From Sulfurimonas sp. (GTDB taxonomy: Bacteria; Campylobacterota; Campylobacteria; Campylobacterales; Sulfurimonadaceae): DNA of 64,000 nucleotides. Positions 1-64,000 of the stretch are shown here, piece by piece; positions within the stretch are counted from its first letter, which is position 1; every line of letters begins with the position of its first letter. Below the pieces are notes generated by a model. It searched no databases. It was not told the DNA's origin and saw only the letters and a list, made by a program, of their open reading frames with translations. The position numbers were made by a program, and so were the translations under genes. The stretch covers positions 186,001-250,000 of the forward strand of contig NZ_JAQTLH010000001.1 of the NCBI RefSeq assembly GCF_028714975.1, written 5' to 3'.

Positions 1-819
1 TCTGAGACAGACTTTGTTGCAAAAAATGAGGGCTTCCAAAACCTAGTACTTAGAACAACAGAAGAGATTTATGAAACTTCTCCTGCAGATGTTGAGAGCC
101 TAAAAGCTACATCATTTGGTTCTTATTTTACAGAGAGCGTTGCAAAAATCGGTGAGAAAATCGAACTTCGCCGTTTCAAAACGATTAAAGCTAGCGATGA
201 GACCGTTGCTATTAACGGGTATGTTCACTCAAACAACCGTATCGCAGTTATCGTAGCTGCAAAGTGTGACAGCAAAAAAACTGCCGATGCACTTCGTCCT
301 ATGCTTAAAAATGTTGCAATGCATGCATCTGCTATGAAACCAAGAACGCTATCTTTTAGAGATTTTGATATGGATTTCGTAACATCTGAAACGATAGGAA
401 GAATTGAAGCTATCAAAAAAGAGAATGAAGAGTTAGCAAGACTTAAAAAACCTCTTAAAAATGTACCACAATATATCTCTATGGCACAGCTTACTGATGC
501 AGTTTTAGCACAAGCTGAAGCAGAAATCAAAGAGGTTCTTAAATCTCAAGGTAAGCCTGAAGCAATCTGGGACAAAATCGTCCCGGGTCAATTAGCTCGT
601 TTTATTGATGATAACACGACTTTAGATAAAGAACTTGCTCTTTTAGATCAGACTTATGTTTTAAATGATAAATTAACAGTTGCTCAGGCTGTTGAAGCTG
701 CTGCTAAAGAAGCAGGCGGAAATGCTGAGATCGTTGATTTCGTTCGTCTTGAAGTAGGTGAAGGAATTGAGAAAAAAGTTGACGACTTCGCTGCTGAAGT
801 TGCGGCTCAAATGGGTTAA
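1..819 (+). CDS. tsf: Elongation factor Ts, 5' end outside the window
   Basis: Guanine-nucleotide exchange factor that releases GDP from EF-Tu during translation in the cytoplasm. The frame is open from base 1 and runs 272 codons to TAA. The first visible residues contain the family signature [10 protein letters not shown], which sits about 80 residues into EF-Ts, so the N-terminal UBA-like part is missing because the window cuts it. The rest covers the core dimerisation domains and the C-terminal segment, ending AAEVAAQMG. In C. jejuni tsf follows rpsB, which should lie just upstream. A hairpin overlaps the stop codon. The internal ATG at 301 is not a real start because homology continues upstream of it. 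Confidence 0.96.
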
Positions 820-837
820 GGATTTATCCTTACCCAT
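811..837 (+). terminator. Hairpin overlapping the tsf stop codon
   Basis: Left arm 811-823 and right arm 826-837 pair almost perfectly with a 2-base loop and one bulged T. The hairpin includes the TAA of tsf. It is followed by an A-rich rather than a T-rich stretch, so it may be an imperfect terminator or an mRNA 3'-end stabiliser rather than a classic intrinsic terminator. Confidence 0.5.
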
Positions 838-920
838 ACTTAGATAAAAAAACCGCTTTTTAAACTCTCTTACTCTCTTCCACCTGACTTTCTTGTAGCA
901 TAGATGCTCTAAAAAAATGA

Positions 921-926
921 TATAAT
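921..926 (+). promoter_or_regulatory. -10 box (TATAAT) before the ndh-like gene
   Basis: A perfect TATAAT lies 29 bases before the TTG start at 955. No -35 hexamer at the normal distance is convincing, which is common for Campylobacterota sigma-70 promoters. Assigned from sequence match only. Confidence 0.45.
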
Positions 927-954
927 TTTTTCATATAACTCAAAGGGTTTTCTT

Positions 955-2151
955 TTGAAAAAAAACAGAATAATTGTTATCGGCGGTGGCTACGGCGGTC
1001 TTCGTGTTGTTGAAAAGTTGGCAAAAAATCCTCAAAATGAAATAATACTTTTTGATAAAAACCCATACCATTTTATGCAAACCGATGTGTATGACTTGAT
1101 AGCAAATGAAGATGATTTTGCACAGGTTACGGTTGATCTTTTTACTTTTTGTTCAGGATTTGAGAGCAATGTAACTTTTTTAAAGCAAGAAGTCGGCAAT
1201 ATTGATTTTAAAAACAAAAAAGTGATTACTTGCGTACAGAGATATAGTTATGATTATCTTGTGATAGCCGCCGGTGCCCGTACAAAATTTGCATCAGATG
1301 TTATCGGGCTTCGTGAGTATGCCCACGGTATAAAATCATTGCATCGCGCTATGTATTTTAAACAAAAATTCGAGATGTCGCTCTTTCGTAAAGTTGATGA
1401 GGGTGGAACAAGTTGTACACCGATTAATATCGTCGTAGCGGGTGCAGGTCTTAGCGGAGTTGAAATAGCGGCGCAAATGGCATCGTTTTCTAAAGAGTTT
1501 TATAAAAACAACAACTTTATTTGTAGAAAATTAAATATCGTCTTAGTTAATTCTTCTAAACATGTTTTAGGAGGATTTGAAGAGGAGCTCGCAGGTAAGA
1601 CGGATAAAAGATTAAGAGAGTTGGATGTAATTATCAAAAATGAGAGAAAAGTAGTCGAGGTTACGCAAAACAGCGTGAAGCTGAGCGGCGGTGAGATACT
1701 TGATATGGATTTTATGATATATACCGGCGGTATAGAGCCAAATGGTTTGGTGAATAATCTAGCGCTGGATAAAAATGAGAGAGGATATATTGTTTCAAAT
1801 AAATATCTGCAATCTCAAAATTATAGCGATGTATTTGCTATCGGTGACTGCACGACGATATACAATAATGATAAAATCGTACCTCCGACTGCCGATACTG
1901 CAGAGCAGATGGGCGAGTTGTGTGCCAAAAACATAAATAACCTTATATCAAACAAACCTTTGATAGAACATCATATCAAGTCGCGGGGTGTGCTTATTGC
2001 TCTTGGAAGAGGTTATGCCGTTGCTAGAGTTTTCGGGTTTTATTTTAGCGGATACTTCGCCTATATAATGAAAAATATTATCGAGAAAGTTTATTCAAAA
2101 AGATTAGAAATTCGTTCAAGAAAAGGGTGTAAAAAGATATTTTGCGAGTAA
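955..2151 (+). CDS. NADH dehydrogenase type II-like flavoprotein
   Basis: Probable FAD-dependent NADH:quinone oxidoreductase (NDH-2 type) acting at the inner face of the cytoplasmic membrane. Visible features are an N-terminal dinucleotide-binding motif GGGYGG near residues 10-15, a second Rossmann motif GAGLSG near residue 165 for NAD(P)H, and the FAD motif FAIGDC near residue 298. The C-terminal part (AYIMKNIIEKVYSKR) is amphipathic and may attach the protein to the membrane. Length (398) fits the family. The start is TTG at 955 with AAAGGG about 8 bases upstream. Sulfide:quinone oxidoreductase is a related possibility, but I do not see its conserved cysteine arrangement. The gene sits inside a block otherwise conserved with C. 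jejuni, so it may be a lineage-specific insertion. Confidence 0.72.
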   Translation: MKKNRIIVIGGGYGGLRVVEKLAKNPQNEIILFDKNPYHFMQTDVYDLIANEDDFAQVTVDLFTFCSGFESNVTFLKQEVGNIDFKNKKVITCVQRYSYDYLVIAAGARTKFASDVIGLREYAHGIKSLHRAMYFKQKFEMSLFRKVDEGGTSCTPINIVVAGAGLSGVEIAAQMASFSKEFYKNNNFICRKLNIVLVNSSKHVLGGFEEELAGKTDKRLRELDVIIKNERKVVEVTQNSVKLSGGEILDMDFMIYTGGIEPNGLVNNLALDKNERGYIVSNKYLQSQNYSDVFAIGDCTTIYNNDKIVPPTADTAEQMGELCAKNINNLISNKPLIEHHIKSRGVLIALGRGYAVARVFGFYFSGYFAYIMKNIIEKVYSKRLEIRSRKGCKKIFCE

Positions 2152-2169
2152 ATAGGTTATAATCTCCTT

Positions 2170-2814
2170 ATGAATTTATTATCTGCAAAAAAATTATCAC
2201 ACACCTTTGATTATGAGCTTTTTTCCGATGTATCGCTTGATTTGCAAGAGGCGGAATCAATAGCAATTATTGGAATAAGCGGCAGCGGAAAGTCGACTCT
2301 GCTTAATATCCTCTCAACGCTTTTAAAACCGAATGAGGGGAGCGTCTCAATATTCGGTGAAGAAGTTTCATCCATGAACAAGAAGAGATTGTCTCAAATA
2401 AAAAGAGATGATCTTGGACTTGTTTTTCAATCTCATTACCTGTTTAAAGGGTTTACCTCCTTGGAAAATCTAGAAGTAGCTGCAATTCTCTCAAATCAGA
2501 GCATAGATACCAAACTTTTAAAAAGATTAAAAATAGACGGCACTATGGAGCAAAAAGTAACGGAACTCTCAGGCGGTCAACAGCAAAGAGTCTCAATTGC
2601 CAGAGTTTTAACAAAACAGCCTCGCATCCTTTTTGTTGATGAGCCGACCGGCAATTTAGATAAAACAACTGCAAATGAAGTTATGGATATCTTTTTTGAA
2701 TATATACAAAAACATAATGCAGGAATGATTCTTGTAACGCATGACGAAGAACTTGCGCATAGATGCCATAAAGTTTACAAACTAATCAACAAAGAGTTAG
2801 TAAAAGTTAACTAA
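2170..2814 (+). CDS. ABC transporter ATP-binding protein, LolD/MacB type
   Basis: ATPase subunit of an ABC complex of the LolD/FtsE/MacB class, which typically serves lipoprotein release or cell-envelope export. The 214 residues carry Walker A GISGSGKST near 35-43, Q-loop LVFQSHYL, signature LSGGQQQR, Walker B ILFVDEP followed by TGNLD, and an H-loop VTHD. The sequence TGNLD and the short length are typical of LolD-like proteins. No permease gene is adjacent; the next gene is fliR, 13 bases downstream. In C. jejuni an ABC ATPase occupies the same place between tsf and fliR (from memory). The transported substrate cannot be read from the sequence. Confidence 0.85.
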   Translation: MNLLSAKKLSHTFDYELFSDVSLDLQEAESIAIIGISGSGKSTLLNILSTLLKPNEGSVSIFGEEVSSMNKKRLSQIKRDDLGLVFQSHYLFKGFTSLENLEVAAILSNQSIDTKLLKRLKIDGTMEQKVTELSGGQQQRVSIARVLTKQPRILFVDEPTGNLDKTTANEVMDIFFEYIQKHNAGMILVTHDEELAHRCHKVYKLINKELVKVN

Positions 2815-2827
2815 GAGGATTTGTTAG

Positions 2828-3592
2828 ATGAATTGGCCTCAGATTTTTAGCGATGCTTACATAGTCGGCTTTATTCTTCTTTTTTTTAGATTCGGCGCAC
2901 TCTTTATGGCTGTGCCTATATTTTCTCACAATAGTATACCTGCCGAAGTAAAAGCGTCAATGGCATTTTTTTTCACTATAGTTTTTTACTCTTCTATGCC
3001 CCCTCTAGCAATACCCATAACCGTACCAAGCATAGTATTGGCAATACTAAGCGAGATGTTTTTTGGCTTGGCAATAGGCACGATTTTGCAACTTGCATTT
3101 AATGTTATAACCTTTGCCGGTGGACAGATATCTTTTATGATGGGTTTTTCAATGGCGAGTGCGATAGATCCGCAATCTGGTATCTCAATGCCAATTGTTT
3201 CTCAATTTCTCTCTCTTATAGCACTTATGATTCTCTTTGCTATTGATATGCATCATTGGATGCTGCTTTTTATAGATAGTTCATTGCAGCATATTCCGCT
3301 TGGCGGTTTTTTAATGAATAATGATTTCTTTGGTTATCTTATAAAGGCAGCATCAAATATGTTTGTAGTCGGTTTTATGATTGCATTTCCTATTACTGCC
3401 CTCTCTTGGCTTGCCGATATGATATTTGGAATGCTTATGAAAACAATGCCTCAATTTAACCTTCTCGTAATCGGTTTTCCGATAAAAATTACGGTCTCAT
3501 TTGCCATACTTATTGCGACATTTAGCGCGATTATGCTGATTTTAAAAGGGCAAATGCTTGAAGCTTTTAATTTTTTAGAGATGTTTTTTTAG
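2828..3592 (+). CDS. fliR: Flagellar export apparatus protein FliR
   Basis: Integral membrane component of the flagellar type III export gate, working with FliP, FliQ and FlhB in the basal body. The 254 residues are highly hydrophobic with about six membrane segments, and the conserved N-terminal stretch FFRFGALFMAVPIF plus IPAEVKASMAFFFT is typical of FliR. Length matches the family. A GAGG Shine-Dalgarno lies about 10 bases before ATG. It overlaps no neighbour but follows the ABC gene by 13 bases, and the acidic protein starts 48 bases later. Its presence shows the organism is flagellated or descends from a flagellated line. Confidence 0.93.
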   Translation: MNWPQIFSDAYIVGFILLFFRFGALFMAVPIFSHNSIPAEVKASMAFFFTIVFYSSMPPLAIPITVPSIVLAILSEMFFGLAIGTILQLAFNVITFAGGQISFMMGFSMASAIDPQSGISMPIVSQFLSLIALMILFAIDMHHWMLLFIDSSLQHIPLGGFLMNNDFFGYLIKAASNMFVVGFMIAFPITALSWLADMIFGMLMKTMPQFNLLVIGFPIKITVSFAILIATFSAIMLILKGQMLEAFNFLEMFF

Positions 3593-3640
3593 TTTTTTTT
3601 GATACAATAATGTCAAAAGAGCCTCCAAAGGGAACATGTA

Positions 3641-4966
3641 ATGAGAATATTACTTTTAAACAATAATCCTGTAGTAAATAAATTAGTAACTTTAAGTGCG
3701 CAAAAGACTTCAAATACACTGGACACCGCAGATAGCGTTGAGGCTGTAGAATCAAAAAATTATGATATCTTGATTATTGATGATGCTTTGTATAGCGAAG
3801 ATGCTATGGAAAAGTTAGAGAGTAAAATAGAATTTAATAAATCTCTTTATATTTGTTCAAAAGACGCAAAACCTCAAGATAGGTTTACCAGAACTCTTAA
3901 AAAACCTTTTTTACCTACTGATTTAGTCGAGTTGTTAATATCTTTGGTAAAAGAGGCAGATACGATTAATCTCGACAAATCGGATAAAAGTCTAGACACT
4001 TTTGATGAAATTGATGAGATTGATGAGATTGATGAGATTGATGAGATTGAGGATCTTGATAAAATTGATGAGATTGAGGATCTTGATAAAATTGAAGATT
4101 TTGATGAGTTAGAGAGTTCGGATGAAGGGGAGATAGACTTCGATGAGTTGCATGATGACGATTTAGAATCAAGTCAAAAGATGACTGATAGCATTCTTGA
4201 TAAAGATGAACTTCAAGAGGTACAAAATCTTTTAGAAGAGACTGAAGCCCAAGACGATGCGATAGAAGATACATTTGATGATTTAGAGTTTGGAAATGAC
4301 TTAGAACTCGGTGATGACTTAGAATTTGATGAAGATGAACCGAAGCTTGAGGATGATTTAGAGTTTGGTGAAGATGAGCTGAAACTTGAAGATGATATAC
4401 AAGAAATTGAGTCAAATGAAGCCGATAGTTTAAATTTTGATGAAGAGATAAAAGATGATTTAGAGCTTGAAGATAGTTTGGACTTTAATGAAGAGGAGAG
4501 TTTAGAAAAACTTGAATCAATTGACGAGCTTGATGAACTTGAAGATTTAGAAGATTTAGAATCTCAAATAGAGAGTGCGGTAAAAGAGTTAAGTGACGAA
4601 GATTTACAAAGCGAGATAGATGAAAATATGCTCTTAGATATTGACTCTTTAACAAGTAGAGATTTGAAACTCGCAATCGGCGAAGAAGTTAATGATGAAG
4701 AGTTTGATGAATCCGGAACAATTAATGAAGTAGAGCCGCATGATGAAGAGATTCAAGAGAGCGGTATGAGTAAAAAAGAAGAGCATAAAGAGAGAGCAGT
4801 AGAGGATTTTGATAAAAAAATAGATGTTTTAAAAGAGCCAAGCGAGAGTTTAGATGAAGGAGTAGAAGCTCTAAAAAAACTTTTAAAGGCATTGTCAAAC
4901 GAGGATGTGGTCGCCTCTTTAAAAGGGATGAAGATAAGTATCAATATAACGCTAGGTGACAAGTAG
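3641..4966 (+). CDS. Highly acidic repeat protein with receiver-like N-terminus
   Basis: Function unknown. Residues 1-110 look like a degenerate response-regulator receiver fold: a hydrophobic first strand MRILLLNNN, strand YDILIIDDAL where the phospho-Asp would be, and LKKPF resembling the conserved Lys-Pro turn. The acidic pair normally found after strand 1 is replaced by NNN, so phosphorylation is doubtful. Residues about 115-380 are extremely rich in Asp, Glu, Leu and Ile with in-frame repeats (see repeat feature). The C-terminal 40 residues (VEALKKLLKALSNEDVVASLKGMKISINITLG) are non-repetitive and look folded. A 'highly acidic protein' gene sits at the same place between fliR and gmk in C. 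jejuni (Cj1178c, from memory), so position is conserved. It overlaps gmk by one base. Confidence 0.85.
   Translation: MRILLLNNNPVVNKLVTLSAQKTSNTLDTADSVEAVESKNYDILIIDDALYSEDAMEKLESKIEFNKSLYICSKDAKPQDRFTRTLKKPFLPTDLVELLISLVKEADTINLDKSDKSLDTFDEIDEIDEIDEIDEIEDLDKIDEIEDLDKIEDFDELESSDEGEIDFDELHDDDLESSQKMTDSILDKDELQEVQNLLEETEAQDDAIEDTFDDLEFGNDLELGDDLEFDEDEPKLEDDLEFGEDELKLEDDIQEIESNEADSLNFDEEIKDDLELEDSLDFNEEESLEKLESIDELDELEDLEDLESQIESAVKELSDEDLQSEIDENMLLDIDSLTSRDLKLAIGEEVNDEEFDESGTINEVEPHDEEIQESGMSKKEEHKERAVEDFDKKIDVLKEPSESLDEGVEALKKLLKALSNEDVVASLKGMKISINITLGDK
4004..4102 (+). repeat. 9-bp tandem repeat encoding Asp-Glu-Ile units
   Basis: Five consecutive copies of a 9-base unit GATGARATT occupy 4004-4048. 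They are followed by an 18-base unit (GAGGATCTTGATAAAATT) at 4049-4066, one more 9-base unit, and a second identical 18-base unit at 4076-4093. All units are multiples of three, so copy-number change would alter the length of the acidic region without shifting the frame. Confidence 0.93.
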
Positions 4967-5586
4967 TGAATCATAAATCGGGTGCTATTTTAGTTTTGTC
5001 GGGTCCAAGCGGAGCCGGTAAAAGCTCTTTACTAAATAAAATAATAGGCGATATAGGCGAGTGTTACTTCTCTATCTCAACAACAACACGCTCTATTAGA
5101 GAAGGTGAAATAAACGGTGTTCATTATCATTTCGTAAGCGAAGAAGAGTTTAAAAAAGATATCGAAGATGAATTTTTTTTAGAGTATGCGTTTGTGCACG
5201 GTAATTATTACGGAACATCGATAAAACCGGTAAAAGAGGCTTTAAAAACGGGAAAATTGGTTATATTTGATATAGATGTTCAAGGAAACGCGACTATAAT
5301 AAACAGACTCGGCGATATTACAACTTCCGTGTTTATCTCTCCGCCCACGCTCTCAGAGCTAAAAAAAAGACTTGAATTTCGTTCGACAGATACGCAAGAT
5401 GTTATTGATCGTCGCATAAATATGGCAAAGAGAGAGATGCAAAGAATCAGTGAATATGATTTTTTAGTCGTAAACGACAATATTGAAGTTGCCGCAGATA
5501 TATTAAAAGTCATAGCAAACGCAGCTAGAGTTAAAATCCCGGCAAATGAGATAAATGATTTTGTTAGAAAATGGGAAGATATATAG
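4966..5586 (+). CDS. gmk: Guanylate kinase
   Basis: Phosphorylates GMP (and dGMP) to GDP with ATP in the cytoplasm. The 206-residue protein has the P-loop LSGPSGAGKSS near residues 10-20, the GMP-binding motif STTTRSIREGEINGVHYHF, and FDIDVQGN with the catalytic acidic residues, as expected for the family. The start is GTG at 4966, overlapping the stop codon of the upstream acidic gene by one base (TAGTG), which indicates translational coupling. It lies in the fliR-acidic-gmk-tatA-argS order conserved in relatives. Confidence 0.96.
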   Translation: MNHKSGAILVLSGPSGAGKSSLLNKIIGDIGECYFSISTTTRSIREGEINGVHYHFVSEEEFKKDIEDEFFLEYAFVHGNYYGTSIKPVKEALKTGKLVIFDIDVQGNATIINRLGDITTSVFISPPTLSELKKRLEFRSTDTQDVIDRRINMAKREMQRISEYDFLVVNDNIEVAADILKVIANAARVKIPANEINDFVRKWEDI

Positions 5587-5692
5587 TGTTATAAAACTAT
5601 AATATTAAAACACTATAATATTATAATAAGCAAAGTTACAGCAAGCAATAGATACAATCTGGGCTAAATTTTAAAAAAAGAGGAACACAATC

Positions 5693-5941
5693 ATGAGTAT
5701 GCCTAGCGGAATGGAGTTATTGCTAATATTTGGAATTATCGTTCTAATGTTTGGTTCAAAAAAAATACCTGAGTTAGCAAAAGGTCTCGGTCAAGGTATT
5801 AAGAGCTTTAAAAAAGAGATGAAAAGTGATGAGGTTGAAGATGCAACTATAAAAACTGCTCAAACAGACGCTCCTAAAAAAGTAGAACCGACTGGAACCG
5901 CTGCAACAACTGAAGCTCCAAAAACTACACACCAAGCGTAA
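5693..5941 (+). CDS. tatA: Sec-independent translocase protein TatA
   Basis: Pore-forming subunit of the twin-arginine translocon in the cytoplasmic membrane. One N-terminal membrane helix (about residues 7-22, [14 protein letters not shown]) is followed by the TatA signature [23 protein letters not shown], an amphipathic helix, and then a polar Thr/Pro/Ala-rich tail. At 82 residues it has normal length. An AAAGAGGA Shine-Dalgarno precedes the ATG, and a possible -10 box TACAAT is at 5653-5658. In this window a Tat substrate is clear: the molybdopterin oxidoreductase at 46820 has a twin-arginine signal. Confidence 0.93.
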
Positions 5942-5944
5942 ATC

Positions 5945-7540
5945 TTGAAACAACGAGTATCGGCGCTTTTGCGCGAAAAGTTTGGTCGTGAAGTTGTTTT
6001 AGAAAAGCCAAAAGATCGCTCTTTTGGTCATTTTGCCACTCCTATAGCCTTTTCTTTAGCAAAAGAGCTTAGGGAATCTCCTATGAAAATCGCTGAAGAG
6101 TTAGCCTCTTCATTCCATGAAACCGATATATTTAGCAGTGTTGACTCAGTAAAGGGCTACCTCAATTTTCGTCTTAGCGAAGATTTTTTAAATGAGTATG
6201 CACAGTGGGCATTAGAAAATAGGACTGCGTTTGCAAAAGGTGAAAAAAAAGAGAAAATTCTTTTAGAATTTGTTAGTGCAAATCCAACAGGACCGCTGCA
6301 TATCGGACATGCAAGAGGTGCCGTTTACGGAGATACTCTTTATAGACTGGCAAAACACTTAGGCTATGATATAACGGCAGAGTATTATGTAAATGATGCC
6401 GGAAATCAGATAGATTTGCTTGGGCTTTCAATTCAGCTTTATGGACGCGAAAACATACTTAAAGAGAGTGTTGAGTACCCGCAGAGTTATTATAGAGGCG
6501 ATTATTTAGCACCTTTGGCACAAAAAGCGGTAAAAGAGTTCGGTATAGAGATTTTAAGTGATGAATCTCGTCAAAAAGAGCTGGCACTTTGGGCTAAAGA
6601 CGGTGTTATGGAGATCATCAAAAATGATTTGGCAGATACAAATATCTTCTTTGACACTTTTGTTTATGAATCGTCGCTTTATGATGATTGGGACAGAGTT
6701 ATGGCAAAGATGGGCGATGGCATCTATAAAAAAGATGATAAAATCTTTATAGCATCAAGCCAAAAGGGTGATGATGCCGATAGAGTCGTTGTTCGTGAAG
6801 ACGGCAGACCGACATATCTGGCGGGTGATATAGTTTATCACAATCAAAAATTTGAACGCGGATATGATTATTACATAAATATCTGGGGAGCCGATCATCA
6901 CGGATATATAGCTAGAGTAAAAGCGGCAGTAGAGTTTTTGGGTTATGAGAGTTCTAAACTTGAAGTGCAGCTTTCTCAAATGGTAAGTCTTTTAAAAAAC
7001 GGTGAACCGTATAAGATGAGCAAGCGCGCCGGCAATGTAATACTTATGAGCGATATCGTAGAAGAGATAGGTTCCGATGCTCTTAGATTTATTTTTGCTT
7101 CAAAAAAGAGCGATACGGCACTAGAGTTTGACTTGGCTGAATTTAAAAAGCAGGATAGTTCAAACCCGATTTTTTATATCCAATATGCACATGCCAGAAT
7201 TAAAACAATTATCTCAAAGAGTAATTTGAGCCAAGATGAAATAATGTCGGCAACGCTAAAAAACTTAGATGAGAATGCCGATATTTTGATGTTTGATGCT
7301 CTGCTTTTGCCTGAGATTGTCGATGATGCGTTTAGCTCAAGACAAGTTCAAAAGCTTCCCGAGTATCTAAAATCGCTTGCGGCTTCTTTGCATAAGTTTT
7401 ATTATGATTGCAGAATCATCGGAACTGAGGATGAAGCAAAACTTCTTAAGCTTTTAATGCTTGTCGGTCTGTCTCTTAAAACGGGATTGTCTTTGATGGG
7501 GATAGAAGCAAAAGATTATATGAGTAAAGAAGAGAATTAA
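5945..7540 (+). CDS. argS: Arginyl-tRNA synthetase
   Basis: Class I aminoacyl-tRNA synthetase charging tRNA-Arg. The 531 residues show an N-terminal additional domain with SFGHFATPIAF, the ATP-binding HIGH motif as HIGHARG near residue 118, the KMSK loop as KMSKRAGN near 356, and the C-terminal anticodon-binding helical domain with YIQYAHARI. The start is TTG at 5945, three bases after the tatA stop. The gene converges with the L,D-transpeptidase gene: the two stop codons overlap by four bases (7537-7540). Confidence 0.97.
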   Translation: MKQRVSALLREKFGREVVLEKPKDRSFGHFATPIAFSLAKELRESPMKIAEELASSFHETDIFSSVDSVKGYLNFRLSEDFLNEYAQWALENRTAFAKGEKKEKILLEFVSANPTGPLHIGHARGAVYGDTLYRLAKHLGYDITAEYYVNDAGNQIDLLGLSIQLYGRENILKESVEYPQSYYRGDYLAPLAQKAVKEFGIEILSDESRQKELALWAKDGVMEIIKNDLADTNIFFDTFVYESSLYDDWDRVMAKMGDGIYKKDDKIFIASSQKGDDADRVVVREDGRPTYLAGDIVYHNQKFERGYDYYINIWGADHHGYIARVKAAVEFLGYESSKLEVQLSQMVSLLKNGEPYKMSKRAGNVILMSDIVEEIGSDALRFIFASKKSDTALEFDLAEFKKQDSSNPIFYIQYAHARIKTIISKSNLSQDEIMSATLKNLDENADILMFDALLLPEIVDDAFSSRQVQKLPEYLKSLAASLHKFYYDCRIIGTEDEAKLLKLLMLVGLSLKTGLSLMGIEAKDYMSKEEN

Positions 7541-8217
7541 AACTCAAGTTTTGGATATAACTTCGATATTTGACCTAATTGCGACTTCGTAATTTGTATA
7601 AGAATCGGGTTTTTACTCTTATCCAGCCAAGAGACTATTTTTAGGATATCTTCTAGCTTCATAGAAGTACACCCTGCCGTGGGTGCATCTTCTGAGCTTT
7701 CTACATGTAAAAATATACAAGATCCTGCTTCTCTTATCTGCTCTTTATTGTGTCCTACAACTATGCCCAACTCATACTGAGCGTCGTCTCTTCTCATCTC
7801 TTCAAAGCTTTTTGGCATTACTTTTGGTGTTTTAACGATTTGATTGTAAAAGCTTGACTCTGAATCATCAACGCAAATCAGATCTTTTGTTGCATAGAGA
7901 TAAGGCATTTTTATTTTTATATCTTCATCGTACCCAAAAACGGCATCAAGAGTGAAAATACCGACAGGCGCTTTTTTATCGCCCTCTTGTTTTAGAGGCT
8001 CCGATGGAGTGTGCAAAAGCTCTATTTCTCCCAAACCATGACCGAGACCGCCTTTACCGATATTTACTTCAAATGAGTCAAAAACCGGTTTATTATCTTC
8101 AAAACAGCTAAGCGCTGCTTTTTGAGAGTTAAAATCATCAGCTATTACCAAAATTATTTGCTCATCGGCAAATAGAAAGATTTTGCAAATTATAAGAATT
8201 AAGAAACTTTTTACCAT
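7537..8217 (-). CDS. Exported L,D-transpeptidase family (YkuD) protein
   Basis: Likely modifies peptidoglycan stem peptides in the periplasm. A short N-terminal signal peptide (about residues 1-17, hydrophobic and ending FLFADE) is followed by a YkuD domain. The family's catalytic region is visible as H(VESSEDAPTA)GCTSM, where the Cys is the nucleophile and the upstream His part of the active site. The stretch DKKAPVGIF is the usual substrate-loop motif. Length is 226. It could form 3-3 or lipoprotein cross-links or act as an L,D-carboxypeptidase, like Campylobacterota cell-shape proteins of the same fold; the sequence alone does not decide. Divergent from the acetyltransferase gene upstream. 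Confidence 0.82.
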   Translation of the reverse strand: MVKSFLILIICKIFLFADEQIILVIADDFNSQKAALSCFEDNKPVFDSFEVNIGKGGLGHGLGEIELLHTPSEPLKQEGDKKAPVGIFTLDAVFGYDEDIKIKMPYLYATKDLICVDDSESSFYNQIVKTPKVMPKSFEEMRRDDAQYELGIVVGHNKEQIREAGSCIFLHVESSEDAPTAGCTSMKLEDILKIVSWLDKSKNPILIQITKSQLGQISKLYPKLEF

Positions 8218-8279
8218 AAAGTATGTTACTATTACTAAAATATGAAACAGATTAATTTTTTAGATATGGAAAAAGGTTT

Positions 8280-8903
8280 ATGAGTATTAACATAAGAAAA
8301 GCAACTAGTGCCGACGCACCGTTTTTAGCGCAAATGATTTTACAAAGCACTAGAGCTGATAAAAAAATCGGAGTTTATGATCTGATTTTTAAAACCACGA
8401 ATGACGAGCAGATTTTAAATTATTTAGAAAAATTAACAAATACGACGGCGAAGTGTAGTTGTCATTTTAGTAACTTCTTAATTGCAGAAATTGATGGCAG
8501 AAGTGTCGGTTCACTTTGTAGTTATGAGCCGAGAATTGTAACAAGAGAGGTTTTTATAGCCGCTCTTGGTGAAATCGGCATTAACGGCGAAGAGAGTGAA
8601 TATCTAGGGCTTATGGATATTTGCGGATTCAGCCTTAACAATAGAACTCTTGTTTTTGACTACATGGAAGAGTTAGAGGGTTTTATGGATGTCGGAATCT
8701 TAAAGGCGCTTATGCATAAAAGTTTGCTCAACGCAAGATTAAAAGGGTATCGCATCGCGCAAACGATAGTTGAAATAGGCTCGTTGGAGACTTTGCTCTA
8801 TTATAAAAAACTTGGTTTTAAAGAGATAAAACAAAAAGAGTGTGAGCCGTATAAAGAGATTTTCGGCAGAGCAGGTTTAGTTTTATTATCGATTGAATTT
8901 TGA
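8280..8903 (+). CDS. GNAT-family N-acetyltransferase
   Basis: Predicted acetyl-CoA-dependent acetyltransferase. The N-terminus MSINIRKATSADAPFLAQMI is the classical GNAT beta1-alpha1 start. The C-terminal part (SLETLLYYKKLGFKEIKQKECEPY) matches motif B, including the YxKLGF turn. A middle insertion (residues about 95-150) separates the motifs, making the protein (207 aa) longer than minimal GNATs. The substrate is unknown and neighbours do not suggest one. ATG at 8280 is preceded by GGAAAAAGG. Confidence 0.8.
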   Translation: MSINIRKATSADAPFLAQMILQSTRADKKIGVYDLIFKTTNDEQILNYLEKLTNTTAKCSCHFSNFLIAEIDGRSVGSLCSYEPRIVTREVFIAALGEIGINGEESEYLGLMDICGFSLNNRTLVFDYMEELEGFMDVGILKALMHKSLLNARLKGYRIAQTIVEIGSLETLLYYKKLGFKEIKQKECEPYKEIFGRAGLVLLSIEF

Positions 8904-9034
8904 GAAGTTAAGCATATAAATTCCTATACTTTTACTTTTGCCGTCTTTTATAGCTACTTTTGAACTTTTTTTCTCTTTGCCTCGTTTGGCACTTGTTCTT
9001 AGCTATATTATAGACCGTTTTATCTTTGTAGTGT

Positions 9035-9778
9035 TTAGTTTCCTAAAACTTCATTGATAGAATATTTTAAATCTTCATCAAGCTTTTCCATGCCGCCAAG
9101 CATCCATCTTAGATAAGCGGCGTCGCTTGAGGCAACTTCTTCTAAGGTTTTACCTTTGTATTTTCCGAAGTTGAATGATTTTATTAAAATAGGAGTTAGG
9201 GTTAAATCAACCATTTTCTCAACCGGATTTGCAGTCGGAAATTTTGCTAAGACCATCTCTTTTAGCTTGCTTAAAAATAATTTTAAAACTAAAACATCAC
9301 CGATAGCATCGTGAGCTTTTATTACTATGCCCAAAGCATCTGCCTCTTTTTGCTCATCTTTATAGAGATTCATTTTATAACGAAAGTATTGAAGTCTATG
9401 AGCCTCTTCATCGGGAAGAAGATGTTTTGCGACTCTAAGGGTGTCTATAACTCTCATTTGGGTTTTAAAACCCTCTCTCTCAAGCATCGTTATATCAAAA
9501 GGCGCATTGTGAATTATGAGATAGTTCTCGTTTGTATTGAGTTCTAATAGTCTTTTATATGAACCGCTATCTCTGCACTGGGGTTTGCCCTCAAGCATAT
9601 CAGGCGTAATCCCGTGAACTTCCATCGCGCCAAAGCTAATAGGAACACTTGAGCTAAAAAACTCATTTTGCACTTCTATATTTTTTTCACCCAAAACCAT
9701 AAACCCGAGCTGTATAACTCTGTCCGTTTCACTAGTTCCCGTTGTTTCCGTATCTAAAATAATATATCGTTTTGCCAA
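9035..9778 (-). CDS. DnaQ-like 3'-5' exonuclease
   Basis: DEDDh-type exonuclease related to the epsilon subunit of DNA polymerase III and ExoX. Motif Exo I is DTETTG at residues 8-13, Exo II is in HNAPFDITML, and Exo III is HDAIGDVLVLKL with the His-x4-Asp spacing of the DEDDh class. The last 60 residues contain FNFGKYKGKTLEEVASSDAAYLRWML, resembling the extra C-terminal module found in ExoX-like exonucleases. At 247 residues it fits a stand-alone repair or turnover nuclease as well as a replicative proofreading subunit. The gene stands alone between non-related genes. Confidence 0.85.
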   Translation of the reverse strand: MAKRYIILDTETTGTSETDRVIQLGFMVLGEKNIEVQNEFFSSSVPISFGAMEVHGITPDMLEGKPQCRDSGSYKRLLELNTNENYLIIHNAPFDITMLEREGFKTQMRVIDTLRVAKHLLPDEEAHRLQYFRYKMNLYKDEQKEADALGIVIKAHDAIGDVLVLKLFLSKLKEMVLAKFPTANPVEKMVDLTLTPILIKSFNFGKYKGKTLEEVASSDAAYLRWMLGGMEKLDEDLKYSINEVLGN

Positions 9779-9830
9779 ATTTTTACCTTTTGTTTTTCTG
9801 CCTTAAAAAGCCTCTTGCGTTCAAACCATC

Positions 9831-9898
9831 TGCCGCTTTATGCGGCAAGCTTTAGTGCCATAGCGGCTAGCGTAGCCAAAGGAATTACTTCCTTTGGC
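9831..9898. repeat. Intergenic palindromes, family shared with 62.03 kb
   Basis: Two hairpins: TGCCGC/GCGGCA (arms 9831-9836 and 9842-9847) and a perfect 10-bp stem GCCAAAGGAA/TTCCTTTGGC (9875-9884 and 9889-9898, loop TTAC). The segment 9850-9890 aligns with 62027-62070 upstream of clpB: both read CTTTAGT, a GC-rich GCGGC core, then AAAGRAATTACTT. This suggests a dispersed element. The second hairpin also lies just beyond the stop codon of the minus-strand gene ending at 9902. Confidence 0.6.
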
Positions 9899-9901
9899 GT
9901 T

Positions 9902-10282
9902 TTAAAATAATAAAAAAGAATCTAACATATATTCACTTTGAGCGTGCAAATACTCAGGGCTTAACTCTATTTTTATGGTTTCTTCCCCGATTTTATAGTT
10001 GCAAAATTGAATGAATTTAAGCTGTGTCGTCTCTCCGTGAAACTCAAAATTTCTAACGGCAAGCGGTTCGTTTAACTCTTCTAATAAATTTTTTATATCT
10101 GTTATAGAGTCTGCACACGGATGAAGGTTTAGAAGTTTGAAAAAAGTCGGGATTTTTATCTCTAATGAGAGTTCCTCATCTTGCGCTATATAGGTGTTGT
10201 ATATACCGCGCGCCAACTTTAGCGCATTTTGGCTTAACGGTTCTGCTAATAAATTTTGTTTTACAATCTCTTTTGACTTCAT
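9902..10282 (-). CDS. Hypothetical protein, 126 aa
   Basis: Not recognised. The protein is soluble with no signal peptide or membrane helix. The N-terminal half is helical (IVKQNLLAEPLSQNALKLARGIYNTYI), the middle holds HPCADSITDIKNLLEELNEP, and the C-terminal half looks beta-rich with KFIQFCNYKIGEETIKIELSPEYL. The last part faintly recalls winged-helix replication-initiator domains, but this is not strong enough to name. It is divergent from the amidase gene and transcribed towards the 9.85 kb palindromes. Confidence 0.62.
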   Translation of the reverse strand: MKSKEIVKQNLLAEPLSQNALKLARGIYNTYIAQDEELSLEIKIPTFFKLLNLHPCADSITDIKNLLEELNEPLAVRNFEFHGETTQLKFIQFCNYKIGEETIKIELSPEYLHAQSEYMLDSFLLF

Positions 10283-10369
10283 AATTGCTATATTATAAAG
10301 ATAAGCATTAAAAGCATATAAAAGTTAATTGTAATATACTGTCTTTAAATCTTTTTTGAGGCATTTTGC

Positions 10370-11032
10370 ATGTATAAAACCTTTTTATTAGCTCTTTTTG
10401 TTCCTCTTTTTTTGACGGCTTTAGAGATAAAACAGACTCCCATAGAGTTTGGCGAGATAAGAGTGGAACTTACGAAAAAATATATCAAATCCCACTATAA
10501 TTTAGATGTGCAAGATATAAAAATAGTTCCCAAAATTGTTATGATTCATCATACGGCGATAGATGATTTTAATGATTCGCTCTCAAGATTTACTTCGCAA
10601 ACATTGCCAAGCGACAGACCGGATATAAATAACGGTGGGGCAGTTAATGTCTCGGCTCATTTTATGGTTGAGAGGGATGGAACTATCCATCAGCTGATGC
10701 CGCTTGATTTTATGGCAAGACATGTAATAGGGCTTAACTATAACTCAATAGGGATAGAGAATGTCGGTGGGCAAAACTCTAAGGATAACCTAACACAAGA
10801 GCAGTTAAAGGCGAATATAGAGCTGGTTAAAGAGCTTAAAAAAAGGTTTTCGACGATAGAGTATGTAGTCGGACATTATGAGTACAGATGTTTTGAAGCA
10901 GACGAGATTTGGCTTGAGGTCGATAAAAAATACAGAACGCATAAGGATGACCCTTCGGTAAGGTTTATGAGTGAGCTTAGAGCAAATTTGAGCGGTTTTA
11001 AGGGTGCGCCTTGCACTAAAGTGCATAAATGA
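10370..11032 (+). CDS. N-acetylmuramoyl-L-alanine amidase (Amidase_2)
   Basis: Exported zinc amidase that cleaves the bond between N-acetylmuramic acid and L-alanine in peptidoglycan. A signal peptide (about residues 1-18, FLLALFVPLFLTA) precedes an Amidase_2 domain. Zinc-site and catalytic elements are visible in MIHHTAID, SAHFMVERDGTIHQLMP, NYNSIGIENVGG and VVGHYEYR. The following residues WLEVDKKYRTHKDDPS match the part that usually carries the last ligand. The gene overlaps the DUF819 gene by four bases (ATGA), so the two are probably co-translated. Confidence 0.88.
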   Translation: MYKTFLLALFVPLFLTALEIKQTPIEFGEIRVELTKKYIKSHYNLDVQDIKIVPKIVMIHHTAIDDFNDSLSRFTSQTLPSDRPDINNGGAVNVSAHFMVERDGTIHQLMPLDFMARHVIGLNYNSIGIENVGGQNSKDNLTQEQLKANIELVKELKKRFSTIEYVVGHYEYRCFEADEIWLEVDKKYRTHKDDPSVRFMSELRANLSGFKGAPCTKVHK

Positions 11033-12162
11033 TTAGTTCGCCGCTTCTATATCTTTTGGCACTTGTATTTTTGGCTTCTGCTATTAGTTTTATTGAGCAA
11101 AAGAGCAAGTCGAAATTTTTTAAATACCTTCCTGCGGTTGTGTTGATTTATATATTTAGTATGGTTTTGGCTTCTTTAAATGTATTTGAACAAAATGAAG
11201 CTATAGATACCGTTTATGAAAATGCAAAAAAGTATCTGCTTCCCGCTATGCTTTTTTTGATGCTCTTACAAGTTGATATCAGGGATTTTTTCAAGCTTGG
11301 AAAATCTCTTCTTATCGCATATACTCTGGCTGTTTTCTCCATTGTTTTTGGTTTTATAGCCGTCTCTTGGGCATTTAGTTTTGATACCGATATGGCAGGG
11401 GCATTCGGTGCATTAAGTGGGAGTTGGACTGGCGGCATGGCAAATATGGTGGCGGTAGGCACGGCGCTGGATGTAAGCCAAGAAGCGTTCGGATATGCGC
11501 TTATAGTCGATAGCGTGAACTATACGATATGGATGATGTTTTTGCTTTTTTTGACCCCGTTTGCGCACTATTTTAACTCGTTTACGACTTCGCATGAGCA
11601 GATGGCAAAACTTGAAGCAATAGGGTGCGTATCTGCCGTTGGAAAAAAGAGATATTGGCTTTTGATATTTTTGTCTGCTCTTGTTTCCATAAGTGTTAAT
11701 TTTTTGGCATATAGTGGATTTGAGATATTGAACTACACCACTACAACCGTAATCCTTGCAACCGTGCTTGGTATTTTAGGCTCATTTACAAAACTAAAAA
11801 ATATAAACGGCTCTAGCTTGGTAGGTTCTGCAATGCTCTATATGCTTATAGCTCTCATCGGCTCAAAAGCGTTGTTTGAAAACTTTAGCGGAGTCGGGGT
11901 ATATGTCATTGCCGGATTTTGTATATTGGTTATTCATTCACTAATAATGGTCGCAGGTGCAAAGATGTTTAAACTTGACCTCTTTAGTGTAAGCGTTGCT
12001 TCACTCTCAAACATCGGCGGAGTAGCATCCGCATCCATTTTGGCGGCTACTTACAACAAAGCACTTGTCGGCGTCGGTGTTTTGATGGCAGTTATGGGCT
12101 TTATAATAGGCACTTTTGTCGGTTTAATGGTAGGTAATATTTTGATTTGGATGGCGGGGTAA
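11029..12162 (+). CDS. DUF819 family integral membrane protein
   Basis: Polytopic membrane protein of 377 residues with about ten hydrophobic segments, matching the DUF819 family by the motifs GAFGALSGSWTGGMANMVAV and the related late motif SVASLSNIGGVASASILAAT. These two repeated glycine-rich elements suggest an inverted-repeat transporter fold. The substrate is unknown. It starts inside the amidase stop codon (ATGA), which hints at a shared role in the use of murein-derived compounds, an inference from position only; the dipeptide epimerase two genes downstream would fit the same theme. Confidence 0.8.
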   Translation: MISSPLLYLLALVFLASAISFIEQKSKSKFFKYLPAVVLIYIFSMVLASLNVFEQNEAIDTVYENAKKYLLPAMLFLMLLQVDIRDFFKLGKSLLIAYTLAVFSIVFGFIAVSWAFSFDTDMAGAFGALSGSWTGGMANMVAVGTALDVSQEAFGYALIVDSVNYTIWMMFLLFLTPFAHYFNSFTTSHEQMAKLEAIGCVSAVGKKRYWLLIFLSALVSISVNFLAYSGFEILNYTTTTVILATVLGILGSFTKLKNINGSSLVGSAMLYMLIALIGSKALFENFSGVGVYVIAGFCILVIHSLIMVAGAKMFKLDLFSVSVASLSNIGGVASASILAATYNKALVGVGVLMAVMGFIIGTFVGLMVGNILIWMAG

Positions 12163-12189
12163 TAGATTAAAAAATTATATATGTTTTAA

Positions 12190-12226
12190 TTGACAAGTAA
12201 ATATATATATGATAATATGTACATAT
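12190..12226 (+). promoter_or_regulatory. Promoter and palindromic operator candidate of the TA module
   Basis: TTGACA at 12190-12195 and TAATAT at 12213-12218 are spaced 17 bp apart, a near-ideal sigma-70 promoter. A perfect 12-bp palindrome ATATGTACATAT at 12215-12226 overlaps the -10 and the likely start site, the place expected for an antitoxin autorepressor site. Confidence 0.65.
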
Positions 12227-12227
12227 T

Positions 12228-12249
12228 TAAAAGGAGTCTAAAAGGAGTC
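12228..12249 (+). repeat. Duplicated 11-bp Shine-Dalgarno unit
   Basis: TAAAAGGAGTC occurs twice in perfect tandem (12228-12238 and 12239-12249). The second copy places GGAG five bases before the antitoxin ATG at 12253, while the first has no start codon at a normal distance. Confidence 0.85.
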
Positions 12250-12252
12250 ACT

Positions 12253-12501
12253 ATGTTAGAACTTGGTATCTCTCAGGCACAAGCGCAGTTTACAAAGCTT
12301 TTATCTCAAACGGTTTTTATAATTGATAAAAAAGCACATCAAAAAAAAGCGGTTATTTTACCTTATGAAGAGTATGAAAAATTAGTAAAACAATCTACTA
12401 CAAAAGAGAGCCTAAAGAGTGGTTCTTTCAATCAGTTTGTCGGTATTTTGGATAATGACTATGAGATAGATGATGAAAAATATAAAAGAGTTGTTCAATG
12501 A
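12253..12501 (+). CDS. Phd/YefM-type antitoxin
   Basis: Predicted antitoxin of a type II toxin-antitoxin pair. The 82-residue protein begins MLELGISQAQAQFTKLLSQ and contains the Phd/YefM pattern of a short helix, a beta hairpin with KKAVILPYEEYEKLV, and an acidic C-terminal tail likely to wrap the toxin. The open frame extends to 12190, but ATG at 12253 was chosen because it has an ideal Shine-Dalgarno and because the longer version would start inside the promoter. The stop overlaps the toxin start (ATGA at 12498). Confidence 0.83.
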   Translation: MLELGISQAQAQFTKLLSQTVFIIDKKAHQKKAVILPYEEYEKLVKQSTTKESLKSGSFNQFVGILDNDYEIDDEKYKRVVQ

Positions 12502-12893
12502 AAATTTTCATTGATACTAATATTTTTTTAGATTTGCTGCTTAAGCGAGAAGGTTTTGAAAAAGCATTGTTAATTTTTAATGCAATAGAGAAGAAACTTT
12601 TTAGCGCTACTATTTTGGATATTACGATTTTAAATATTGATTATATAGCAAGTAAGCAAGTCAAAGATATAAAAGCTTTTTTAAATCTTGTAAACAAACA
12701 TTTTGAAGTAGTGGGTGCTACCAATGAAATGATAGATTTTGCATTACAAATGCAAAACAGTGATCTTGAAGACAATCTTCAATATATATGCGCCAAAAAA
12801 CAAAAATGCGAGTGTATTATCACAAATGACAAAAATTTTTACTCTCCAGATATTGAAGTTTTGACGAGTAGCGAGTTTAGCGAGAGAATTTAA
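12498..12893 (+). CDS. PIN-domain toxin (VapC-like ribonuclease)
   Basis: Predicted Mg-dependent ribonuclease toxin. The N-terminus MKIFIDTNIFLDLLL carries the first PIN aspartate (Asp-6). SDLEDNLQYICA carries central acidic residues, and IITNDKNF holds the last conserved Asp. Length (131) fits PIN toxins. The start overlaps the antitoxin stop by four bases, the usual arrangement for co-translated TA pairs. The pair sits between the DUF819 gene and the epimerase gene and may be an inserted cassette. Confidence 0.84.
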   Translation: MKIFIDTNIFLDLLLKREGFEKALLIFNAIEKKLFSATILDITILNIDYIASKQVKDIKAFLNLVNKHFEVVGATNEMIDFALQMQNSDLEDNLQYICAKKQKCECIITNDKNFYSPDIEVLTSSEFSERI

Positions 12894-12949
12894 AATTTAT
12901 GGCAAGTGATGATGAGATGTGGGGCAAAGGGTGGATATTGGATTGTAAA

Positions 12950-13978
12950 ATGAAAATAACAAAAATAGAAACAGAAATAAAATATATAGAGCTAAAAACC
13001 CCGTTTAAAACTGCTCTTCGCACCGCTACTCATGTGGAGTTTGTCAGGGTTTATGTGGAGTGTGATAACGGATTTGTTGGGGTTGGCGAAGCACCTGCTA
13101 CGAAAGCGATTACGGGAGAAGGGATAGAGGATATTTTAAACTCTATCGGTAGTGTCAAAAAACTGTTTTTGGGGCTTTCGCCAAAAGAGGCACTTGTCAA
13201 ACTCCATGCTGCACAAATCGGCTCAAGTGCAAAAGCTGCACTTGATATAGTGTTTGTGCATCTGCTTTCTCAAGAGGCAAAAAAACCGCTTTATGACTAC
13301 TTTGGTGCAACGGATTTAACTCCGCTTCAAACGGATGTGACTATTAGTTTAAATGATGCGAATGTTATGTTAAATGATGCTAAAAAGGCTTATGACGAAG
13401 GTATGGAGATACTTAAAGTAAAAGTCGGCGGCGATATAGAACATGCGCTAAAAGTGGTAAAAGAGATTGCCGATGCACTGCCGAGTGCAAAAATATTGGT
13501 CGATGCAAATCAGGCTTGGAGTTTGGAAGATTCACTTTTTTTTATCCAAAATGTAAAGGGTACTCAGATAGAGCTTATAGAACAGCCCGTTATTGCTTCT
13601 GATTTGGATGGTTTAAAAAAGATAACAGAGGCTTCACATATCCCGATTTTAGCCGATGAAGCTGCATTTACTCTTGAAGATGTGAAAAAAGTGCTAAAGT
13701 CAAAGAGCGCTGACATGATAAATATAAAGTTTATGAAGTGCGGCGGAGTGAGCAAGGCGATAGAGATTTTGGAGTATGCAAGAGAGAAAAAAGTCCCTTG
13801 TATGCTTGGTTCGATGCTTGAGGGTCCATACTCTATAAATATGGCGCTGCATCTGGCGTTTGCTTATAGAGATGTTATAAAGTATATCGACTTGGATAGT
13901 CCGCTGCTTTATAAAGAGATGCCTCTTGAGCTTGATTTTGAGTTTAGGGGCTGTAAAATAGTTCTCGTTTCTAAATAG
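12950..13978 (+). CDS. Dipeptide epimerase (L-Ala-D/L-Glu type)
   Basis: Enolase-superfamily enzyme that probably epimerises L-Ala-D-Glu from recycled peptidoglycan to L-Ala-L-Glu. Superfamily residues are visible: the Lys pair in LKVKVGGD, metal ligands in LVDANQAW, LIEQPV and ILADEAA, and the opposite base Lys in INIKFMKCGG. The open frame reaches 12899, but the ATG at 12950 gives MKITKIETEIKYIELKTPF, the normal start of the capping domain; the extra 17 residues are probably untranslated. Neither start has a strong Shine-Dalgarno. It is followed by a terminator-like hairpin. Context with amidase and L,D-transpeptidase genes supports murein recycling. Confidence 0.83.
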   Translation: MKITKIETEIKYIELKTPFKTALRTATHVEFVRVYVECDNGFVGVGEAPATKAITGEGIEDILNSIGSVKKLFLGLSPKEALVKLHAAQIGSSAKAALDIVFVHLLSQEAKKPLYDYFGATDLTPLQTDVTISLNDANVMLNDAKKAYDEGMEILKVKVGGDIEHALKVVKEIADALPSAKILVDANQAWSLEDSLFFIQNVKGTQIELIEQPVIASDLDGLKKITEASHIPILADEAAFTLEDVKKVLKSKSADMINIKFMKCGGVSKAIEILEYAREKKVPCMLGSMLEGPYSINMALHLAFAYRDVIKYIDLDSPLLYKEMPLELDFEFRGCKIVLVSK

Positions 13979-13987
13979 ACTTTTTTT

Positions 13988-14031
13988 AGATTGCTTCACT
14001 TTGTTCGTGATGACGGTTATTTGAAGTCTGA
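13988..14031. repeat. Degenerate copy of the CATTGCGAG intergenic repeat
   Basis: AGATTGC at 13988-13994 followed by GTGATGACG ending at 14015 and a trailing AAGTCTG matches, in reverse orientation, the element seen at 24.2, 29.3 and 50.2 kb (CGTCATTGCGAG ... GGCAATCT), with several changes. Confidence 0.5.
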
Positions 14032-14032
14032 T

Positions 14033-14063
14033 AACTCCTGCACATAAGAGTGCAGAAGTTTTT
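14033..14063 (+). terminator. Intrinsic terminator after the epimerase gene
   Basis: Arms AACTCCTGCAC (14033-14043) and GTGCAGAAGTT (14050-14060) pair over 11 positions with one mismatch and a 6-base loop, followed by a T run at 14059-14063. It lies between convergent transcription units (epimerase and the RND pump). Confidence 0.7.
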
Positions 14064-14073
14064 AAAATTAGCT

Positions 14074-17000
14074 CTATTCTTTCTCTAAATCATACTGCTT
14101 AGTAAATTTAAGATAGAGTAGCGGCAGTACGATTAGAGTCAAGAGTGTTGAACTAATCAAGCCATTTATAACGACAATTGCAAGCGGTTTTTGTATTTCT
14201 GATCCCGGGCCCGTTGCAAAGAGCAGCGGCGCTAAACCGAGTGCGGCGATGGTCGCAGTCATAAGAACAGGACGAAATCGTTTTATGGTACCCTCACGTA
14301 CGGCATCTATGACTTCATAGCCATTTTGCACAAGATAGTTGAAGTAGTTGACTAGCACCACACCGTTTAGTACCGCGATGCCAAGGAGTGCGATAAACCC
14401 GACCGATGCGGGAACAGATAGGTATTCGCCGCTGATATATAGTCCTGCAAAACCTCCGATAAGAGCTAGTGGTACATTTATTAAGACCAACAGTGCTTGA
14501 GTTATGGAGTTGAATGAAACAAACAGCAGTATAAAGATTAAAAATAGTGCAATCGGTACGATTATAGTCAGTTTTGCGGCTGCTCGTTGTTGATTTTTAA
14601 ATTGACCTCCATAAGTTACATAATAACCGGCAGGCATTTTGACAGTTTGTTCAATTTGTGTTCTTACATCTTCGACAAAACCTACAAGATCTCTACCCAT
14701 AACATTGCTCTGCACGACTGTTTTACGATACCCGTTTTCATGCTCGATTTGTACTGGTCCGGTTGTTTTTTTAAATGTCACAAAGTTGGTTAGAGGAATG
14801 CTTCTGCCGTCTGCTAAAGTATAATGGAGCGTCTGTAATGTGTTTAGTGAGTTGTGCATAATATCTTCACCCTTAACCATTAGTTTTATGCGGCGCATCC
14901 CCTCTTGGATGATACCTACTTGAACTCCCGTAACCATAGTTTTCATAAAACCTGCAATATCTTGTTCGTTTAATCCATAGTAACCTAGCGCCTCTTTGTT
15001 AAAGCTAAGTTCAAAATACTCAATCCCTTCATTGCTTTTTTTGTACACATCGCTGCTTCCGTGAGTCTGCTCTAAGATGGTTTTTATTTCGGCGGCTATG
15101 CGTTCAAGCTCGCTATGATCGTCTCCAAAAACATTGATAGCTAAATCACCGCGCACGCCTGTTAGCATCTCTGATATGCGCATTTCGATAGGTTGGGTAA
15201 ATACATGTCCAATACCGCCCATGCCATCAAGAGAGTCCCTTATGCGATTTTTTATCCACTCTTTTGATTGTTCTCGCCACTCTTTTGTTGGTTTGAGAAG
15301 AAAAAAGGTATCCGTGTCATTAAGGCTCATAGGATCCAGCCCAAGCTCATCGGTACCGGTACGAGCGATAATAGATGAGATTTCTGGTATATCAGCCATA
15401 AGCTTTGTCTGAATTTTTTTGTTTAACTCTATACTCTCTTCAAGGCTGATGGATGGCAGAGATTCTATCATCGTAACTAAAGTCCCCTCATCCATTATAG
15501 GCATAAAAGCTTTGCCTGTTTTTGAAGCAAGATAAAGAGAAGCTCCAAACATAAGTATCACCGTTATAAATACGGTAGTGGCATGTTTGATTGCAAAATC
15601 AAGAGTAGGTTTGAAAAACTTTAACAAGGTTCTAATCAACCAAGACTCTTTATCGGGATGAATTTTTAAGATAAATGAGCTAAGTACGGGAATAAGAGTA
15701 AGAGAGAGGATTAAAGAGCTAAAGAGTGCAAAAACTATGCTTAGTGCAACAGGTTTAAACAACTTTCCTTCAAGCCCTTCAAGCGTTAAAAGCGGCATAA
15801 ACACTATGATAATAATGAGTACTCCCGTAATAATCGATGGTGCCATATCAACGGCGGCATTATATATAATATTTATTTTGTTCTCATTTTTGCGTTTTTC
15901 ATTTCCTAGTTCTGCCATAATATGTTCGACCATAACAACGGCGGAATCCACTAACATACCTACGGCTATGGCGAGTCCGCCTAAGCTCATTAAGTTGGCG
16001 CTTAACCCAAAATAGTCCATAGCGATAAAACTCATCAGTAGTGCAAAGGGCAAAATAAGCGCAACGCTAAAGGCAGAAGCAAAATTTCCAAGCATCAGTA
16101 AAAGAATGATAATAATTAATACAGTGGCTTCAAATAGTGAATTTTTAACAGTATTAGTCGCCAAATCAACTAATTTTGAGCGGTCATAAAATATATCTAT
16201 TTTTGTGCCCTCAGGGAGCATTGATTCCATTTGAGCAAGTTTTTCTTTTACCTCTTGGAGTACTTTTTGAGTATTTGCACCTTTTAACCCAAGAACTATT
16301 CCCTGAACCGTTTCACCCTGTCCATTTTTTGTTGAAAAGCCGGCTCTTGTTAGGTGACCTATATTTATATCCGCTATATCTTTTATGCAAATCACCTTAC
16401 CATCAACCGTGGCAACGCTTAAGTGACCAATGTCAAAAATATCGTTGATGCGCCCGACACTACGCACAAGAACACTGTTTACCCCTTGCGTAACTCGTCC
16501 TGCACCGTCATTGAGGTTGTTTTTTTCAAGCGTGGATATAAGCTGCGCTAAGCTGATGCCGTATGTACGCATCGTATTGAGGTTAGGAGTTACCTCATAT
16601 GTTTTTACCTTACCTCCTAGAGTATTGACCTCTGCAACTCCGCTGGTGGAGCGAATTTTTGGCGAGATTACCCAGTCTAAGAGAGAACGTTTTTGTGTTA
16701 AATCAAGCGTTTGCGACTCAATTGTAAACATTAAGATTTCACTCAAAGGCGTGCTTATTGGAGCAAGTCCGCCTTCAAGATTTACAGGTAACTCATTCAT
16801 TATAGCATTTAGACGTTCGCTGACTTGCTGGCGTGCCCAATATATGTCGGTTCCCTCTTCAAAGTCGATAGTAATATCACAAATACCGTATTTGGCGGTT
16901 GAACGCATAATTGTTTGATGAGGTATGCCAAGCATTCCCATCTCAATGGGAATAACTATACGCGATTCGACTTCATCGGGTGTCATACCGCTGGATTTCA

Positions 17001-17148
17001 TGATGATTTCTACCTGCGTAGGTGAAATATCGGGAAAAGCATCAACAGCAAGATTGTAGTATGACTTAACGCCAAAACCTAAGATTACAAGAGCCAACAA
17101 AGAGATAAAGAGCCGCTGAGAGAGCGTAAAAGAGATTAAATTACGCAT
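14074..17148 (-). CDS. Heavy-metal efflux RND transporter, CusA/CzcA family
   Basis: Inner-membrane proton-driven pump of a tripartite metal exporter. The 1024 residues have the RND layout: an N-terminal helix, a large periplasmic loop beginning VDAFPDISPTQVEI, a first membrane bundle, a second loop, and a second bundle ending LYLKFTKQYDLEKE. The central helix reads LAIAVGMLVDSAVVMVEH, which resembles the CusA-type VD/VE pattern more than the DFG-containing helix of CzcA, so monovalent metals (Cu, Ag) are somewhat favoured; this is inference from one motif. It overlaps the adaptor gene by one base and is the last gene of the operon. Confidence 0.9.
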   Translation of the reverse strand: MRNLISFTLSQRLFISLLALVILGFGVKSYYNLAVDAFPDISPTQVEIIMKSSGMTPDEVESRIVIPIEMGMLGIPHQTIMRSTAKYGICDITIDFEEGTDIYWARQQVSERLNAIMNELPVNLEGGLAPISTPLSEILMFTIESQTLDLTQKRSLLDWVISPKIRSTSGVAEVNTLGGKVKTYEVTPNLNTMRTYGISLAQLISTLEKNNLNDGAGRVTQGVNSVLVRSVGRINDIFDIGHLSVATVDGKVICIKDIADINIGHLTRAGFSTKNGQGETVQGIVLGLKGANTQKVLQEVKEKLAQMESMLPEGTKIDIFYDRSKLVDLATNTVKNSLFEATVLIIIILLLMLGNFASAFSVALILPFALLMSFIAMDYFGLSANLMSLGGLAIAVGMLVDSAVVMVEHIMAELGNEKRKNENKINIIYNAAVDMAPSIITGVLIIIIVFMPLLTLEGLEGKLFKPVALSIVFALFSSLILSLTLIPVLSSFILKIHPDKESWLIRTLLKFFKPTLDFAIKHATTVFITVILMFGASLYLASKTGKAFMPIMDEGTLVTMIESLPSISLEESIELNKKIQTKLMADIPEISSIIARTGTDELGLDPMSLNDTDTFFLLKPTKEWREQSKEWIKNRIRDSLDGMGGIGHVFTQPIEMRISEMLTGVRGDLAINVFGDDHSELERIAAEIKTILEQTHGSSDVYKKSNEGIEYFELSFNKEALGYYGLNEQDIAGFMKTMVTGVQVGIIQEGMRRIKLMVKGEDIMHNSLNTLQTLHYTLADGRSIPLTNFVTFKKTTGPVQIEHENGYRKTVVQSNVMGRDLVGFVEDVRTQIEQTVKMPAGYYVTYGGQFKNQQRAAAKLTIIVPIALFLIFILLFVSFNSITQALLVLINVPLALIGGFAGLYISGEYLSVPASVGFIALLGIAVLNGVVLVNYFNYLVQNGYEVIDAVREGTIKRFRPVLMTATIAALGLAPLLFATGPGSEIQKPLAIVVINGLISSTLLTLIVLPLLYLKFTKQYDLEKE

Positions 17149-18215
17149 TATTTGCCTTGTTGCAGCTTGTTTTGCAACACGCTAGTTGCAGTAATTGCAA
17201 TCGGTTCTTTTAGTTCGGCATTATAATCAAGATAACATACCTCACGATTCTCGGCAATAATATTTACTTTTAGGGCATGGTATGTTTGACCTCTTTTTAT
17301 AAATACTATAGTATCTGCACCGTTTTGGATTAGAGCCTTTTTATCTACTACAAAAGCTTTTCTCTCAACACTAAGTTCAGCTTTGGTTCTTAGCCCGGCT
17401 AAAAATTTTGTCTCCTTTGGCAGGGAAAAACGAACATATCTACTTTGGTTTAGAGGGTTTAGAGTAGGAGATATAAGCAATATTTTTGATTTTATCTCTT
17501 TATCGTCTATTTTAATAATAACCTCTTGTGATGATTTAAGAGTAGTTGCGACTGCTTGAGGAAGATCACCCTCGAGCCAATCCTCTCCATCGGTTTTGAT
17601 AAGAAAAAGAGCGTTTGAAGATGAGATATTTTTGCCCACTTCAATATCTGTTTGTAAAATCACCCCTTTGACCGTAGAACGCAGTTCGATGCTTGGAAAA
17701 ATAGTAAGGTCTTTAAAGAGTGTTTTTATCATCTCATCGGTTGCACCGTAAGTTTTAAGTAATGCTTTGGATGATAAAAGTTTTATAGTATCTGTTTTAA
17801 CCTCTGCTTCTGCCGTAATGCACTCTTTTTGAGCGATAATCTCCTCTTTACAAAGCTTTGATTTGCGACTCGCTTCACTCTCGCTGTGCGTTAGTTTTAT
17901 CAAAGCGGCAATTGCCTCTTTTTGAGCTTCAATCCATTGAGGCGAGTTTAGAAGAGCTAAAACCTCTCCTTTGTTAACGCTTTCAAAATTTGCTTTATTT
18001 AGCTGTATAACTTTAGCTTCGTAAGGCAGTGAGATTGTATGCAGAAGTTTTGGCGGAGTCGTAACTCTCATCATATACTCATCAAGAGGCACATGCGTAA
18101 CCTCCTTACCAACGGCTGTTTGAATCTGCCAATTTTTCTCTTCTTGGGGCGTAAGCGTGACATTTGCCATAAGCGATATAGTTAACATTAAATGTAAAAT
18201 AATAGTTTTTTTCAT
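17148..18215 (-). CDS. RND periplasmic adaptor (membrane fusion) protein
   Basis: Links the inner-membrane pump to the outer-membrane channel. An N-terminal signal peptide (MKKTIILHLMLTISLMANV) is followed by a lipoyl-like half-motif (LPYEAKVIQLNKANFESVNKGEVLALLNSPQW), a helical hairpin rich in Glu and Lys (residues about 110-160), a second lipoyl half (STVKGVILQTDIEVGKNIS), and beta-barrel domains. Length 355. The stop overlaps the pump start and the start is 3 bases from the TolC gene, so the three are one operon. Confidence 0.88.
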   Translation of the reverse strand: MKKTIILHLMLTISLMANVTLTPQEEKNWQIQTAVGKEVTHVPLDEYMMRVTTPPKLLHTISLPYEAKVIQLNKANFESVNKGEVLALLNSPQWIEAQKEAIAALIKLTHSESEASRKSKLCKEEIIAQKECITAEAEVKTDTIKLLSSKALLKTYGATDEMIKTLFKDLTIFPSIELRSTVKGVILQTDIEVGKNISSSNALFLIKTDGEDWLEGDLPQAVATTLKSSQEVIIKIDDKEIKSKILLISPTLNPLNQSRYVRFSLPKETKFLAGLRTKAELSVERKAFVVDKKALIQNGADTIVFIKRGQTYHALKVNIIAENREVCYLDYNAELKEPIAITATSVLQNKLQQGK

Positions 18216-18217
18216 AA

Positions 18218-19408
18218 TTACTCCTTGATTTGTAAAACACTATAGAGTTTAAATAATGTTTCGTAATATTTTTTATTGTGTACGGTAAGTTCTTCTTTTA
18301 ACTTCCATAATTCTCTTTGACTTAACAGATACTCGATAGCCGAATCCTCACCCAAAGCATATCCGCTCTCGATAAGAGGCATCAGCTCATTTTCATACCT
18401 TTCTAACATAGCATTTTGTGCAGTGATACTCTCAAAACTTTGTGTCAACTCTTTTTTTAACGCCTCGGCATTAGATGCTTGCAGCAGTTTAAGCCCCTCT
18501 TTTTCATACTGAGCGGCACTTTTTTTATGCATAGCTGCCGCACGGCTCTCTTCGTTGATAGATGTAGTAAAGTTAAGAGGTACGGATAAGCCAATGGTAA
18601 ATCTAGCTGCATCGATCTCATTTTGGTAAGATGCTCTGAGTGCAAACGAATCAAACGGTGCGTTGTATTTATCAAAATCACTTTGAAGGCTTTGGATTTT
18701 CTTATTTAGCGACTGCTCTTGCAGAGATTCTTGTGCATCGTTAAATGGAAGCTCGTTTGTAACTGTTTTGATATCTCTGCAAGAGAGTTCTTTGTCTTTA
18801 AAAAAAGGCAGAAGAATTTTAGATTGTAAATTATCACGAGAAATTTTTACTTCATTCTCATAAAATTTATACTCATTTTTAAGCCTATCTAGTTCGATTT
18901 GAAGCTGTAAAAGCTCTTTTTTGGAGATTTCTCCATATTTGTAGGACTTCTCTTTTTTCATATATAGCGCTTCAAAAGCTAAAAAAGATTTTTTATACTG
19001 CTCTATATTTTTTTGATCAAGGCAGTTTATGTGGTAAAGAAGCCGTACCTCATTTTCTAAAAGCGCAAAATCATGTTTTAAGCTTAAAATCTCAGCATCG
19101 CTCGCATACTTGGCAGATTTTATTGTATTTTTTTTAACACTCGGATGCATAAAGTTTTGTTCAACTCCAACGCTATACTCATATCCGGACTTATCAAAAT
19201 CAGGTTTTGCGTAGGTTCCTTCTGTAAAAAAACCAAGCGGCTGTCTTGATGATATTACCTTGTTTTGTGAATCATAGGCATGCTCAACGGCTTGAGTTGA
19301 TTTTGCCATAGGATGTTCATGTTGGAGTTTTTGCAAAATCTCATCTAAACTAAGTGTTGTTGCATGTAAAAACAGAGTATATACAAGCAGAAAAAATAGA
19401 GCTTTCAT
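18218..19408 (-). CDS. TolC-family outer-membrane efflux protein
   Basis: Outer-membrane channel of the metal efflux system. A signal peptide (MKALFFLLVYTLFLHATTLS) precedes the typical TolC start LDEILQKLQHEHPMAKS, then long coiled-coil stretches (about residues 90-190 and 290-390) with beta segments between. At 396 residues it is close to CzcC/CusC size. Its start overlaps the stop of the upstream 107-residue gene (ATGA-type), and it lies three bases before the adaptor gene. Confidence 0.87.
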   Translation of the reverse strand: MKALFFLLVYTLFLHATTLSLDEILQKLQHEHPMAKSTQAVEHAYDSQNKVISSRQPLGFFTEGTYAKPDFDKSGYEYSVGVEQNFMHPSVKKNTIKSAKYASDAEILSLKHDFALLENEVRLLYHINCLDQKNIEQYKKSFLAFEALYMKKEKSYKYGEISKKELLQLQIELDRLKNEYKFYENEVKISRDNLQSKILLPFFKDKELSCRDIKTVTNELPFNDAQESLQEQSLNKKIQSLQSDFDKYNAPFDSFALRASYQNEIDAARFTIGLSVPLNFTTSINEESRAAAMHKKSAAQYEKEGLKLLQASNAEALKKELTQSFESITAQNAMLERYENELMPLIESGYALGEDSAIEYLLSQRELWKLKEELTVHNKKYYETLFKLYSVLQIKE

Positions 19409-19728
19409 TTAGGCTCCTTTTCTATAAGAGTACCGTCGAGTGCATTTATGATAAGAGTATAGTGCTCTGTGGATACCTTGTAAATGAGATAATTGCCGCT
19501 GGTTGTTAGTTTTAGATATTTACTCTCTTCCTGCGTCAACTCTTTAATGATGGATTTTGCTTCTTGCTCGTCTATTTTATGCAGTTTATGCATTCTTGCT
19601 TCCTGATTATATTTTTGTCTAAAAGGCTGCTTGTCCGCATTGTTAAAATAGAGAGAATCGGAGACACTCATCGTCTCGCCTGAAGCAAAAATAATAAACG
19701 GAATGATTAATAGTATAAAAGTTTTCAT
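19405..19728 (-). CDS. Small exported PepSY-like protein
   Basis: Function unknown. A signal peptide (residues 1-16, MKTFILLIIPFIIFAS) is followed by a linker and a C-terminal region DEQEAKSIIKELTQ ... YTLIINALDGTLIEKE, which resembles a PepSY-type domain. Such domains are often found next to metal pumps and redox genes. It is the first or second gene of the efflux operon and overlaps the TolC gene by four bases, so it is probably a periplasmic accessory for metal efflux (inference). Confidence 0.6.
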   Translation of the reverse strand: MKTFILLIIPFIIFASGETMSVSDSLYFNNADKQPFRQKYNQEARMHKLHKIDEQEAKSIIKELTQEESKYLKLTTSGNYLIYKVSTEHYTLIINALDGTLIEKEPK

Positions 19729-19801
19729 AATTACCTTTTTTATTACGCATAGAAATATGCGGCTGTGTTTTAAATTTTATAGGTTGTGATTAAAAAAAGG
19801 G

Positions 19802-20116
19802 TTATGCTATAGGGGGTTTAAAAAAGCTGAAGTAGTCTAATGAAAGAAATATCTCGTTGTATGCGAAAAAATCCTCTCTTTTTTGGATGATTGGGATGTA
19901 AGCTGATTTTTCTAAAAAAATATACGGTGTATGATATTCTGTATGAATCTTGCATAATGTATCTGTTGTTTCAGTTGAAAATGCAGACGACAGTTCGCTA
20001 ATGCACCCATTTGCAGAGCAGTGACTGCCATCCAAAACGGCAAAAGTATAGTCATGCAACATTGAGAAGCTCATTGCAAAGAACAATAGCAGTGACCATA
20101 TTTTTTTTGAATTCAT
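19802..20116 (-). CDS. Small exported hypothetical protein, 104 aa
   Basis: Not recognised. An N-terminal hydrophobic segment (KIWSLLLFFAMSFSMLHDYTF) could be a signal peptide or anchor. The rest contains three Cys and several His (HCSANGC, LCKIHTEYH) and an aromatic C-terminus (FLSLDYFSFFKPPIA). The Cys/His content and position directly before the metal efflux operon suggest metal sensing or binding in the periplasm, which is inference. It is 73 bases upstream of the next operon gene. Confidence 0.55.
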   Translation of the reverse strand: MNSKKIWSLLLFFAMSFSMLHDYTFAVLDGSHCSANGCISELSSAFSTETTDTLCKIHTEYHTPYIFLEKSAYIPIIQKREDFFAYNEIFLSLDYFSFFKPPIA

Positions 20117-20169
20117 GTCGCTATTTTACTAAAAAAACGGTTAATGTTATATTTTTATTGTCGCTCTTG

Positions 20170-21279
20170 TTAAAATGAAAAGCTTTGTTTTTTAAACACT
20201 CTAAACTCCGTTGCCGCTTTTTCGTTTTGCAGTCCAAGTGATTCAAGGGCTTGAGGATTTACCAAGTACCATCCCAATACGATATCGACTTTGTCGCCCT
20301 TTTCCAGTTTAAACTCTCGCTTTACGGCTCTTTTTTCGTTTGCTTGTATCATAGTATCTTTTAGAGTCGTATCAGCCGCCCACGGCATGGCAGGCTTGCC
20401 ATCTTTTCCTATCACTCTGACAAAAACCTCTTTCTCCAATTCTATGGTTTTTTTATCTCTAATTACGCTTATTTTTAAAACCGCTAAACGCATAGGATGA
20501 AGCAAAAGCGCATGTGAAGAGCGGTTGTCAACATTTACTATAAAGTGGTCTATATTTTTAAGAATAGAGATATCGACATATTTGCCAAGCATCTCAGAGT
20601 TATTGTGCGCTCCGGCAAAACCGTGAAATGAGTGAGTTTTCGTCTCAATTATAGATGAAAAACTACCTTCAACTTTTGGCATATGACAGCTTACGCAATT
20701 TGCTTTGTTCATTTCATTATTTACATTTGTCGAGCAGAGGTTTAAATCAAATTGGTTGACATTGTGTGAATGGCATCCGACACAGACATTTCCGTTTGCA
20801 AAATGCTCATTCTCTTTTGTCATAATCTTATGATACGGAGAGTCAAGAGAGCTTCTTCCCGAACCGTAGTACTCTTTTTTGGTTTTGCTTATGATGTTTG
20901 TGTTGCTCTGTTTATGCTCTTTGATACTCTCGATACGATGGCAATATGCACAGCTAACTGCCTCTTGATGAGTTTGGTTTTTAACGTCAGGCATAGCTTT
21001 TTGACCATCAGTCAACATTTTGTCTAAGTCGTTTGCAGCAGGAGAGTGGCATTTTCCGCAAGAGTACTGCTCAAGCTTCGTATTATGCGGATGTTTGTCC
21101 CAAACAGCTTTATGTATTACATCTTTATCGGGCGTTGAGTTGGCGTGCATCGAGCCATAGTACTCACTATATATTTGCGGATGGCACGCTTGACACTCTT
21201 TACTTTGGGCAAACTCATGAACGCCGTCGTTGGCAAACATAGCAAAAGCCAGAGCCAAAAATAGAGATAATTTTTTCAT
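20170..21279 (-). CDS. Multihaem cytochrome c, five CxxCH motifs
   Basis: Periplasmic electron carrier or reductase. After a signal peptide (MKKLSLFLALAFAMFA) there are five haem-binding motifs: CQACH, CGKCH, CAYCH, CVGCH and CVSCH, all in the first 215 residues. Extra His residues (for example HTHSFHGFAGAHNN) could be axial ligands. The C-terminal 150 residues have no haem motif and look beta-rich (VFVRVIGKDGKPAMPWA, DKVDIVLGWYLVNP). This resembles cytochrome c554-like families. The electron partner is not evident; the adjacent operon is metal efflux. Minus strand, divergent from the LRV-repeat gene. Confidence 0.83.
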   Translation of the reverse strand: MKKLSLFLALAFAMFANDGVHEFAQSKECQACHPQIYSEYYGSMHANSTPDKDVIHKAVWDKHPHNTKLEQYSCGKCHSPAANDLDKMLTDGQKAMPDVKNQTHQEAVSCAYCHRIESIKEHKQSNTNIISKTKKEYYGSGRSSLDSPYHKIMTKENEHFANGNVCVGCHSHNVNQFDLNLCSTNVNNEMNKANCVSCHMPKVEGSFSSIIETKTHSFHGFAGAHNNSEMLGKYVDISILKNIDHFIVNVDNRSSHALLLHPMRLAVLKISVIRDKKTIELEKEVFVRVIGKDGKPAMPWAADTTLKDTMIQANEKRAVKREFKLEKGDKVDIVLGWYLVNPQALESLGLQNEKAATEFRVFKKQSFSF

Positions 21280-21351
21280 AAAAAAACCTTTTTATATATC
21301 TAACCTACTATTATAACACGCTTCTTAATCAACCGGTGCTATAATTTATGT

Positions 21352-22611
21352 ATGAATTTAAAAGAATTAAAAGATAAAAAAATAGTGCTTTTTGGTAAAA
21401 GCCGCGCTTTTGGCATGGATGAGTTTTTAGCACAGTTAAAGTTTCACAAGATAGGTTTGGTATCTGAGTTTGAGGATGGCGTGGAGCTTATTGTTGAGGG
21501 TAAAATGATGACGCCTTATGAGCAAAAAGCAAGTGATGAGTTGTATGAAAAAGAGTTTTATAGATTAAAATTTATACCCATAGATGTTTTAGAAAAAGAG
21601 CTGGCAAAAGAGATTGACGAAAATACTCTTTTGATGAGTTTAAAACTTAGCCACGATAAAGAGAGGCTAAGGAATTTTATTCAAAACGGAGCGATAAGCG
21701 ATAAACTTTTCTTTAAACTGCTTAAGATGTACAAATGGGGCGGCGAAGATTTTTTTGAAAACGACTCTAACCGCGATGTGAGTGCCGCTATAATTTTACG
21801 GTTTTATAAAAATATCGAGCGAAATCACAATGTTCAGTATGCAACTTCTGGATTTATACATTTAATAGCGCAAACCCATAGCAAGGAGCTTATAGAAGCT
21901 CTTTTGGAACTTGAACCGCTGCAAAACAGCGCAAATTCAAAGATTAAAACTCTTATAGCGATGCGAAATGATTGTGATGAAAAGATGCAAACGGCTCTTT
22001 ATAACTCTATGGATGAGAGCGTGCTCGAAGCGCTTTGCCGAAATGAAAATCTATCCAAAAATGTACTTTTTAAGCTTTTGAGTATTGAGAGATATGCAGA
22101 TGATTTAGCGCAACACGCAAAACTTGATGATGAACTTTTTGAGAGATTTTTACAAAACAATCCGCTAGAGTTGGCTAAAAACGGCACTTTAACACAAGAG
22201 ATGCAAGAGAGATTAATCGCTTTGGATGATAAAGCCATAAATCTCTCTTTGGCTTCAAACGAAAATATCGGTGCTTCGGTAGTAAAAAAACTGCTCTCTT
22301 GCGGCTCTTTTGAGATAAAGTCGGCGATTTATAAAAACCCGACTACTCCCGTAGAGATGCTCAAAGAGGCATACAAAGAGAAGCAAAATCATATCTCTTT
22401 GGCGCACAATGAAAGTACGCCGTCGTATATACTATCGGCAATGGCAGATGAGCTTGATGCGGAAATTTTAAAAGGTTTGGCTAAAAATCCAAGCACGCCG
22501 ATAGAAGTTTTATACCAACTGCAGCTAGACTCCAGATTTGCACGCGCGGTAAAAGAAAATCCGACATTCGGCAGACATATACAACAAGAAAATATAGGAT
22601 GGGAAGTGTGA
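21352..22611 (+). CDS. LRV-repeat protein with BRCT-like N-terminus
   Basis: Function unknown. Residues about 5-85 (LKDKKIVLFGKSRAFGMDEFLAQL ... DGVELIVEGKMMTP) match the pattern of a BRCT domain: a strand, Gly turn, helix, then a 'VELIVEG' strand. Residues about 190-410 consist of about 25-residue helical repeats with LAxNxxxP-type signatures, as in NPTTPVEMLKEA, HNESTPSYILSAM and NPSTPIEVLYQL, typical of leucine-rich repeat variant (LRV) proteins. No signal peptide. It overlaps the MoxR-type ATPase gene by up to 13 bases, so the two are co-translated and probably work together. Confidence 0.68.
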   Translation: MNLKELKDKKIVLFGKSRAFGMDEFLAQLKFHKIGLVSEFEDGVELIVEGKMMTPYEQKASDELYEKEFYRLKFIPIDVLEKELAKEIDENTLLMSLKLSHDKERLRNFIQNGAISDKLFFKLLKMYKWGGEDFFENDSNRDVSAAIILRFYKNIERNHNVQYATSGFIHLIAQTHSKELIEALLELEPLQNSANSKIKTLIAMRNDCDEKMQTALYNSMDESVLEALCRNENLSKNVLFKLLSIERYADDLAQHAKLDDELFERFLQNNPLELAKNGTLTQEMQERLIALDDKAINLSLASNENIGASVVKKLLSCGSFEIKSAIYKNPTTPVEMLKEAYKEKQNHISLAHNESTPSYILSAMADELDAEILKGLAKNPSTPIEVLYQLQLDSRFARAVKENPTFGRHIQQENIGWEV

Positions 22612-23603
22612 GAGCAACAAATTTAATAGCGACTATAACCTCTTTGGTTGAGCAGAGAGTTCCGACATTTTTATGGGGTGCTCCGGGAATCGGAAAGTCA
22701 TCCATCGTAAAGCAGATAGCCGAAGACAAAGGAATCGGTTTTATTGATTTAAGACTTGCTCTTATGGATCCGACCGACTTAAAAGGCATCCCGTTTTACG
22801 ACAAAGAGTCTCATACCGCACTTTGGGCGCCTCCGGCTTTTTTACCTAAGAGCGGTGAGGGAATTTTGTTTTTAGATGAGTTAAACTCTGCACCGCCAAG
22901 CGTTCAAGCCTCTGCATATCAACTTATACTGGATAGAAAAGTAGGCGAGTATGAACTTCCGCACGGCTGGGCGATAGTCGCTGCGGGAAACCGCGAGGGG
23001 GACAGGGGTGTGACTTACCGTATGCCAAGCCCTTTGGCAAATAGATTTGTTCACTTTGAGATGGAAGTCGATGTCGGAGATTGGCGGTTGTGGGCTTATA
23101 AAAAAGGGCTTGATGAGAGGGTTATTTCATACATCTCATATAAGAATGAACATCTGTTCACTTTTGATGCAAAGAGTGATATAAAAAGCTTTGCAACCCC
23201 GAGAAGCTGGGAGTATGTAGACAAGATACTAAAGAGTACGATTACAAAAGAGCTGCTTTTAGATACTCTTAGCGGAGCAGTCGGGCGAGAAGTTGCGGTC
23301 TCCTTTTTGGCATTTGCAAAAGTTGCGGACAGATTGCCGAGTATCGAAGATATATTAAGAGGTGAGGGCGGCGAGTACAGCAATGAGGTTGATGTTCTTT
23401 ATGCTCTAAGTACAGGACTTGTCAGTGGGTACCTGAAAGATAATCGAGATGAGAGATTGGAAAATCTACTCAAGTATACGCTTGAGTTAAAGAGCGAATT
23501 TGCGGTTATGATAGTTCAAGATTTGCAAAGAAATGGTGTGAGGATGGAACACTCGGAGGTTTTTAAAGAGTGGGTTAAGAGATTTGCTTATCTTTTAGCC
23601 TAA
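22599..23603 (+). CDS. MoxR-type AAA+ ATPase
   Basis: Predicted chaperone-like ATPase. It has Walker A GAPGIGKSS near residue 26, Walker B ILFLDELN, and the sensor-like AAGNREGD, with the MoxR-like segment YRMPSPLANRFVHFEME. Length is 334. MoxR proteins usually act with a von Willebrand factor A or metallopeptidase-like partner encoded next door; here the next gene is a ferritin-like protein and the upstream, overlapping gene is the LRV/BRCT-like protein. ATG at 22599 is used; a GTG at 22608 overlapping the upstream stop is also possible. Confidence 0.82.
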   Translation: MGSVRATNLIATITSLVEQRVPTFLWGAPGIGKSSIVKQIAEDKGIGFIDLRLALMDPTDLKGIPFYDKESHTALWAPPAFLPKSGEGILFLDELNSAPPSVQASAYQLILDRKVGEYELPHGWAIVAAGNREGDRGVTYRMPSPLANRFVHFEMEVDVGDWRLWAYKKGLDERVISYISYKNEHLFTFDAKSDIKSFATPRSWEYVDKILKSTITKELLLDTLSGAVGREVAVSFLAFAKVADRLPSIEDILRGEGGEYSNEVDVLYALSTGLVSGYLKDNRDERLENLLKYTLELKSEFAVMIVQDLQRNGVRMEHSEVFKEWVKRFAYLLA

Positions 23604-23674
23604 ATTTTTAAAACGAAATTAATAAACTTAGCTGTAAGATGGAGTGATTTAAAAATTTTTAAGAGGAGTGCAAT

Positions 23675-24190
23675 ATGGCTAGAGTAGGTAATTCGATTAT
23701 CAAAGGTATAGAAGTCTCAGAAATCATTAAACTTTTAAACAAAGCGTATGCGGATGAGTGGTTGGCGTACTATCAATATTTTATTGAGAGCAAAGTCGTA
23801 AAAGGGATTATGAAAGATGCTGCAATCGTAGAGCTAAATCAACATGCTGCAGATGAACTAAGACACGCAACTATGATAGCAGATAGAATCATACAGCTTG
23901 GCGGAACACCGCTTTTGCACCCGAAAGAGTGGATGAAAAAAACAAATTGCGGTTACGAAGAGCCTAAAAATTTTGATGTCGTAGCGATTTTGCAAGATGC
24001 TATAAACGGTGAGCAGTGCGCGATAAAAACATACTCAAGTATAGTTGATTTGACAAGAGAAAAAGATATAGTGACATACGATGTCGTCTCTCAAATCCTT
24101 GCAGACGAAGTTGCACATGAAGAAGATTTGCAGACACTGCACGATGATATAACAGAGTTTGTAAAAGATTTGAAAAAGAGCCTAAAATAA
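23675..24190 (+). CDS. Ferritin-like diiron protein
   Basis: Four-helix bundle of the ferritin/bacterioferritin class, for iron storage or peroxide protection. Diiron ligands fit E in ADEWLAYYQYF, the pair E/H in ELNQHAADELRHA, E in NGEQCAIKTYSS, and the final DEVAHEEDLQ. Length is 171. Shine-Dalgarno AGAGGAG precedes the ATG. It lies 71 bases after the MoxR gene and may have its own promoter. Whether it binds haem, like bacterioferritin, cannot be told. Confidence 0.82.
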   Translation: MARVGNSIIKGIEVSEIIKLLNKAYADEWLAYYQYFIESKVVKGIMKDAAIVELNQHAADELRHATMIADRIIQLGGTPLLHPKEWMKKTNCGYEEPKNFDVVAILQDAINGEQCAIKTYSSIVDLTREKDIVTYDVVSQILADEVAHEEDLQTLHDDITEFVKDLKKSLK

Positions 24191-24197
24191 TACTTTG

Positions 24198-24238
24198 AGA
24201 CTGCCACTCTCGTCATTGCGAGCGAAGCGCGGCAATCT
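24198..24238. repeat. CATTGCGAG intergenic repeat overlapping a stop codon
   Basis: CGTCATTGCGAG (24211-24222) followed by GGCAATCT (24231-24238), with a flanking inverted GACTGCC at the left. The right edge overlaps the stop codon of the minus-strand MMPL gene (24237-24239). Same family as copies near 14.0, 29.3, 50.2 and 54.8 kb. Confidence 0.78.
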
Positions 24239-26744
24239 ATCTCTTTAGCGTAAAAGGTTTAAAGAACACCACCAAAAGCGGTGAGAAGAGAAGGTCTGAG
24301 ACGATAGCTACAAGTAAAACTATAACGGTCAAAAGACCAAAAATAAGCGTCGGGATGAAATTAGAGGTTACCAATACCAAAAAGCCGACAATAGTTGCAA
24401 GCGAGTAGTAAAACATTCCAAAAGCAATAGTTCCGTGTGCTCTGTGCATAGACGCCATATAGTCTCCGTCGCGCGCAAGCTCCTCTCTAAAACGGTAGAA
24501 GTAGTGAATGGTATTGTCTACAGTGATACCGAGCGCTATTGAGGCTATTGTTATGCTCATAATATCCAAAGGAATTCCCGCAACACCCATAATGCCAAAA
24601 ATAACACTGATTGGTACCATATTGACGGTGAGCGCTACAATTGCAATTTTTAAAGAGCGGAATAAAAACAAGAACATTGCTCCAAGTGAAAGAAGCGCAA
24701 GCCCAAGTGTCGATATTTGCGAGTCAAAAAGGGATTGGAGCATGTTATTGTAAAGTACCATCATGCCCACGAGTTTGAAGTTCTGCGGCTCGAGCCCAAC
24801 TTTTTTCTCAAGATCTTCTTGAATTTTTTGAAGCAGTTCGTCGCGTCTGAGATCTTTGTTGGAGTCTACTAGTCGAACTACAAAACGCGCCTCGTTATAC
24901 TCGGTATTGACATACGGAGAGAGAAGAATTTTTTTAAACTCCAGCGGCAACTCATTGTACATCAGTGCCAACTCAACGCCGTCAAAATCTTTACCCTCTT
25001 TCAAGATTCGCCCAACTTTTGTGAGCGTGCCTAGCGAAGATACATTTCCCACCTCAGGTAAAGAGACCAAATAGTCATGCACTTTAAGTATGGTCTCCAT
25101 TTTTTGTGCTGTAAACCAGTATTGTGCGTCATTACCCGTCTCTTTAAATTCGTTTGTAAAACTATCAAGTTCATCAGAAGCAGCCGTACTTTTCGTCTTT
25201 TCTTGAGGTTCTGCGCTTTTTGGTTTCTCCTCATTCTCCGTTTTAGGGAATTTTACAACTATTTCCAAAGGTGTCGTACCGCCTAAATCGTTGTCGATTT
25301 TTTGCATACCTTTATAGATTTCGGTACCCTTTTTAAAGTAGTTAATAAAACTGTTTTCAACTACCAATTGCGTGGTGCCAAAAAGGCTAAAACCGAGAAT
25401 CGCAACTACTATCGCAATTATTTTTTTACCGTGATGTTCTACGGTATGAGCAAATATGGTATTGAGCGTAAAAGCTTTATCAAATGTAAGCACAGGCTCT
25501 TTTTTAGCAAAAAGCATCATCATAGACGGAAAAAGAATGTACGCCGCAATCAGCGAAATGGTTACACCGATATTCATCATCGTACCCAAATCGATAATCG
25601 GTAAAATATCGCATGTCATAAGCGAGCCAAATCCGGCAACTGAGGTAAGGATTATAAAAACAGATGGAACCGACATACGCTTTAGTGTAATCTCAAGAAG
25701 CTCTTTTTGTGAAAAATGCGGGTAAAGTGCATACTCTTCACGGTAACTTACTATAAGATGGATAACTATAGAGAGCGTGGTGATGAGCTGTATTGCAACA
25801 TAATTTGATGAGACGACCGTTACTTCAAGACCCAAAAGTGCGTTAATGCCCGTCGTAATTACGACGGCACAAAGCGATACTACGATAGGCAAAACCACAA
25901 AACGCACTTGTCTGAAAATAATCCACAGCATTAGCACCATAATAATCATAATAGCCGTTCCGTAGATGGCAATATCGCTCTTTACAAAACCTATCATATC
26001 ATCCGCAATCATCATAACTCCGCCTAGGAAAAGCTCCCCGTCTTTGCGGAACGGATCTATGGTAGAACGAACATTTTCAATCAATTGATGGACTTCATCC
26101 CTCGTGCTGTAACCATACTCTTTAAAGGCTTTTTTTGAGGATTCAAACTCTTTTTTTTCTTCTTTGCTTAGTTCTCTTTTTTGCTGCAATTCTATAAAAA
26201 CATTTCGTTTTTGAAGAAGCTCGGTGTATTTGGCATCTTCTTTGAGATTGACTAAAATAGCGGTTGTTTTAAAATCATCGCTTACGAGATTTTTTGCGTA
26301 TAGAGGGCTTGAAGTAAACTCTTTTTGAACCATCGTTTTATTGATGTCAGGGGATGAGAGAGTACGCACATTTTTTACAACTTCGGAAACTGCCCTTGGC
26401 GGACTCTCAAGTAACGGAACATCGAGCAGCGTAGTAACGCTTTCAACTCCTTTTATCTTCGACAAAGAGTCTTTAAGCGCTTTTATCGTAGCAAGTGTAG
26501 TATCGGAGAGCATATACTCTTTAGGGCTAAAAGCGATTACGAGATAATCGGGGCTGATGTAACGCCCGTGAACTTCACGCGTTAACTTCAAATCAACATC
26601 ATTTTCCAATAAAAGCGTCTCAGCCGAAGCGTCAATACTTAAAAATTGTGCATAATACCCAAAAATCCCCGTCGTTATCGCTACTAGAACCAAAACAGTT
26701 TTGAAATAGTGTGTTGTAAAATCAATATATCGTTGTAAAAACAT
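24237..26744 (-). CDS. RND-superfamily exporter, MMPL/patched type
   Basis: Large inner-membrane transporter of 835 residues. It has the two-fold RND layout: helix (LVLVAITTGIFGYYA), periplasmic domain, a bundle of five to six helices including FVVLPIVVSLCAVVITTGINALLG, then a second periplasmic domain and second bundle with SITIASIALGITVDNTIHYFYRFREE, the characteristic VDNTIH helix. A charged low-complexity stretch (about residues 500-535, rich in Glu, Lys, Pro and Ser) sits in the second periplasmic domain. The family exports lipids or hydrophobic compounds such as hopanoids; the substrate here is unknown. It stands alone. Confidence 0.85.
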   Translation of the reverse strand: MFLQRYIDFTTHYFKTVLVLVAITTGIFGYYAQFLSIDASAETLLLENDVDLKLTREVHGRYISPDYLVIAFSPKEYMLSDTTLATIKALKDSLSKIKGVESVTTLLDVPLLESPPRAVSEVVKNVRTLSSPDINKTMVQKEFTSSPLYAKNLVSDDFKTTAILVNLKEDAKYTELLQKRNVFIELQQKRELSKEEKKEFESSKKAFKEYGYSTRDEVHQLIENVRSTIDPFRKDGELFLGGVMMIADDMIGFVKSDIAIYGTAIMIIMVLMLWIIFRQVRFVVLPIVVSLCAVVITTGINALLGLEVTVVSSNYVAIQLITTLSIVIHLIVSYREEYALYPHFSQKELLEITLKRMSVPSVFIILTSVAGFGSLMTCDILPIIDLGTMMNIGVTISLIAAYILFPSMMMLFAKKEPVLTFDKAFTLNTIFAHTVEHHGKKIIAIVVAILGFSLFGTTQLVVENSFINYFKKGTEIYKGMQKIDNDLGGTTPLEIVVKFPKTENEEKPKSAEPQEKTKSTAASDELDSFTNEFKETGNDAQYWFTAQKMETILKVHDYLVSLPEVGNVSSLGTLTKVGRILKEGKDFDGVELALMYNELPLEFKKILLSPYVNTEYNEARFVVRLVDSNKDLRRDELLQKIQEDLEKKVGLEPQNFKLVGMMVLYNNMLQSLFDSQISTLGLALLSLGAMFLFLFRSLKIAIVALTVNMVPISVIFGIMGVAGIPLDIMSITIASIALGITVDNTIHYFYRFREELARDGDYMASMHRAHGTIAFGMFYYSLATIVGFLVLVTSNFIPTLIFGLLTVIVLLVAIVSDLLFSPLLVVFFKPFTLKR

Positions 26745-26904
26745 AGTGCAACTTTCATAAAAAATTTATTTAATTTTTGAAATTATAGCTTTTCATTTAT
26801 AAATTGCTGATATATCGTTGAGTGGGAGTGGAATTTAGCTACTATATAGTCACCAAAATTTTTTAAAGCTTTGAAATATCTTATCTAAGGGATTTTAAAT
26901 GTGG

Positions 26905-26979
26905 TGGCTCCGAATACTGGATTCGAACCAGTGGCCAAGTGATTAACAGTCACCTACTCTACCGCTGAGCTAATTCGGA
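26905..26979 (-). tRNA. tRNA-Asn (anticodon GTT)
   Basis: On the minus strand the sequence folds as a cloverleaf: acceptor TCCGAAT pairing with ATTCGGA, discriminator G, and encoded CCA. Anticodon loop CTGTTAA carries GTT. The T-loop GGTTCGAATCC is standard. Confidence 0.96.
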
Positions 26980-26990
26980 ATCTTAAAAAA

Positions 26991-27067
26991 TGGTGTCAGA
27001 GGGGGGACTCGAACCCCCGACCCCCGGCTTATGAGACCAGTGCTCTAACCAGCTGAGCTACCCTGAC
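26991..27067 (-). tRNA. tRNA-Met (anticodon CAT)
   Basis: Minus-strand cloverleaf with acceptor GTCAGGG pairing with CTCTGAC, discriminator A, encoded CCA, D-arm AGCTCAGCTGGTTAGAGC and anticodon loop CTCATAA. The anticodon CAT could also belong to tRNA-Ile2 (modified), but the acceptor and overall form fit an elongator Met tRNA better. It is 11 bases upstream of tRNA-Asn, so the two are co-transcribed. Confidence 0.92.
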
Positions 27068-27084
27068 ATCTTTTAAGAGGCAGA

Positions 27085-27090
27085 ATTATA
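27085..27090 (-). promoter_or_regulatory. -10 box of the tRNA-Met/tRNA-Asn unit
   Basis: A perfect TATAAT on the minus strand ends 18 bases before the 5' end of tRNA-Met. The -35 region is AT-rich without a good hexamer. Confidence 0.55.
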
Positions 27091-27180
27091 CTTGTTTAAA
27101 ACTTTAAATAACCTAAGATAGGAAGAAGATTTATTAAAAAATAGAATGAAAAATAAAAAAAGCTTATTGCCATCAATAAT

Positions 27181-27256
27181 CTTGAGTGCGTCTTGTAAAT
27201 AAGCCTTAGTCGTACAGGCTAAGAGTATTGACTTTGTTACCTTTTTTATGTAATAT
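27181..27256 (+). promoter_or_regulatory. groESL promoter with upstream dyads
   Basis: TTGACT (27228-27233) and TAATAT (27251-27256) are 17 bp apart. Upstream, CTTGAGT (27181-27187) equals one half of an HspR (HAIR) site without a matching second half, and AGCCT/AGGCT (27202-27206 and 27216-27220) form a short dyad. No CIRCE element (TTAGCACTC-N9-GAGTGCTAA) was found. Confidence 0.7.
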
Positions 27257-27291
27257 TGCGCGTGTAAACAATATTATTTAAGGAGTTTTAT

Positions 27292-27552
27292 ATGAATTTT
27301 CAACCATTAGGTAAAAGAGTCCTAGTAAAAAGAGTAGAAGAAGCAAATACTACAATAAGTGGTATTATTATTCCTGATAATGCGCAAGAAAAACCATCAA
27401 GAGGCAAAGTGATGGCAGTTAGCGCAGAAGTTACAGAGCTGGCTTGCGGCGAAATTGTAGTTTTTGGAAAATTTTCAGGTAGTGAAATTTCACTTGAGGG
27501 TGAAAAGTTTCTAGTTTTAGAAACAGATGATATTTTTGGGATAATTAACTGA
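27292..27552 (+). CDS. groES: Co-chaperonin GroES
   Basis: Forms the lid of the GroEL folding chamber. The 86-residue protein begins [18 protein letters not shown], has the mobile-loop region [21 protein letters not shown], and ends [10 protein letters not shown]. It is slightly shorter than the usual 90-97 residues, mainly in the middle ([14 protein letters not shown]), which lacks part of the common roof segment. Shine-Dalgarno AAGGAG lies before the ATG. It is the first gene of groES-groEL, with 119 bases holding two hairpins before groEL. Confidence 0.96.
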
Positions 27553-27559
27553 TATTACG

Positions 27560-27605
27560 CACTCAAACGAACAAGTCCGTTTGAGTGGCAGGGACAGATG
27601 TCCCT
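27560..27605 (+). repeat. Two hairpins between groES and groEL
   Basis: First hairpin: perfect 10-bp stem CACTCAAACG/CGTTTGAGTG (27560-27569 and 27578-27587). Second: AGGGACA/TGTCCCT (27590-27596 and 27599-27605) with a 2-base spacer. Neither is followed by a T run, so processing or stability signals, or a repeat element, are more likely than termination. Confidence 0.7.
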
Positions 27606-27671
27606 ACAACCCCCTAAAGCTACGAAAAATGAATTTTTCGAGATTTATATAATAAATAAAAGGAAATAAAT

Positions 27672-29300
27672 ATGGCAAAAGAGATAATTTTTTCAGATAA
27701 CGCAAGAAATGCATTAGCTCGCGGTGTTGCAAAACTAACTGACGCGGTAAAAGTAACGATGGGACCTCGCGGTCGCAATGTTTTGATCCAAAAAAGTTAC
27801 GGTAATCCGGTTATAACAAAAGACGGTGTTTCCGTTGCAAGAGAGATTGAGTTAAAAGATAAGCTAGAAAATATGGGTGCTACTCTTGTAAAAGATGTGG
27901 CTTCTAAAACTGCCGATGAAGCAGGTGACGGTACTACGACTGCTACCGTTTTGGCAAACGCTATTTTTTCTGAAGGTCTTAGAAATATCACTGCAGGTGC
28001 TAATCCTATCGAAGTAAAAAGAGGGATGGATAAGGCTTGTGAGGCGATTTTAGCAAACCTTAAAGCGTCAAGTAAAGCAATCAACGGTAAGAAAGACATA
28101 GCGCAAGTTGCAACTATTTCTGCAAATTCTGATGAGCAAATCGGTAATATGATAGCTGAAGCTATGGAGAGAGTCGGTCAAGACGGTGTTATAACCGTTG
28201 AAGAGGCTAAAGGGATAGTTGATGAACTTGATGTTGTTGAGGGCATGAAGTTTGATCGCGGATATTTGAGTCCATATTTCATTACAAATCCTGAAAAAAT
28301 GATAGCTGAGATAGAAAATCCGTGGATTTTACTAGTTGAGAGCAAGGTTACTTCACTTAAAGATCTGCTTCCTGTTTTAGAGCAAGTTCAAAAAACTTCT
28401 CGTCCGCTTTTAATAATCGCTGAAGATGTAGACGGTGAAGCGCTCTCAACTCTTGTCGTAAATAAACTTCGCGGCGTATTAAATATCTCTGCCGTTAAAG
28501 CTCCGGGTTTTGGAGATAGAAGAAAAGCGATGCTTCAAGATTTAGCAATACTTACGGCAGGAACCGTGATTTCTGAAGAGACTGGTCATACGCTAAGCGG
28601 TGCTACTATTCAACACCTTGGACAGGCTTCTCGCATCGTGATAGATAAAGACAACACCGTAATCGTAAACGGGGCAGGAAAAGCTGAAGCGGTAAAAGCG
28701 AGAGTTGCCGAGATCAAAGTTCAAATGAACACGACTACCAGCGAGTACGACAAAGAGAAGCTTCAAGAAAGACTTGCAAAATTAAGCGGCGGTGTTGCGG
28801 TTATCAAAGTCGGAGCTGCAAGTGAAACTGAGATGAAAGAGAAAAAAGACCGTGTTGACGATGCCCTCTCGGCTACAAAAGCTGCCGTTGAAGAGGGAAT
28901 CGTTATCGGAGGAGGAGCTGCGCTTGTTCGCGCCGGTGCAAAAGTAAAACTTGACTTGAGCGGTGATCAAAAAATCGGCTGTGAGATAATTCTTCGCGCC
29001 ATAAAAGCTCCGCTCAAGCAGATTGCAACAAATGCCGGTTATGATGCAGGTGTGATTGTAAATGCGGTTGAGAATGCTAGCAATGAGAATATCGGCTTTA
29101 ACGCTGCAACCGGCGAATATGTAGATATGTTTGAAGCCGGAATTATCGACCCGTTTAAAGTAGGACGCGTAGCACTGACAAATGCTACATCAATATCTAG
29201 TCTTCTTTTAACTACTGAAGCGGCAATTTACGAGATACCTGAAGAGAAACCTGCAGCTCCGGATATGAGCGGTATGGGCGGTATGCCGGGAATGTATTAA
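27672..29300 (+). CDS. groEL: Chaperonin GroEL
   Basis: ATP-driven folding chaperonin, 542 residues, full length. Visible signatures are [14 protein letters not shown] near the nucleotide site, [13 protein letters not shown] with the catalytic Asp region, [15 protein letters not shown] in the apical domain, and [15 protein letters not shown] in the C-terminal equatorial domain. It ends with a Gly-Met-rich tail (GMGGMPGMY). It lies downstream of groES and upstream of a large inverted-repeat element separating it from convergent pgeF. Confidence 0.98.
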
Positions 29301-29320
29301 TCATTCCCGTTCTCTTAAAA

Positions 29321-29416
29321 TTCTGAATAATTAGATTGCTTCGCTGCACTCGCAATGACAAAACTGCGTCACTGCGAGGAACGAAGTGACGCGGCAGTCT
29401 AAATAAATATTCAGAA
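29321..29416. repeat. 96-bp inverted-repeat element with two CATTGCGAG copies
   Basis: Perfect 9-bp terminal inverted repeats TTCTGAATA (29321-29329) and TATTCAGAA (29408-29416) enclose two copies of the dispersed repeat in opposite orientation: AGATTGC...CTCGCAATGAC (29333-29359) and CGTCACTGCGAG...GGCAGTCT (29367-29400). The whole can fold as one long hairpin and lies between convergent groEL and pgeF, where it could end both transcripts. Confidence 0.8.
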
Positions 29417-29419
29417 AGT

Positions 29420-30148
29420 TCAACTATCTTTTATCATTAAAACTCCCGCAAATCTTCCCGTCTGTTTCTCTGCTCTGTATGAGAAATATTTGTGTGTGTT
29501 ACAGCTTGTACATTCGTTGAAAATCTCAATATTTTGCTCATTTATACCGCACTCTATAAGTTGTTTTTTTAGGATTTTATTTACATCGAGATAAAATTTA
29601 TCATCTCTTTTTTGCATAGCGTACTCCAAATGAAGTGCTTTTGCCTCTTTATAAATCTCGCTCCCGACTTCATAACAGCAAACTCCGATACTCGCTCCGA
29701 TGCTAACTTGCATATCTTTTGGATTTGAGCCGAACGCTTTAGCCATTTTATCGACTACGATTTTTACTATATTTTTAAATGCTCCGGCTCGACCTGCATG
29801 AGCGGCAGCTATAGCTTTTTTTTCATCATCGTAAAAAAGAACAGGAGAACAATCCGCCACCATAACCATAAGCGGAGTATTTGGTCTGTTTGTGATGAGC
29901 GCATCGCATGTCGGCGGAGCGTTAAACTTCTCATCGCTTACAATACAGACTAAATCTGAATGAATTTGTTTCATATGAACAAGTGTTTCTTTCTGATATT
30001 CAAGAGTATTTGCCAGCAGAATATGATTTTTTTCTACACTTAACTCATCATCGCCGACATGAAAAGCTAAATTTCCACTTTTTCTTGAAGTAAAAGCGTG
30101 AGTGAGATTTGTAAATGGAGTTAATTTTTTACTATAATAAAATTTCAT
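29420..30148 (-). CDS. pgeF: Laccase-domain protein, PgeF/YfiH family
   Basis: Family members act as cytoplasmic peptidoglycan-editing or purine-nucleoside enzymes with a multicopper-oxidase-like fold. Key parts are GDDELSVEKN, the metal-site segments MKQIHSDLV and MVADCSPVLFYD, and AAAHAGRAGAFKNIV. The open frame extends to 30238, but ATG at 30148 gives the family-like start MKFYYSKKLTPFTNLTHAFTSR; the longer version would overlap the ovoA start on the other strand. About 242 residues, normal for the family. Confidence 0.85.
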   Translation of the reverse strand: MKFYYSKKLTPFTNLTHAFTSRKSGNLAFHVGDDELSVEKNHILLANTLEYQKETLVHMKQIHSDLVCIVSDEKFNAPPTCDALITNRPNTPLMVMVADCSPVLFYDDEKKAIAAAHAGRAGAFKNIVKIVVDKMAKAFGSNPKDMQVSIGASIGVCCYEVGSEIYKEAKALHLEYAMQKRDDKFYLDVNKILKKQLIECGINEQNIEIFNECTSCNTHKYFSYRAEKQTGRFAGVLMIKDS

Positions 30149-30176
30149 AGAAAAATTATATCTAAAAGGTTGTTTT

Positions 30177-32276
30177 TTGAGTAAATTTAGTTTATATCCG
30201 CCTACACTTGATGGCAATGACATAGAAGCAAAACGCAAAGAGATAAGAGAATATTTTTATAACACATATAACATCTTTGAGAAGATTTTTGAAGTCTTAA
30301 AAGAGGATGAAGTTTTTTACAAAAAATCGGAGCCGACAAGACATCCGATGATATTTTATTTCGGACATACGGCAACATTCTTTATAAATAAACTAATCAA
30401 TATGAAGATAATCAAAGATAGGATAAATCCCGAGTTTGAGTCGATTTTTGCCGTCGGTGTAGATGAGATGAGTTGGGATGATGTAAATAGCAGTAATTAT
30501 AAATGGCCAAGAGTAGAAGAGGTTAGAGAGTATAGAGCAAAAGTAAGAGAGTTTGTCGATGAACTGATAATGACTCTTCCTTTGACTCTGCCGATTACTC
30601 AAGAGAGTGCTATGTGGGTAGTTTTGATGGGGATTGAGCATGAGAGGATTCATATAGAGACTTCTCTTGTTTTGCACCGTCAGATGCCGCTAGAGTTCGT
30701 AAAAGAGGTAAAAGAGTTTAACATCTGCCCTCATAGTTCAAGCACTCCAAAAAACGAGATGGTCTCTCTTGGCGGCGCAAGCGTTGTTTTGGGAAAAGAG
30801 GTTTCTCATAATCTTTACGGATGGGACAATGAGTATGGAGAGTATAAAGAGAGCGTGAGTGATTTTCAAGCTTCAAAATACCTTGTAAGCAACGGCGAAT
30901 TTATGGAGTTTGTAGAAGAGGGCGGTTATGAAAACGAGGAGTTTTGGGATGATGAGGGAAGAAAATTTTTAGCCATAAGCGGTGCGAAATATCCTTCGTT
31001 TTGGGTCAAAGAGAAAGACGGCTTTAAGTATAGGGCTTTGGCAAAAGTTATAGATATGCCCCTTGATTGGCCCTCTGATGTAAATGCACTTGAAGCCGAA
31101 GCGTTTTGTCGCTACAAAAGCAAAAAAGATGGAGTCCTCTACTCATTGCCGAGTGAGGCGGAGTACCGCATTATGTATGAATATGCAGGGTTAAAAGATA
31201 TTCCTGAATTTCATCAAAGCAGGGCAAACTTGAATTTCTACCACTATTTTAGTTCATGTCCGGTCAATGAGTTTGGTTTTAACGGTATCTATGATGTTGT
31301 CGGAAATGTTTGGCAGTGGAGTAGAACGCCTATTTTTGGCTTTAAAGGTTTTGCTGTCCACCCCGCTTACGATGATTTTTCAACGCCGACTTTCGATGAT
31401 AAGCACGCGCTAATTTTAGGTTCATCATGGGCTAGCAGCGGAAACCTTATTATGAAACACTCTCGCTATGCATTTCGTAAACACTTCTTTCAAAACGCGG
31501 GTTTTAGGTATGTGATATCTGATTCAAGCGTAAAGAAAGAGTCGGATGTTTATGAAAGTGATGAACAGGTCTTGCAATACTGCGAGTTTCAATACGGTGA
31601 TGAATATTTTGGAGTTAAAAATTTTGCGCCAGAGTGTGCGAAAATAGCTTCAAAATTTGCAAAAAATCAAAAAAAAGCACTTGATTTGGGATGTGCAACA
31701 GGGAGAGCAACATTTGAACTCGCACAAAGTTTTGATGAGGTAGAGGGAGTTGATTTTTCGGCTAGATTTATAGGAGTCGGTGTAAAACTCAAAAGTGAGG
31801 GCTATGTCGCATTTTCTTCAAAAACTGAGGGCGATTTGGTGCAGAAAAAAAAGGTAACCATAGAGGAACTCGGCTACGAAAATCTAAAAGAGAGAGTCTC
31901 TTTTTGGCAGGGAGATGCTTGTAACTTAAAGCCAAATTTCAACTCTTACGATTTGGTAATGGCAACAAATCTCATAGACAGAATTTATAATCCTAGACTA
32001 TTTTTAGAAGATATCAAAAATCGTATAAATAGCGGCGGGATTTTGATGCTTACCTCCCCATACAGCTGGCAGGAGAACTCAACAAAAAAAGAGTTTTGGC
32101 TCGGCGGATACAAAGATGAGAGCGGTAAAGAGATTAGAACGCTTGATACTCTAAAAGAGATTTTGAGCGAAAAATTTGAACTTATCCATCTGCAAGATTT
32201 GCCTTTTGTCATAAAAGAGACGGATAGAAAATTCCAGCATAGCGTTGCGGAGGTTAGTGTTTGGAGAAAAATATGA
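30177..32276 (+). CDS. ovoA: 5-histidylcysteine sulfoxide synthase with methyltransferase domain
   Basis: First enzyme of ovothiol biosynthesis. It joins cysteine to histidine at C5 using oxygen and iron; the fused methyltransferase later adds the pi-N-methyl group. Visible features: an N-terminal DinB-like part with the iron-binding HxxxHxE motif (HERIHIE near residue 160); a formylglycine-generating-like domain (SNGEFMEFVEEGGYENEEFW, FNGIYDVVGNVWQWSRTP) around residues 190-455; and a C-terminal methyltransferase with ALDLGCATGRATFEL near residue 505 and LVMATNLIDRIYNPRLFL. At 699 residues it has the full OvoA layout. The start is TTG at 30177 with AAAAGG upstream. Its stop overlaps the ATG of the PLP-lyase gene. 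Confidence 0.9.
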   Translation: MSKFSLYPPTLDGNDIEAKRKEIREYFYNTYNIFEKIFEVLKEDEVFYKKSEPTRHPMIFYFGHTATFFINKLINMKIIKDRINPEFESIFAVGVDEMSWDDVNSSNYKWPRVEEVREYRAKVREFVDELIMTLPLTLPITQESAMWVVLMGIEHERIHIETSLVLHRQMPLEFVKEVKEFNICPHSSSTPKNEMVSLGGASVVLGKEVSHNLYGWDNEYGEYKESVSDFQASKYLVSNGEFMEFVEEGGYENEEFWDDEGRKFLAISGAKYPSFWVKEKDGFKYRALAKVIDMPLDWPSDVNALEAEAFCRYKSKKDGVLYSLPSEAEYRIMYEYAGLKDIPEFHQSRANLNFYHYFSSCPVNEFGFNGIYDVVGNVWQWSRTPIFGFKGFAVHPAYDDFSTPTFDDKHALILGSSWASSGNLIMKHSRYAFRKHFFQNAGFRYVISDSSVKKESDVYESDEQVLQYCEFQYGDEYFGVKNFAPECAKIASKFAKNQKKALDLGCATGRATFELAQSFDEVEGVDFSARFIGVGVKLKSEGYVAFSSKTEGDLVQKKKVTIEELGYENLKERVSFWQGDACNLKPNFNSYDLVMATNLIDRIYNPRLFLEDIKNRINSGGILMLTSPYSWQENSTKKEFWLGGYKDESGKEIRTLDTLKEILSEKFELIHLQDLPFVIKETDRKFQHSVAEVSVWRKI

Positions 32277-33460
32277 ACTACGACTTTTCAACCTCTGCTA
32301 GTAGAGAAAACACAAACGCAGAGAAGTACGCCTTAAGAGAGAAACTCTTTGGTACAAACGATGTTATGCCTCTTTGGGTGGCGGATATGGATATAGATAC
32401 GCCCGATTTTGTTCTTAGTGCGGTTAAAAAACGCCTAGAACATCCAATCATAGGTTATGAAGAGGTGCCAAGCAGTGCATTTTTGGCGCAGATAGAGTGG
32501 ATGAAGAGGGAACATAATATAGAGTTTGCACTTGAAGATATGCTCTATTCGCACTCGGTGGTTGCTAGTATGAATGTCGCCATTGAAGCATTTACGCAAA
32601 AAGGCGATAAAATCATAGTCCAAACTCCGGTATATCCGCCTTTTTTTCATAGTGTGATAGAGCATGAGAGAGAGCTTTTAAAAAATCCGTTAAAGCTAAA
32701 AGATGATGGAACTTACACTTTTGATATAGAAGATTTAAAATCAAAGATAGACGAAAAAACCAAACTTTTGCTTCTCTGCTCTCCTCACAATCCGGTTGGG
32801 CGAGTTTGGAGAAAAGAGGAGTTGGAGCAGATTTTAGAAGTATGTTTGAAGCATGACATAGTCGTCTTTAGCGATGAGATTCACTCTGATTTGGTATATG
32901 CGCCAAATATACACATCCCCTTTGCCTCACTCTCAAAAGCTGCAAGAGATATAACCGTAACTGCCATAGGAGTAGGAAAAACATTCAATATGGCAGGTTT
33001 TGCAATGAGCAGTGTTGCCGTACCGAATTATGAGCTGCGAGAAAGATTCTTAAAAATATATAACCGTGTTCACTTTGCGCAAGGAAATGTACTCTCTCAC
33101 GCTGCTTTTGAAGCGGCATATAAAGAGGGCAAAATTTGGCTTGAAGAGTTGAAATCGCATCTTTTTAAAAATTTTCTTCTCTTAAGGGAGCTGTGTGATA
33201 AATATCCGCATCTTATAAAAATAACTCCGATTGAGGGAACTTACCTTGCTTGGCTTGATTGTCGCGGTATGGGATTTCGTGATAAGGAGCTTAGAGATTT
33301 TTTTGTTTATAAAGCAGGGTTGGGTATTAGTGCGGGAATTGGTTTTGGCAGAGAGGGCAGTGGATTTATGAGGTTGAATTTTGCCGTCTCATCTGCTAAA
33401 ATGTTGCAAGTAGTAAAAAAATTAGAAAAAGCCCTACAAGATTACGGGAGCAAAGATTGA
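32273..33460 (+). CDS. PLP-dependent C-S lyase, MalY/PatB type; OvoB candidate
   Basis: Fold-type I PLP enzyme. It has MPLWVADMDIDTPDFV at the start, SPHNPVGRVW, VVFSDEIHSDLVY and TAIGVGKTFNMAGFAMS, where the Lys of GKTFN is the likely PLP-binding residue. MalY/PatB proteins are C-beta lyases. Its ATG overlaps the ovoA stop (ATGA), so it most probably performs the second ovothiol step, cleaving 5-histidylcysteine sulfoxide (OvoB role). A general cystathionine beta-lyase is the alternative. ATG at 32273 was chosen over TTG at 32261 because GGAG precedes it by six bases. Confidence 0.83.
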   Translation: MNYDFSTSASRENTNAEKYALREKLFGTNDVMPLWVADMDIDTPDFVLSAVKKRLEHPIIGYEEVPSSAFLAQIEWMKREHNIEFALEDMLYSHSVVASMNVAIEAFTQKGDKIIVQTPVYPPFFHSVIEHERELLKNPLKLKDDGTYTFDIEDLKSKIDEKTKLLLLCSPHNPVGRVWRKEELEQILEVCLKHDIVVFSDEIHSDLVYAPNIHIPFASLSKAARDITVTAIGVGKTFNMAGFAMSSVAVPNYELRERFLKIYNRVHFAQGNVLSHAAFEAAYKEGKIWLEELKSHLFKNFLLLRELCDKYPHLIKITPIEGTYLAWLDCRGMGFRDKELRDFFVYKAGLGISAGIGFGREGSGFMRLNFAVSSAKMLQVVKKLEKALQDYGSKD

Positions 33461-33693
33461 TTGAAATAAATTGGGAAGAGTTTAAATTTTTTAAACAGTA
33501 TAGCGATAAAAAAAGTGATAATTTTGAAGTTTTGCTCGATTTCTTAAAAAGTCATTATAAAATGACATCCACAAAAGAGATGTTTGAGACTATGATGAAT
33601 GATGATATCGCACAACTTATGTTAAAAAAGAGAGATATGTACTCATTAGAAGATTTAGAAAAGTATCTATACAAAGGTTTTAATGTCAAGTGA
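33457..33693 (+). CDS. Small hypothetical protein, 78 aa
   Basis: Not recognised. It is a soluble protein with no signal peptide, rich in Lys, Asp and Met. It begins with TTG at 33457, overlapping the stop of the PLP-lyase gene (TTGA), with GGGAG at 33446-33450. Sequence parts such as KKSDNFEVLLDFLKSHYKMTSTKEMFETM suggest two or three helices. It overlaps the following PPOX gene by 11 bases. The tight coupling implies co-expression with the ovothiol genes, but no function can be assigned. Confidence 0.65.
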   Translation: MIEINWEEFKFFKQYSDKKSDNFEVLLDFLKSHYKMTSTKEMFETMMNDDIAQLMLKKRDMYSLEDLEKYLYKGFNVK

Positions 33694-34105
33694 TTTGCAA
33701 AAGGTAAACTCTTTTTTACAAAAACATCATGTGCTTACACTTGCCACGACGGATGGAGGAGAGCTTAGCGCATGTAACCTCTTTTACGTATTTGATAACC
33801 AAAAAATCGCTTTTGTTGTAGCAAGCGGTGACGATACGATGCATATAAAAAATATAACAAAAAATCCAAAAGTTGCAGGAACTGTTGTTTTGGAGACAAA
33901 AACAGTCGGTAAAATAGAGGGAATTCAGTTTAGAGGTGACTTTTTGCCCTTAGAGGATGACGAGTTAAAAAAACAATACTTTAAAAATTTTCCTTACGCG
34001 CTTGCTATGAACCCTAAGCTTTGGCAGATAAAAATAAACTACTTTAAATTAACGGATAATACTCTGGGATTCGGCAAAAAGATTATTTGGCAGGAGATAT
34101 CTTAA
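33683..34105 (+). CDS. Pyridoxamine 5'-phosphate oxidase-fold protein
   Basis: Small flavin/cofactor-binding split-barrel protein (140 residues). It begins FLQKHHVLTLATTDGGELSACNLFYVFDN, the typical first two strands, followed by IAFVVASGDDTMHIKNITKNPKVAGTVV and a C-terminal KINYFKLTDNTLGFGKKI. This matches the YhbP-like group rather than true PdxH, so no pyridoxine oxidase activity is implied. It is the last gene in the ovoA transcription unit. Confidence 0.75.
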   Translation: MSSDLQKVNSFLQKHHVLTLATTDGGELSACNLFYVFDNQKIAFVVASGDDTMHIKNITKNPKVAGTVVLETKTVGKIEGIQFRGDFLPLEDDELKKQYFKNFPYALAMNPKLWQIKINYFKLTDNTLGFGKKIIWQEIS

Positions 34106-34124
34106 GGCTTTAAGTCAAAGAGAG

Positions 34125-34304
34125 TTACTGATTTTTAGGAGTACTTTTCTCTTTAAACATAGTACACTCACTTCCGCTGCTTTGAAAGACAACCATAGAC
34201 GGAATTTGTGGCGATTTAAACCCGTAAGCCTTGCACCCGTGAGGTCTCGCGGCTTCCCATGTAACAAAATAGTATTCACATCTTCTGCAATTAATTCTTT
34301 TCAT
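34125..34304 (-). CDS. Small Cys-rich protein, 59 aa
   Basis: A short gene on the minus strand that could easily be missed. The product starts MKRINCRRCEYYFVTWEA and continues RPHGCKAYGFKSPQIPS, then SGSECTMF and ends KNQ. Four Cys (CxxC, then two more) could bind zinc or an iron-sulfur centre. The composition is protein-like and the start has GAG six bases upstream. I recall similar small conserved proteins with a CRxCxxY ... HGC motif in Proteobacteria, sometimes labelled as uracil-DNA glycosylase-related, but this name is not supported here. Confidence 0.72.
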   Translation of the reverse strand: MKRINCRRCEYYFVTWEAARPHGCKAYGFKSPQIPSMVVFQSSGSECTMFKEKSTPKNQ

Positions 34305-34376
34305 ATATATCTCGGTTTTAAGTGCGCTATTTTAGCATATTTGGTACAATAGAGAAAAATTTTTAATGAGAGAATT

Positions 34377-35069
34377 ATGGATAAAATATTACTTATGCTG
34401 CAACTTCAAGCAACTTTAAACGAGGCTACAAACGGGGAAAAATGGACTGAGGGCATTACAAAAAACGGCAAAGTTATAAAATGGAAGAGATGTATCTACA
34501 TGGAGTGCGCCGAAATGATAGATAGTTTTTCTTGGAAACACTGGAAAAACATTGACAAAGAGGCAGACTGGGCTAACTTGCAGATAGAAGTTGTCGATGT
34601 TTGGCACTTTATTATGAGTTTGGCAATAGAGAACTATGCGCAAACACACAGAGGCACACTAGAGGATTTAGCACTTAATATATCTCATTTAAACACTTTT
34701 AGCAAGATAGATACTCAAAATGAACTCTTTGCCGCGCAGGATGAAATTATACAAAATATTGAATCCATTATGCTTGATACCCTCTCAAAAGAGACGCTAA
34801 ACCTTGAAAAACTTATCTCAGATTTCTTTGATTTGGTGGATATGAGCGGATTAAATTTAGAGACTCTCTATAAACTTTATGTCGGAAAAAATATTTTAAA
34901 TCAGTTTAGACAAGACCACGGCTATAAAGACGGTTCTTATATAAAAGTTTGGGATGGCGAAGAGGACAATGTCGTTATGAAGAGAGTCTTGGATGCAAAC
35001 AGCTCTCTTGCTCCTCAAGCACTTTATGCCGAACTTGAAAAAGTTTACCAAACACTTCATAAGAGTTGA
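34377..35069 (+). CDS. dut: Dimeric dUTPase
   Basis: Hydrolyses dUTP to dUMP, limiting uracil in DNA and supplying thymidylate precursor. It is the all-helical dimeric type, as in C. jejuni, not the trimeric type. Signatures are KWKRCIYMECAEMIDSFSWKHWKN, with metal-binding Glu residues, and ADWANLQIEVVDVWHFIMS, then KNILNQFRQDHGYKDGSYIKVW. Length 230. It lies four bases upstream of the ABC ATPase gene. Confidence 0.9.
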   Translation: MDKILLMLQLQATLNEATNGEKWTEGITKNGKVIKWKRCIYMECAEMIDSFSWKHWKNIDKEADWANLQIEVVDVWHFIMSLAIENYAQTHRGTLEDLALNISHLNTFSKIDTQNELFAAQDEIIQNIESIMLDTLSKETLNLEKLISDFFDLVDMSGLNLETLYKLYVGKNILNQFRQDHGYKDGSYIKVWDGEEDNVVMKRVLDANSSLAPQALYAELEKVYQTLHKS

Positions 35070-35072
35070 TAG

Positions 35073-35642
35073 TTGAATAGCGTATTAGAAGTTGAAAATC
35101 TCTCTTTCGGCTATAAGAAAGAGTCTTTGCTTTTTGATAACCTCTCATTCTCTTTAAAAAAAGGCGAGATAAAAGCTATCGTAGGAGCAAGTGGAGCAGG
35201 AAAAAGTACTCTTTTTGAACTTATTTTAAAAAACCTGAAACCGCTTGGGGGAACAATTAAAAGCTCATTTTGCTCAGAGGTTTTTCAAGACCCTTACAGC
35301 TCATTTCATCCAAGCTATACCTTGCTAAATCAGATAAAAGATGTGGCAAAGCTCGATGAGTTGGAACTCTATCTCAAAAATATAAATCTTGATTATGAAC
35401 TGCTTTTAAAACTTCCTCATGAACTCTCAGGCGGGCAGCTTCAACGCGCTTCCATTCTTCGCGCAATGCTAATGAAACCGGATTTGCTTCTGCTAGATGA
35501 GCCGACTTCCGCACTTGATAATGTTATTCAGTTAGAGGTTATGAGTATGCTCATAAAACACCTTGATAGGATGGGAATGCTGCTTATCACACATGATTTA
35601 GATTTAGCTAAATGGTGCGCGGATGAGATTATTATGCTTTAA
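35073..35642 (+). CDS. Orphan ABC ATPase of the peptide/nickel (Dpp/Nik) class
   Basis: ATP-binding protein with Walker A GASGAGKST near residue 38, Q-loop VFQDPYSSFHPS, signature LSGGQLQR, Walker B LLLLDEPTSALD and H-loop LITHD. The FQDPYSS segment is typical of DppF/OppF/NikE. At 189 residues it is shorter than those (about 250-330) and ends right after the H-loop, so the C-terminal substrate-transporter-associated domain is missing. No permease is adjacent. It overlaps the crcB gene tail by 11 bases on the opposite strand. The start is TTG. Confidence 0.8.
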   Translation: MNSVLEVENLSFGYKKESLLFDNLSFSLKKGEIKAIVGASGAGKSTLFELILKNLKPLGGTIKSSFCSEVFQDPYSSFHPSYTLLNQIKDVAKLDELELYLKNINLDYELLLKLPHELSGGQLQRASILRAMLMKPDLLLLDEPTSALDNVIQLEVMSMLIKHLDRMGMLLITHDLDLAKWCADEIIML

Positions 35643-36024
35643 GAATATACTTCACTATATAAAAACCGCCGCCTGCCATAAAGATAGAACCAAAAGCATT
35701 AAGAGAGATGTTCGCAAGAGCCAGAGCTATTTGCCCGCTGTTTAGAAGAAAAAAACTCTCAATAGCAAATGCCGAGTAGGTTGTAAGTCCGCCCAAAATA
35801 CCGGTTGTTAAAAAAGATTTTACGTGAAGTGGAAAAATAGTAGTGTACATAAAATAGGCTATAAGTATACCCATTATAAAACTGCCGACTAGATTTACTC
35901 CCAGAGTTCCAAAAGGTAAATCGTGCGGCATTTTGTGTGATATGACGCCGTTTAGATAAGCCCGAAGTACGGCACCGATAAAGCCGCCGCTACCTACTGC
36001 TAGGATTGTTTGCCAACTCATCAT
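35632..36024 (-). CDS. crcB: Fluoride channel CrcB/Fluc
   Basis: Small four-helix membrane protein that exports fluoride as a dimer. The 130 residues have GGFIGAVLRAYLN, PFGTLGVNLVGSFIMG and the family signature TTGILGGLTTYSAFAIES. It overlaps the plsC gene by 35 bases at its start, so it is translated from inside plsC. No fluoride riboswitch is possible at this internal position. It is the last gene of the minus-strand unit containing purS-purQ. Confidence 0.94.
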   Translation of the reverse strand: MMSWQTILAVGSGGFIGAVLRAYLNGVISHKMPHDLPFGTLGVNLVGSFIMGILIAYFMYTTIFPLHVKSFLTTGILGGLTTYSAFAIESFFLLNSGQIALALANISLNAFGSIFMAGGGFYIVKYILKA

Positions 36025-36688
36025 TATACACCTTTTGCATTTTTATTCGCAAGTCGCTAAGCCAATTCTCATCGCTTTTATCCGCTATAAACGACTCCAA
36101 AAAGATTGCTTTTATGCGTCCAGGTTTGTAGTAAAATTTTTTTGTATTATAATATTTTCCACTTTGCATAAGCACTACGGGCTGAACACGAAGTTTGTTT
36201 GCATCGGCTACTATTTTTGCGCCGGATTTAAAAGGGAGCATTACATCTTTTGTAGAACGCGTACCCTCAGGAAACATAGCTATTGCGCGGTTTGTTTTAA
36301 GAACATGTTTCGCATCTTTTAGAAGTTTTATAAGTGATGTTTTACTCTCTCTCTCAACTGCTATATCTTGTGGCAGTTTAAGCGCTAAACCAAAAAAAGG
36401 TATCTCAAAAAGCTCTTTTTTGGCTACCCAAGCGATATCTCTCTTTGTTATCGTCTCTAGAACTACTATATCCAAGTCGCTTTGGTGATTGAGTAAAAAC
36501 ATTTGAGCATCAGAATCTTCTTTGCCCTCTACTTCTATTCTAAAAAATATAGCAGTTCTGATAAGCCATGCGGAAAATTTTCTACTATATGGTCTAGGCA
36601 GCATATAAAAAGTTATAATCATAATAGTAAGAGATATTGCTATTACTATTGTTGCAAATAACCAACTAATGTGAGCAAATATCTTCAT
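35990..36688 (-). CDS. plsC: 1-acyl-sn-glycerol-3-phosphate acyltransferase
   Basis: Makes phosphatidic acid from lysophosphatidic acid at the cytoplasmic membrane. After an N-terminal membrane segment (LFATIVIAISLTIMIITFYML) come the catalytic NHQSDLD (NHx4D) near residue 88 and the substrate motif FPEGTRS near 160. Length 232. Overlaps both neighbours (the SH3 gene by 23 bases, crcB by 35), indicating a tightly coupled operon. Confidence 0.93.
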   Translation of the reverse strand: MKIFAHISWLFATIVIAISLTIMIITFYMLPRPYSRKFSAWLIRTAIFFRIEVEGKEDSDAQMFLLNHQSDLDIVVLETITKRDIAWVAKKELFEIPFFGLALKLPQDIAVERESKTSLIKLLKDAKHVLKTNRAIAMFPEGTRSTKDVMLPFKSGAKIVADANKLRVQPVVLMQSGKYYNTKKFYYKPGRIKAIFLESFIADKSDENWLSDLRIKMQKVYNDELANNPSSR

Positions 36689-37802
36689 TTTTTACCCAGC
36701 CTATCTTTTTGTTTTCTAGCTGCACTTTAATCCAACCTTTTACTTCTTCCTCTTTTTGCAGATTGTATTTGCTTTTGGTTGTTTCAAATATAGTTCCGTT
36801 TGCAACAGGAAGCAGATATATTTTTGCTCCCTCTTTTATACATACCTCTTTAGAGGGAACACCGACATAAAGAACATATGAAAGAGGAACAATGACAAAG
36901 ATTAGGTAGATATAATTTTTTTTCCATAAAAGCATAACAAGAGCAAGAAAAGCTACTATTGCGGCTATGCTCATCTTTAGTATTTCATTAGACTGATCTT
37001 TTGGTTTTAGATCACTCTGTGTTGTAACGCTGTCGTCGTTTACGACTATCGGTAAGTCAATAGTTATAAATTTGTTTTTAGTTATGTTGAAGTATGAAAA
37101 GGACAAATTTTCTACTTTTTTATCAATGATTGCATAATAGATGATTTTAGAGTCAAGGTGCGACTCCGTGATAGATTCCGTTCCCTGTTTGTATACATTA
37201 TGCAGTTTAAGAGCGGAGATATCGCAGTTTGTAGCGGTAGCTACAAATACTACTATATTTCTAGCTGCGTCATAGCTTGTAGTTTTATGTTCTACAATTT
37301 CAAAAGAGCTTGCTACTATATTTGAAAAATCTTTGCCGGGGTTGAGTGAGATAACATTGAGTTTATCACCTGCTAGAGTCGTCGTTGCATATCGCGTATT
37401 GTTTTTGTCTATCAATGTAGCCGTAAAATCAGGAAGAGTAGCGTTCTCTGATGTTGCGATAAAATAAAAAGTTTCATAATAGTATTTGGACTCTACACTT
37501 CTAGTCGGAGAGTTATTTAAAAGTTTCAAACCTTTTGAGTTTGATAGTTCATATTTTATATCTATAAAATTTTTAACGGTAGAGATGGTTTTAATAGTTA
37601 CTTCAAATACTTCACCTTTTAAAACTCTTGATGGAATTTTTTCATAACTTAAGTAGATAACTTTTGCTACCTCTTGTGCTTCTGCTTCGCTAGAATTTGC
37701 GATGTTTTGCGTATTGGCAGAGTTATCCGCCTCCGGTGCATCGGTAGGAGTTGCAAACAGAGTTGTGCATAGAAGCAGCCATGCTAATAGAAAGGTTTTC
37801 AC
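36666..37802 (-). CDS. Exported membrane protein with C-terminal SH3-like domain
   Basis: Function unknown. A signal peptide (MKTFLLAWLLLCTTLFATP) is followed by a polar Asn/Glu/Ala linker, a beta-rich periplasmic region (about residues 45-265) recalling BatD-like or immunoglobulin-like folds, two membrane segments (ILKMSIAAIVAFLALVMLLW and YIYLIFVIVPLSYVLYVGV) and a final domain with AKIYLLPVANGTIFETTKSK and EEVKGWIKVQLENKKIGWVKNED, a bacterial SH3 pattern. The position between purQ and plsC matches a putative periplasmic protein in C. jejuni (from memory). Confidence 0.75.
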   Translation of the reverse strand: MKTFLLAWLLLCTTLFATPTDAPEADNSANTQNIANSSEAEAQEVAKVIYLSYEKIPSRVLKGEVFEVTIKTISTVKNFIDIKYELSNSKGLKLLNNSPTRSVESKYYYETFYFIATSENATLPDFTATLIDKNNTRYATTTLAGDKLNVISLNPGKDFSNIVASSFEIVEHKTTSYDAARNIVVFVATATNCDISALKLHNVYKQGTESITESHLDSKIIYYAIIDKKVENLSFSYFNITKNKFITIDLPIVVNDDSVTTQSDLKPKDQSNEILKMSIAAIVAFLALVMLLWKKNYIYLIFVIVPLSYVLYVGVPSKEVCIKEGAKIYLLPVANGTIFETTKSKYNLQKEEEVKGWIKVQLENKKIGWVKNEDICSH

Positions 37803-38473
37803 GCTTGTAAAAAACCTTGCAGCATTTTAATACCGTCATTGCTTCCAAGAAGTTTCTCCATCGCTCTCTCAGGGTGAGGCATAAGACCGAAAACATTTTT
37901 CTCTTTGTTGCAAACACCGGCAATTGAATCTACGCTGCCGTTAGGATTTTTATCATTTCCCTCTTCATCGCAATATTTTAAAAGAATTTGATTGTTCTCA
38001 TACAACTCTTTTAACCCGTCTTCATCTATATAATAATTTCCGTCATGATGTGCAATAGGAATATTGACAATATCGCCGTTGTGAAGTTTTTCTAAAAATA
38101 TATTGTCGTTGTTTACAACTTTTAGATGATGATGTTTTGAGAGAAAGTGCAGGCTCTCGTTTCGCTTAAGGGCACCCGGAAGAAGACCCGCTTCCGTTAA
38201 AACTTGAAAACCGTTACATATACCTAAAACTTTTCCGCCGCTCTTTGCATATTTAGTCACGGCTTGCATAACAGGACTAAATTTTGCGATAGCACCGCTT
38301 CTTAGATAATCACCGTAGCTAAAACCGCCGGCAACGACTAGTAAATCGGTATCCTTTGGTACAACTTCAGATTTATGCCACAAAATTTCAGTATTTGCAC
38401 CTAAAGATTTAAATGCGTGCTGCGTGTCATATTCGCAGTTCGTACCGGGAAACTGTAAAATCGTTACTTTCAT
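37799..38473 (-). CDS. purQ: Phosphoribosylformylglycinamidine synthase, glutaminase subunit
   Basis: Supplies ammonia from glutamine for the fourth step of purine synthesis, with PurL and PurS. Class I glutaminase motifs: VVAGGFSYGDYLRSGAI, the nucleophile in GICNGFQVL (about residue 88), and the His-x-Glu in LMPHPERAME. Length is 224. It overlaps purS by four bases (ATGA) and the SH3 gene at its end by four bases. Confidence 0.97.
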   Translation of the reverse strand: MKVTILQFPGTNCEYDTQHAFKSLGANTEILWHKSEVVPKDTDLLVVAGGFSYGDYLRSGAIAKFSPVMQAVTKYAKSGGKVLGICNGFQVLTEAGLLPGALKRNESLHFLSKHHHLKVVNNDNIFLEKLHNGDIVNIPIAHHDGNYYIDEDGLKELYENNQILLKYCDEEGNDKNPNGSVDSIAGVCNKEKNVFGLMPHPERAMEKLLGSNDGIKMLQGFLQA

Positions 38474-38712
38474 TTGATTAGCTCGATTGCATAATCTTCA
38501 ATTACGGTGTTAGCAAGAAGATCTTCACACATTTTTGTAACATCTGCCATAGCTTTTTTCTCATCACTCTCATCGAGATTGAATATTATCTGTTTTCCGA
38601 CACGAACATTGCTAACATTATTAAAGTGTAAAGACTCAAGCGCATGATGCACCGCTTTACCTTGAGAATCTAAAACACCCGCTTTTAAAGATACATTTAC
38701 AATTACTTTCAT
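38470..38712 (-). CDS. purS: Phosphoribosylformylglycinamidine synthase subunit PurS
   Basis: Small structural subunit linking PurL and PurQ. The 80 residues begin MKVIVNVSLKAGVLDSQGKAVHHALESLHF, the family start, and include VRVGKQIIFNLDESDE. Four-base overlap with purQ; 38 bases from purC upstream. Confidence 0.95.
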   Translation of the reverse strand: MKVIVNVSLKAGVLDSQGKAVHHALESLHFNNVSNVRVGKQIIFNLDESDEKKAMADVTKMCEDLLANTVIEDYAIELIK

Positions 38713-38750
38713 CTATTACTATTCCTTAATTTTATTTTTTGCACTAGTGC

Positions 38751-39464
38751 TTATTTACCTAGTATACGGTTTAGAACTTGCTCGTAAGCTACTTTTAGAC
38801 CGCCTAAACCTTGGCGAAATCTGTCTTTATCCATCTTTTCGCCACTTTCCATATCCCAAAAACGACAATTATCAGGACTAATTTCATCAATAAGGATAAT
38901 ATTACCGCTCTTGTCTTTTCCAAATTCAAGTTTAAAATCAACCAACTTTAAACCCTTGTCCGCAAAATAAGGCTTGAGTATATCATTTACTTGTCTAGCC
39001 ATCCTTCTAAGCTTGTCTAATTCATCTTGATAATCAACTAGACCTAAAATCAGTGCATGTTGATCATTAAGTTTCGGGTCTCCGAGTGCATCGTTTTTAT
39101 AGTCAAACTCAACCAAAGTAAAAGGAAGAACCGTTCCGTCTTTGATTCCAAGATTGCGAGTAAGACTTCCCGTGGCAATGTTGCGAACGATTACTTCGAT
39201 CAATATAACTTTAGTTTTTTTATGTAACATATGATTGTCATCTAACATTTTTACAAAATGAGTCTGTATACCGTTAGCTTCTAAAAGTTTAAAAAGTTCA
39301 GTTGAAATCTTGTTATTAAGTGCGCCTTTGCCGGCTTCACTTGATTTTTTTTCTCCGTTAAATGCAGTTAAATCATCTTTAAACTCTGATATAACTAGAT
39401 TTTCATCATCTGTTGAAAATAGCTTTTTTGCTTTTCCTTCATAGAGCAGTTCTCTTTTTTCCAT
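38751..39464 (-). CDS. purC: SAICAR synthase
   Basis: Condenses CAIR with aspartate in purine biosynthesis. Begins [22 protein letters not shown] and contains [13 protein letters not shown]-type (here [18 protein letters not shown]) and [14 protein letters not shown] motifs. Length is 237, normal for the short bacterial type. It lies two bases after the ctpA-like gene stop on the same strand. Confidence 0.97.
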
Positions 39465-39466
39465 TT

Positions 39467-40783
39467 TTATAGTCCTTTTGTAATAATTAAAGCTTTTATA
39501 ATATCAACACCGGCTTTGAGTTGACTATCTTTATTCATCGTCTCATCGGTTATGATAAGTTTTGAATCCTCTAAAGGTTCATCTTTGCCTTTTTTCCCGT
39601 CAACTTTCTCTAGCTCTTCTTTTAAGTGTTTCTTTAAGTCAGCCTCTTTTAATGCGAAATCATTTTTAGTAGTATTTATTTCACCAGGGAAAACTACGAT
39701 ATCAGGTTTTACGCCCACAGCTTGAATAGTTCGCCCGCTTGGAAGGTAATATCTTGCGATTGTTAGCTTAATCGCTTCTTCTTCCGTTACGGGAAGCACA
39801 ACCTGAACGCTTCCTTTTCCGAATGTATTTTGACCGACTACTATAGCGCGTTTATGATCTTGCAGCGACCCGCTTACGATTTCGCTCGCACTGGCACTTC
39901 CGCCGTTTACAAGCACGACTAAAGGTACTCCGGTTAAAGTGTTTTCAGGTTTTGCCGTATAAATTTCATCATCGGCTTTATTTCTGCCTTTTTGAGAAAC
40001 GATATTGCCTTTTTCAACAAATATGTTTACAAGCCCGACAGCTTGATCAAGAAGTCCGCCCGGATTGTTTCTTAAATCAAGAATGATTCCTTTAGTTGTC
40101 GATTTTTTCTTCTTAATAGCTTTAGTAACCTCGCCGATAACTTTTTTATCAAAACTTGTTACGCGAATATATTGAATATCATTGCCGATAGATTTTGTAT
40201 ATACCGATTCTATTGTGATATTTCCTCTTACTATACTAATTTTAAGAGGTTTTGCCTCTCCTTCTCTTACAAGTGTCAATTCAATCGGAGCGCCGATTTT
40301 ACCTCTCATAATTGCAACAGCATCGTCAATAGTCATATTTAGGGTAGATTCATTATTGATTTTAAGAATTATATCTCCGGCTTTTACGCCCGCTTTATCG
40401 GCAGGAGTGCCTTCAATAGGAGCAATAACGGTAATGGCACCGTCTTTTATCCCTACTGTAATTCCAAGTCCGCCAAACTCCCCGTTTGTTTGAACTTTTA
40501 AATTTTTATAATCTTTTTGCGTTAGATAGTTAGAGTGAGCATCAAGATTGCTCATCATGCCGTTAAGTGCTTTGTCCATCAGCTCTTCAATAGTTACGTT
40601 ATCAACATTGTACTGCTCGACGATACTGATAACTTTTGTAAACTTTGCCAAAGCCTCAAGTCTTGAAGCCTCTTTGCTCCCTTTTTTCTCCCCGGTAGCG
40701 GCAAACAGATTTGTAGAAAACAACAAGGCAAGAGCAACCGTTATAGATGCAAAACCAAGTGTAATTAACTTTTTGTTATTCAT
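39467..40783 (-). CDS. C-terminal processing protease (S41, CtpA type)
   Basis: Periplasmic serine protease that trims or degrades proteins from the C-terminus. An N-terminal signal/anchor ([20 protein letters not shown]) precedes a PDZ domain ([39 protein letters not shown]). The S41 catalytic core follows, with [14 protein letters not shown], the nucleophile in [15 protein letters not shown] (near residue 315) and the catalytic Lys in FGKGSVQ. The last 70 residues are charged (Lys/Glu). Length is 438. First gene of the purC-purS-purQ unit. Confidence 0.93.
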
Positions 40784-40867
40784 TATTTTTCCTATCGAAA
40801 TTAAAAAATGCCATTATAGTAAAAAGCTCTTTAAATACAAATTTAATAAATTATTGATTTATAGTAA

Positions 40868-40895
40868 TTGTTCTTAAAACTATTTTTAATATAAT
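40868..40895 (+). promoter_or_regulatory. Promoter of the hemerythrin operon
   Basis: TTGTTC (40868-40873) and a perfect TATAAT (40890-40895) separated by 16 bp, 29 bases before the ATG of the hemerythrin gene. No recognisable FNR-type palindrome (TTGAT-N4-ATCAA) overlaps it. Confidence 0.6.
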
Positions 40896-40923
40896 ACGAA
40901 AAAAAGATAAACAAGGCTTAACA

Positions 40924-41364
40924 ATGAGTACGATAAAAGAATTTTTAACTACAGATCACGGTCGTTGCGACGAACTATTTGCAAATATGGAAGATGCGGC
41001 GGCAAAATCTATCGAGAGTGCTAAAGAGGCATATGAAGAGTTTGCAAAATCGACTGAGAGACATTTTCAAATGGAAGAACGAGTTATGTTTTTAGAGTTT
41101 GAGCAAAAAACCGGCATGACGCAAGGTCCTACTGCTATGATGAGACATGAACATGCTCAGATGAGAAACTTAATAGCAGAGATGGGTAAAGCAATAGAGG
41201 CTAAAGATAAAGATAAATTTTTCGGCAATAGCGAAACATTAATGATTTTAATGCAGCAACACAATATGAAAGAGGAACAGATGCTCTACACTATGGCTCA
41301 ACAGCACTTAAGTGCAGAGTCTGATCGTATAGTAGATATGATGCAATCAATGATCGCTCAGTAA
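40924..41364 (+). CDS. Hemerythrin-domain protein
   Basis: Non-haem diiron protein likely to bind oxygen or nitric oxide, or to act in iron-sulfur protection. Ligand-like residues are spaced as expected: H in TTDHGRCDELF, H in TERHFQMEERVMF with following Glu, H in MMRHEHAQMRN, and H in QQHNMKEEQMLY. Length is 146, with no signal peptide, so it is cytoplasmic. It is followed 15 bases later by a haem-copper-oxidase-like membrane protein, and the two probably form one operon. Confidence 0.86.
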   Translation: MSTIKEFLTTDHGRCDELFANMEDAAAKSIESAKEAYEEFAKSTERHFQMEERVMFLEFEQKTGMTQGPTAMMRHEHAQMRNLIAEMGKAIEAKDKDKFFGNSETLMILMQQHNMKEEQMLYTMAQQHLSAESDRIVDMMQSMIAQ

Positions 41365-41379
41365 ACAGAGGAAAAAGAT

Positions 41380-42678
41380 ATGGAATTTGACGGATTATCG
41401 GTAGATCAAGCACCGCCCATATCGGCACCGATTAGATTCTTTGTAACGGCGCCTCTCTTTGCTATTTTAGCAGGGATTTTAATATTTTTAAGTGATGCCC
41501 AAGTTTTAGCCAGTAGATACTCGATTGAAACGATTGTAATTACACATGCAATAACTATCGGTTTTTTAAGCTTTGTAATGTTTGGTGCGCTCTTTCAAAT
41601 GCTTCCTGTTTTAGCCGGAGTGAAAATTTCAAAAGTAGATATAATCTCTAAAATTTCATATACTCTTATGTTAGTCGGTACTTTTTCTATGATTTTTGGG
41701 TTATGGCTAAATATATCAAAATTGATTTTAGTCTCGTCACTTCTGCTTGGCGGTGGTTTTTTAACGGTAATTATCTCAATGTTGGTTGCATTTAGAGGCG
41801 TTATAAATGTAACCCCAAGTGTTAGAGCGATGATTACGAGTTTAGTTTTTGCTTTCATTATAGTATTGATAGGAATGCATCTTTTAGCATCTTACGGAAT
41901 CGGTAAGTTTTCCGGTTTGCATGGTTTGTTTGCAAATATTCATAGCGTTTGGGCAATTTTCGGTTTTGCCGGAGTTTTGATTATCGGCGTGGCTTTTCAT
42001 GTGTTGCCGATGTTTTATGTCGCACCGAGATTTAAGAAATTTTGTAAACAAAAAGTCGTATGGCTCATAACTAGCGGACTTCTGCTGTGGCTAGTTTTAA
42101 ATATATTTGCAGAGTCATATAGCACAATCGCAAAAATATGGGTAGCTATGTTTTTTTGGGCATTTTCGACAACCGTTTATCTTAAATTAAATGCCCGCCG
42201 CCGCAGGGTGAGTGATATAACCGTTTGGTACTGGAGAAGTGCGGCTATTTTTATGACTTTGGGTACATTTTCTTGGGCATTTAATGATTTTTTCGACGGG
42301 AAATATATAGTTATTGTGGCGATTTTAATAGGCGGCGGATTTATTTTCTCAATTATGTCGGGAATGTTATATAAAATAGTTCCGTTTTTGGTATGGTTTC
42401 ATCTAAACGCTAAAGGTTATATGACTATCCCGACGATGAATGAAATGATAAATAAAAAATTAGCAACTGCTCAGTTTGTACTTTTTATAATCTCTTTAGT
42501 AGGTTTTATCATCTCTTTTTTCATTCCGAGCATTTTGCCTATATTTGCTATCTCGTTTATAAGCAGTATGGCAATATTAGAGTACAATATTGTTATTCCA
42601 ATTTTGATTTATGCAAAAATCATAAAAACCAAACCGGAGTTTGATATGAGCATGTTTACAATGAAAGTAGAAAAATAG
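41380..42678 (+). CDS. Polytopic membrane protein, haem-copper oxidase subunit I/NnrS-like
   Basis: About twelve membrane helices in 432 residues. Several helices carry His in the pattern of haem-copper oxidase-like proteins: ITHAITIGFLSFVMFGALFQML, MHLLASYGIGKFSGLHGLFANIHSVW, and GVAFHVLPMFYVAPRF. It also has FLVWFHLNAKG. These could bind haem or copper, as in NnrS-type nitric oxide resistance proteins. It lacks a full cytochrome oxidase signature, and no subunit II gene is near. The hemerythrin gene 15 bases upstream supports a role with oxygen or NO (inference). aroK follows after two bases. Confidence 0.6.
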   Translation: MEFDGLSVDQAPPISAPIRFFVTAPLFAILAGILIFLSDAQVLASRYSIETIVITHAITIGFLSFVMFGALFQMLPVLAGVKISKVDIISKISYTLMLVGTFSMIFGLWLNISKLILVSSLLLGGGFLTVIISMLVAFRGVINVTPSVRAMITSLVFAFIIVLIGMHLLASYGIGKFSGLHGLFANIHSVWAIFGFAGVLIIGVAFHVLPMFYVAPRFKKFCKQKVVWLITSGLLLWLVLNIFAESYSTIAKIWVAMFFWAFSTTVYLKLNARRRRVSDITVWYWRSAAIFMTLGTFSWAFNDFFDGKYIVIVAILIGGGFIFSIMSGMLYKIVPFLVWFHLNAKGYMTIPTMNEMINKKLATAQFVLFIISLVGFIISFFIPSILPIFAISFISSMAILEYNIVIPILIYAKIIKTKPEFDMSMFTMKVEK

Positions 42679-42680
42679 AA

Positions 42681-43196
42681 GTGAAAAATATTATCTTAAT
42701 AGGCTTTATGGGTGTAGGCAAGGGCAGTGTTGCCCGTGAAGTAATCAAGCTCTCCGATTATGTATCCGTGGATACCGATGATCTTATAGAGAGTATGGAG
42801 AATAAAGCCGTCAAAAAAATATTCGCAGATAGCGGAGAAGAGTATTTTAGGTCTTTAGAGAAAAAAGTTTCACACTGGCTTGAAAAAAGTGTTAAAAACA
42901 CTCTCATTTCAACCGGCGGCGGATTTTATAAACAGAAAAATTTAAAAGATATCGGGGTAGTTGTTTTTTTAGACTCTTCGTTTGATAAGATACTAGAGAG
43001 AATAAATTCTCATCCGAATGCGGTAAAAAAACTTAAAAAAAGACCGCTTTTAGAGGACTTAAAAAAGGCAAGAGAGCTTTATAACGAGCGTTTGCCTCAG
43101 TATAAGGCTTTAGCGGATGTTGTTATAGACGTAACCGATAAAAGTGCACTTGAGTGTGCTAAAGAACTTCTTTCAAAGGTAAAAAAACATGGGTAA
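42681..43196 (+). CDS. aroK: Shikimate kinase
   Basis: Phosphorylates shikimate in aromatic amino acid synthesis. P-loop GFMGVGKGS is near residue 8, shikimate-binding VSVDTDDLIE near 29, and Walker B-like region STGGGFYKQ near 76, then KRPLL with the lid residues. Length is 171. GTG start at 42681, two bases after the upstream stop. The P-loop has Gly-Ser after Lys (GKGS) instead of the common GKST/GKTT, a mild deviation. Confidence 0.92.
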   Translation: MKNIILIGFMGVGKGSVAREVIKLSDYVSVDTDDLIESMENKAVKKIFADSGEEYFRSLEKKVSHWLEKSVKNTLISTGGGFYKQKNLKDIGVVVFLDSSFDKILERINSHPNAVKKLKKRPLLEDLKKARELYNERLPQYKALADVVIDVTDKSALECAKELLSKVKKHG

Positions 43197-43608
43197 AATT
43201 TTTATATATTTAATGTTGAGTATTGCTACTCTTATGGCTTCTGAAATAAAGTGGGCGAAAGATTTCAATAGCGGGGTCGCAGAAGCAAAAAAAGTTAACA
43301 AACCGATACTTTTTGTGTCTTCAAGACACTCATGTAAGTATTGTGTTATTTTAGACGAGACTACATTTAAAGATAAAAGAGTCATAGAAGAGCTTAATAA
43401 AAATTTTGTCTCAATAATCTCGTATAGCGATCAAAATGATTATATGCCTAAAGAGTTGTGGCAACCGGGTACCCCTGCAATATGGTTTTTAGAGCCGAGT
43501 GCAGAACCTATGTATCAACCGTTAATGGGTGCTATGGATGCTGAAAATTTCTTAAAAGCATTGGTTATCGTTAAAGAAGAGTTTAATAAGGAAAAAAAGA
43601 AAAAATGA
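43189..43608 (+). CDS. Exported thioredoxin-fold protein
   Basis: Probable periplasmic thiol protein. A signal peptide (MGKIFIYLMLSIATLMAS) is followed by KPILFVSSRHSCKYCVILDETTF, where CKYC is the redox motif near residue 52, and by LWQPGTPAIWFLEP with the cis-Pro typical of thioredoxin folds. Length is 139. Eight-base overlap with aroK and four-base overlap with hisD indicate one transcript. The substrate is unknown. Confidence 0.83.
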   Translation: MGKIFIYLMLSIATLMASEIKWAKDFNSGVAEAKKVNKPILFVSSRHSCKYCVILDETTFKDKRVIEELNKNFVSIISYSDQNDYMPKELWQPGTPAIWFLEPSAEPMYQPLMGAMDAENFLKALVIVKEEFNKEKKKK

Positions 43609-44906
43609 TTTTTACAAATTCAAAAAGTACTGATTTTAAGGCTGAATTTGACGAGCTTCTCGGACGAGGCAAGATGGATATAGCCTCTGTTAGTGCAATA
43701 GTCGGAAATATTATCGGTGAAATTAAAAGCGATAAAAATGAGGCGCTCAAACGACATATCGCTAAGTTTGACAAGTGGACTCCAAAGAGCGACGAAGATT
43801 TGAAAATTTCGACGGAGTCGATGAGTCGGGCTTATGCAAATCTTGATGAAAAGCTAAAAAGCTCTCTTCATTTGGCGTATGATAGAATTAAGATATATCA
43901 TGAAAAGCAAAAACCGAGATCTTGGTTTGACGATGAACCAAATGGAACGATTTTGGGTCAAAGAGTTACACCGGTTGATAGCGCGGGGCTTTACATACCG
44001 GGCGGAAAAGCAGCTTATCCCTCTTCGCTTCTTATGAATGTTATTCCGGCTCAGGTTGCAGGGGTTGAGAAGATAGTAGTTTGTACACCGACACCGGACA
44101 ATGAGCCGAATGAACTTTTGCTTGCGGCATGTCATTTGTGCGGAGTAAGCGAAGTTTATAAAGTCGGAGGTGCCAGTGCTATTGCGGCTATGGCATACGG
44201 TACAGAGACTATTCCAAAAGTCGATGTTATCACGGGACCGGGAAATATTTTTGTCGCGACAGCAAAAAAGATGGTTTTTGGCGATGTAAATATTGATATG
44301 ATTGCAGGACCGAGCGAGATAGGTATACTTGCGGATGATAGCGCAAACCCGTCACATTTGGCAATTGATATGCTCTCTCAAGCGGAACATGACGAGATGG
44401 CAAGCTCAATTTTAATAACTCCTTCACAAAAGTTAGCCGATGAGGTAAAAGTTGAACTTGAAAATTGGCTGAAAAAACTTCCTCGTGAAGAGATAGCAAG
44501 AAAGTCTATTGAAGAGAGAGGCGCAATAATAGTAACATCCGATATGGAAGAAGCAATTGTGCTGATGAATGAAATCGCGCCGGAACATTTAGAAGTAGCA
44601 ACACTCTCTCCTTTTGAACTTCTGCCGCTTATAAAGCATGCAGGAGCGATATTTTTAGGACACAATACTCCTGAAGCAGTGGGTGATTATGTAGCAGGTC
44701 CAAACCATACTCTGCCAACCGGAGGAACTGCCAAATTTTACTCTCCTCTTGGAGTTGAAAACTTTATGAAAAAGACATCAATTATCTCTTTTAGCTCTAA
44801 AGCGATAAACGAGGTAGGCGAAGAGTGCGCATTAATCGCAAAAACAGAGGGATTAACCGCGCATGAGCTCTCTGTCAGAGTCAGACTTAATAGAGTTCTT
44901 GCATAA
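43605..44906 (+). CDS. hisD: Histidinol dehydrogenase
   Basis: Last two steps of histidine biosynthesis: oxidation of histidinol to histidine with two NAD+. The 433 residues have YIPGGKAAYPSSLLMNVIPAQVAGV (NAD site), DVITGPGNIFVATAKKMVFG, IDMIAGPSEIGILAD, and the Zn ligands in LSQAEHDEMAS and EHLEVAT. Full length. The ATG overlaps the stop of the thioredoxin-like gene by four bases. Confidence 0.97.
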   Translation: MIFTNSKSTDFKAEFDELLGRGKMDIASVSAIVGNIIGEIKSDKNEALKRHIAKFDKWTPKSDEDLKISTESMSRAYANLDEKLKSSLHLAYDRIKIYHEKQKPRSWFDDEPNGTILGQRVTPVDSAGLYIPGGKAAYPSSLLMNVIPAQVAGVEKIVVCTPTPDNEPNELLLAACHLCGVSEVYKVGGASAIAAMAYGTETIPKVDVITGPGNIFVATAKKMVFGDVNIDMIAGPSEIGILADDSANPSHLAIDMLSQAEHDEMASSILITPSQKLADEVKVELENWLKKLPREEIARKSIEERGAIIVTSDMEEAIVLMNEIAPEHLEVATLSPFELLPLIKHAGAIFLGHNTPEAVGDYVAGPNHTLPTGGTAKFYSPLGVENFMKKTSIISFSSKAINEVGEECALIAKTEGLTAHELSVRVRLNRVLA

Positions 44907-44915
44907 CTAAAAAAT

Positions 44916-45003
44916 TAGATCCCAAATCGAGTTTGAAATGACGAGATTCTTAAGTTTCCGTCATCCTGAACTCGCGTGCCCTTTGGGTATGATTCAGGAT
45001 CTA
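44916..45003. repeat. 88-bp inverted-repeat element (CATCCTGAACTC type)
   Basis: Terminal inverted repeats TAGATCC (44916-44922) and GGATCTA (44997-45003) enclose a second pair ATCCTGAA (44963-44970) and TTCAGGAT (44993-45000). It lies after the hisD stop and may stop or stabilise that transcript. The core CGTCATCCTGAACTCG resembles short palindromic repeats common in many bacterial genomes. Confidence 0.7.
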
Positions 45004-45269
45004 GGTTATGAAGTCAAATATATAATCTTCTATTTATATATAAAGCTATTAGTTTTCTTTGATAGCTTCATTATTAATAACCCAAATATTCCCAACAAAT
45101 AAAAAATATTATAAAATTATCACATTTTTATAACTAATTTAAGCTTTATGTAGGTAGTATTTAGGAAGTAAGAATTCATAAAACTTGCAAAATAAGGGTT
45201 TCTTTTTAAAAAGATTAACTAAAGTTATAAATCTTAAAATTTGTCTGCAAAGGGCTATAAGGAGAATAT
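45004..45269 (+). other. AT-rich leader region before the molybdenum reductase operon
   Basis: With the repeat, this makes a 363-base gap without a gene. It holds a small hairpin AAGCTAT/ATAGCTT (45043-45049 and 45062-45068), a possible -10 box TATAAA (45226-45231), and the Shine-Dalgarno AAGGAG (45259-45264) of the next gene. No tRNA, riboswitch or FNR/ArcA-type site was recognised. The antisense open frame here has no supporting features. Confidence 0.4.
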
Positions 45270-45908
45270 ATGCAATTAGGCTTCCTGGTTGATTTACATC
45301 TATGTATGGGATGTAAAGGGTGTGAGGTCGCATGTAAAGTGGAAAATGAAGTTCCGCTGAGTACATGGAGACTTCGTGTTAAATATGTAGATGTAGGAAC
45401 TTTTCCTGAAACAAGAAGAACATTTACGCCGCTAAGATGTAATCATTGTGAGAATGCGCCGTGTGAGAGAATCTGTCCGGTTAGTGCGCTTCACTATTTA
45501 GAAAACGGTATCGTAAATATCGACAAAGAGCGTTGTATCGGTTGTGCAGGTTGTGTTATGGCTTGTCCGTACGGAGCAATTTATATCGATCCTCAAACGC
45601 AAACTGCCGATAAATGTACATTCTGTGCTCACCGCGTGGCTTCATCAATGATGCCTGCATGTGTTGTTGCATGTCCTGTTCAGGCAAATATTTTTGGAGA
45701 CTTAGAAGATCCTACTTCAAATATCTCTAAATATATTCAAATTCATCAAGGCGGAGTTCAAGTGCGTAAACCTGAAAAAGGAACAAATCCTCATCACTTT
45801 TATGTCGGCGGCGGAAATGTTACGCTTAACCCGCTTGCTTCACATAGAACGCATGGACACTCACTGTTTAATAACATCACAACACTTCCAATAGGAGGAC
45901 ATCACTAA
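45270..45908 (+). CDS. Four-cluster ferredoxin subunit (PsrB/NrfC type)
   Basis: Electron-transfer subunit of a molybdopterin oxidoreductase. The 212 residues hold four [4Fe-4S] motifs: CMGCKGCEVAC near residue 12, CNHCENAPCERICP, CIGCAGCVMACP, and CTFCAHR...CVVACP. It has no twin-arginine signal, so if the complex is periplasmic it must be exported with the catalytic subunit. The stop codon touches the start of the NrfD-type gene (TAATG). This is the first gene of a three-gene operon in the order B-C-A. Confidence 0.92.
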   Translation: MQLGFLVDLHLCMGCKGCEVACKVENEVPLSTWRLRVKYVDVGTFPETRRTFTPLRCNHCENAPCERICPVSALHYLENGIVNIDKERCIGCAGCVMACPYGAIYIDPQTQTADKCTFCAHRVASSMMPACVVACPVQANIFGDLEDPTSNISKYIQIHQGGVQVRKPEKGTNPHHFYVGGGNVTLNPLASHRTHGHSLFNNITTLPIGGHH

Positions 45909-46807
45909 TGGCACATGAAATATTAGCAGCGACGAATGCTGTAGTTACTTTAGATGCAGCAATACCGGGAATAGTATGGCCTTGGTTGGTTACGGTAAAT
46001 ATGTGGGCGAAGAGTATAGGGACAGGTGTTATCTTTATGCTTTTTATGCTTCTTAGAATGTATCCTGAACAAGCAGGAAAGTTGAGATTGCCGACGGCGA
46101 TAGTTGCTTTTGTATTTATCAATATCTTCTTGTTGTTTACGCTTGCGGATTTACATCAACCGTTTAGAATGTGGCATATATTTGTTTATTCAAACTGGAC
46201 ATCTGCGATAGCAATAGGTTCTTTTATGGCTTCAACATTTTTGGGTCTTTTGACTTTTTTAGGATATATGGCATATAAAAAAGATTATGCAATGTTTGAC
46301 AAAGTATTGCTTTGGACAACCATTCTTGCAATTCCGGTAACGCTTTATACTGCCGGTCTGATGGCTCAGTGTACGGCTCGTGAATTGTGGCAAATGCCGA
46401 CAGAATCTGCTCAAATGATTTTAGCAGCTCTTCTTTCTGGTTCTGCATTTATGATACTTATGGGTGGAAGTACGCTTAATGATAAAGCTAAAAACACTCT
46501 AGGCGTTGTGCTTGGACTAAGTGCGTTAATGGCGTTTATTATCTATATGTCAGAGTATATATTCGGACCGATGAAAGCAGAAGAAGTTGCTGCTACTATT
46601 GATTATGTCAAAAGCGGCGGACAATACTCGGTTATGTTTTGGATAGGCCAGTGGATGACATACATTTTACCGATGTTATTTATCGTCTTAAGTAGAACAA
46701 GCAAGAGCGAAAGTATATTAAAGCTTGCGGCTATTTTAGCGTTAGTAGGTCTAGCTATAGTTAAACATGTATGGCTAATGATTCCACAATTATTACCAAT
46801 GAGTTAG
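45908..46807 (+). CDS. NrfD/PsrC-type quinone-interacting membrane subunit
   Basis: Integral membrane subunit (299 residues, about eight helices) that exchanges electrons with the quinone pool. N-terminal IVWPWLVTVNMWAKSIGTGVIFMLFMLLR and FTLADLHQPFRMWHIFVYSNWTSAIAIGSFM are family-typical, the latter near the quinol pocket. A strong AGGAGG lies before the ATG. It joins the ferredoxin subunit to the membrane; no cytochrome subunit is present. Confidence 0.9.
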   Translation: MAHEILAATNAVVTLDAAIPGIVWPWLVTVNMWAKSIGTGVIFMLFMLLRMYPEQAGKLRLPTAIVAFVFINIFLLFTLADLHQPFRMWHIFVYSNWTSAIAIGSFMASTFLGLLTFLGYMAYKKDYAMFDKVLLWTTILAIPVTLYTAGLMAQCTARELWQMPTESAQMILAALLSGSAFMILMGGSTLNDKAKNTLGVVLGLSALMAFIIYMSEYIFGPMKAEEVAATIDYVKSGGQYSVMFWIGQWMTYILPMLFIVLSRTSKSESILKLAAILALVGLAIVKHVWLMIPQLLPMS

Positions 46808-46819
46808 GGAGAGATTTTA

Positions 46820-49800
46820 ATGTATTTAGAAAGTAGAAGAACATTTTTAAAAGGCGCTGCATTTACTGTTGCAGGTGCCACTATCGCAAAGGGTGTATTT
46901 ACATCCGATGCTATCGCTGATTCAGTAAAGGACAGCAAGTTTACAAATACTCCGGGCTCTTTATCATTTTATCCTCCGATAAACGAGTGGAATGATTTTA
47001 AAGAGTTAGACGGTAATGATTGGAAAAGAGGCGGTATAGATCGCCACGGTGTAAGAAGTCAGTCAAATCCTAAAGGTATTGAAGTAAATGATTACGCTAT
47101 CGTTCCTACTGCATGTTCAAACTGTGAAGCTTCTTGCGGTTTAACTGCATGGATTGACAAAAAAACTTTTACGGTTAAGAAGTATATGGGTAATCCTTTC
47201 CATCCGGGAAGCCGCGGTCGTAACTGTGCGAAAGGTTATGCAGTTCAATCTCAAATGTATGATCCCGATCGTATAGCGTTCCCGCTTAAACGTGCTCCGG
47301 GTTCTGCTCGCGGAGAGGGCAAGTGGATTCGTACTACTTGGGATGAGGCTATGACGACTATCGGTAAGAAGATGGGCGATACCATAAGAATCGGTGATGA
47401 AATTTCAAAAAAATCGGTAATGTATCATGTAGGTCGTCCAAATGAAAACGGGTTTGTTCCTGCTATTTGGCATACATTAGGTTTGGATTCTTATAACTCA
47501 CATACGAACATCTGTTCAGCAAATGGTCGTACTGGTACGATTCAGTTTGCAAATGACGATAGAACATCACCTGACTGGGCAAATGCTAAGTTAGTTTTCT
47601 TAAACTCTTCGCATGCAGCAGATGCAGGTCACTATTTTGCGCAATCTGCGGCATTTATTGCCGATGCAAGATCTAAGGGTGCAAAGATGGTCGTTATGGA
47701 TCCTCGTTTGTCAAACTCTGCGGGTATGGCTGATTTATGGATAGCTGCATGGCCGGGTACTGAACCGGCTATTTACCTTTATTTAACGCAAAGAATTTTA
47801 AATGAAAACAAAGTTGATAAAGCGTTTGTTAAAAAATGGATAAATTGGGAAGTATTTTTAGATAATAAAAAATATTTAGAGTTTATGGTTAAAAAAGGGT
47901 ATATTTCTAAAGTTCCTGCGGGAGATGATTTTGATACGTTTTTAGCAGTTTTAAAAGAGCTATATTCTCCTTATACTTTAGATTTTACCGTTAAAGAGAC
48001 GCATGTTCCTGCATATAAACTTGAAGCGCTTTATGATATGTTTATATGGGCAGGCGATTCAATATCTACATACTTTTGGAGAGCATCTGCTGCCGGAAAC
48101 CGCGGTGGCTGGATGGGTGGTCGTACAGGCTATTTTGCGCTTGCTCTTCGTGGAGCAATCGGACCTGAGGGTGGTACATTCTTCCACCACTGGCATGTTA
48201 TCTCTGTATCAGGAAAGGGCGGTAGCTCTACCGTCGGACAAGGTATGCGCGGAGTAAATGTTCCAAAAGTCGATGTTTATAACGAACTTACATATCCGCC
48301 GGAATGGCCTCTATCATCTTATGAGATGTCGTTTCTTTTACCGCATCTTTTAAGTGACACCGAGTGGCAGGAAAAATGGATAGCAAAAGGGCTGAAAGTT
48401 CCTCAAAAACTATCCGTTTATATCCCTCGTATGTATAATCCTGTATGGATTAATCCAGATGGATTCAGATGGATAGATGTTCTTAAAAATGAGTCTAAGA
48501 TGGAGCTTACTATGAATCTCTCTCCTGTTTGGTCAGAGACAAACTGGTATATGGATTATATTTTACCTGTCGGACTTGCAGGTGAGAGACACGATCAACA
48601 CTCAGAAGCTACAATGCCTGCTCGTTGGACATCTTTCCGTCAACCTGTTTTAAGAGTTGCTCTGGAAAAAGCAGGATGGAAGGCTAAAAATCCTGCTCGC
48701 GCGACACTAGAAGCTCATATTAAAGCCGGACTCGGTGAAGTTTGGGAAGAGAATGAGTTTTGGTTTGAACTGTGTGTTAATTATATAGACCCTACAGGTG
48801 ATCTTGGTATTAAAAAGATGTGGGAGTCTAAGAAAAATCCTGGGAAACCTGTAACGATTGCCGAGTGGTACGATGCTGCATTTGGCGATAACTTGCCAAA
48901 TCTAAAAGCGACGGCAACAGCAGATGAGAGATACAAAAACTCTGAATATCCGGTATATGAGTACTTAAGAGATTACGGTGCATGGATGGAAGAGAATAAA
49001 ATCTATTCAGCACAAGAGCGTGAGATAAAGGATGACGGAGAAAATTATATTTCTCACGGTCATAAATATGATAAAAAGCATGTTCATATTAATAAAAGAA
49101 CAGGTGTTATGACGGCAGAGCATGACGGTAAAAAAACACCTATGGGTATTGAAATTAACGGTAAAAAAATGGAAGGTTTTGAAACGCTTGATAAAAAACT
49201 AGACTTCTTCTGTGAGTGGTTCGCCGATGATTGGAAATGGCCGGAGTATGCTATTCCGTTTTATCCAAGAAACGAACAAGAGAAAAAAGAGATGGTTCAT
49301 ATCGTATCGCATGTAAACCACTCTTATATGACAGAGAAGAATTCATATGCTTTAAATACGGTTTTCCGTTTACCGTATAATATTCATACACGTTCTGCCA
49401 ACTCGAAACATTTGATGGAGATATCTCAAAATCATGACCCTATTTGGATCTCAACTTCTGATGCTAAGAGACAAGGATTTAAACGCGGTGATGCTATCCG
49501 TGTTAAAATTGTGGACAGCTTAACAGGTCTAGAATCAGGTCACTTTGTTGCGATGGCTATCCCTACAGAGGGCGTACTTCCGGGTACGCTTGCTTGTTCA
49601 CACCATGGAGGACGTTGGAAATTATCTAACTCCGTGTCTATTCCAAACGGTGTAAGTGATGGAAAAGTTAATCCACAGCCGATAGCAAGAAATGTAAATG
49701 ATCCTAAATTTATCGCTCATCCTGTTGATAATGTAGGTAAAGACGGAGCACAGATTAAAATTGAAGATTATAGCGGAAAAGCCGGAATCAATAGTTTCGG

Positions 49801-50212
49801 TGTTCCTACTGCAGAGCTTCAAATGGACGGAAAAGTCGGTAAACTCAAATATGTAGAGGGTATCAAGCCGTTTAAAGCAGAGAGATTTGCAAATTACAAC
49901 AGAGATAGCGGAAATATCTGGTGGGACGGACTCAGCGGTTCATGGCAAAATGCCGTGGCAGCTCCGCATCCTGACCCGATTTCAGGTATGCACTGTTGGC
50001 ACCATAAAGTTATTTTAGAGCCTGCACAGCAAGGTGATAAAATCGGTGATATTTATGTAAATTATGATAACAACTTTAAGGTATATAAGGGATGGAGAGA
50101 TCAGCTTACGCGCGGGTTGGATGAACATTCTACACTTCGTCGTCCTGAGCATGTCAAACGCCCTTGGGTACCTCTGTCTCATAAAGCGTATGTAGTTAAA
50201 ATCGGAAAATAG
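46820..50212 (+). CDS. Molybdopterin oxidoreductase catalytic subunit, Tat-exported
   Basis: Catalytic subunit (1130 residues) of a complex in the polysulfide/thiosulfate/tetrathionate/arsenate reductase group. A Tat signal SRRTFLKG (residues 5-12) is followed by the [4Fe-4S] motif CSNCEASC near residue 98 with a fourth Cys in NCAKG. The segment TNICSANGRTGT supplies a Cys that may be the molybdenum ligand. The C-terminal dinucleotide-binding domain includes YNIHTRSANSKHLMEI and CSHHGGRW. It is longer than PsrA/PhsA (about 760) and nearer TtrA in size, with a long insert rich in charged residues about 690-850. The substrate is not decided; sulfur compounds fit the suggested genus. Confidence 0.86.
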   Translation: MYLESRRTFLKGAAFTVAGATIAKGVFTSDAIADSVKDSKFTNTPGSLSFYPPINEWNDFKELDGNDWKRGGIDRHGVRSQSNPKGIEVNDYAIVPTACSNCEASCGLTAWIDKKTFTVKKYMGNPFHPGSRGRNCAKGYAVQSQMYDPDRIAFPLKRAPGSARGEGKWIRTTWDEAMTTIGKKMGDTIRIGDEISKKSVMYHVGRPNENGFVPAIWHTLGLDSYNSHTNICSANGRTGTIQFANDDRTSPDWANAKLVFLNSSHAADAGHYFAQSAAFIADARSKGAKMVVMDPRLSNSAGMADLWIAAWPGTEPAIYLYLTQRILNENKVDKAFVKKWINWEVFLDNKKYLEFMVKKGYISKVPAGDDFDTFLAVLKELYSPYTLDFTVKETHVPAYKLEALYDMFIWAGDSISTYFWRASAAGNRGGWMGGRTGYFALALRGAIGPEGGTFFHHWHVISVSGKGGSSTVGQGMRGVNVPKVDVYNELTYPPEWPLSSYEMSFLLPHLLSDTEWQEKWIAKGLKVPQKLSVYIPRMYNPVWINPDGFRWIDVLKNESKMELTMNLSPVWSETNWYMDYILPVGLAGERHDQHSEATMPARWTSFRQPVLRVALEKAGWKAKNPARATLEAHIKAGLGEVWEENEFWFELCVNYIDPTGDLGIKKMWESKKNPGKPVTIAEWYDAAFGDNLPNLKATATADERYKNSEYPVYEYLRDYGAWMEENKIYSAQEREIKDDGENYISHGHKYDKKHVHINKRTGVMTAEHDGKKTPMGIEINGKKMEGFETLDKKLDFFCEWFADDWKWPEYAIPFYPRNEQEKKEMVHIVSHVNHSYMTEKNSYALNTVFRLPYNIHTRSANSKHLMEISQNHDPIWISTSDAKRQGFKRGDAIRVKIVDSLTGLESGHFVAMAIPTEGVLPGTLACSHHGGRWKLSNSVSIPNGVSDGKVNPQPIARNVNDPKFIAHPVDNVGKDGAQIKIEDYSGKAGINSFGVPTAELQMDGKVGKLKYVEGIKPFKAERFANYNRDSGNIWWDGLSGSWQNAVAAPHPDPISGMHCWHHKVILEPAQQGDKIGDIYVNYDNNFKVYKGWRDQLTRGLDEHSTLRRPEHVKRPWVPLSHKAYVVKIGK

Positions 50213-50220
50213 CTTTTCTA

Positions 50221-50269
50221 AAGCTCTCGTAATGAACGTCATTGCGAGAGCTTTAGCTCGTGGCAATCT
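50221..50269 (+). terminator. Hairpin and CATTGCGAG repeat after the reductase operon
   Basis: Arms AAGCTCTCG-T-AATGA (50221-50235) and TCATT-G-CGAGAGCTT (50239-50253) form a 15-bp stem with a 3-base loop and one T.G pair, nine bases after the stop. The right part continues as the dispersed repeat CGTCATTGCGAG...GGCAATCT (50237-50269). No T run follows, so it may protect the transcript end rather than terminate it. Confidence 0.65.
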
Positions 50270-50342
50270 GCAACTACTCTATCTCTATTTTCATTAATCA
50301 TTTTTTTAAAAAACTAAAGAGTATTTTACGATTAGTAAGTTT

Positions 50343-50840
50343 TTACAAACTTACCCACCACATTTTAAGCCACAGTCCTAGAGTAGTCGTATATCCTACA
50401 TCGCTAAATAACTCATTACCCTCTCTATCATAAATAATTGTTGTCGGAAAGACGGAGATATTAAATTTTTGGGTGATAGAACCGTCATAATCATTAATAA
50501 CTCTAAAACTTAGGTCTTGACTCTTCAGATACTCCTCTATTTTTGAATCATTTCCCGATTTAAGTGCAACTGTTAAAACATTAAATTTTTTTGATATTAG
50601 CTCAATATTAGGTGCCTCTGCTCTACATGTAGGACACCAAGTTGCCCAGAAGTAAATTAAAACGGGCTCACCTTTTGGCAATGTATATGAGCTGTTATTT
50701 ATGAGAGTAACGGGCGGCATATTTAATGCGCTTTTATTTAAATCACTGCTTCTGTATAGACTTAATATATTTGCGAGAATAGTCATGATAATAAAAAAAA
50801 TAGCTATCTCTTTGAGGTATTTTGCTGTTTTATCTTTCAT
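50343..50840 (-). CDS. TlpA-like membrane-anchored thioredoxin
   Basis: Periplasmic disulfide reductase. An N-terminal membrane anchor (EIAIFFIIMTILANILSLY) is followed by a redoxin domain with PVLIYFWATWCPTCRAEAPNIELISK, whose CPTC motif near residue 70 is the active site, and by FNISVFPTTIIYDREG with the cis-Pro. Length is 165. Convergent with the Mo reductase operon; divergent from the NosL-like gene. It may reduce cytochrome c or NosL-type apoproteins. Confidence 0.87.
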   Translation of the reverse strand: MKDKTAKYLKEIAIFFIIMTILANILSLYRSSDLNKSALNMPPVTLINNSSYTLPKGEPVLIYFWATWCPTCRAEAPNIELISKKFNVLTVALKSGNDSKIEEYLKSQDLSFRVINDYDGSITQKFNISVFPTTIIYDREGNELFSDVGYTTTLGLWLKMWWVSL

Positions 50841-50916
50841 AAGTATCCATATTTTTGTTTATTTTAACACTTTAGTAATTATTTATTGCTAACATTACAA
50901 AATTATAGGAGTAAAT

Positions 50917-51417
50917 ATGTATAAAATTGGAATCCCTTTAGCAATCGCTTTTTTACTAGTCGGCTGCGGAGGCGAAAAAAATATTAGTCCAAAATCTAGT
51001 ATGTTTCAAAGTGTTCATGAACATGAGGCAATTTTGCTTCAAGACGGTAAAAATAAAAATTATTGCTGCCGATGCGGGATGGATTTGGTTAAATATTATA
51101 AAACAAGCCATAGTGCGACACATGATGACACGGTATATCAATATTGCTCTATTCACTGCTTGGAGGATCATTTAGGTGAGGGTATTATGCTTAAAAACCC
51201 TAAAGTTGTAGATGTAAGCTCTCTAAAGTTTATTGATTCTACAAAAGCTTACTATGTTGTAGGCAGTCAAAAAAGCGGCACTATGAGTAAAATAAGCAAG
51301 TATGCTTTTGCCAATGAAGAGGACGCTAAAAAATTTCAAGCCCAGTTTGGCGGTGAAATTATGGATTTTTACAAGGCTTTAGAGATTGCTAAGAAAGATT
51401 TTAAATATTATAAATAA
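50917..51417 (+). CDS. NosL-like lipoprotein
   Basis: Exported lipoprotein with lipobox LLVGC at residues 13-17. The mature part has CCRCGMDLVKYYKTSHSATHDD and YQYCSIHCLEDHL, both metal-binding in appearance, followed by VVDVSSLKFIDSTKAYYVVGS and AFANEEDAKKFQAQFGGEIMDF, the typical NosL C-terminus. NosL proteins deliver copper to nitrous oxide reductase, but no nos genes are in this window. Divergent from the TlpA-like gene, suggesting shared periplasmic metal or thiol chemistry. Confidence 0.82.
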   Translation: MYKIGIPLAIAFLLVGCGGEKNISPKSSMFQSVHEHEAILLQDGKNKNYCCRCGMDLVKYYKTSHSATHDDTVYQYCSIHCLEDHLGEGIMLKNPKVVDVSSLKFIDSTKAYYVVGSQKSGTMSKISKYAFANEEDAKKFQAQFGGEIMDFYKALEIAKKDFKYYK

Positions 51418-51443
51418 AAACTCCTCAACAAAGAGAAGTTTTT
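51416..51443. terminator. Bidirectional terminator between NosL-like gene and Pit
   Basis: AAAAACTCCTC (51416-51426) and GAGAAGTTTTT (51433-51443) pair over 11 bases with one mismatch and a 6-base loop. The A run on one side and T run on the other suit both convergent genes. Confidence 0.75.
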
Positions 51444-51446
51444 AAA

Positions 51447-52937
51447 TTATTTTGCTATAAAAATAAAATTAAGACAGTAATAAATCGCCGAGCTCAGTAA
51501 TGCAGTTACAGGCAACGTAAAAAGCCATGAAAGTAAAATGGTATTTACGGTACTTTTCTGTACGCCGCCTCCCGGTTCTGCAACCATAGATCCTGCAACG
51601 GCACTAGATACGATATGCGTTGTGCTGACCGGAGCGTGGGCAAAGTTTGCCAATAGAATCGTCATCATTGCCATCGCTTGTGCAACCGTACCTTGCATAT
51701 AGCTAATCGGCTGAGATCCGATTTTTTCACCGATTGTAAGGACTATTCTTTTATAACCTATCATCGTTCCGATACTAAGCGCAAGTGCCACCGCTATAAT
51801 TACCCAATTTGGGACGTATTCGGTAGCGGAGAGCATCGTTTTTCGTTGAATCGCTATGTAATCGGACTTATCCTTATCTGTTAACAAATACGTTTTTTCT
51901 ACTTGTCCAAAAAAGTTATCCGAACATAAAATAGCCGTATGAACACTCCAACGATCTTGTGAAGAAAGTTCCGAATATGACTTTAGACCATTTAGTTTTG
52001 TAGCAATCAAAGAGGTTGTGTCGTAAACTTGATTAACATTACATTCGGCAATTGTATTTTTTGTTTTAAGCGCGCTGATTAGATGTTTCTCGTTTACGAG
52101 TTTGTTGAGTGTTTCGTTGTTCTCGGCATAAAATTTTGCTAAATTTTCGGCACTGTCCCGCGTTTGTTGAATTTTATATTGATGCGAATCCATATTGAGC
52201 GCGTAATAAGTCGGCAATATCCCGATGAGGATAATCATGATAAGACCGATTCCTTTTTGCCCGTCATTTGAACCGTGCGCAAAACTAACACCGGCACCTG
52301 TTGCAATAATCCCCATCCTCATCCAGAAATTCGGACGCTTTCTTTTTACCTCGCTATCGGGTGTTTTGTAAAACTTTGTGCCATGAATAAATTTTCTCGT
52401 AGCTTTCATAAGTAAAAACGCAAAACCAAACCCTAAAATAGGAGAAAGAGCCAATGCCGTCAATACACCGTACAATGCTTTCCAATTTACGCTTTGCGAA
52501 AACTCAAAACCGTTCATAACACCAAAGACTGCACTGACTCCGATAAGAGAGCCAATCAGCGAATGTGAACTCGAAACAGGCAAACCGAAATACCACGTTC
52601 CGAAATTCCATATGACTGCGGAAATCAACAGGGAGTAAATCATAACTAGCGTCGCATTTTGATTGGATGCTACCATAATATCAAGCGGCAATAAGTGGAC
52701 AATAACATATGCAACGCCTATACCGCCCATAATAACACCAAAAAAGTTCATAATACCGGACATGATGACAGAATATTCTGCCTTCATAGAGTTAGTATAA
52801 ATGATCATTGCAACTGCATTTGCGGTGTCATGAAAACCGTTAATCATTTCATAAAAAAGAGCGATGGCTAACGATAAAAGTAACAAAGCAATAGTGATAG
52901 AGTTGACATTATTTAGTGCTTCCCAAATTACAGACAT
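51447..52937 (-). CDS. Inorganic phosphate transporter, PiT family
   Basis: Low-affinity phosphate (metal-phosphate) symporter in the inner membrane. The 496 residues show the duplicated PiT signature: EMINGFHDTANAVAMIIYT near the N-terminus and VSFAHGSNDGQKGIGLIMI in the middle, and the C-terminal ANFAHAPVSTTHIVSSAVAGSM. A soluble insert (about residues 240-365) with Asn, Lys and Glu separates the membrane halves. No phoU-like gene is adjacent. Confidence 0.92.
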   Translation of the reverse strand: MSVIWEALNNVNSITIALLLLSLAIALFYEMINGFHDTANAVAMIIYTNSMKAEYSVIMSGIMNFFGVIMGGIGVAYVIVHLLPLDIMVASNQNATLVMIYSLLISAVIWNFGTWYFGLPVSSSHSLIGSLIGVSAVFGVMNGFEFSQSVNWKALYGVLTALALSPILGFGFAFLLMKATRKFIHGTKFYKTPDSEVKRKRPNFWMRMGIIATGAGVSFAHGSNDGQKGIGLIMIILIGILPTYYALNMDSHQYKIQQTRDSAENLAKFYAENNETLNKLVNEKHLISALKTKNTIAECNVNQVYDTTSLIATKLNGLKSYSELSSQDRWSVHTAILCSDNFFGQVEKTYLLTDKDKSDYIAIQRKTMLSATEYVPNWVIIAVALALSIGTMIGYKRIVLTIGEKIGSQPISYMQGTVAQAMAMMTILLANFAHAPVSTTHIVSSAVAGSMVAEPGGGVQKSTVNTILLSWLFTLPVTALLSSAIYYCLNFIFIAK

Positions 52938-53027
52938 TTTGTCTTTTCCTTAGACTTGAAATTTATTCCAAGTTTATTTATTTAGATTAAAATTATATTA
53001 TAAAATCAATTAGAGAATTATTATAAG

Positions 53028-53567
53028 CTATTTAATATACGCCCTTATTATTTTTTGTTCTTCAACCGGTCTGTCTCCGCCTCTTTGTCCAAGCGTTGCG
53101 ACATTTTCAAGTTTTTCTATAACACTTAACGATTGAGCCGTTGCTTGTCCAAATATCGTGTGTCTTCCGTTTAACCAAGGCGTGGGAGCAGTCGTTATAA
53201 AAAACTGGCTGCCGTTTGTATGAGCTCCTCTATTTGCCATGGCAAGTACCCCTGCGCGGGAAAAAACTCTATCTTTGTACTCATCTTTAAAATCTTTTTT
53301 CCAGATACTCTCTCCGCCTCTTCCTGTTCCGCTAGGATCTCCGCCTTGAATCATAAAATCTTTGATGATACGATGAAAAATAAGTCCGTTGTAGTAACCA
53401 TTTTTTATGTGCGTAGTAAAATTTTCAACCGCCAAAGGAGCAATATCCGGGAATAGTTCAAATTCAATAGTCCCCTGCGTTGTCTCTAATACAACATGCG
53501 GATTTTTATCTTGAGCATAAAGATTTAACGATAGCAGAAGCAATAGTGCAAGCATGATTTTTTTCAT
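53028..53567 (-). CDS. Exported cyclophilin-type peptidyl-prolyl isomerase
   Basis: Accelerates Xaa-Pro isomerisation, probably in the periplasm. Signal peptide MKKIMLALLLLLSLNLYAQ, then TTQGTIEFELFPDIAPLAVENFTTH, the catalytic FHRIIKDFMIQGGDPSGTGRGG, and GSQFFITTAPTPWLNGRHTIFGQA. At 179 residues it is a complete single-domain cyclophilin. It stands alone between the Pit and HU genes. Confidence 0.94.
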   Translation of the reverse strand: MKKIMLALLLLLSLNLYAQDKNPHVVLETTQGTIEFELFPDIAPLAVENFTTHIKNGYYNGLIFHRIIKDFMIQGGDPSGTGRGGESIWKKDFKDEYKDRVFSRAGVLAMANRGAHTNGSQFFITTAPTPWLNGRHTIFGQATAQSLSVIEKLENVATLGQRGGDRPVEEQKIIRAYIK

Positions 53568-53695
53568 TTTTTCTCCAATTTAATGTATTTATGACTATAT
53601 TGTACCAATTTTTACTAAAATTTAGAGATTAATAAATGATTTTTTGCTAAAAGGAAGTTGATATTTTGAGTTTTTAAGAAGTGTATGTTTTTTTA

Positions 53696-53724
53696 TAAAA
53701 ATTTGTCGCAAAAATGCGACAAAT
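53696..53724 (-). terminator. Intrinsic terminator of the HU gene
   Basis: Perfect 10-bp stem ATTTGTCGCA/TGCGACAAAT (53701-53710 and 53715-53724) with AAAA loop. On the minus strand it is followed by a run of T at 53697-53700. It begins six bases after the HU stop. Confidence 0.88.
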
Positions 53725-53729
53725 CTAAT

Positions 53730-54014
53730 TTATTTACCTGCTAAAACGCGGTCTTTAAGACCTTTGCCGGCTTTAAATTTTGGAACCATCTTATCTTGTG
53801 TAGTATAAGTTTTGCTTGTACCCGGAACTTTACCACTTTTACCTTTTTGAAGAGAAGCTTCAAAGCTTCCAAATCCAACCAAAGAAACATTCTCTTTTTT
53901 TACTAAAGCAGATGCTACCGCTTCCGTAAAAGCTTTGATAGCTGCTTCAGCTTCAACTTTAGTTTTGTAATTACCGCTTGCTTGCACTAGTTCAACGAAT
54001 TGAGCTTTATTCAT
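53730..54014 (-). CDS. hup: HU-family DNA-binding protein
   Basis: Histone-like dimer that bends DNA. It starts MNKAQFVELVQASGNYKTKVEAEAAIKAFTEAV and has the DNA-contact arms VSLVGFGSFEA, then PGTSKTYTTQDKMVPKFKAGKGLKDRV. 94 residues, normal. The open frame extends to 54083, but ATG at 54014 is the family start and has AAGGG upstream. Confidence 0.96.
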   Translation of the reverse strand: MNKAQFVELVQASGNYKTKVEAEAAIKAFTEAVASALVKKENVSLVGFGSFEASLQKGKSGKVPGTSKTYTTQDKMVPKFKAGKGLKDRVLAGK

Positions 54015-54110
54015 AAATCTACCCTTGAATTTATAAAGATTTTCCGAAATTACTAAAACTTTAAAATGCAATCTAGAAGTCAAGTAATTCAGCTTTAGAC
54101 ACTTTATAGT

Positions 54111-54344
54111 TTATTTGCTTAAAAATTTCTTCTTTTTATCAAAAAATGAGAAAAAAGGTGCTGTTTTTCTTTTTCTTAGTCCAAATTTTGCACGTTTAAG
54201 CAGTTTTGAGAGAACTATACTTATATCGGTAGTTGTAATCAAAGACGATAACTCTTTTATTTTTTTATACCTATTGTTCTCTGTATGTATAGATAAAAAT
54301 ACATCCTCTAAAGCGTCTCTCTCTTGTTGTGTCAGTGCGCTCAT
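54111..54344 (-). CDS. Small basic hypothetical protein, 77 aa
   Basis: Not recognised. The N-terminal part (LTQQERDALEDVFLSIHTENNRYKKIKELSSLI) looks helical, and the C-terminal part (RAKFGLRKRKTAPFFSFFDKKKKFLSK) is strongly basic and aromatic, which could bind nucleic acid. It begins four bases after the stop of the HTH gene at 54349, so both are one transcript. HU follows downstream on the same strand. Confidence 0.65.
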   Translation of the reverse strand: MSALTQQERDALEDVFLSIHTENNRYKKIKELSSLITTTDISIVLSKLLKRAKFGLRKRKTAPFFSFFDKKKKFLSK

Positions 54345-54348
54345 TAAC

Positions 54349-54588
54349 TTAATCCTTAAGTTTATTGATTTTTCTCACGGCTCTAATGATCTCTTCGTCT
54401 TCAAGTCTTCCTAACATTTGCATAACCGTTATAGCGGCTTGCGGCTTGGCACGACCGAGCTTCCAATCTTGGTACGTACGCATTGATATCCCTAATGAAT
54501 CAGCCATATCTTTTAGAGATATTTTTTTCCCATTATTTTGAGATTCTATGGAGTTATGAAGAATGTTGAACAGATCATTAATTTGCAT
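54349..54588 (-). CDS. Small HTH (XRE-like) protein
   Basis: A 79-residue protein with a helix-turn-helix, KISLKDMADSLGISMRTYQDWKLGRAKPQAAITVM, in which LKDMADSLGIS is helix 2 and MRTYQDWKLGRA is the recognition helix with the usual W-x-x-G turn. It is likely a DNA-binding regulator. Directly upstream is a strongly AT-rich region with palindromes that could be its own operator (inference). Followed by the basic 77-residue gene. Confidence 0.72.
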   Translation of the reverse strand: MQINDLFNILHNSIESQNNGKKISLKDMADSLGISMRTYQDWKLGRAKPQAAITVMQMLGRLEDEEIIRAVRKINKLKD

Positions 54589-54817
54589 AAAGATATTGTA
54601 CGGAATAAATACTTAAATATACATTTATATAATAATAATATACTTTAAAAATACATTAATATAGGCTTTATGGTTTATATATATGTAATAAACATATAAT
54701 ATATAAATAATATAATATATAATACACGGAATACCGTATTATATTTATAAAAAAAAGTAAGTTTTTAATTAAAATAGTAAAAGAGTTTTTAATAAAGGGC
54801 TGTAATTATAGATTTTT
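54589..54817. other. Strongly AT-rich intergenic region with palindromes
   Basis: A stretch of about 230 bases composed mostly of A and T. Palindrome ATATAATAC/GTATTATAT (arms 54717-54725 and 54736-54744) encloses ACGGAATACCGT (54726-54737). ACGGAATA also occurs at 54600-54607, near the start of the HTH gene. No gene, tRNA or DnaA-box cluster was seen. It may hold promoter and operator sites for the HTH gene or an easily melted DNA tract. Confidence 0.55.
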
Positions 54818-54869
54818 AGATTGCAACACCTCTTTTAGAGGCTCGTAATGACGATTATTGCAGAAGTCT
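54818..54869. repeat. Degenerate copy of the CATTGCGAG repeat
   Basis: AGATTGC (54818-54824), a small CCTC/GAGG hairpin, CTCGTAATGACG (54842-54853) and a trailing TTGCAGAAGTCT match the dispersed element in reverse orientation with changes. It lies just after the fapA-like stop. Confidence 0.55.
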
Positions 54870-54885
54870 TAAGAAGAAAGAGCGC

Positions 54886-56559
54886 CTAAGACTCTATGGA
54901 GATTTTTTTGTTTGTGGGATGGAGCGTGATGCTGTTTTCAGACATAACTAGGTAAAACGGTTCATATGCTTTTGCATCTGTTTTGTAAGTAAGCTCTTCA
55001 CCGTTTGTAAGTGTAAATGTAATAGTATTTAAACCTCTAAGCGGCTCATTGATAGTAATTTTAGCATGTTCGACACCGTTTATAATTTTACTCTGCTCCC
55101 CTCTTAATTCACCGATTTGTTTTTTTATAACAGGAACTTCCGACGGGGTATGCTTTGAGACACTTTCAAGTCTGTATTTTAAATCCTCTATCTCTTGCGA
55201 TATAAAATCATATTTGCTGATTAGTGTAGGAATCTCTTTATAACTGATTTTAAACAGATTGTCTTCACCGCCTACATGTTTGATGTTGATTGAGTTGGAT
55301 GCATAAATTTTAAGATTATTTTTTATGCGCCCGACAGTTACATTTTCTGCATAGATTACACCGCCGAGAGAATTTTCTACTTCAACATTTGTAGCGTGAA
55401 CCTCCCCGCCTTCTAAAAGCTTTATTTTAGCATCGTGACATCTTAGTTTGCCTTTGTGTCTGTTTATAGTTGCAAATTTTGCTTCTTGAGTAGAATCTTT
55501 GTGTGTTGCACCGTCTATCGTAAGATTTACCGCTCTTAGAGATGATTTTGCACCGATATGCCCGTGTATATGAATAGTTTCCGATGTTAGCTGAACACCC
55601 TCACCTAAACTATCCAAGGTCGTATCGCTTTGAGAAATAACAACTTCAATATTATTATCCTCCTCTTTTGCCACGGAGCTTTGAACGCGGGAGAGTCGCT
55701 GCATTTTTATCTTATTGTCGATATAAAAATTTTCCTTATCAAAATGAACATACCCTTTTACTCTGCTTTTATAACTTTTTCTTTCGTCGTTTTCAAAGAT
55801 TTCAATACTTTTTTTATCAATGTTGCACTTTAAATCTTCGTTATTCTTTAAGCCCGTGTTGTCGACTATATCGCCAAAAGCATTAAAGCCGTTATTTCCA
55901 AAGACGGGTTTGATATAATCAACCAATACTTCGCCGGCGTCAACTTCTATGATTTGATGCGTAGTCTCTTTTTCCAAAAATCTCATAATGAGTTTGCTGC
56001 TTTTTCTTAACTCAACTTTAATCCCGTTAAAAAGAGGAATTTTGATTTTATTAACAAATTTGCCGTTATAGAGATATTTTACAAATGCTTTTAACTTCTC
56101 TTTCATCTGTTCGTCAAAAATATTTATTAAAATATTGTTTATAGCTTTTATATTGTTAAACTCTTTTAGTAAAAGCATATATATCTCTTTTGGCTGATAC
56201 TTTTTGTAAGGAATTTGCGATTCAGGATGCAAAATAATTGCAGGCGTAGTTTTGTCATCCGAAAAATCTATACTGTATACCAGTTTTATTATACTTTTCG
56301 GTTCTTTTTTTACGGTAATTATAAACATCTGTTTTATTTGCACATGTTCGTCGATCATTTTGTCGTGATTGCCATAATAGTTGTTTACATCTTCGTTGTA
56401 GAGTATAAAACTGTCGTTAGTAATCGTCTTGATGTAAGTATCGACATTGTTTATGGTAAAAGAGAACTCTAGCGGTGAAGAATCATTCTCCGCCGCAAAC
56501 TTATCTATGGTAGCGCTGATATTTTTTGTTTTAAATTTTTTAGTAAGCAAGCAAGTCAC
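54886..56559 (-). CDS. FapA-like protein (DUF342)
   Basis: Large soluble protein of 557 residues. The central FGNNGFNAFGDIV (residues about 215-225) and the following repeated beta-strand region (residues 300-430, with LGEGVQLTSETIHIHGHIGAKSSLRAVNLTIDGATH) are typical of the DUF342/FapA family, polar polymerising proteins that help place flagellar or chemosensory parts. The C-terminal part has a coiled coil (SKYDFISQEIEDLKYRLESV). It overlaps the upstream coiled-coil gene by 20 bases. The exact role here is not known. Confidence 0.8.
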   Translation of the reverse strand: MTCLLTKKFKTKNISATIDKFAAENDSSPLEFSFTINNVDTYIKTITNDSFILYNEDVNNYYGNHDKMIDEHVQIKQMFIITVKKEPKSIIKLVYSIDFSDDKTTPAIILHPESQIPYKKYQPKEIYMLLLKEFNNIKAINNILINIFDEQMKEKLKAFVKYLYNGKFVNKIKIPLFNGIKVELRKSSKLIMRFLEKETTHQIIEVDAGEVLVDYIKPVFGNNGFNAFGDIVDNTGLKNNEDLKCNIDKKSIEIFENDERKSYKSRVKGYVHFDKENFYIDNKIKMQRLSRVQSSVAKEEDNNIEVVISQSDTTLDSLGEGVQLTSETIHIHGHIGAKSSLRAVNLTIDGATHKDSTQEAKFATINRHKGKLRCHDAKIKLLEGGEVHATNVEVENSLGGVIYAENVTVGRIKNNLKIYASNSINIKHVGGEDNLFKISYKEIPTLISKYDFISQEIEDLKYRLESVSKHTPSEVPVIKKQIGELRGEQSKIINGVEHAKITINEPLRGLNTITFTLTNGEELTYKTDAKAYEPFYLVMSENSITLHPTNKKISIES

Positions 56560-57211
56560 TATAATCGTATTTTGAGAAATCTAAATACAACTTTCCATCT
56601 TTATGTATTACTCGTATATCGTTATCGTAGGCATCTAAAAATCGTTTTTTTATAATTTTTCTTTGAGAAGATTTTATATTTAATGTTCTTAAATACTCTT
56701 TTAGTTCTATAAGAGCCGGTTTTTCTAAAAGTTCTGCCTCATCTTCTTGATGATGAAAGCTCTCTATCTCGTGAATGGTCGTCTTTTGTTGTTCAAGCTT
56801 CATCTTTTTGTCTATAAGCTCTAAAATATTTTTTAGTTGCATATCTTTTGAGCTATAAATCCGCTCTATTTTGTCTATCTCGTCGCGAAGCATCTGCTCT
56901 TTATCGTCTATAAGTTTATCTATCTTGGTTTCTAACTGGGCTATCTTGTTTTTTAAGAAATTATTCTCTTTTTGGTAGAGTGCCAAAACGGTTGCTACCG
57001 TTGTCTTTGGTCTGGCAACTTGGCTGTTTTCATTGGTTAGAATCTTTTTTTCTTCAGAAATATTCTCTTTCTTTAGTGGATTTTGCGCTACTATAATATA
57101 TATTTGGTTCTCTTCAATAATATAATCTAATTTTTTTGCTCTAATCTTCGAATTAACCATCTCTTTAGACATCTTAAAATGTTTACAATATTCATCAATA
57201 GTTAGTTTCAT
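56540..57211 (-). CDS. HTH-like N-terminus plus coiled-coil protein
   Basis: Function unknown, 223 residues. The N-terminus (LTIDEYCKHFKMSKEMVNSKIRAKKLDYIIEENQIYIIV) has the shape of a MerR/excisionase-like helix-turn-helix with a beta hairpin. A long coiled coil (about residues 75-145, ALYQKENNFLKNKIAQLETKIDKL) follows, then a basic C-terminal domain (KEYLRTLNIKSSQRKIIKKRFLDAYDNDIRVI). It shares 20 overlapping bases with fapA and is therefore probably its partner. I suspect a family limited to Campylobacterota, but this was not searched. Confidence 0.68.
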   Translation of the reverse strand: MKLTIDEYCKHFKMSKEMVNSKIRAKKLDYIIEENQIYIIVAQNPLKKENISEEKKILTNENSQVARPKTTVATVLALYQKENNFLKNKIAQLETKIDKLIDDKEQMLRDEIDKIERIYSSKDMQLKNILELIDKKMKLEQQKTTIHEIESFHHQEDEAELLEKPALIELKEYLRTLNIKSSQRKIIKKRFLDAYDNDIRVIHKDGKLYLDFSKYDYSDLLAY

Positions 57212-57324
57212 TGCAATTCCCGATTATTTTTTCGGTATTTTAACATAATAAAGTTTTTATGAAAGTTATTTTAAATGAAGCCTATAATATAATTTTAGAT
57301 AAATTTTATAAAAAGAGTCTGATA

Positions 57325-58398
57325 ATGGGTATTTTAGATATTGTAAAGCCGGGTGTATTGTTTGGTGATGATGTACAAAAAGTTTATAAATATGCAAAAG
57401 ATAACGGTTTTGCCATTCCTGCTATAAATGTTGTCGGAACCGATTCTATAAACGGTGTTTTAGAAGCTGCTGCAAAAGTAAAATCTCCCGTGATTATTCA
57501 GTTTAGTAACGGCGGGGCGGCATATTATGCAGGAAAAGGTTTAAGCAATGAAAATGAAAAAGCCGCAATAGTCGGTGCGGTAAGTGGAGCTATACATGTG
57601 CATATGATGGCTGAGAGTTACGGTATTCCCGTGATTTTGCATACCGACCATGCAGCAAAAAAACTTCTTCCTTGGATAGACGCACTTCTTGACGCAGGCG
57701 AGAGTTACTATAAAACTCAGGGCAAACCGCTTTTTTCTTCTCATATGTTAGATTTATCCGAAGAACCGTTAGAGGAGAATGTCGCTATTTGTAAAAAATA
57801 TTTAGAGAGAATGAGCAAAATCGGTATGAGCATAGAGATAGAGCTTGGCGTAACCGGCGGAGAAGAGGACGGTGTAGATAACTCTAGCGTAGATAACTCT
57901 CTTCTTTACACTCAACCTGAAGATGTTGCATACGCTTACAAAGAGCTAAGTGAAGTTTCTCCAAACTTTACAATTGCCGCATCTTTTGGAAATGTTCACG
58001 GTGTTTACAAACCGGGAAATGTTGTACTTACTCCAAAAATATTGGATAACTCTCAAAAATATATTCAAGAAAAATTCAGCACTGCCGACAAACCAGTAAA
58101 TTTTGTATTTCACGGCGGTTCTGGCTCATCACATGAAGAGATTCGTGAAGCAATCGGCTACGGTGTTATTAAGATGAATATCGACACGGATACTCAGTGG
58201 GCGACATGGGTCGGCGTTAAAGATTACTACGAGAAAAATAGAGCCTATCTTCAAGGTCAAATCGGAAATCCTGAGGGTGAAGATAAACCGAATAAAAACT
58301 ATTATGACCCTAGAAAATGGCTTAGAGACGGTCAAAAAACACTTGTAAAAAGAGTGGAAGAGGCGTTTGACGACCTAAATGCAATAGGCAGAAATTAG
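57325..58398 (+). CDS. fbaA: Class II fructose-bisphosphate aldolase
   Basis: Zinc-dependent aldolase of glycolysis and gluconeogenesis (here probably carbon fixation-derived sugar synthesis). Starts MGILDIVKPGVLFGDDVQKVYKYAKDN and has GTDSINGVLEAAAKVKSPVIIQFSNGGAAYYAGKG, the zinc ligand VILHTDHAAKK, FGNVHGVYKPGNV and FHGGSGSSHEEIREAIGYGVIKMNIDTDTQWA. The open frame reaches 57259, but ATG at 57325 matches the family start; length is then 357. Confidence 0.96.
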   Translation: MGILDIVKPGVLFGDDVQKVYKYAKDNGFAIPAINVVGTDSINGVLEAAAKVKSPVIIQFSNGGAAYYAGKGLSNENEKAAIVGAVSGAIHVHMMAESYGIPVILHTDHAAKKLLPWIDALLDAGESYYKTQGKPLFSSHMLDLSEEPLEENVAICKKYLERMSKIGMSIEIELGVTGGEEDGVDNSSVDNSLLYTQPEDVAYAYKELSEVSPNFTIAASFGNVHGVYKPGNVVLTPKILDNSQKYIQEKFSTADKPVNFVFHGGSGSSHEEIREAIGYGVIKMNIDTDTQWATWVGVKDYYEKNRAYLQGQIGNPEGEDKPNKNYYDPRKWLRDGQKTLVKRVEEAFDDLNAIGRN

Positions 58399-58413
58399 GC
58401 AAAAAGATAATTA

Positions 58414-59121
58414 ATGAACGATAAAGTATTTGCAAAGCCTATCAAAAAACAGTTTGAGTTTGATGAAGAGGTCGCAGCTGTTTTTGATGATATGTTGCAA
58501 AGAAGTGTGCCGTTTTATAAAGAGTCACAAAAAATTACACAGTTTTTTGCTATAAAACAGCTGGAAAATGGCGGAATTATGTATGATTTAGGTTGTTCAA
58601 CCGCCACTTTGCTTATTGATATAAGTAGAAAACTAAAAAACAGAGCAGTTTTAATAGGTCTTGATAATTCCGAAGCAATGCTAGAACAAGCAAGAAGAAA
58701 ATGTGAAGCATTCGGTGCAAAAATAGAGCTGAAAAATGCAGATATTTTAGAGTACGACTATGAAGAAGCCGATGTTTTTGTAAGCAACTATACGCTTCAG
58801 TTTATCCGCCCTCTCATCCGCGAAGAACTTGTTAAAAAAATAGCAGCTTCTCTTAAAAAAGATGGACTTTTTATCTTTAGTGAAAAAGTGATAAGCCATC
58901 ACTCAAAATTAAATAAAGATTTGATTGAGTGCTATTATGGTTTTAAAAAAGAGCAGGGCTATTCAGAGTATGAGATAGCTCAAAAAAGAGAAGCATTAGA
59001 GAATGTATTGGTGCCCTACAGCGAAGAAGAAAATATAAAAATGGCTAAAAACTGCGGCTTTTCTCACTGTGAAGTAGTATTTCGCTGGGCAAATTTCGCA
59101 ACTTTCATAGCTATAAAATAA
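58414..59121 (+). CDS. cmoA: Carboxy-S-adenosyl-L-methionine synthase
   Basis: Converts SAM and prephenate to carboxy-SAM, used in tRNA wobble uridine modification. The 235 residues have [19 protein letters not shown] near residue 25, the SAM motif [16 protein letters not shown], and [13 protein letters not shown]. It follows fbaA by 15 bases. The partner cmoB is not in this window. Confidence 0.92.
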
Positions 59122-59143
59122 AATTACTTCATATTTCGTCGTT

Positions 59144-59182
59144 AATTTATTTCAATGTAATAGAGTACATTTTCAATAAATT
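59144..59182. terminator. AT-rich hairpin between cmoA and the small lipoprotein gene
   Basis: Arms AATTTATT-tc-AATGTA (59144-59159) and TACATT-ttc-AATAAATT (59166-59182) form a 14-bp stem with a small internal loop and a 6-base hairpin loop, between convergent genes. No clear T run follows on either side. Confidence 0.55.
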
Positions 59183-59203
59183 GCCTAGAACTATTTTGTA
59201 ATT

Positions 59204-59455
59204 TTACCAAACATTGCCTTGAGGTTTTTCAACCTTTTCTTCCTCTCCGACGACAAAATTAACGATTTTGTCCTTTTTTTCACCAATCTCTTTATAGGTG
59301 ATTATGTTGTCATCTTTGCAATCTTTGTGATAATAACCCTGTACATCATAATATTCATTGCAATCATTTGCATAATATTTAGCCGAGATGCCGGTTTTGT
59401 TCATACATCCCAAAAATAGAAACAGTGTAGAAATTATTAGTAAGTATTTAATCAT
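59204..59455 (-). CDS. Small lipoprotein
   Basis: Predicted exported lipoprotein of about 83 residues, starting MIKYLLIISTLFLFLGCMNK with lipobox LFLGC. The mature part is polar, with several Tyr, Cys and Lys (YYANDCNEYYDVQGYYHKDCKDD). The open frame begins at 59467 with MRLIM, but the second Met gives a more usual signal. Function unknown; no similarity recognised. Confidence 0.7.
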   Translation of the reverse strand: MIKYLLIISTLFLFLGCMNKTGISAKYYANDCNEYYDVQGYYHKDCKDDNIITYKEIGEKKDKIVNFVVGEEEKVEKPQGNVW

Positions 59456-59491
59456 AATCAACCTCAAGCAAAAACCAATCCAACTTTTAAA

Positions 59492-60133
59492 CTATACCTT
59501 AAAACTCTCTTTTGTTTTGCAATATTTGATTAAAAAACACTCATCGCATTTTGGGTTTTTTGCTTTGCAGATGTAGCGGCCAAAGAGTACCATTCCCTGA
59601 TGCAGTGCATTAAGATTATTTTTGAACTTTTTAACAAGCGTCGCTTCCGTGCCTATTGCAGTTTTATCATCGCTTAGCCCTAGTCTGTGAGCAACGCGAA
59701 ATACATGAGTGTCAACTGCCATCAAATTTGCACCCGTATACTCTATCATAACCACATTTGCGGTTTTTTGCCCGACACCGCTTAGCGTCATCAACTCCTT
59801 TTCATTTAAGGGAATTTTACCGCCGTATACTTCTACCACTTTCTTTGCCATTTCTACTATATTTTTTGCTTTATTATTGAAAAATGAACAACTGTTAATT
59901 AGCTGTTTTACATCATCAATATCTGCGAGTGCCAGAGATTTTGGATCAGGATATTTTTCAAACAGGGCAGGCGTAATAATATTTACTCTTTTATCCGTAC
60001 ATTGTGCCGAGAGAATAACCGCAATAACCAATTCATAAACATTTTTATACTTAAGCTCCGTTACGGCATCACTATATTTATCGATAAAAAGTTGATGAAT
60101 CTCTTTAATCTCTTGTTTTGTAGCTTTTTTCAT
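59492..60133 (-). CDS. nth: Endonuclease III
   Basis: Base-excision repair DNA glycosylase/AP-lyase for oxidised pyrimidines. The helix-hairpin-helix LSGVGQKTANVVMIEYTG includes the catalytic Lys, and the Asp is in LMAVDTHVFRVAHRLGL. The C-terminal [4Fe-4S] cluster motif CKAKNPKCDECFLIKYC has the C-x6-C-x2-C-x5-C pattern. Length is 213. Same position beside the PEB4-type chaperone as in C. jejuni (from memory). Confidence 0.96.
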   Translation of the reverse strand: MKKATKQEIKEIHQLFIDKYSDAVTELKYKNVYELVIAVILSAQCTDKRVNIITPALFEKYPDPKSLALADIDDVKQLINSCSFFNNKAKNIVEMAKKVVEVYGGKIPLNEKELMTLSGVGQKTANVVMIEYTGANLMAVDTHVFRVAHRLGLSDDKTAIGTEATLVKKFKNNLNALHQGMVLFGRYICKAKNPKCDECFLIKYCKTKESFKV

Positions 60134-60230
60134 AGTGAAATTATATACAAAAGAGGAGTTGTTTAATAACCATTAGTATAAAATTATTAGAATTACCAAT
60201 AATTAAAAGGTAGTTCTTTAAAGGAAGAAA

Positions 60231-61076
60231 ATGAAAACAGTAACAAAAATAGTAGCGTCTTTGGCAATCCTCTCAACAATATCTGCATCTGCCGCACAAA
60301 CACAAACACTTGTAACGGTAAACGGTACGGCGATTACTCAGCAAGATGTCGATAAAGAGCTTATGGCAGCAACTCAAGGCAGATTTAACCAAGTTCCTGC
60401 AGAGAAGCAGAGTGAGTTTAGAAAACAAGTTTTAGAGCAGTTAGTTGCAATGGAGTTAATTTTCGGTGATGCAAAAAGCAGAGGTGTTTTAGAGTCAAAA
60501 GATTTTAAAGAAAAATATCAAGAGATTACAAAACGAATAGAAAAAGAGATAGCTACTCAAGTATGGCAAAAACAGGAGCTAGACAAGATTAAAATCACTG
60601 AAAAAGAGCTAAAAGATTATTATGATGCAAACAAAGACGAGTTTGCAGAGAATGAGAGCGTTAATGCGCGTCACATACTTGTAAAAGAGGAATCAGAAGC
60701 AAAAAGTGTTATAGCAGAGCTTAAATCGTTAAAAGGCGATGCGCTTAAAAATAAATTTATAGAGATTGCAAAAGCAAAATCAACATGTTCAAGTGCTGCA
60801 AACGGCGGTGATTTAGGTTATTTTACAGAGGGCCAAATGGTACCTGAGTTTAATAATAAAGCCTTTTCTATGAAAGCTAAAGAGATGACTATGGAACCTG
60901 TAAAAACACAATTCGGATACCATGTAATCTATATAGAAGATAAAAAAGCAAAAACAACGAAAAGCTTTTCTGAAGTAAAATCGTTTATCGAGCAAAGATT
61001 GAAAATGGAAAAATTTAAAACTTTTATGCAGGCTAAAATTCAAGAATTACATAAAAAAGCTGTAATCAAACAGTAG
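60231..61076 (+). CDS. Periplasmic PpiC-type peptidyl-prolyl isomerase, PEB4-like
   Basis: Exported chaperone/isomerase for outer-membrane proteins. A signal peptide (TKIVASLAILSTISASAAQ) is followed by a SurA-like helical part (VNGTAITQQDVDKELM, FRKQVLEQLVAMELIF) and a parvulin domain: NARHILVKEESEAKSVI, GGDLGYFTEGQMVPEFNNKAFSM and VKTQFGYHVIYIED. Length is 281. It is directly followed, with no gap, by the PLP-enzyme gene whose ATG touches its stop. Confidence 0.92.
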   Translation: MKTVTKIVASLAILSTISASAAQTQTLVTVNGTAITQQDVDKELMAATQGRFNQVPAEKQSEFRKQVLEQLVAMELIFGDAKSRGVLESKDFKEKYQEITKRIEKEIATQVWQKQELDKIKITEKELKDYYDANKDEFAENESVNARHILVKEESEAKSVIAELKSLKGDALKNKFIEIAKAKSTCSSAANGGDLGYFTEGQMVPEFNNKAFSMKAKEMTMEPVKTQFGYHVIYIEDKKAKTTKSFSEVKSFIEQRLKMEKFKTFMQAKIQELHKKAVIKQ

Positions 61077-61964
61077 ATGTACCACCGAGAATATTCTCTA
61101 AAAGTCCCGTCTGAAATTAGTAATATAGTTTTAGACGGGAGAGTGTTTTATGTTAAAAGAGATGATCTCATAGATCCTCATTTAGCAGGAAACAAATATC
61201 GCAAACTTTACACACTTCTGCAAACCCAACCAAATCAACTTAGTCGAATTATCTCTTACGGCGGAACTCAGTCAAATGCAATGCTCGCAATCGCTGCTAT
61301 GTGCAAAAGAAAAAATTGGGAGTTTATATACTACACAAAGCCTTTAAGCGATACCATTAAAAATGAAAATTGCGGAAATTTTTACCATGCAAAAAAGCTT
61401 GGGATGCAGCATTTTGAGATAGAACATCAATACTATAAAGATTTTATATCATCATTAAGATTTAATTTGGATGAAAAAACATTTATAGTAGATCAAGGCG
61501 GAGCCGTAAAGGAGGCCGAAGAGGGGCTTAGGGTATTGGCCGATGAGATAAGAGAAGCTGATTTTAATGTAAAATCTTTAGCCACACCATCAGGAACCGG
61601 AACAACGGCACTTTTCTTAGCTTTGATGCTTCCTGAATATAAAATTTATACGACACCTTGTGTGGGAGACGAGGCATACTTAAGAGAGCAGATATCCTCA
61701 CTTCATAAAATACCGGATAATTTAATAATTTTAAAACCTCAAAAGAAGTATCATTTTGCTAAGCCGTATAAAGAGTTTTTAAAAGTGTGGCAAAAACTTT
61801 TCCAAAGCGGAATCGAATTTGATCTGATTTATGCACCGAGTTTATGGATATCTTTATTGCAGCAAACCGATGAAGAGATAATCTATATACACAGCGGCGG
61901 TGTTAGCGGAAATGAGAGTATGCTTAGGCGGTATGAGAAAAAAGGTTTTTTATCTAGTGTATAG
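61077..61964 (+). CDS. D-cysteine desulfhydrase / ACC deaminase-like PLP enzyme
   Basis: Fold-type II PLP enzyme. YVKRDDLIDPHLAGNKYRKLYTLL holds the probable PLP Lys in GNKYRKL, and IISYGGTQSNAMLAIAAMCKR is the phosphate-binding/substrate segment. VKSLATPSGTGTTALFLALML is a second PLP-phosphate loop. Length is 295, slightly short for the family. The substrate could be D-cysteine or another D-amino acid. It begins immediately after the chaperone stop, with no spacer. Confidence 0.85.
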   Translation: MYHREYSLKVPSEISNIVLDGRVFYVKRDDLIDPHLAGNKYRKLYTLLQTQPNQLSRIISYGGTQSNAMLAIAAMCKRKNWEFIYYTKPLSDTIKNENCGNFYHAKKLGMQHFEIEHQYYKDFISSLRFNLDEKTFIVDQGGAVKEAEEGLRVLADEIREADFNVKSLATPSGTGTTALFLALMLPEYKIYTTPCVGDEAYLREQISSLHKIPDNLIILKPQKKYHFAKPYKEFLKVWQKLFQSGIEFDLIYAPSLWISLLQQTDEEIIYIHSGGVSGNESMLRRYEKKGFLSSV

Positions 61965-61981
61965 TGTGTAGACTAAAAAGA

Positions 61982-62012
61982 CTTGACATCATATCACTCA
62001 ACTTGATATAAT
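61982..62012 (+). promoter_or_regulatory. clpB promoter with overlapping HspR-like box
   Basis: TTGACA (61983-61988) and TATAAT (62007-62012) are 18 bp apart, both perfect hexamers. CTTGACA-N7-ACTCAAC (61982-62002) matches the HspR/HAIR inverted repeat CTTGAGT-N7-ACTCAAG at 11 of 14 positions and covers the -35, where a repressor would block RNA polymerase. Confidence 0.7.
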
Positions 62013-62026
62013 TTCCATGTATATAA

Positions 62027-62070
62027 CTTTAGTCGCCTCAGCGGCGTAAGCGAAGACAAAGAAATTACTT
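62027..62070. repeat. Dispersed intergenic element, second copy
   Basis: Matches the segment at about 9850-9890 over some 40 bases (CTTTAGT, GC-rich core, AAAGAAATTACTT), with CGCC/GGCG forming a small hairpin. It lies in the clpB 5' leader, 28 bases before the start codon. Confidence 0.55.
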
Positions 62071-62097
62071 TTTAGAATAAAATTAAGGAACATATCA

Positions 62098-64000
62098 ATG
62101 GATAATATTTTTGAAAAACTAACGAACAATATGAGTGAAACGATAGAGTCGTCCGTATCACTCGCACTTTACAATAAAAATCAAGAGGTTGAGCCGATAC
62201 ATTTTTTATGGGCGCAGCTGACAAACTCAAACTCTGTTTTAAATCAGATGTTTAATAAGATGGGAGTAAGTAAAGCTGCCGTTGAGTTAGATGTAAAGAG
62301 CATAAGCGAAAAGCTGCCAAAATCGTCATCCGTAACAAAAGAGAACATTAAGCTCTCAAGAAATTTTGTTCAAACACTGCAAAACGGTGTAGGTCTTATG
62401 ACAAAAAACGGAGACTCTTTTTTAGCAGTCGATACTTATATGTTGGCGAATATAAAGAGTGAGCCGTTTTTTAGCCTGCTAAAAAAATACATAGATGTCT
62501 CAGAGCTTATAAAAAATTTGGAGAGTTCCCGCGGCGGAGCAAAAATAAGTTCTCAAAGTTCAGATGAGACGTTAGAATCGCTCTCAAAATACGGAATAGA
62601 CTTGACCATCGAAGCAAAAGAGGGGAAACTCTCTCCTGTTATCGGGCGTGATGAAGAGATAACGCGAATGATGCAGATTTTAATCCGTAAAACTAAAAAC
62701 AATCCGATGCTGCTCGGTGAGCCGGGAGTCGGTAAAACTGCTTTGGTTGAAGGACTTGCACAGAGAATAAGCGACGGGGCTGTTCCGACATCTCTGCAAA
62801 ATAAAAAAGTCATCGCTCTTGATATGAGCGCGCTAATTGCCGGTGCAAAATATAGAGGAGAGTTTGAAGATAGACTCAAATCTGTTATAGACGAGGTTAA
62901 AAAGAGCGGAAATATCATACTCTTCATAGATGAGATACACACGATTGTAGGAGCAGGGGCAAGCGAAGGTAGCATGGATGCTGCAAATATACTAAAACCG
63001 GCTCTTGCGCGCGGTGAGCTTCATACCATCGGGGCAACGACACTTAAAGAGTATAGAAAATATTTTGAAAAAGATATGGCGCTTCAAAGACGCTTCTTGC
63101 CAATTAGCGTAAATGAGCCAAGCGTAAATCAATCTTTACAGATACTAAGAGGTATAAAAGAGAGATTGGAGACCCATCATAATGTTACTATCACTGACAG
63201 TGCTTTGGTTGCGGCGGCAAAACTCTCGGATAGATACATAGCGGATAGATTTTTACCAGACAAAGCAATCGACCTTATAGACGAAGCTGCAGCTGAACTT
63301 AAGATGCAGATAGAGTCTGAGCCTAATGCTCTAAGCAGTGCCAAGATAAAAAGATCCGAACTTCGTGTTGAGCAAGAAGCGCTTAAGATGGAAGAGTCGC
63401 CGGCAAATACAAAACGGCTTGAAGAGATAAAAAAAGAGCTGGCTGATGTTGAAGAGAGAGTTAGAGGTTTAGAAGCACAATTTGCGAACGAAAAAGAGGT
63501 GTTTGGAAAAATATCAAGCATAAAAAACGAGATTGAAGCAAAAAGAAGAGAAGCAAATGTAGCTAAAAGCACATCCGAATTTAATCGTGCGGCAGAGATT
63601 GAGTACGGTGAGATACCGTCGCTGTTGGCAAAAGAGAAAGAGATTGCGCAAAATTGGGAGAATCTTCAAAAAGAGGGAACTCTTCTCAAAAACAGTGTAG
63701 ATGAAGAGTCAATCGCTTCGATTATTTCAAGATGGACGGGCATCCCGATTAAAAAGATGCTTCAAGCTGATAAAGATAAGATTTTAAATGTTGAAGACGA
63801 GTTAAACAAAGAGGTTGTCGGGCAAAGCAAGGCAACTCATGCAGTTGCCCGTGCAATAAAGAGAAACAAAGCAGGTCTTTCAAGCGGCAATTCTCCAATC
63901 GGAAGTTTTCTATTTTTAGGACCGACAGGCGTAGGTAAAACACAGACTGCCAAGACTTTGGCTAAGTTTTTGTTTGACTCCCCCGATGCTATGGTGCGAA
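62098..64000 (+). CDS. clpB: Disaggregase ClpB, 3' end outside the window
   Basis: Heat-shock AAA+ disaggregase working with DnaK. The frame is open from ATG at 62098 to the window end (634 codons). The N-terminal Clp domain ([19 protein letters not shown]) is followed by the first ATPase domain with [10 protein letters not shown] and [15 protein letters not shown]-type Walker motifs (here [18 protein letters not shown]). The middle coiled-coil domain ([26 protein letters not shown]) and the start of the second ATPase domain with [12 protein letters not shown] follow. The remainder of the second domain lies downstream. The middle domain identifies ClpB rather than ClpA or ClpC. Confidence 0.96.

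Follow-up and report, generated by a model that had tools for sequence, protein, structure and literature searches.

A three-gene operon in Sulfurimonas

The window analysed here, a 64-kb stretch of Sulfurimonas DNA, is part of a 2.06-Mb genome in 23 contigs. It contains an operon consisting of three genes in the order FeS–NrfD–catalytic (B-C-A), which encodes a molybdenum respiratory enzyme (Table 1). A good ribosome-binding site precedes B. The start codon of C shares one base with the end of B, and 12 bases separate the end of C from the start of A. The three open reading frames had been reported in the initial annotation, and their positions and lengths proved exact. A promoter scan gave 14 matches compared with 16.6 in shuffled sequences, which is no excess, and a terminator scan gave 5 compared with 3.9, about what is expected by chance.

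Some match is found in 58 of 60 relatives. Nearly all genomes of the same genus carry an orthologue at 60-93% identity, followed by a gap down to paralogues at ~30%; the closest named neighbours are Sulfurimonas MAGs (89-93% identity). The FeS, NrfD and catalytic genes are complete and in B-C-A order in 18 of the 20 loci first read. One of the other two is cut by a contig end and one lies on a chimeric single-cell contig, and in both the end of NrfD is directly 5' of A. The orthologues and the complete loci led us to reject chance ORFs, and recent horizontal acquisition was rejected because the family is conserved across the genus. At locus L011 (1-1487, on the same contig as L085, Sulfurimonas SAG AH-194-L11), the ORF of a signalling protein continues directly into the second half of NrfD. 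The join looks like a chimera from single-cell amplification, and we therefore rejected the reading that B and C share one frame there.

Table 1. Features of the B-C-A operon, in positions of the 64-kb window
Feature	Position	Strand	Basis
Ribosome-binding site AAGGAG, 5' of the FeS gene	45259..45264	+	sequence
Subunit B, 212-aa ferredoxin-like protein	45270..45908	+	ORF; best NCBIfam TtrB, 205 bits (cut-off 416)
Subunit C, 299-aa NrfD-type membrane subunit	45908..46807	+	PF03916, 69 bits
Subunit A, 1130-aa Mo-bisPGD catalytic subunit, Unk-clade MopB protein	46820..50212	+	ORF, profiles, trees
Tat motif SRRTFLKG, residues 5-12 of A	46832..46855	+	sequence
[4Fe-4S] motif C99-x2-C102-x3-C106-x29-C136 of A	47114..47227	+	sequence, alignment
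Mo-ligand segment SHTNICSANGRTG, residues 227-239 of A	47498..47536	+	alignment
Charged region, residues 720-838 of A	48977..49333	+	alignment, composition
Extra loop, residues 940-988 of A, in the C-terminal MGD-binding domain	49637..49783	+	alignment

Features of the three subunits

Subunit B contains 16 cysteines, matching four [4Fe-4S] clusters, and is 46% identical to TtrB. Its sequence confirms that it has no export signal of its own. This had been listed as an oddity but is ordinary, as PhsB also lacks a signal, while TtrB has one. Subunit C has about eight transmembrane helices by hydropathy and, by analogy with its family, would interact with quinone.

The catalytic subunit carries the twin-arginine leader previously noted (ESRRTFLKG, residues 4-12). 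The segment NICSANGRTG is likewise present, at residues 230-239 including Cys232, but the description of its Cys context as unfamiliar does not hold. Cys232 sits at the canonical Mo-ligand position in the alignment, in register with the ligand Cys of PhsA, TtrA, ArrA and NapA. The surrounding NSHTN[IV]CS is common to the relatives from Rhodococcus, Thermomicrobium and Natrinema, and the His at -4 and basic residue at +5 match those of TtrA and ArrA. We rejected a loss of Mo binding like that of QrcB because all four Fe-S cysteines are kept along with the ligand Cys.

The initial annotation also proposed one charged insert, longer than 100 residues. Residues 720-838 are charged (34% KRDE, compared with 24% for the whole protein), but 955-aa relatives also have the region, or most of it. 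Compared with PhsA, the additional residues of A are spread over several short indels. Relative to the 955-aa proteins, they comprise the Tat leader, indels of 6-20 residues and a block of 42-50 residues at about 939-988, which besides the leader is the only long unbroken extra. The family falls into two subgroups in this respect: one of about 1130 aa that has the 940-988 loop (most Sulfurimonas, Sulfuricurvum) and a sister subgroup of about 1090 aa in which 40 residues of the loop are missing. An AF2 model of A, built from 36 close sequences, was uninformative on the proposed insert and too weak to define a substrate pocket (pLDDT 54, pTM 0.57); its PDB matches indicate the superfamily fold (TM-scores, query, 0.28-0.37).

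A separate clade beside TtrA and ArrA

None of the NCBIfam equivalogs reached its cut-off for A: PhsA scored 132 of 694 bits, ArrA 61 of 1600 and TtrA 52 of 1750. Utilizing a plasmid protein search, we found full-length relatives in Thermomicrobium roseum, Rhodococcus jostii RHA1 and haloarchaea at 34-38% identity, and one in Azoarcus KH32C at 26%. Two maximum-likelihood trees of 36 and 30 rows were built. The first had no ArrA; references for it were missing from a 101-genome draw and present in a 299-genome draw. In both trees, the Campylobacterota family groups with the Rhodococcus, Thermomicrobium and Natrinema proteins with support of 100/100. Azoarcus KH32C and a protein from a further locus (L137) join next, with 98/96 in the first tree and 100/99 in the second. 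TtrA and ArrA follow in the second tree with 100/99, and TtrA alone in the first with 99/98. In both trees, proteins of the PhsA/PsrA type form a group apart. Presumed PsrA2/SreA-like proteins of Campylobacterota fall with NapA, far from the family, in these trees, which were built without named sequences for SoeA, bacterial SreA, SrdA and W. succinogenes PsrA. Constraining the family with PhsA/PsrA is 19 log-likelihood units worse (p-AU 0.004), a value that needs caution because the grouping was picked after the tree was seen. The separate clade suggested by the initial annotation is borne out in outline, in that the family lies outside PhsA/PsrA and beside TtrA/ArrA and no equivalog fits, but it is not new, and appears to be the Unk clade discussed below.

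That this is a true PsrA/PhsA polysulfide/thiosulfate reductase, as the name psrABC says, is very improbable. PhsA and the T. thermophilus polysulfide reductase (PSR) are the best single NCBIfam and PDB matches of A, and the name has literature behind it (PMC4584964, PMC10045233). PsrABC and PhsABC also share with the operon three subunits, Tat on A only, a Cys ligand and His at -4. However, their gene order is ABC, their A is about 760-850 aa, and it is other genes in the relatives' genomes that belong to the PhsA/PsrA clade. Membership was rejected on gene order, on the separate clade and on the low PhsA score.

An oxyanion reductase like TtrA and ArrA, acting on tetrathionate, arsenate or selenate, would agree with the position in the tree, with the residues at -4 and +5 of the ligand Cys and with TtrB as the best FeS model. 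When the clade profile is compared with solved structures, ArrA is the best match at 222 bits, ahead of the T. thermophilus PSR at 214. TtrBCA is alike in gene order, as tree neighbour and in the basic residue at +5, and ArrAB/ArrCAB in its Cys ligand within an SHxxIC motif. We nevertheless find this function unlikely. The TtrA and ArrA scores are far under cut-off, and no ars or ttrRS genes were seen beside the operon. Nearly every member of the genus also carries the gene, and the electron acceptors listed for the genus are nitrate, nitrite and oxygen (PMC4584964). Membership in TtrA itself was rejected on the TtrA and TtrB scores and because B lacks the signal that TtrB has; membership in ArrA, which has CAB or AB order and about 850 aa, was rejected on score and separate clade.

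The family matches the Unk clade

Duval et al. 2008 (PMC2500031) described a clade of unknown function, Unk (unkBCA), lying between Arr and Psr. Its A carries Tat, except in a subgroup described as having a B of 60 kDa and lacking C; the outgroup consists of long Azoarcus/Dechloromonas branches. Gene orders are given there as BCA for ttr and unk, ABC for psr/phs and CAB for arr. The B-C-A order, previously regarded as unusual, is also found in ttrRS-ttrBCA on an E. coli plasmid. Compared on published features rather than on the 2008 accessions, the Sulfurimonas family matches Unk feature by feature, suggesting that it belongs to this already known clade. Both have BCA order, Tat on A and not on B, and a Cys Mo ligand; both are near Arr and Ttr and have a cytoplasmic large-B subgroup and an Azoarcus-type outgroup. 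We saw no difference that excludes membership. Wells et al. 2023 describe a seemingly novel lineage, sister to TtrA/SrdA. In the accessible literature we found neither a function assigned to Unk since 2008 nor biochemistry for any family member.

The A proteins of Rhodococcus, Thermomicrobium and Natrinema have no Tat leader, and the accompanying B is 506-607 aa. The large B (L165-L168) contains a complete NrfD domain in its C-terminal half (PF03916, 65-80 bits). C is therefore fused to B and not missing, which corrects the earlier description (PMC2500031). This FeS-NrfD fusion is an addition to the known clade, as is a module of TorD and polyferredoxin that is 3' of B-C-A in other genera and elsewhere in this genome.

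Accessory module and neighbouring genes

We compared 82 loci, many of which have short flanks. In about 30 of them, A has genes near it for a TorD-type chaperone, for a polyferredoxin of 368 aa and for two small proteins. In Sulfurovum mangrovi all four lie 3' of A, and in Azoarcus KH32C TorD and a 24%-identical polyferredoxin are downstream. In the window's genome the TorD–polyferredoxin module is on another contig (C9, 47406-50556, L196), along with two other proteins without a Pfam match. This TorD is the genome's only PF02613 match, and the module probably matures the Unk enzyme.

R. jostii RHA1 has DsrE2 and TusA preceding the B-C fusion and A, with metallo-beta-lactamase genes adjoining, and the Natrinema caseinilyticum operon is preceded by a rhodanese and a TauE/SafE exporter. 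These neighbours point to sulfur chemistry.

In Azoarcus sp. KH32C (L169, 242-3925), the BCA-TorD operon adjoins a divergent PhnD-like binding protein, a sensor kinase and a sigma-54 regulator, a set which we take to resemble the AioXSR/ArxXSR arsenite regulators. In Sulfurovum mangrovi (NZ_CP087125.1; L164, 6140-9308), two overlapping ORFs in different frames make up the catalytic gene, and neither it nor the FeS gene is entered in the gene table of the record.

Distribution among Campylobacterota

Relatives are encoded in 353 stretches of the named genome collection. Across the phylum, 52 of 298 sampled Campylobacterota genomes carry the family. ATP-citrate lyase is present in 51 of these 52 carriers and in 25 of 246 non-carriers. 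The corresponding counts are 29/52 and 25/246 for SoxB, and 27/52 and 24/246 for SoxC; Fisher tests of this co-occurrence ignore shared ancestry. No SoxB match was found in 23 of the 52 carriers, among them the window's genome (none at E<=1e-50), although SoxC is present there (609.9 bits). By these counts, the enzyme goes more closely with reverse-TCA chemolithoautotrophs than with any single Sox gene.

The genes named psrABC in Sulfurimonas and Sulfurovum

The gene called psrABC in papers on Sulfurimonas and Sulfurovum is almost certainly the Unk-clade gene of the window. All sequenced Sulfurimonas carry psrABC (PMC4584964). Han and Perner 2015 (PMC4584964) show a split in 'PsrA', with non-vent Sulfurimonas grouping with Sulfuricurvum and the vent species S. 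autotrophica with Nitratiruptor, similar to the two subgroups with and without the loop. The same authors state that S0 reduction is not known for most Sulfurimonas, though all that are sequenced carry a psrA homologue (PMC4584964).

For Sulfurovum indicum, ligand-Cys numbers of 171, 247, 183 and 195 are given for PsrA in that order (PMC10045233). Cys247 is found in a Sulfurovum-type member of the family (L043) and 171 in a PsrA2-type protein. From this numbering we infer that the Unk family is PsrA1 of S. indicum, although the paper puts 171 first and 247 second. PsrA1 is strongly expressed and not significantly induced under S0 reduction, whereas psrA3 is (PMC10045233). PsrA1-4 are reported to lack a Tat motif and were hence placed in the cytoplasm (PMC10045233). 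However, the family genes read here have a clear SRRTFLKG-type leader, raising the possibility that the start codon of PsrA1 is annotated too far downstream.

The enzyme is near-universal in Sulfurimonas, a genus of major chemoautotrophs that live at vents, in redoxclines and in sulfidic groundwater. In papers, the gene is counted as polysulfide reductase, and S0 reduction is deduced from its presence. If our tree is right, that inference from psrABC is unsafe.

Proposed function

We consider it probable that the Unk (unkBCA) complex iron-sulfur molybdoenzyme is a menaquinone-linked oxidoreductase that acts in the periplasm on polysulfide or another sulfur compound. We infer its sulfur substrate, its cellular location and its electron path as follows. 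Subunit A would be exported by the Tat system in folded form, containing one [4Fe-4S] cluster and a Mo-bisPGD cofactor bound through Cys232, and B would probably be carried along. Electrons would pass through the four [4Fe-4S] clusters of B to or from C, the NrfD subunit, and C would exchange them with menaquinone. The active site would then face the periplasm and most probably handle polysulfide or another sulfane-sulfur or sulfur-intermediate compound, as the name PsrABC implies. Maturation would probably involve the single TorD-like chaperone encoded with the polyferredoxin. Besides the gene neighbourhoods of the relatives, this reading is supported by the occurrence of the family in genomes with ATP-citrate lyase and by the transcription of psrABC along with sqr and sox genes at the sulfide boundary of the Black Sea. 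Counting against it are the many Sulfurimonas in which S0 reduction is not known, the lack of significant induction of the probable PsrA1 under S0 reduction and the 23 carriers without a SoxB match.

Electrons could flow in either direction. It is possible, though less likely than not, that the enzyme is mainly oxidative, with polysulfide, sulfane sulfur or sulfite oxidised in the periplasm and menaquinone reduced. The enzyme would in that case belong to the core sulfur-oxidation chain and not to S0 respiration. Consistent with oxidation, the gene is core in sulfur-oxidising autotrophs, with ATP-citrate lyase in all but one carrier, and is present in sequenced Sulfurimonas without demonstrated S0 reduction (PMC4584964). 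The probable PsrA1 is constitutive and high (PMC10045233), the Rhodococcus relative has DsrE2-TusA and metallo-beta-lactamase genes as neighbours, and a review of the marine sulfur cycle states that the psr-like enzymes found in sulfur oxidisers may operate in the reverse direction. Against oxidation, psrABC expression in the Black Sea, which has its maximum together with that of sqr and sox genes at the sulfidic boundary, does not follow sqr and soxCDYZH after normalisation, and SoxB and SoxC are found in only about half of the carriers.

Extending the oxidative reading to the whole clade, we suggest tentatively, and regard as rather doubtful, that Unk is a third class of quinone-linked sulfur molybdoenzyme. 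It would be oxidative and a core component of those sulfur-oxidising Campylobacterota that use the reverse TCA cycle. Actinobacteria, Thermomicrobiota and haloarchaea would have a cytoplasmic counterpart in which B and C are fused and to which TusA/DsrE2 or rhodanese sulfur carriers deliver the substrate.

Other genes around the operon

Several further genes of the window recur near the operon. A thioredoxin-like gene (43189-43608) flanks it on one side, with homologues nearby in 50 of 82 loci, and a TlpA-like gene (50343-50840; 40 of 82) and a NosL-like gene (50917-51417; 27 of 82) on the other. A 432-aa hydrophobic protein without a Pfam or NCBIfam match is encoded at 41380-42678, adjoining a hemerythrin-domain protein (40924-41364), and has homologues near the operon in 21 of 82 loci.
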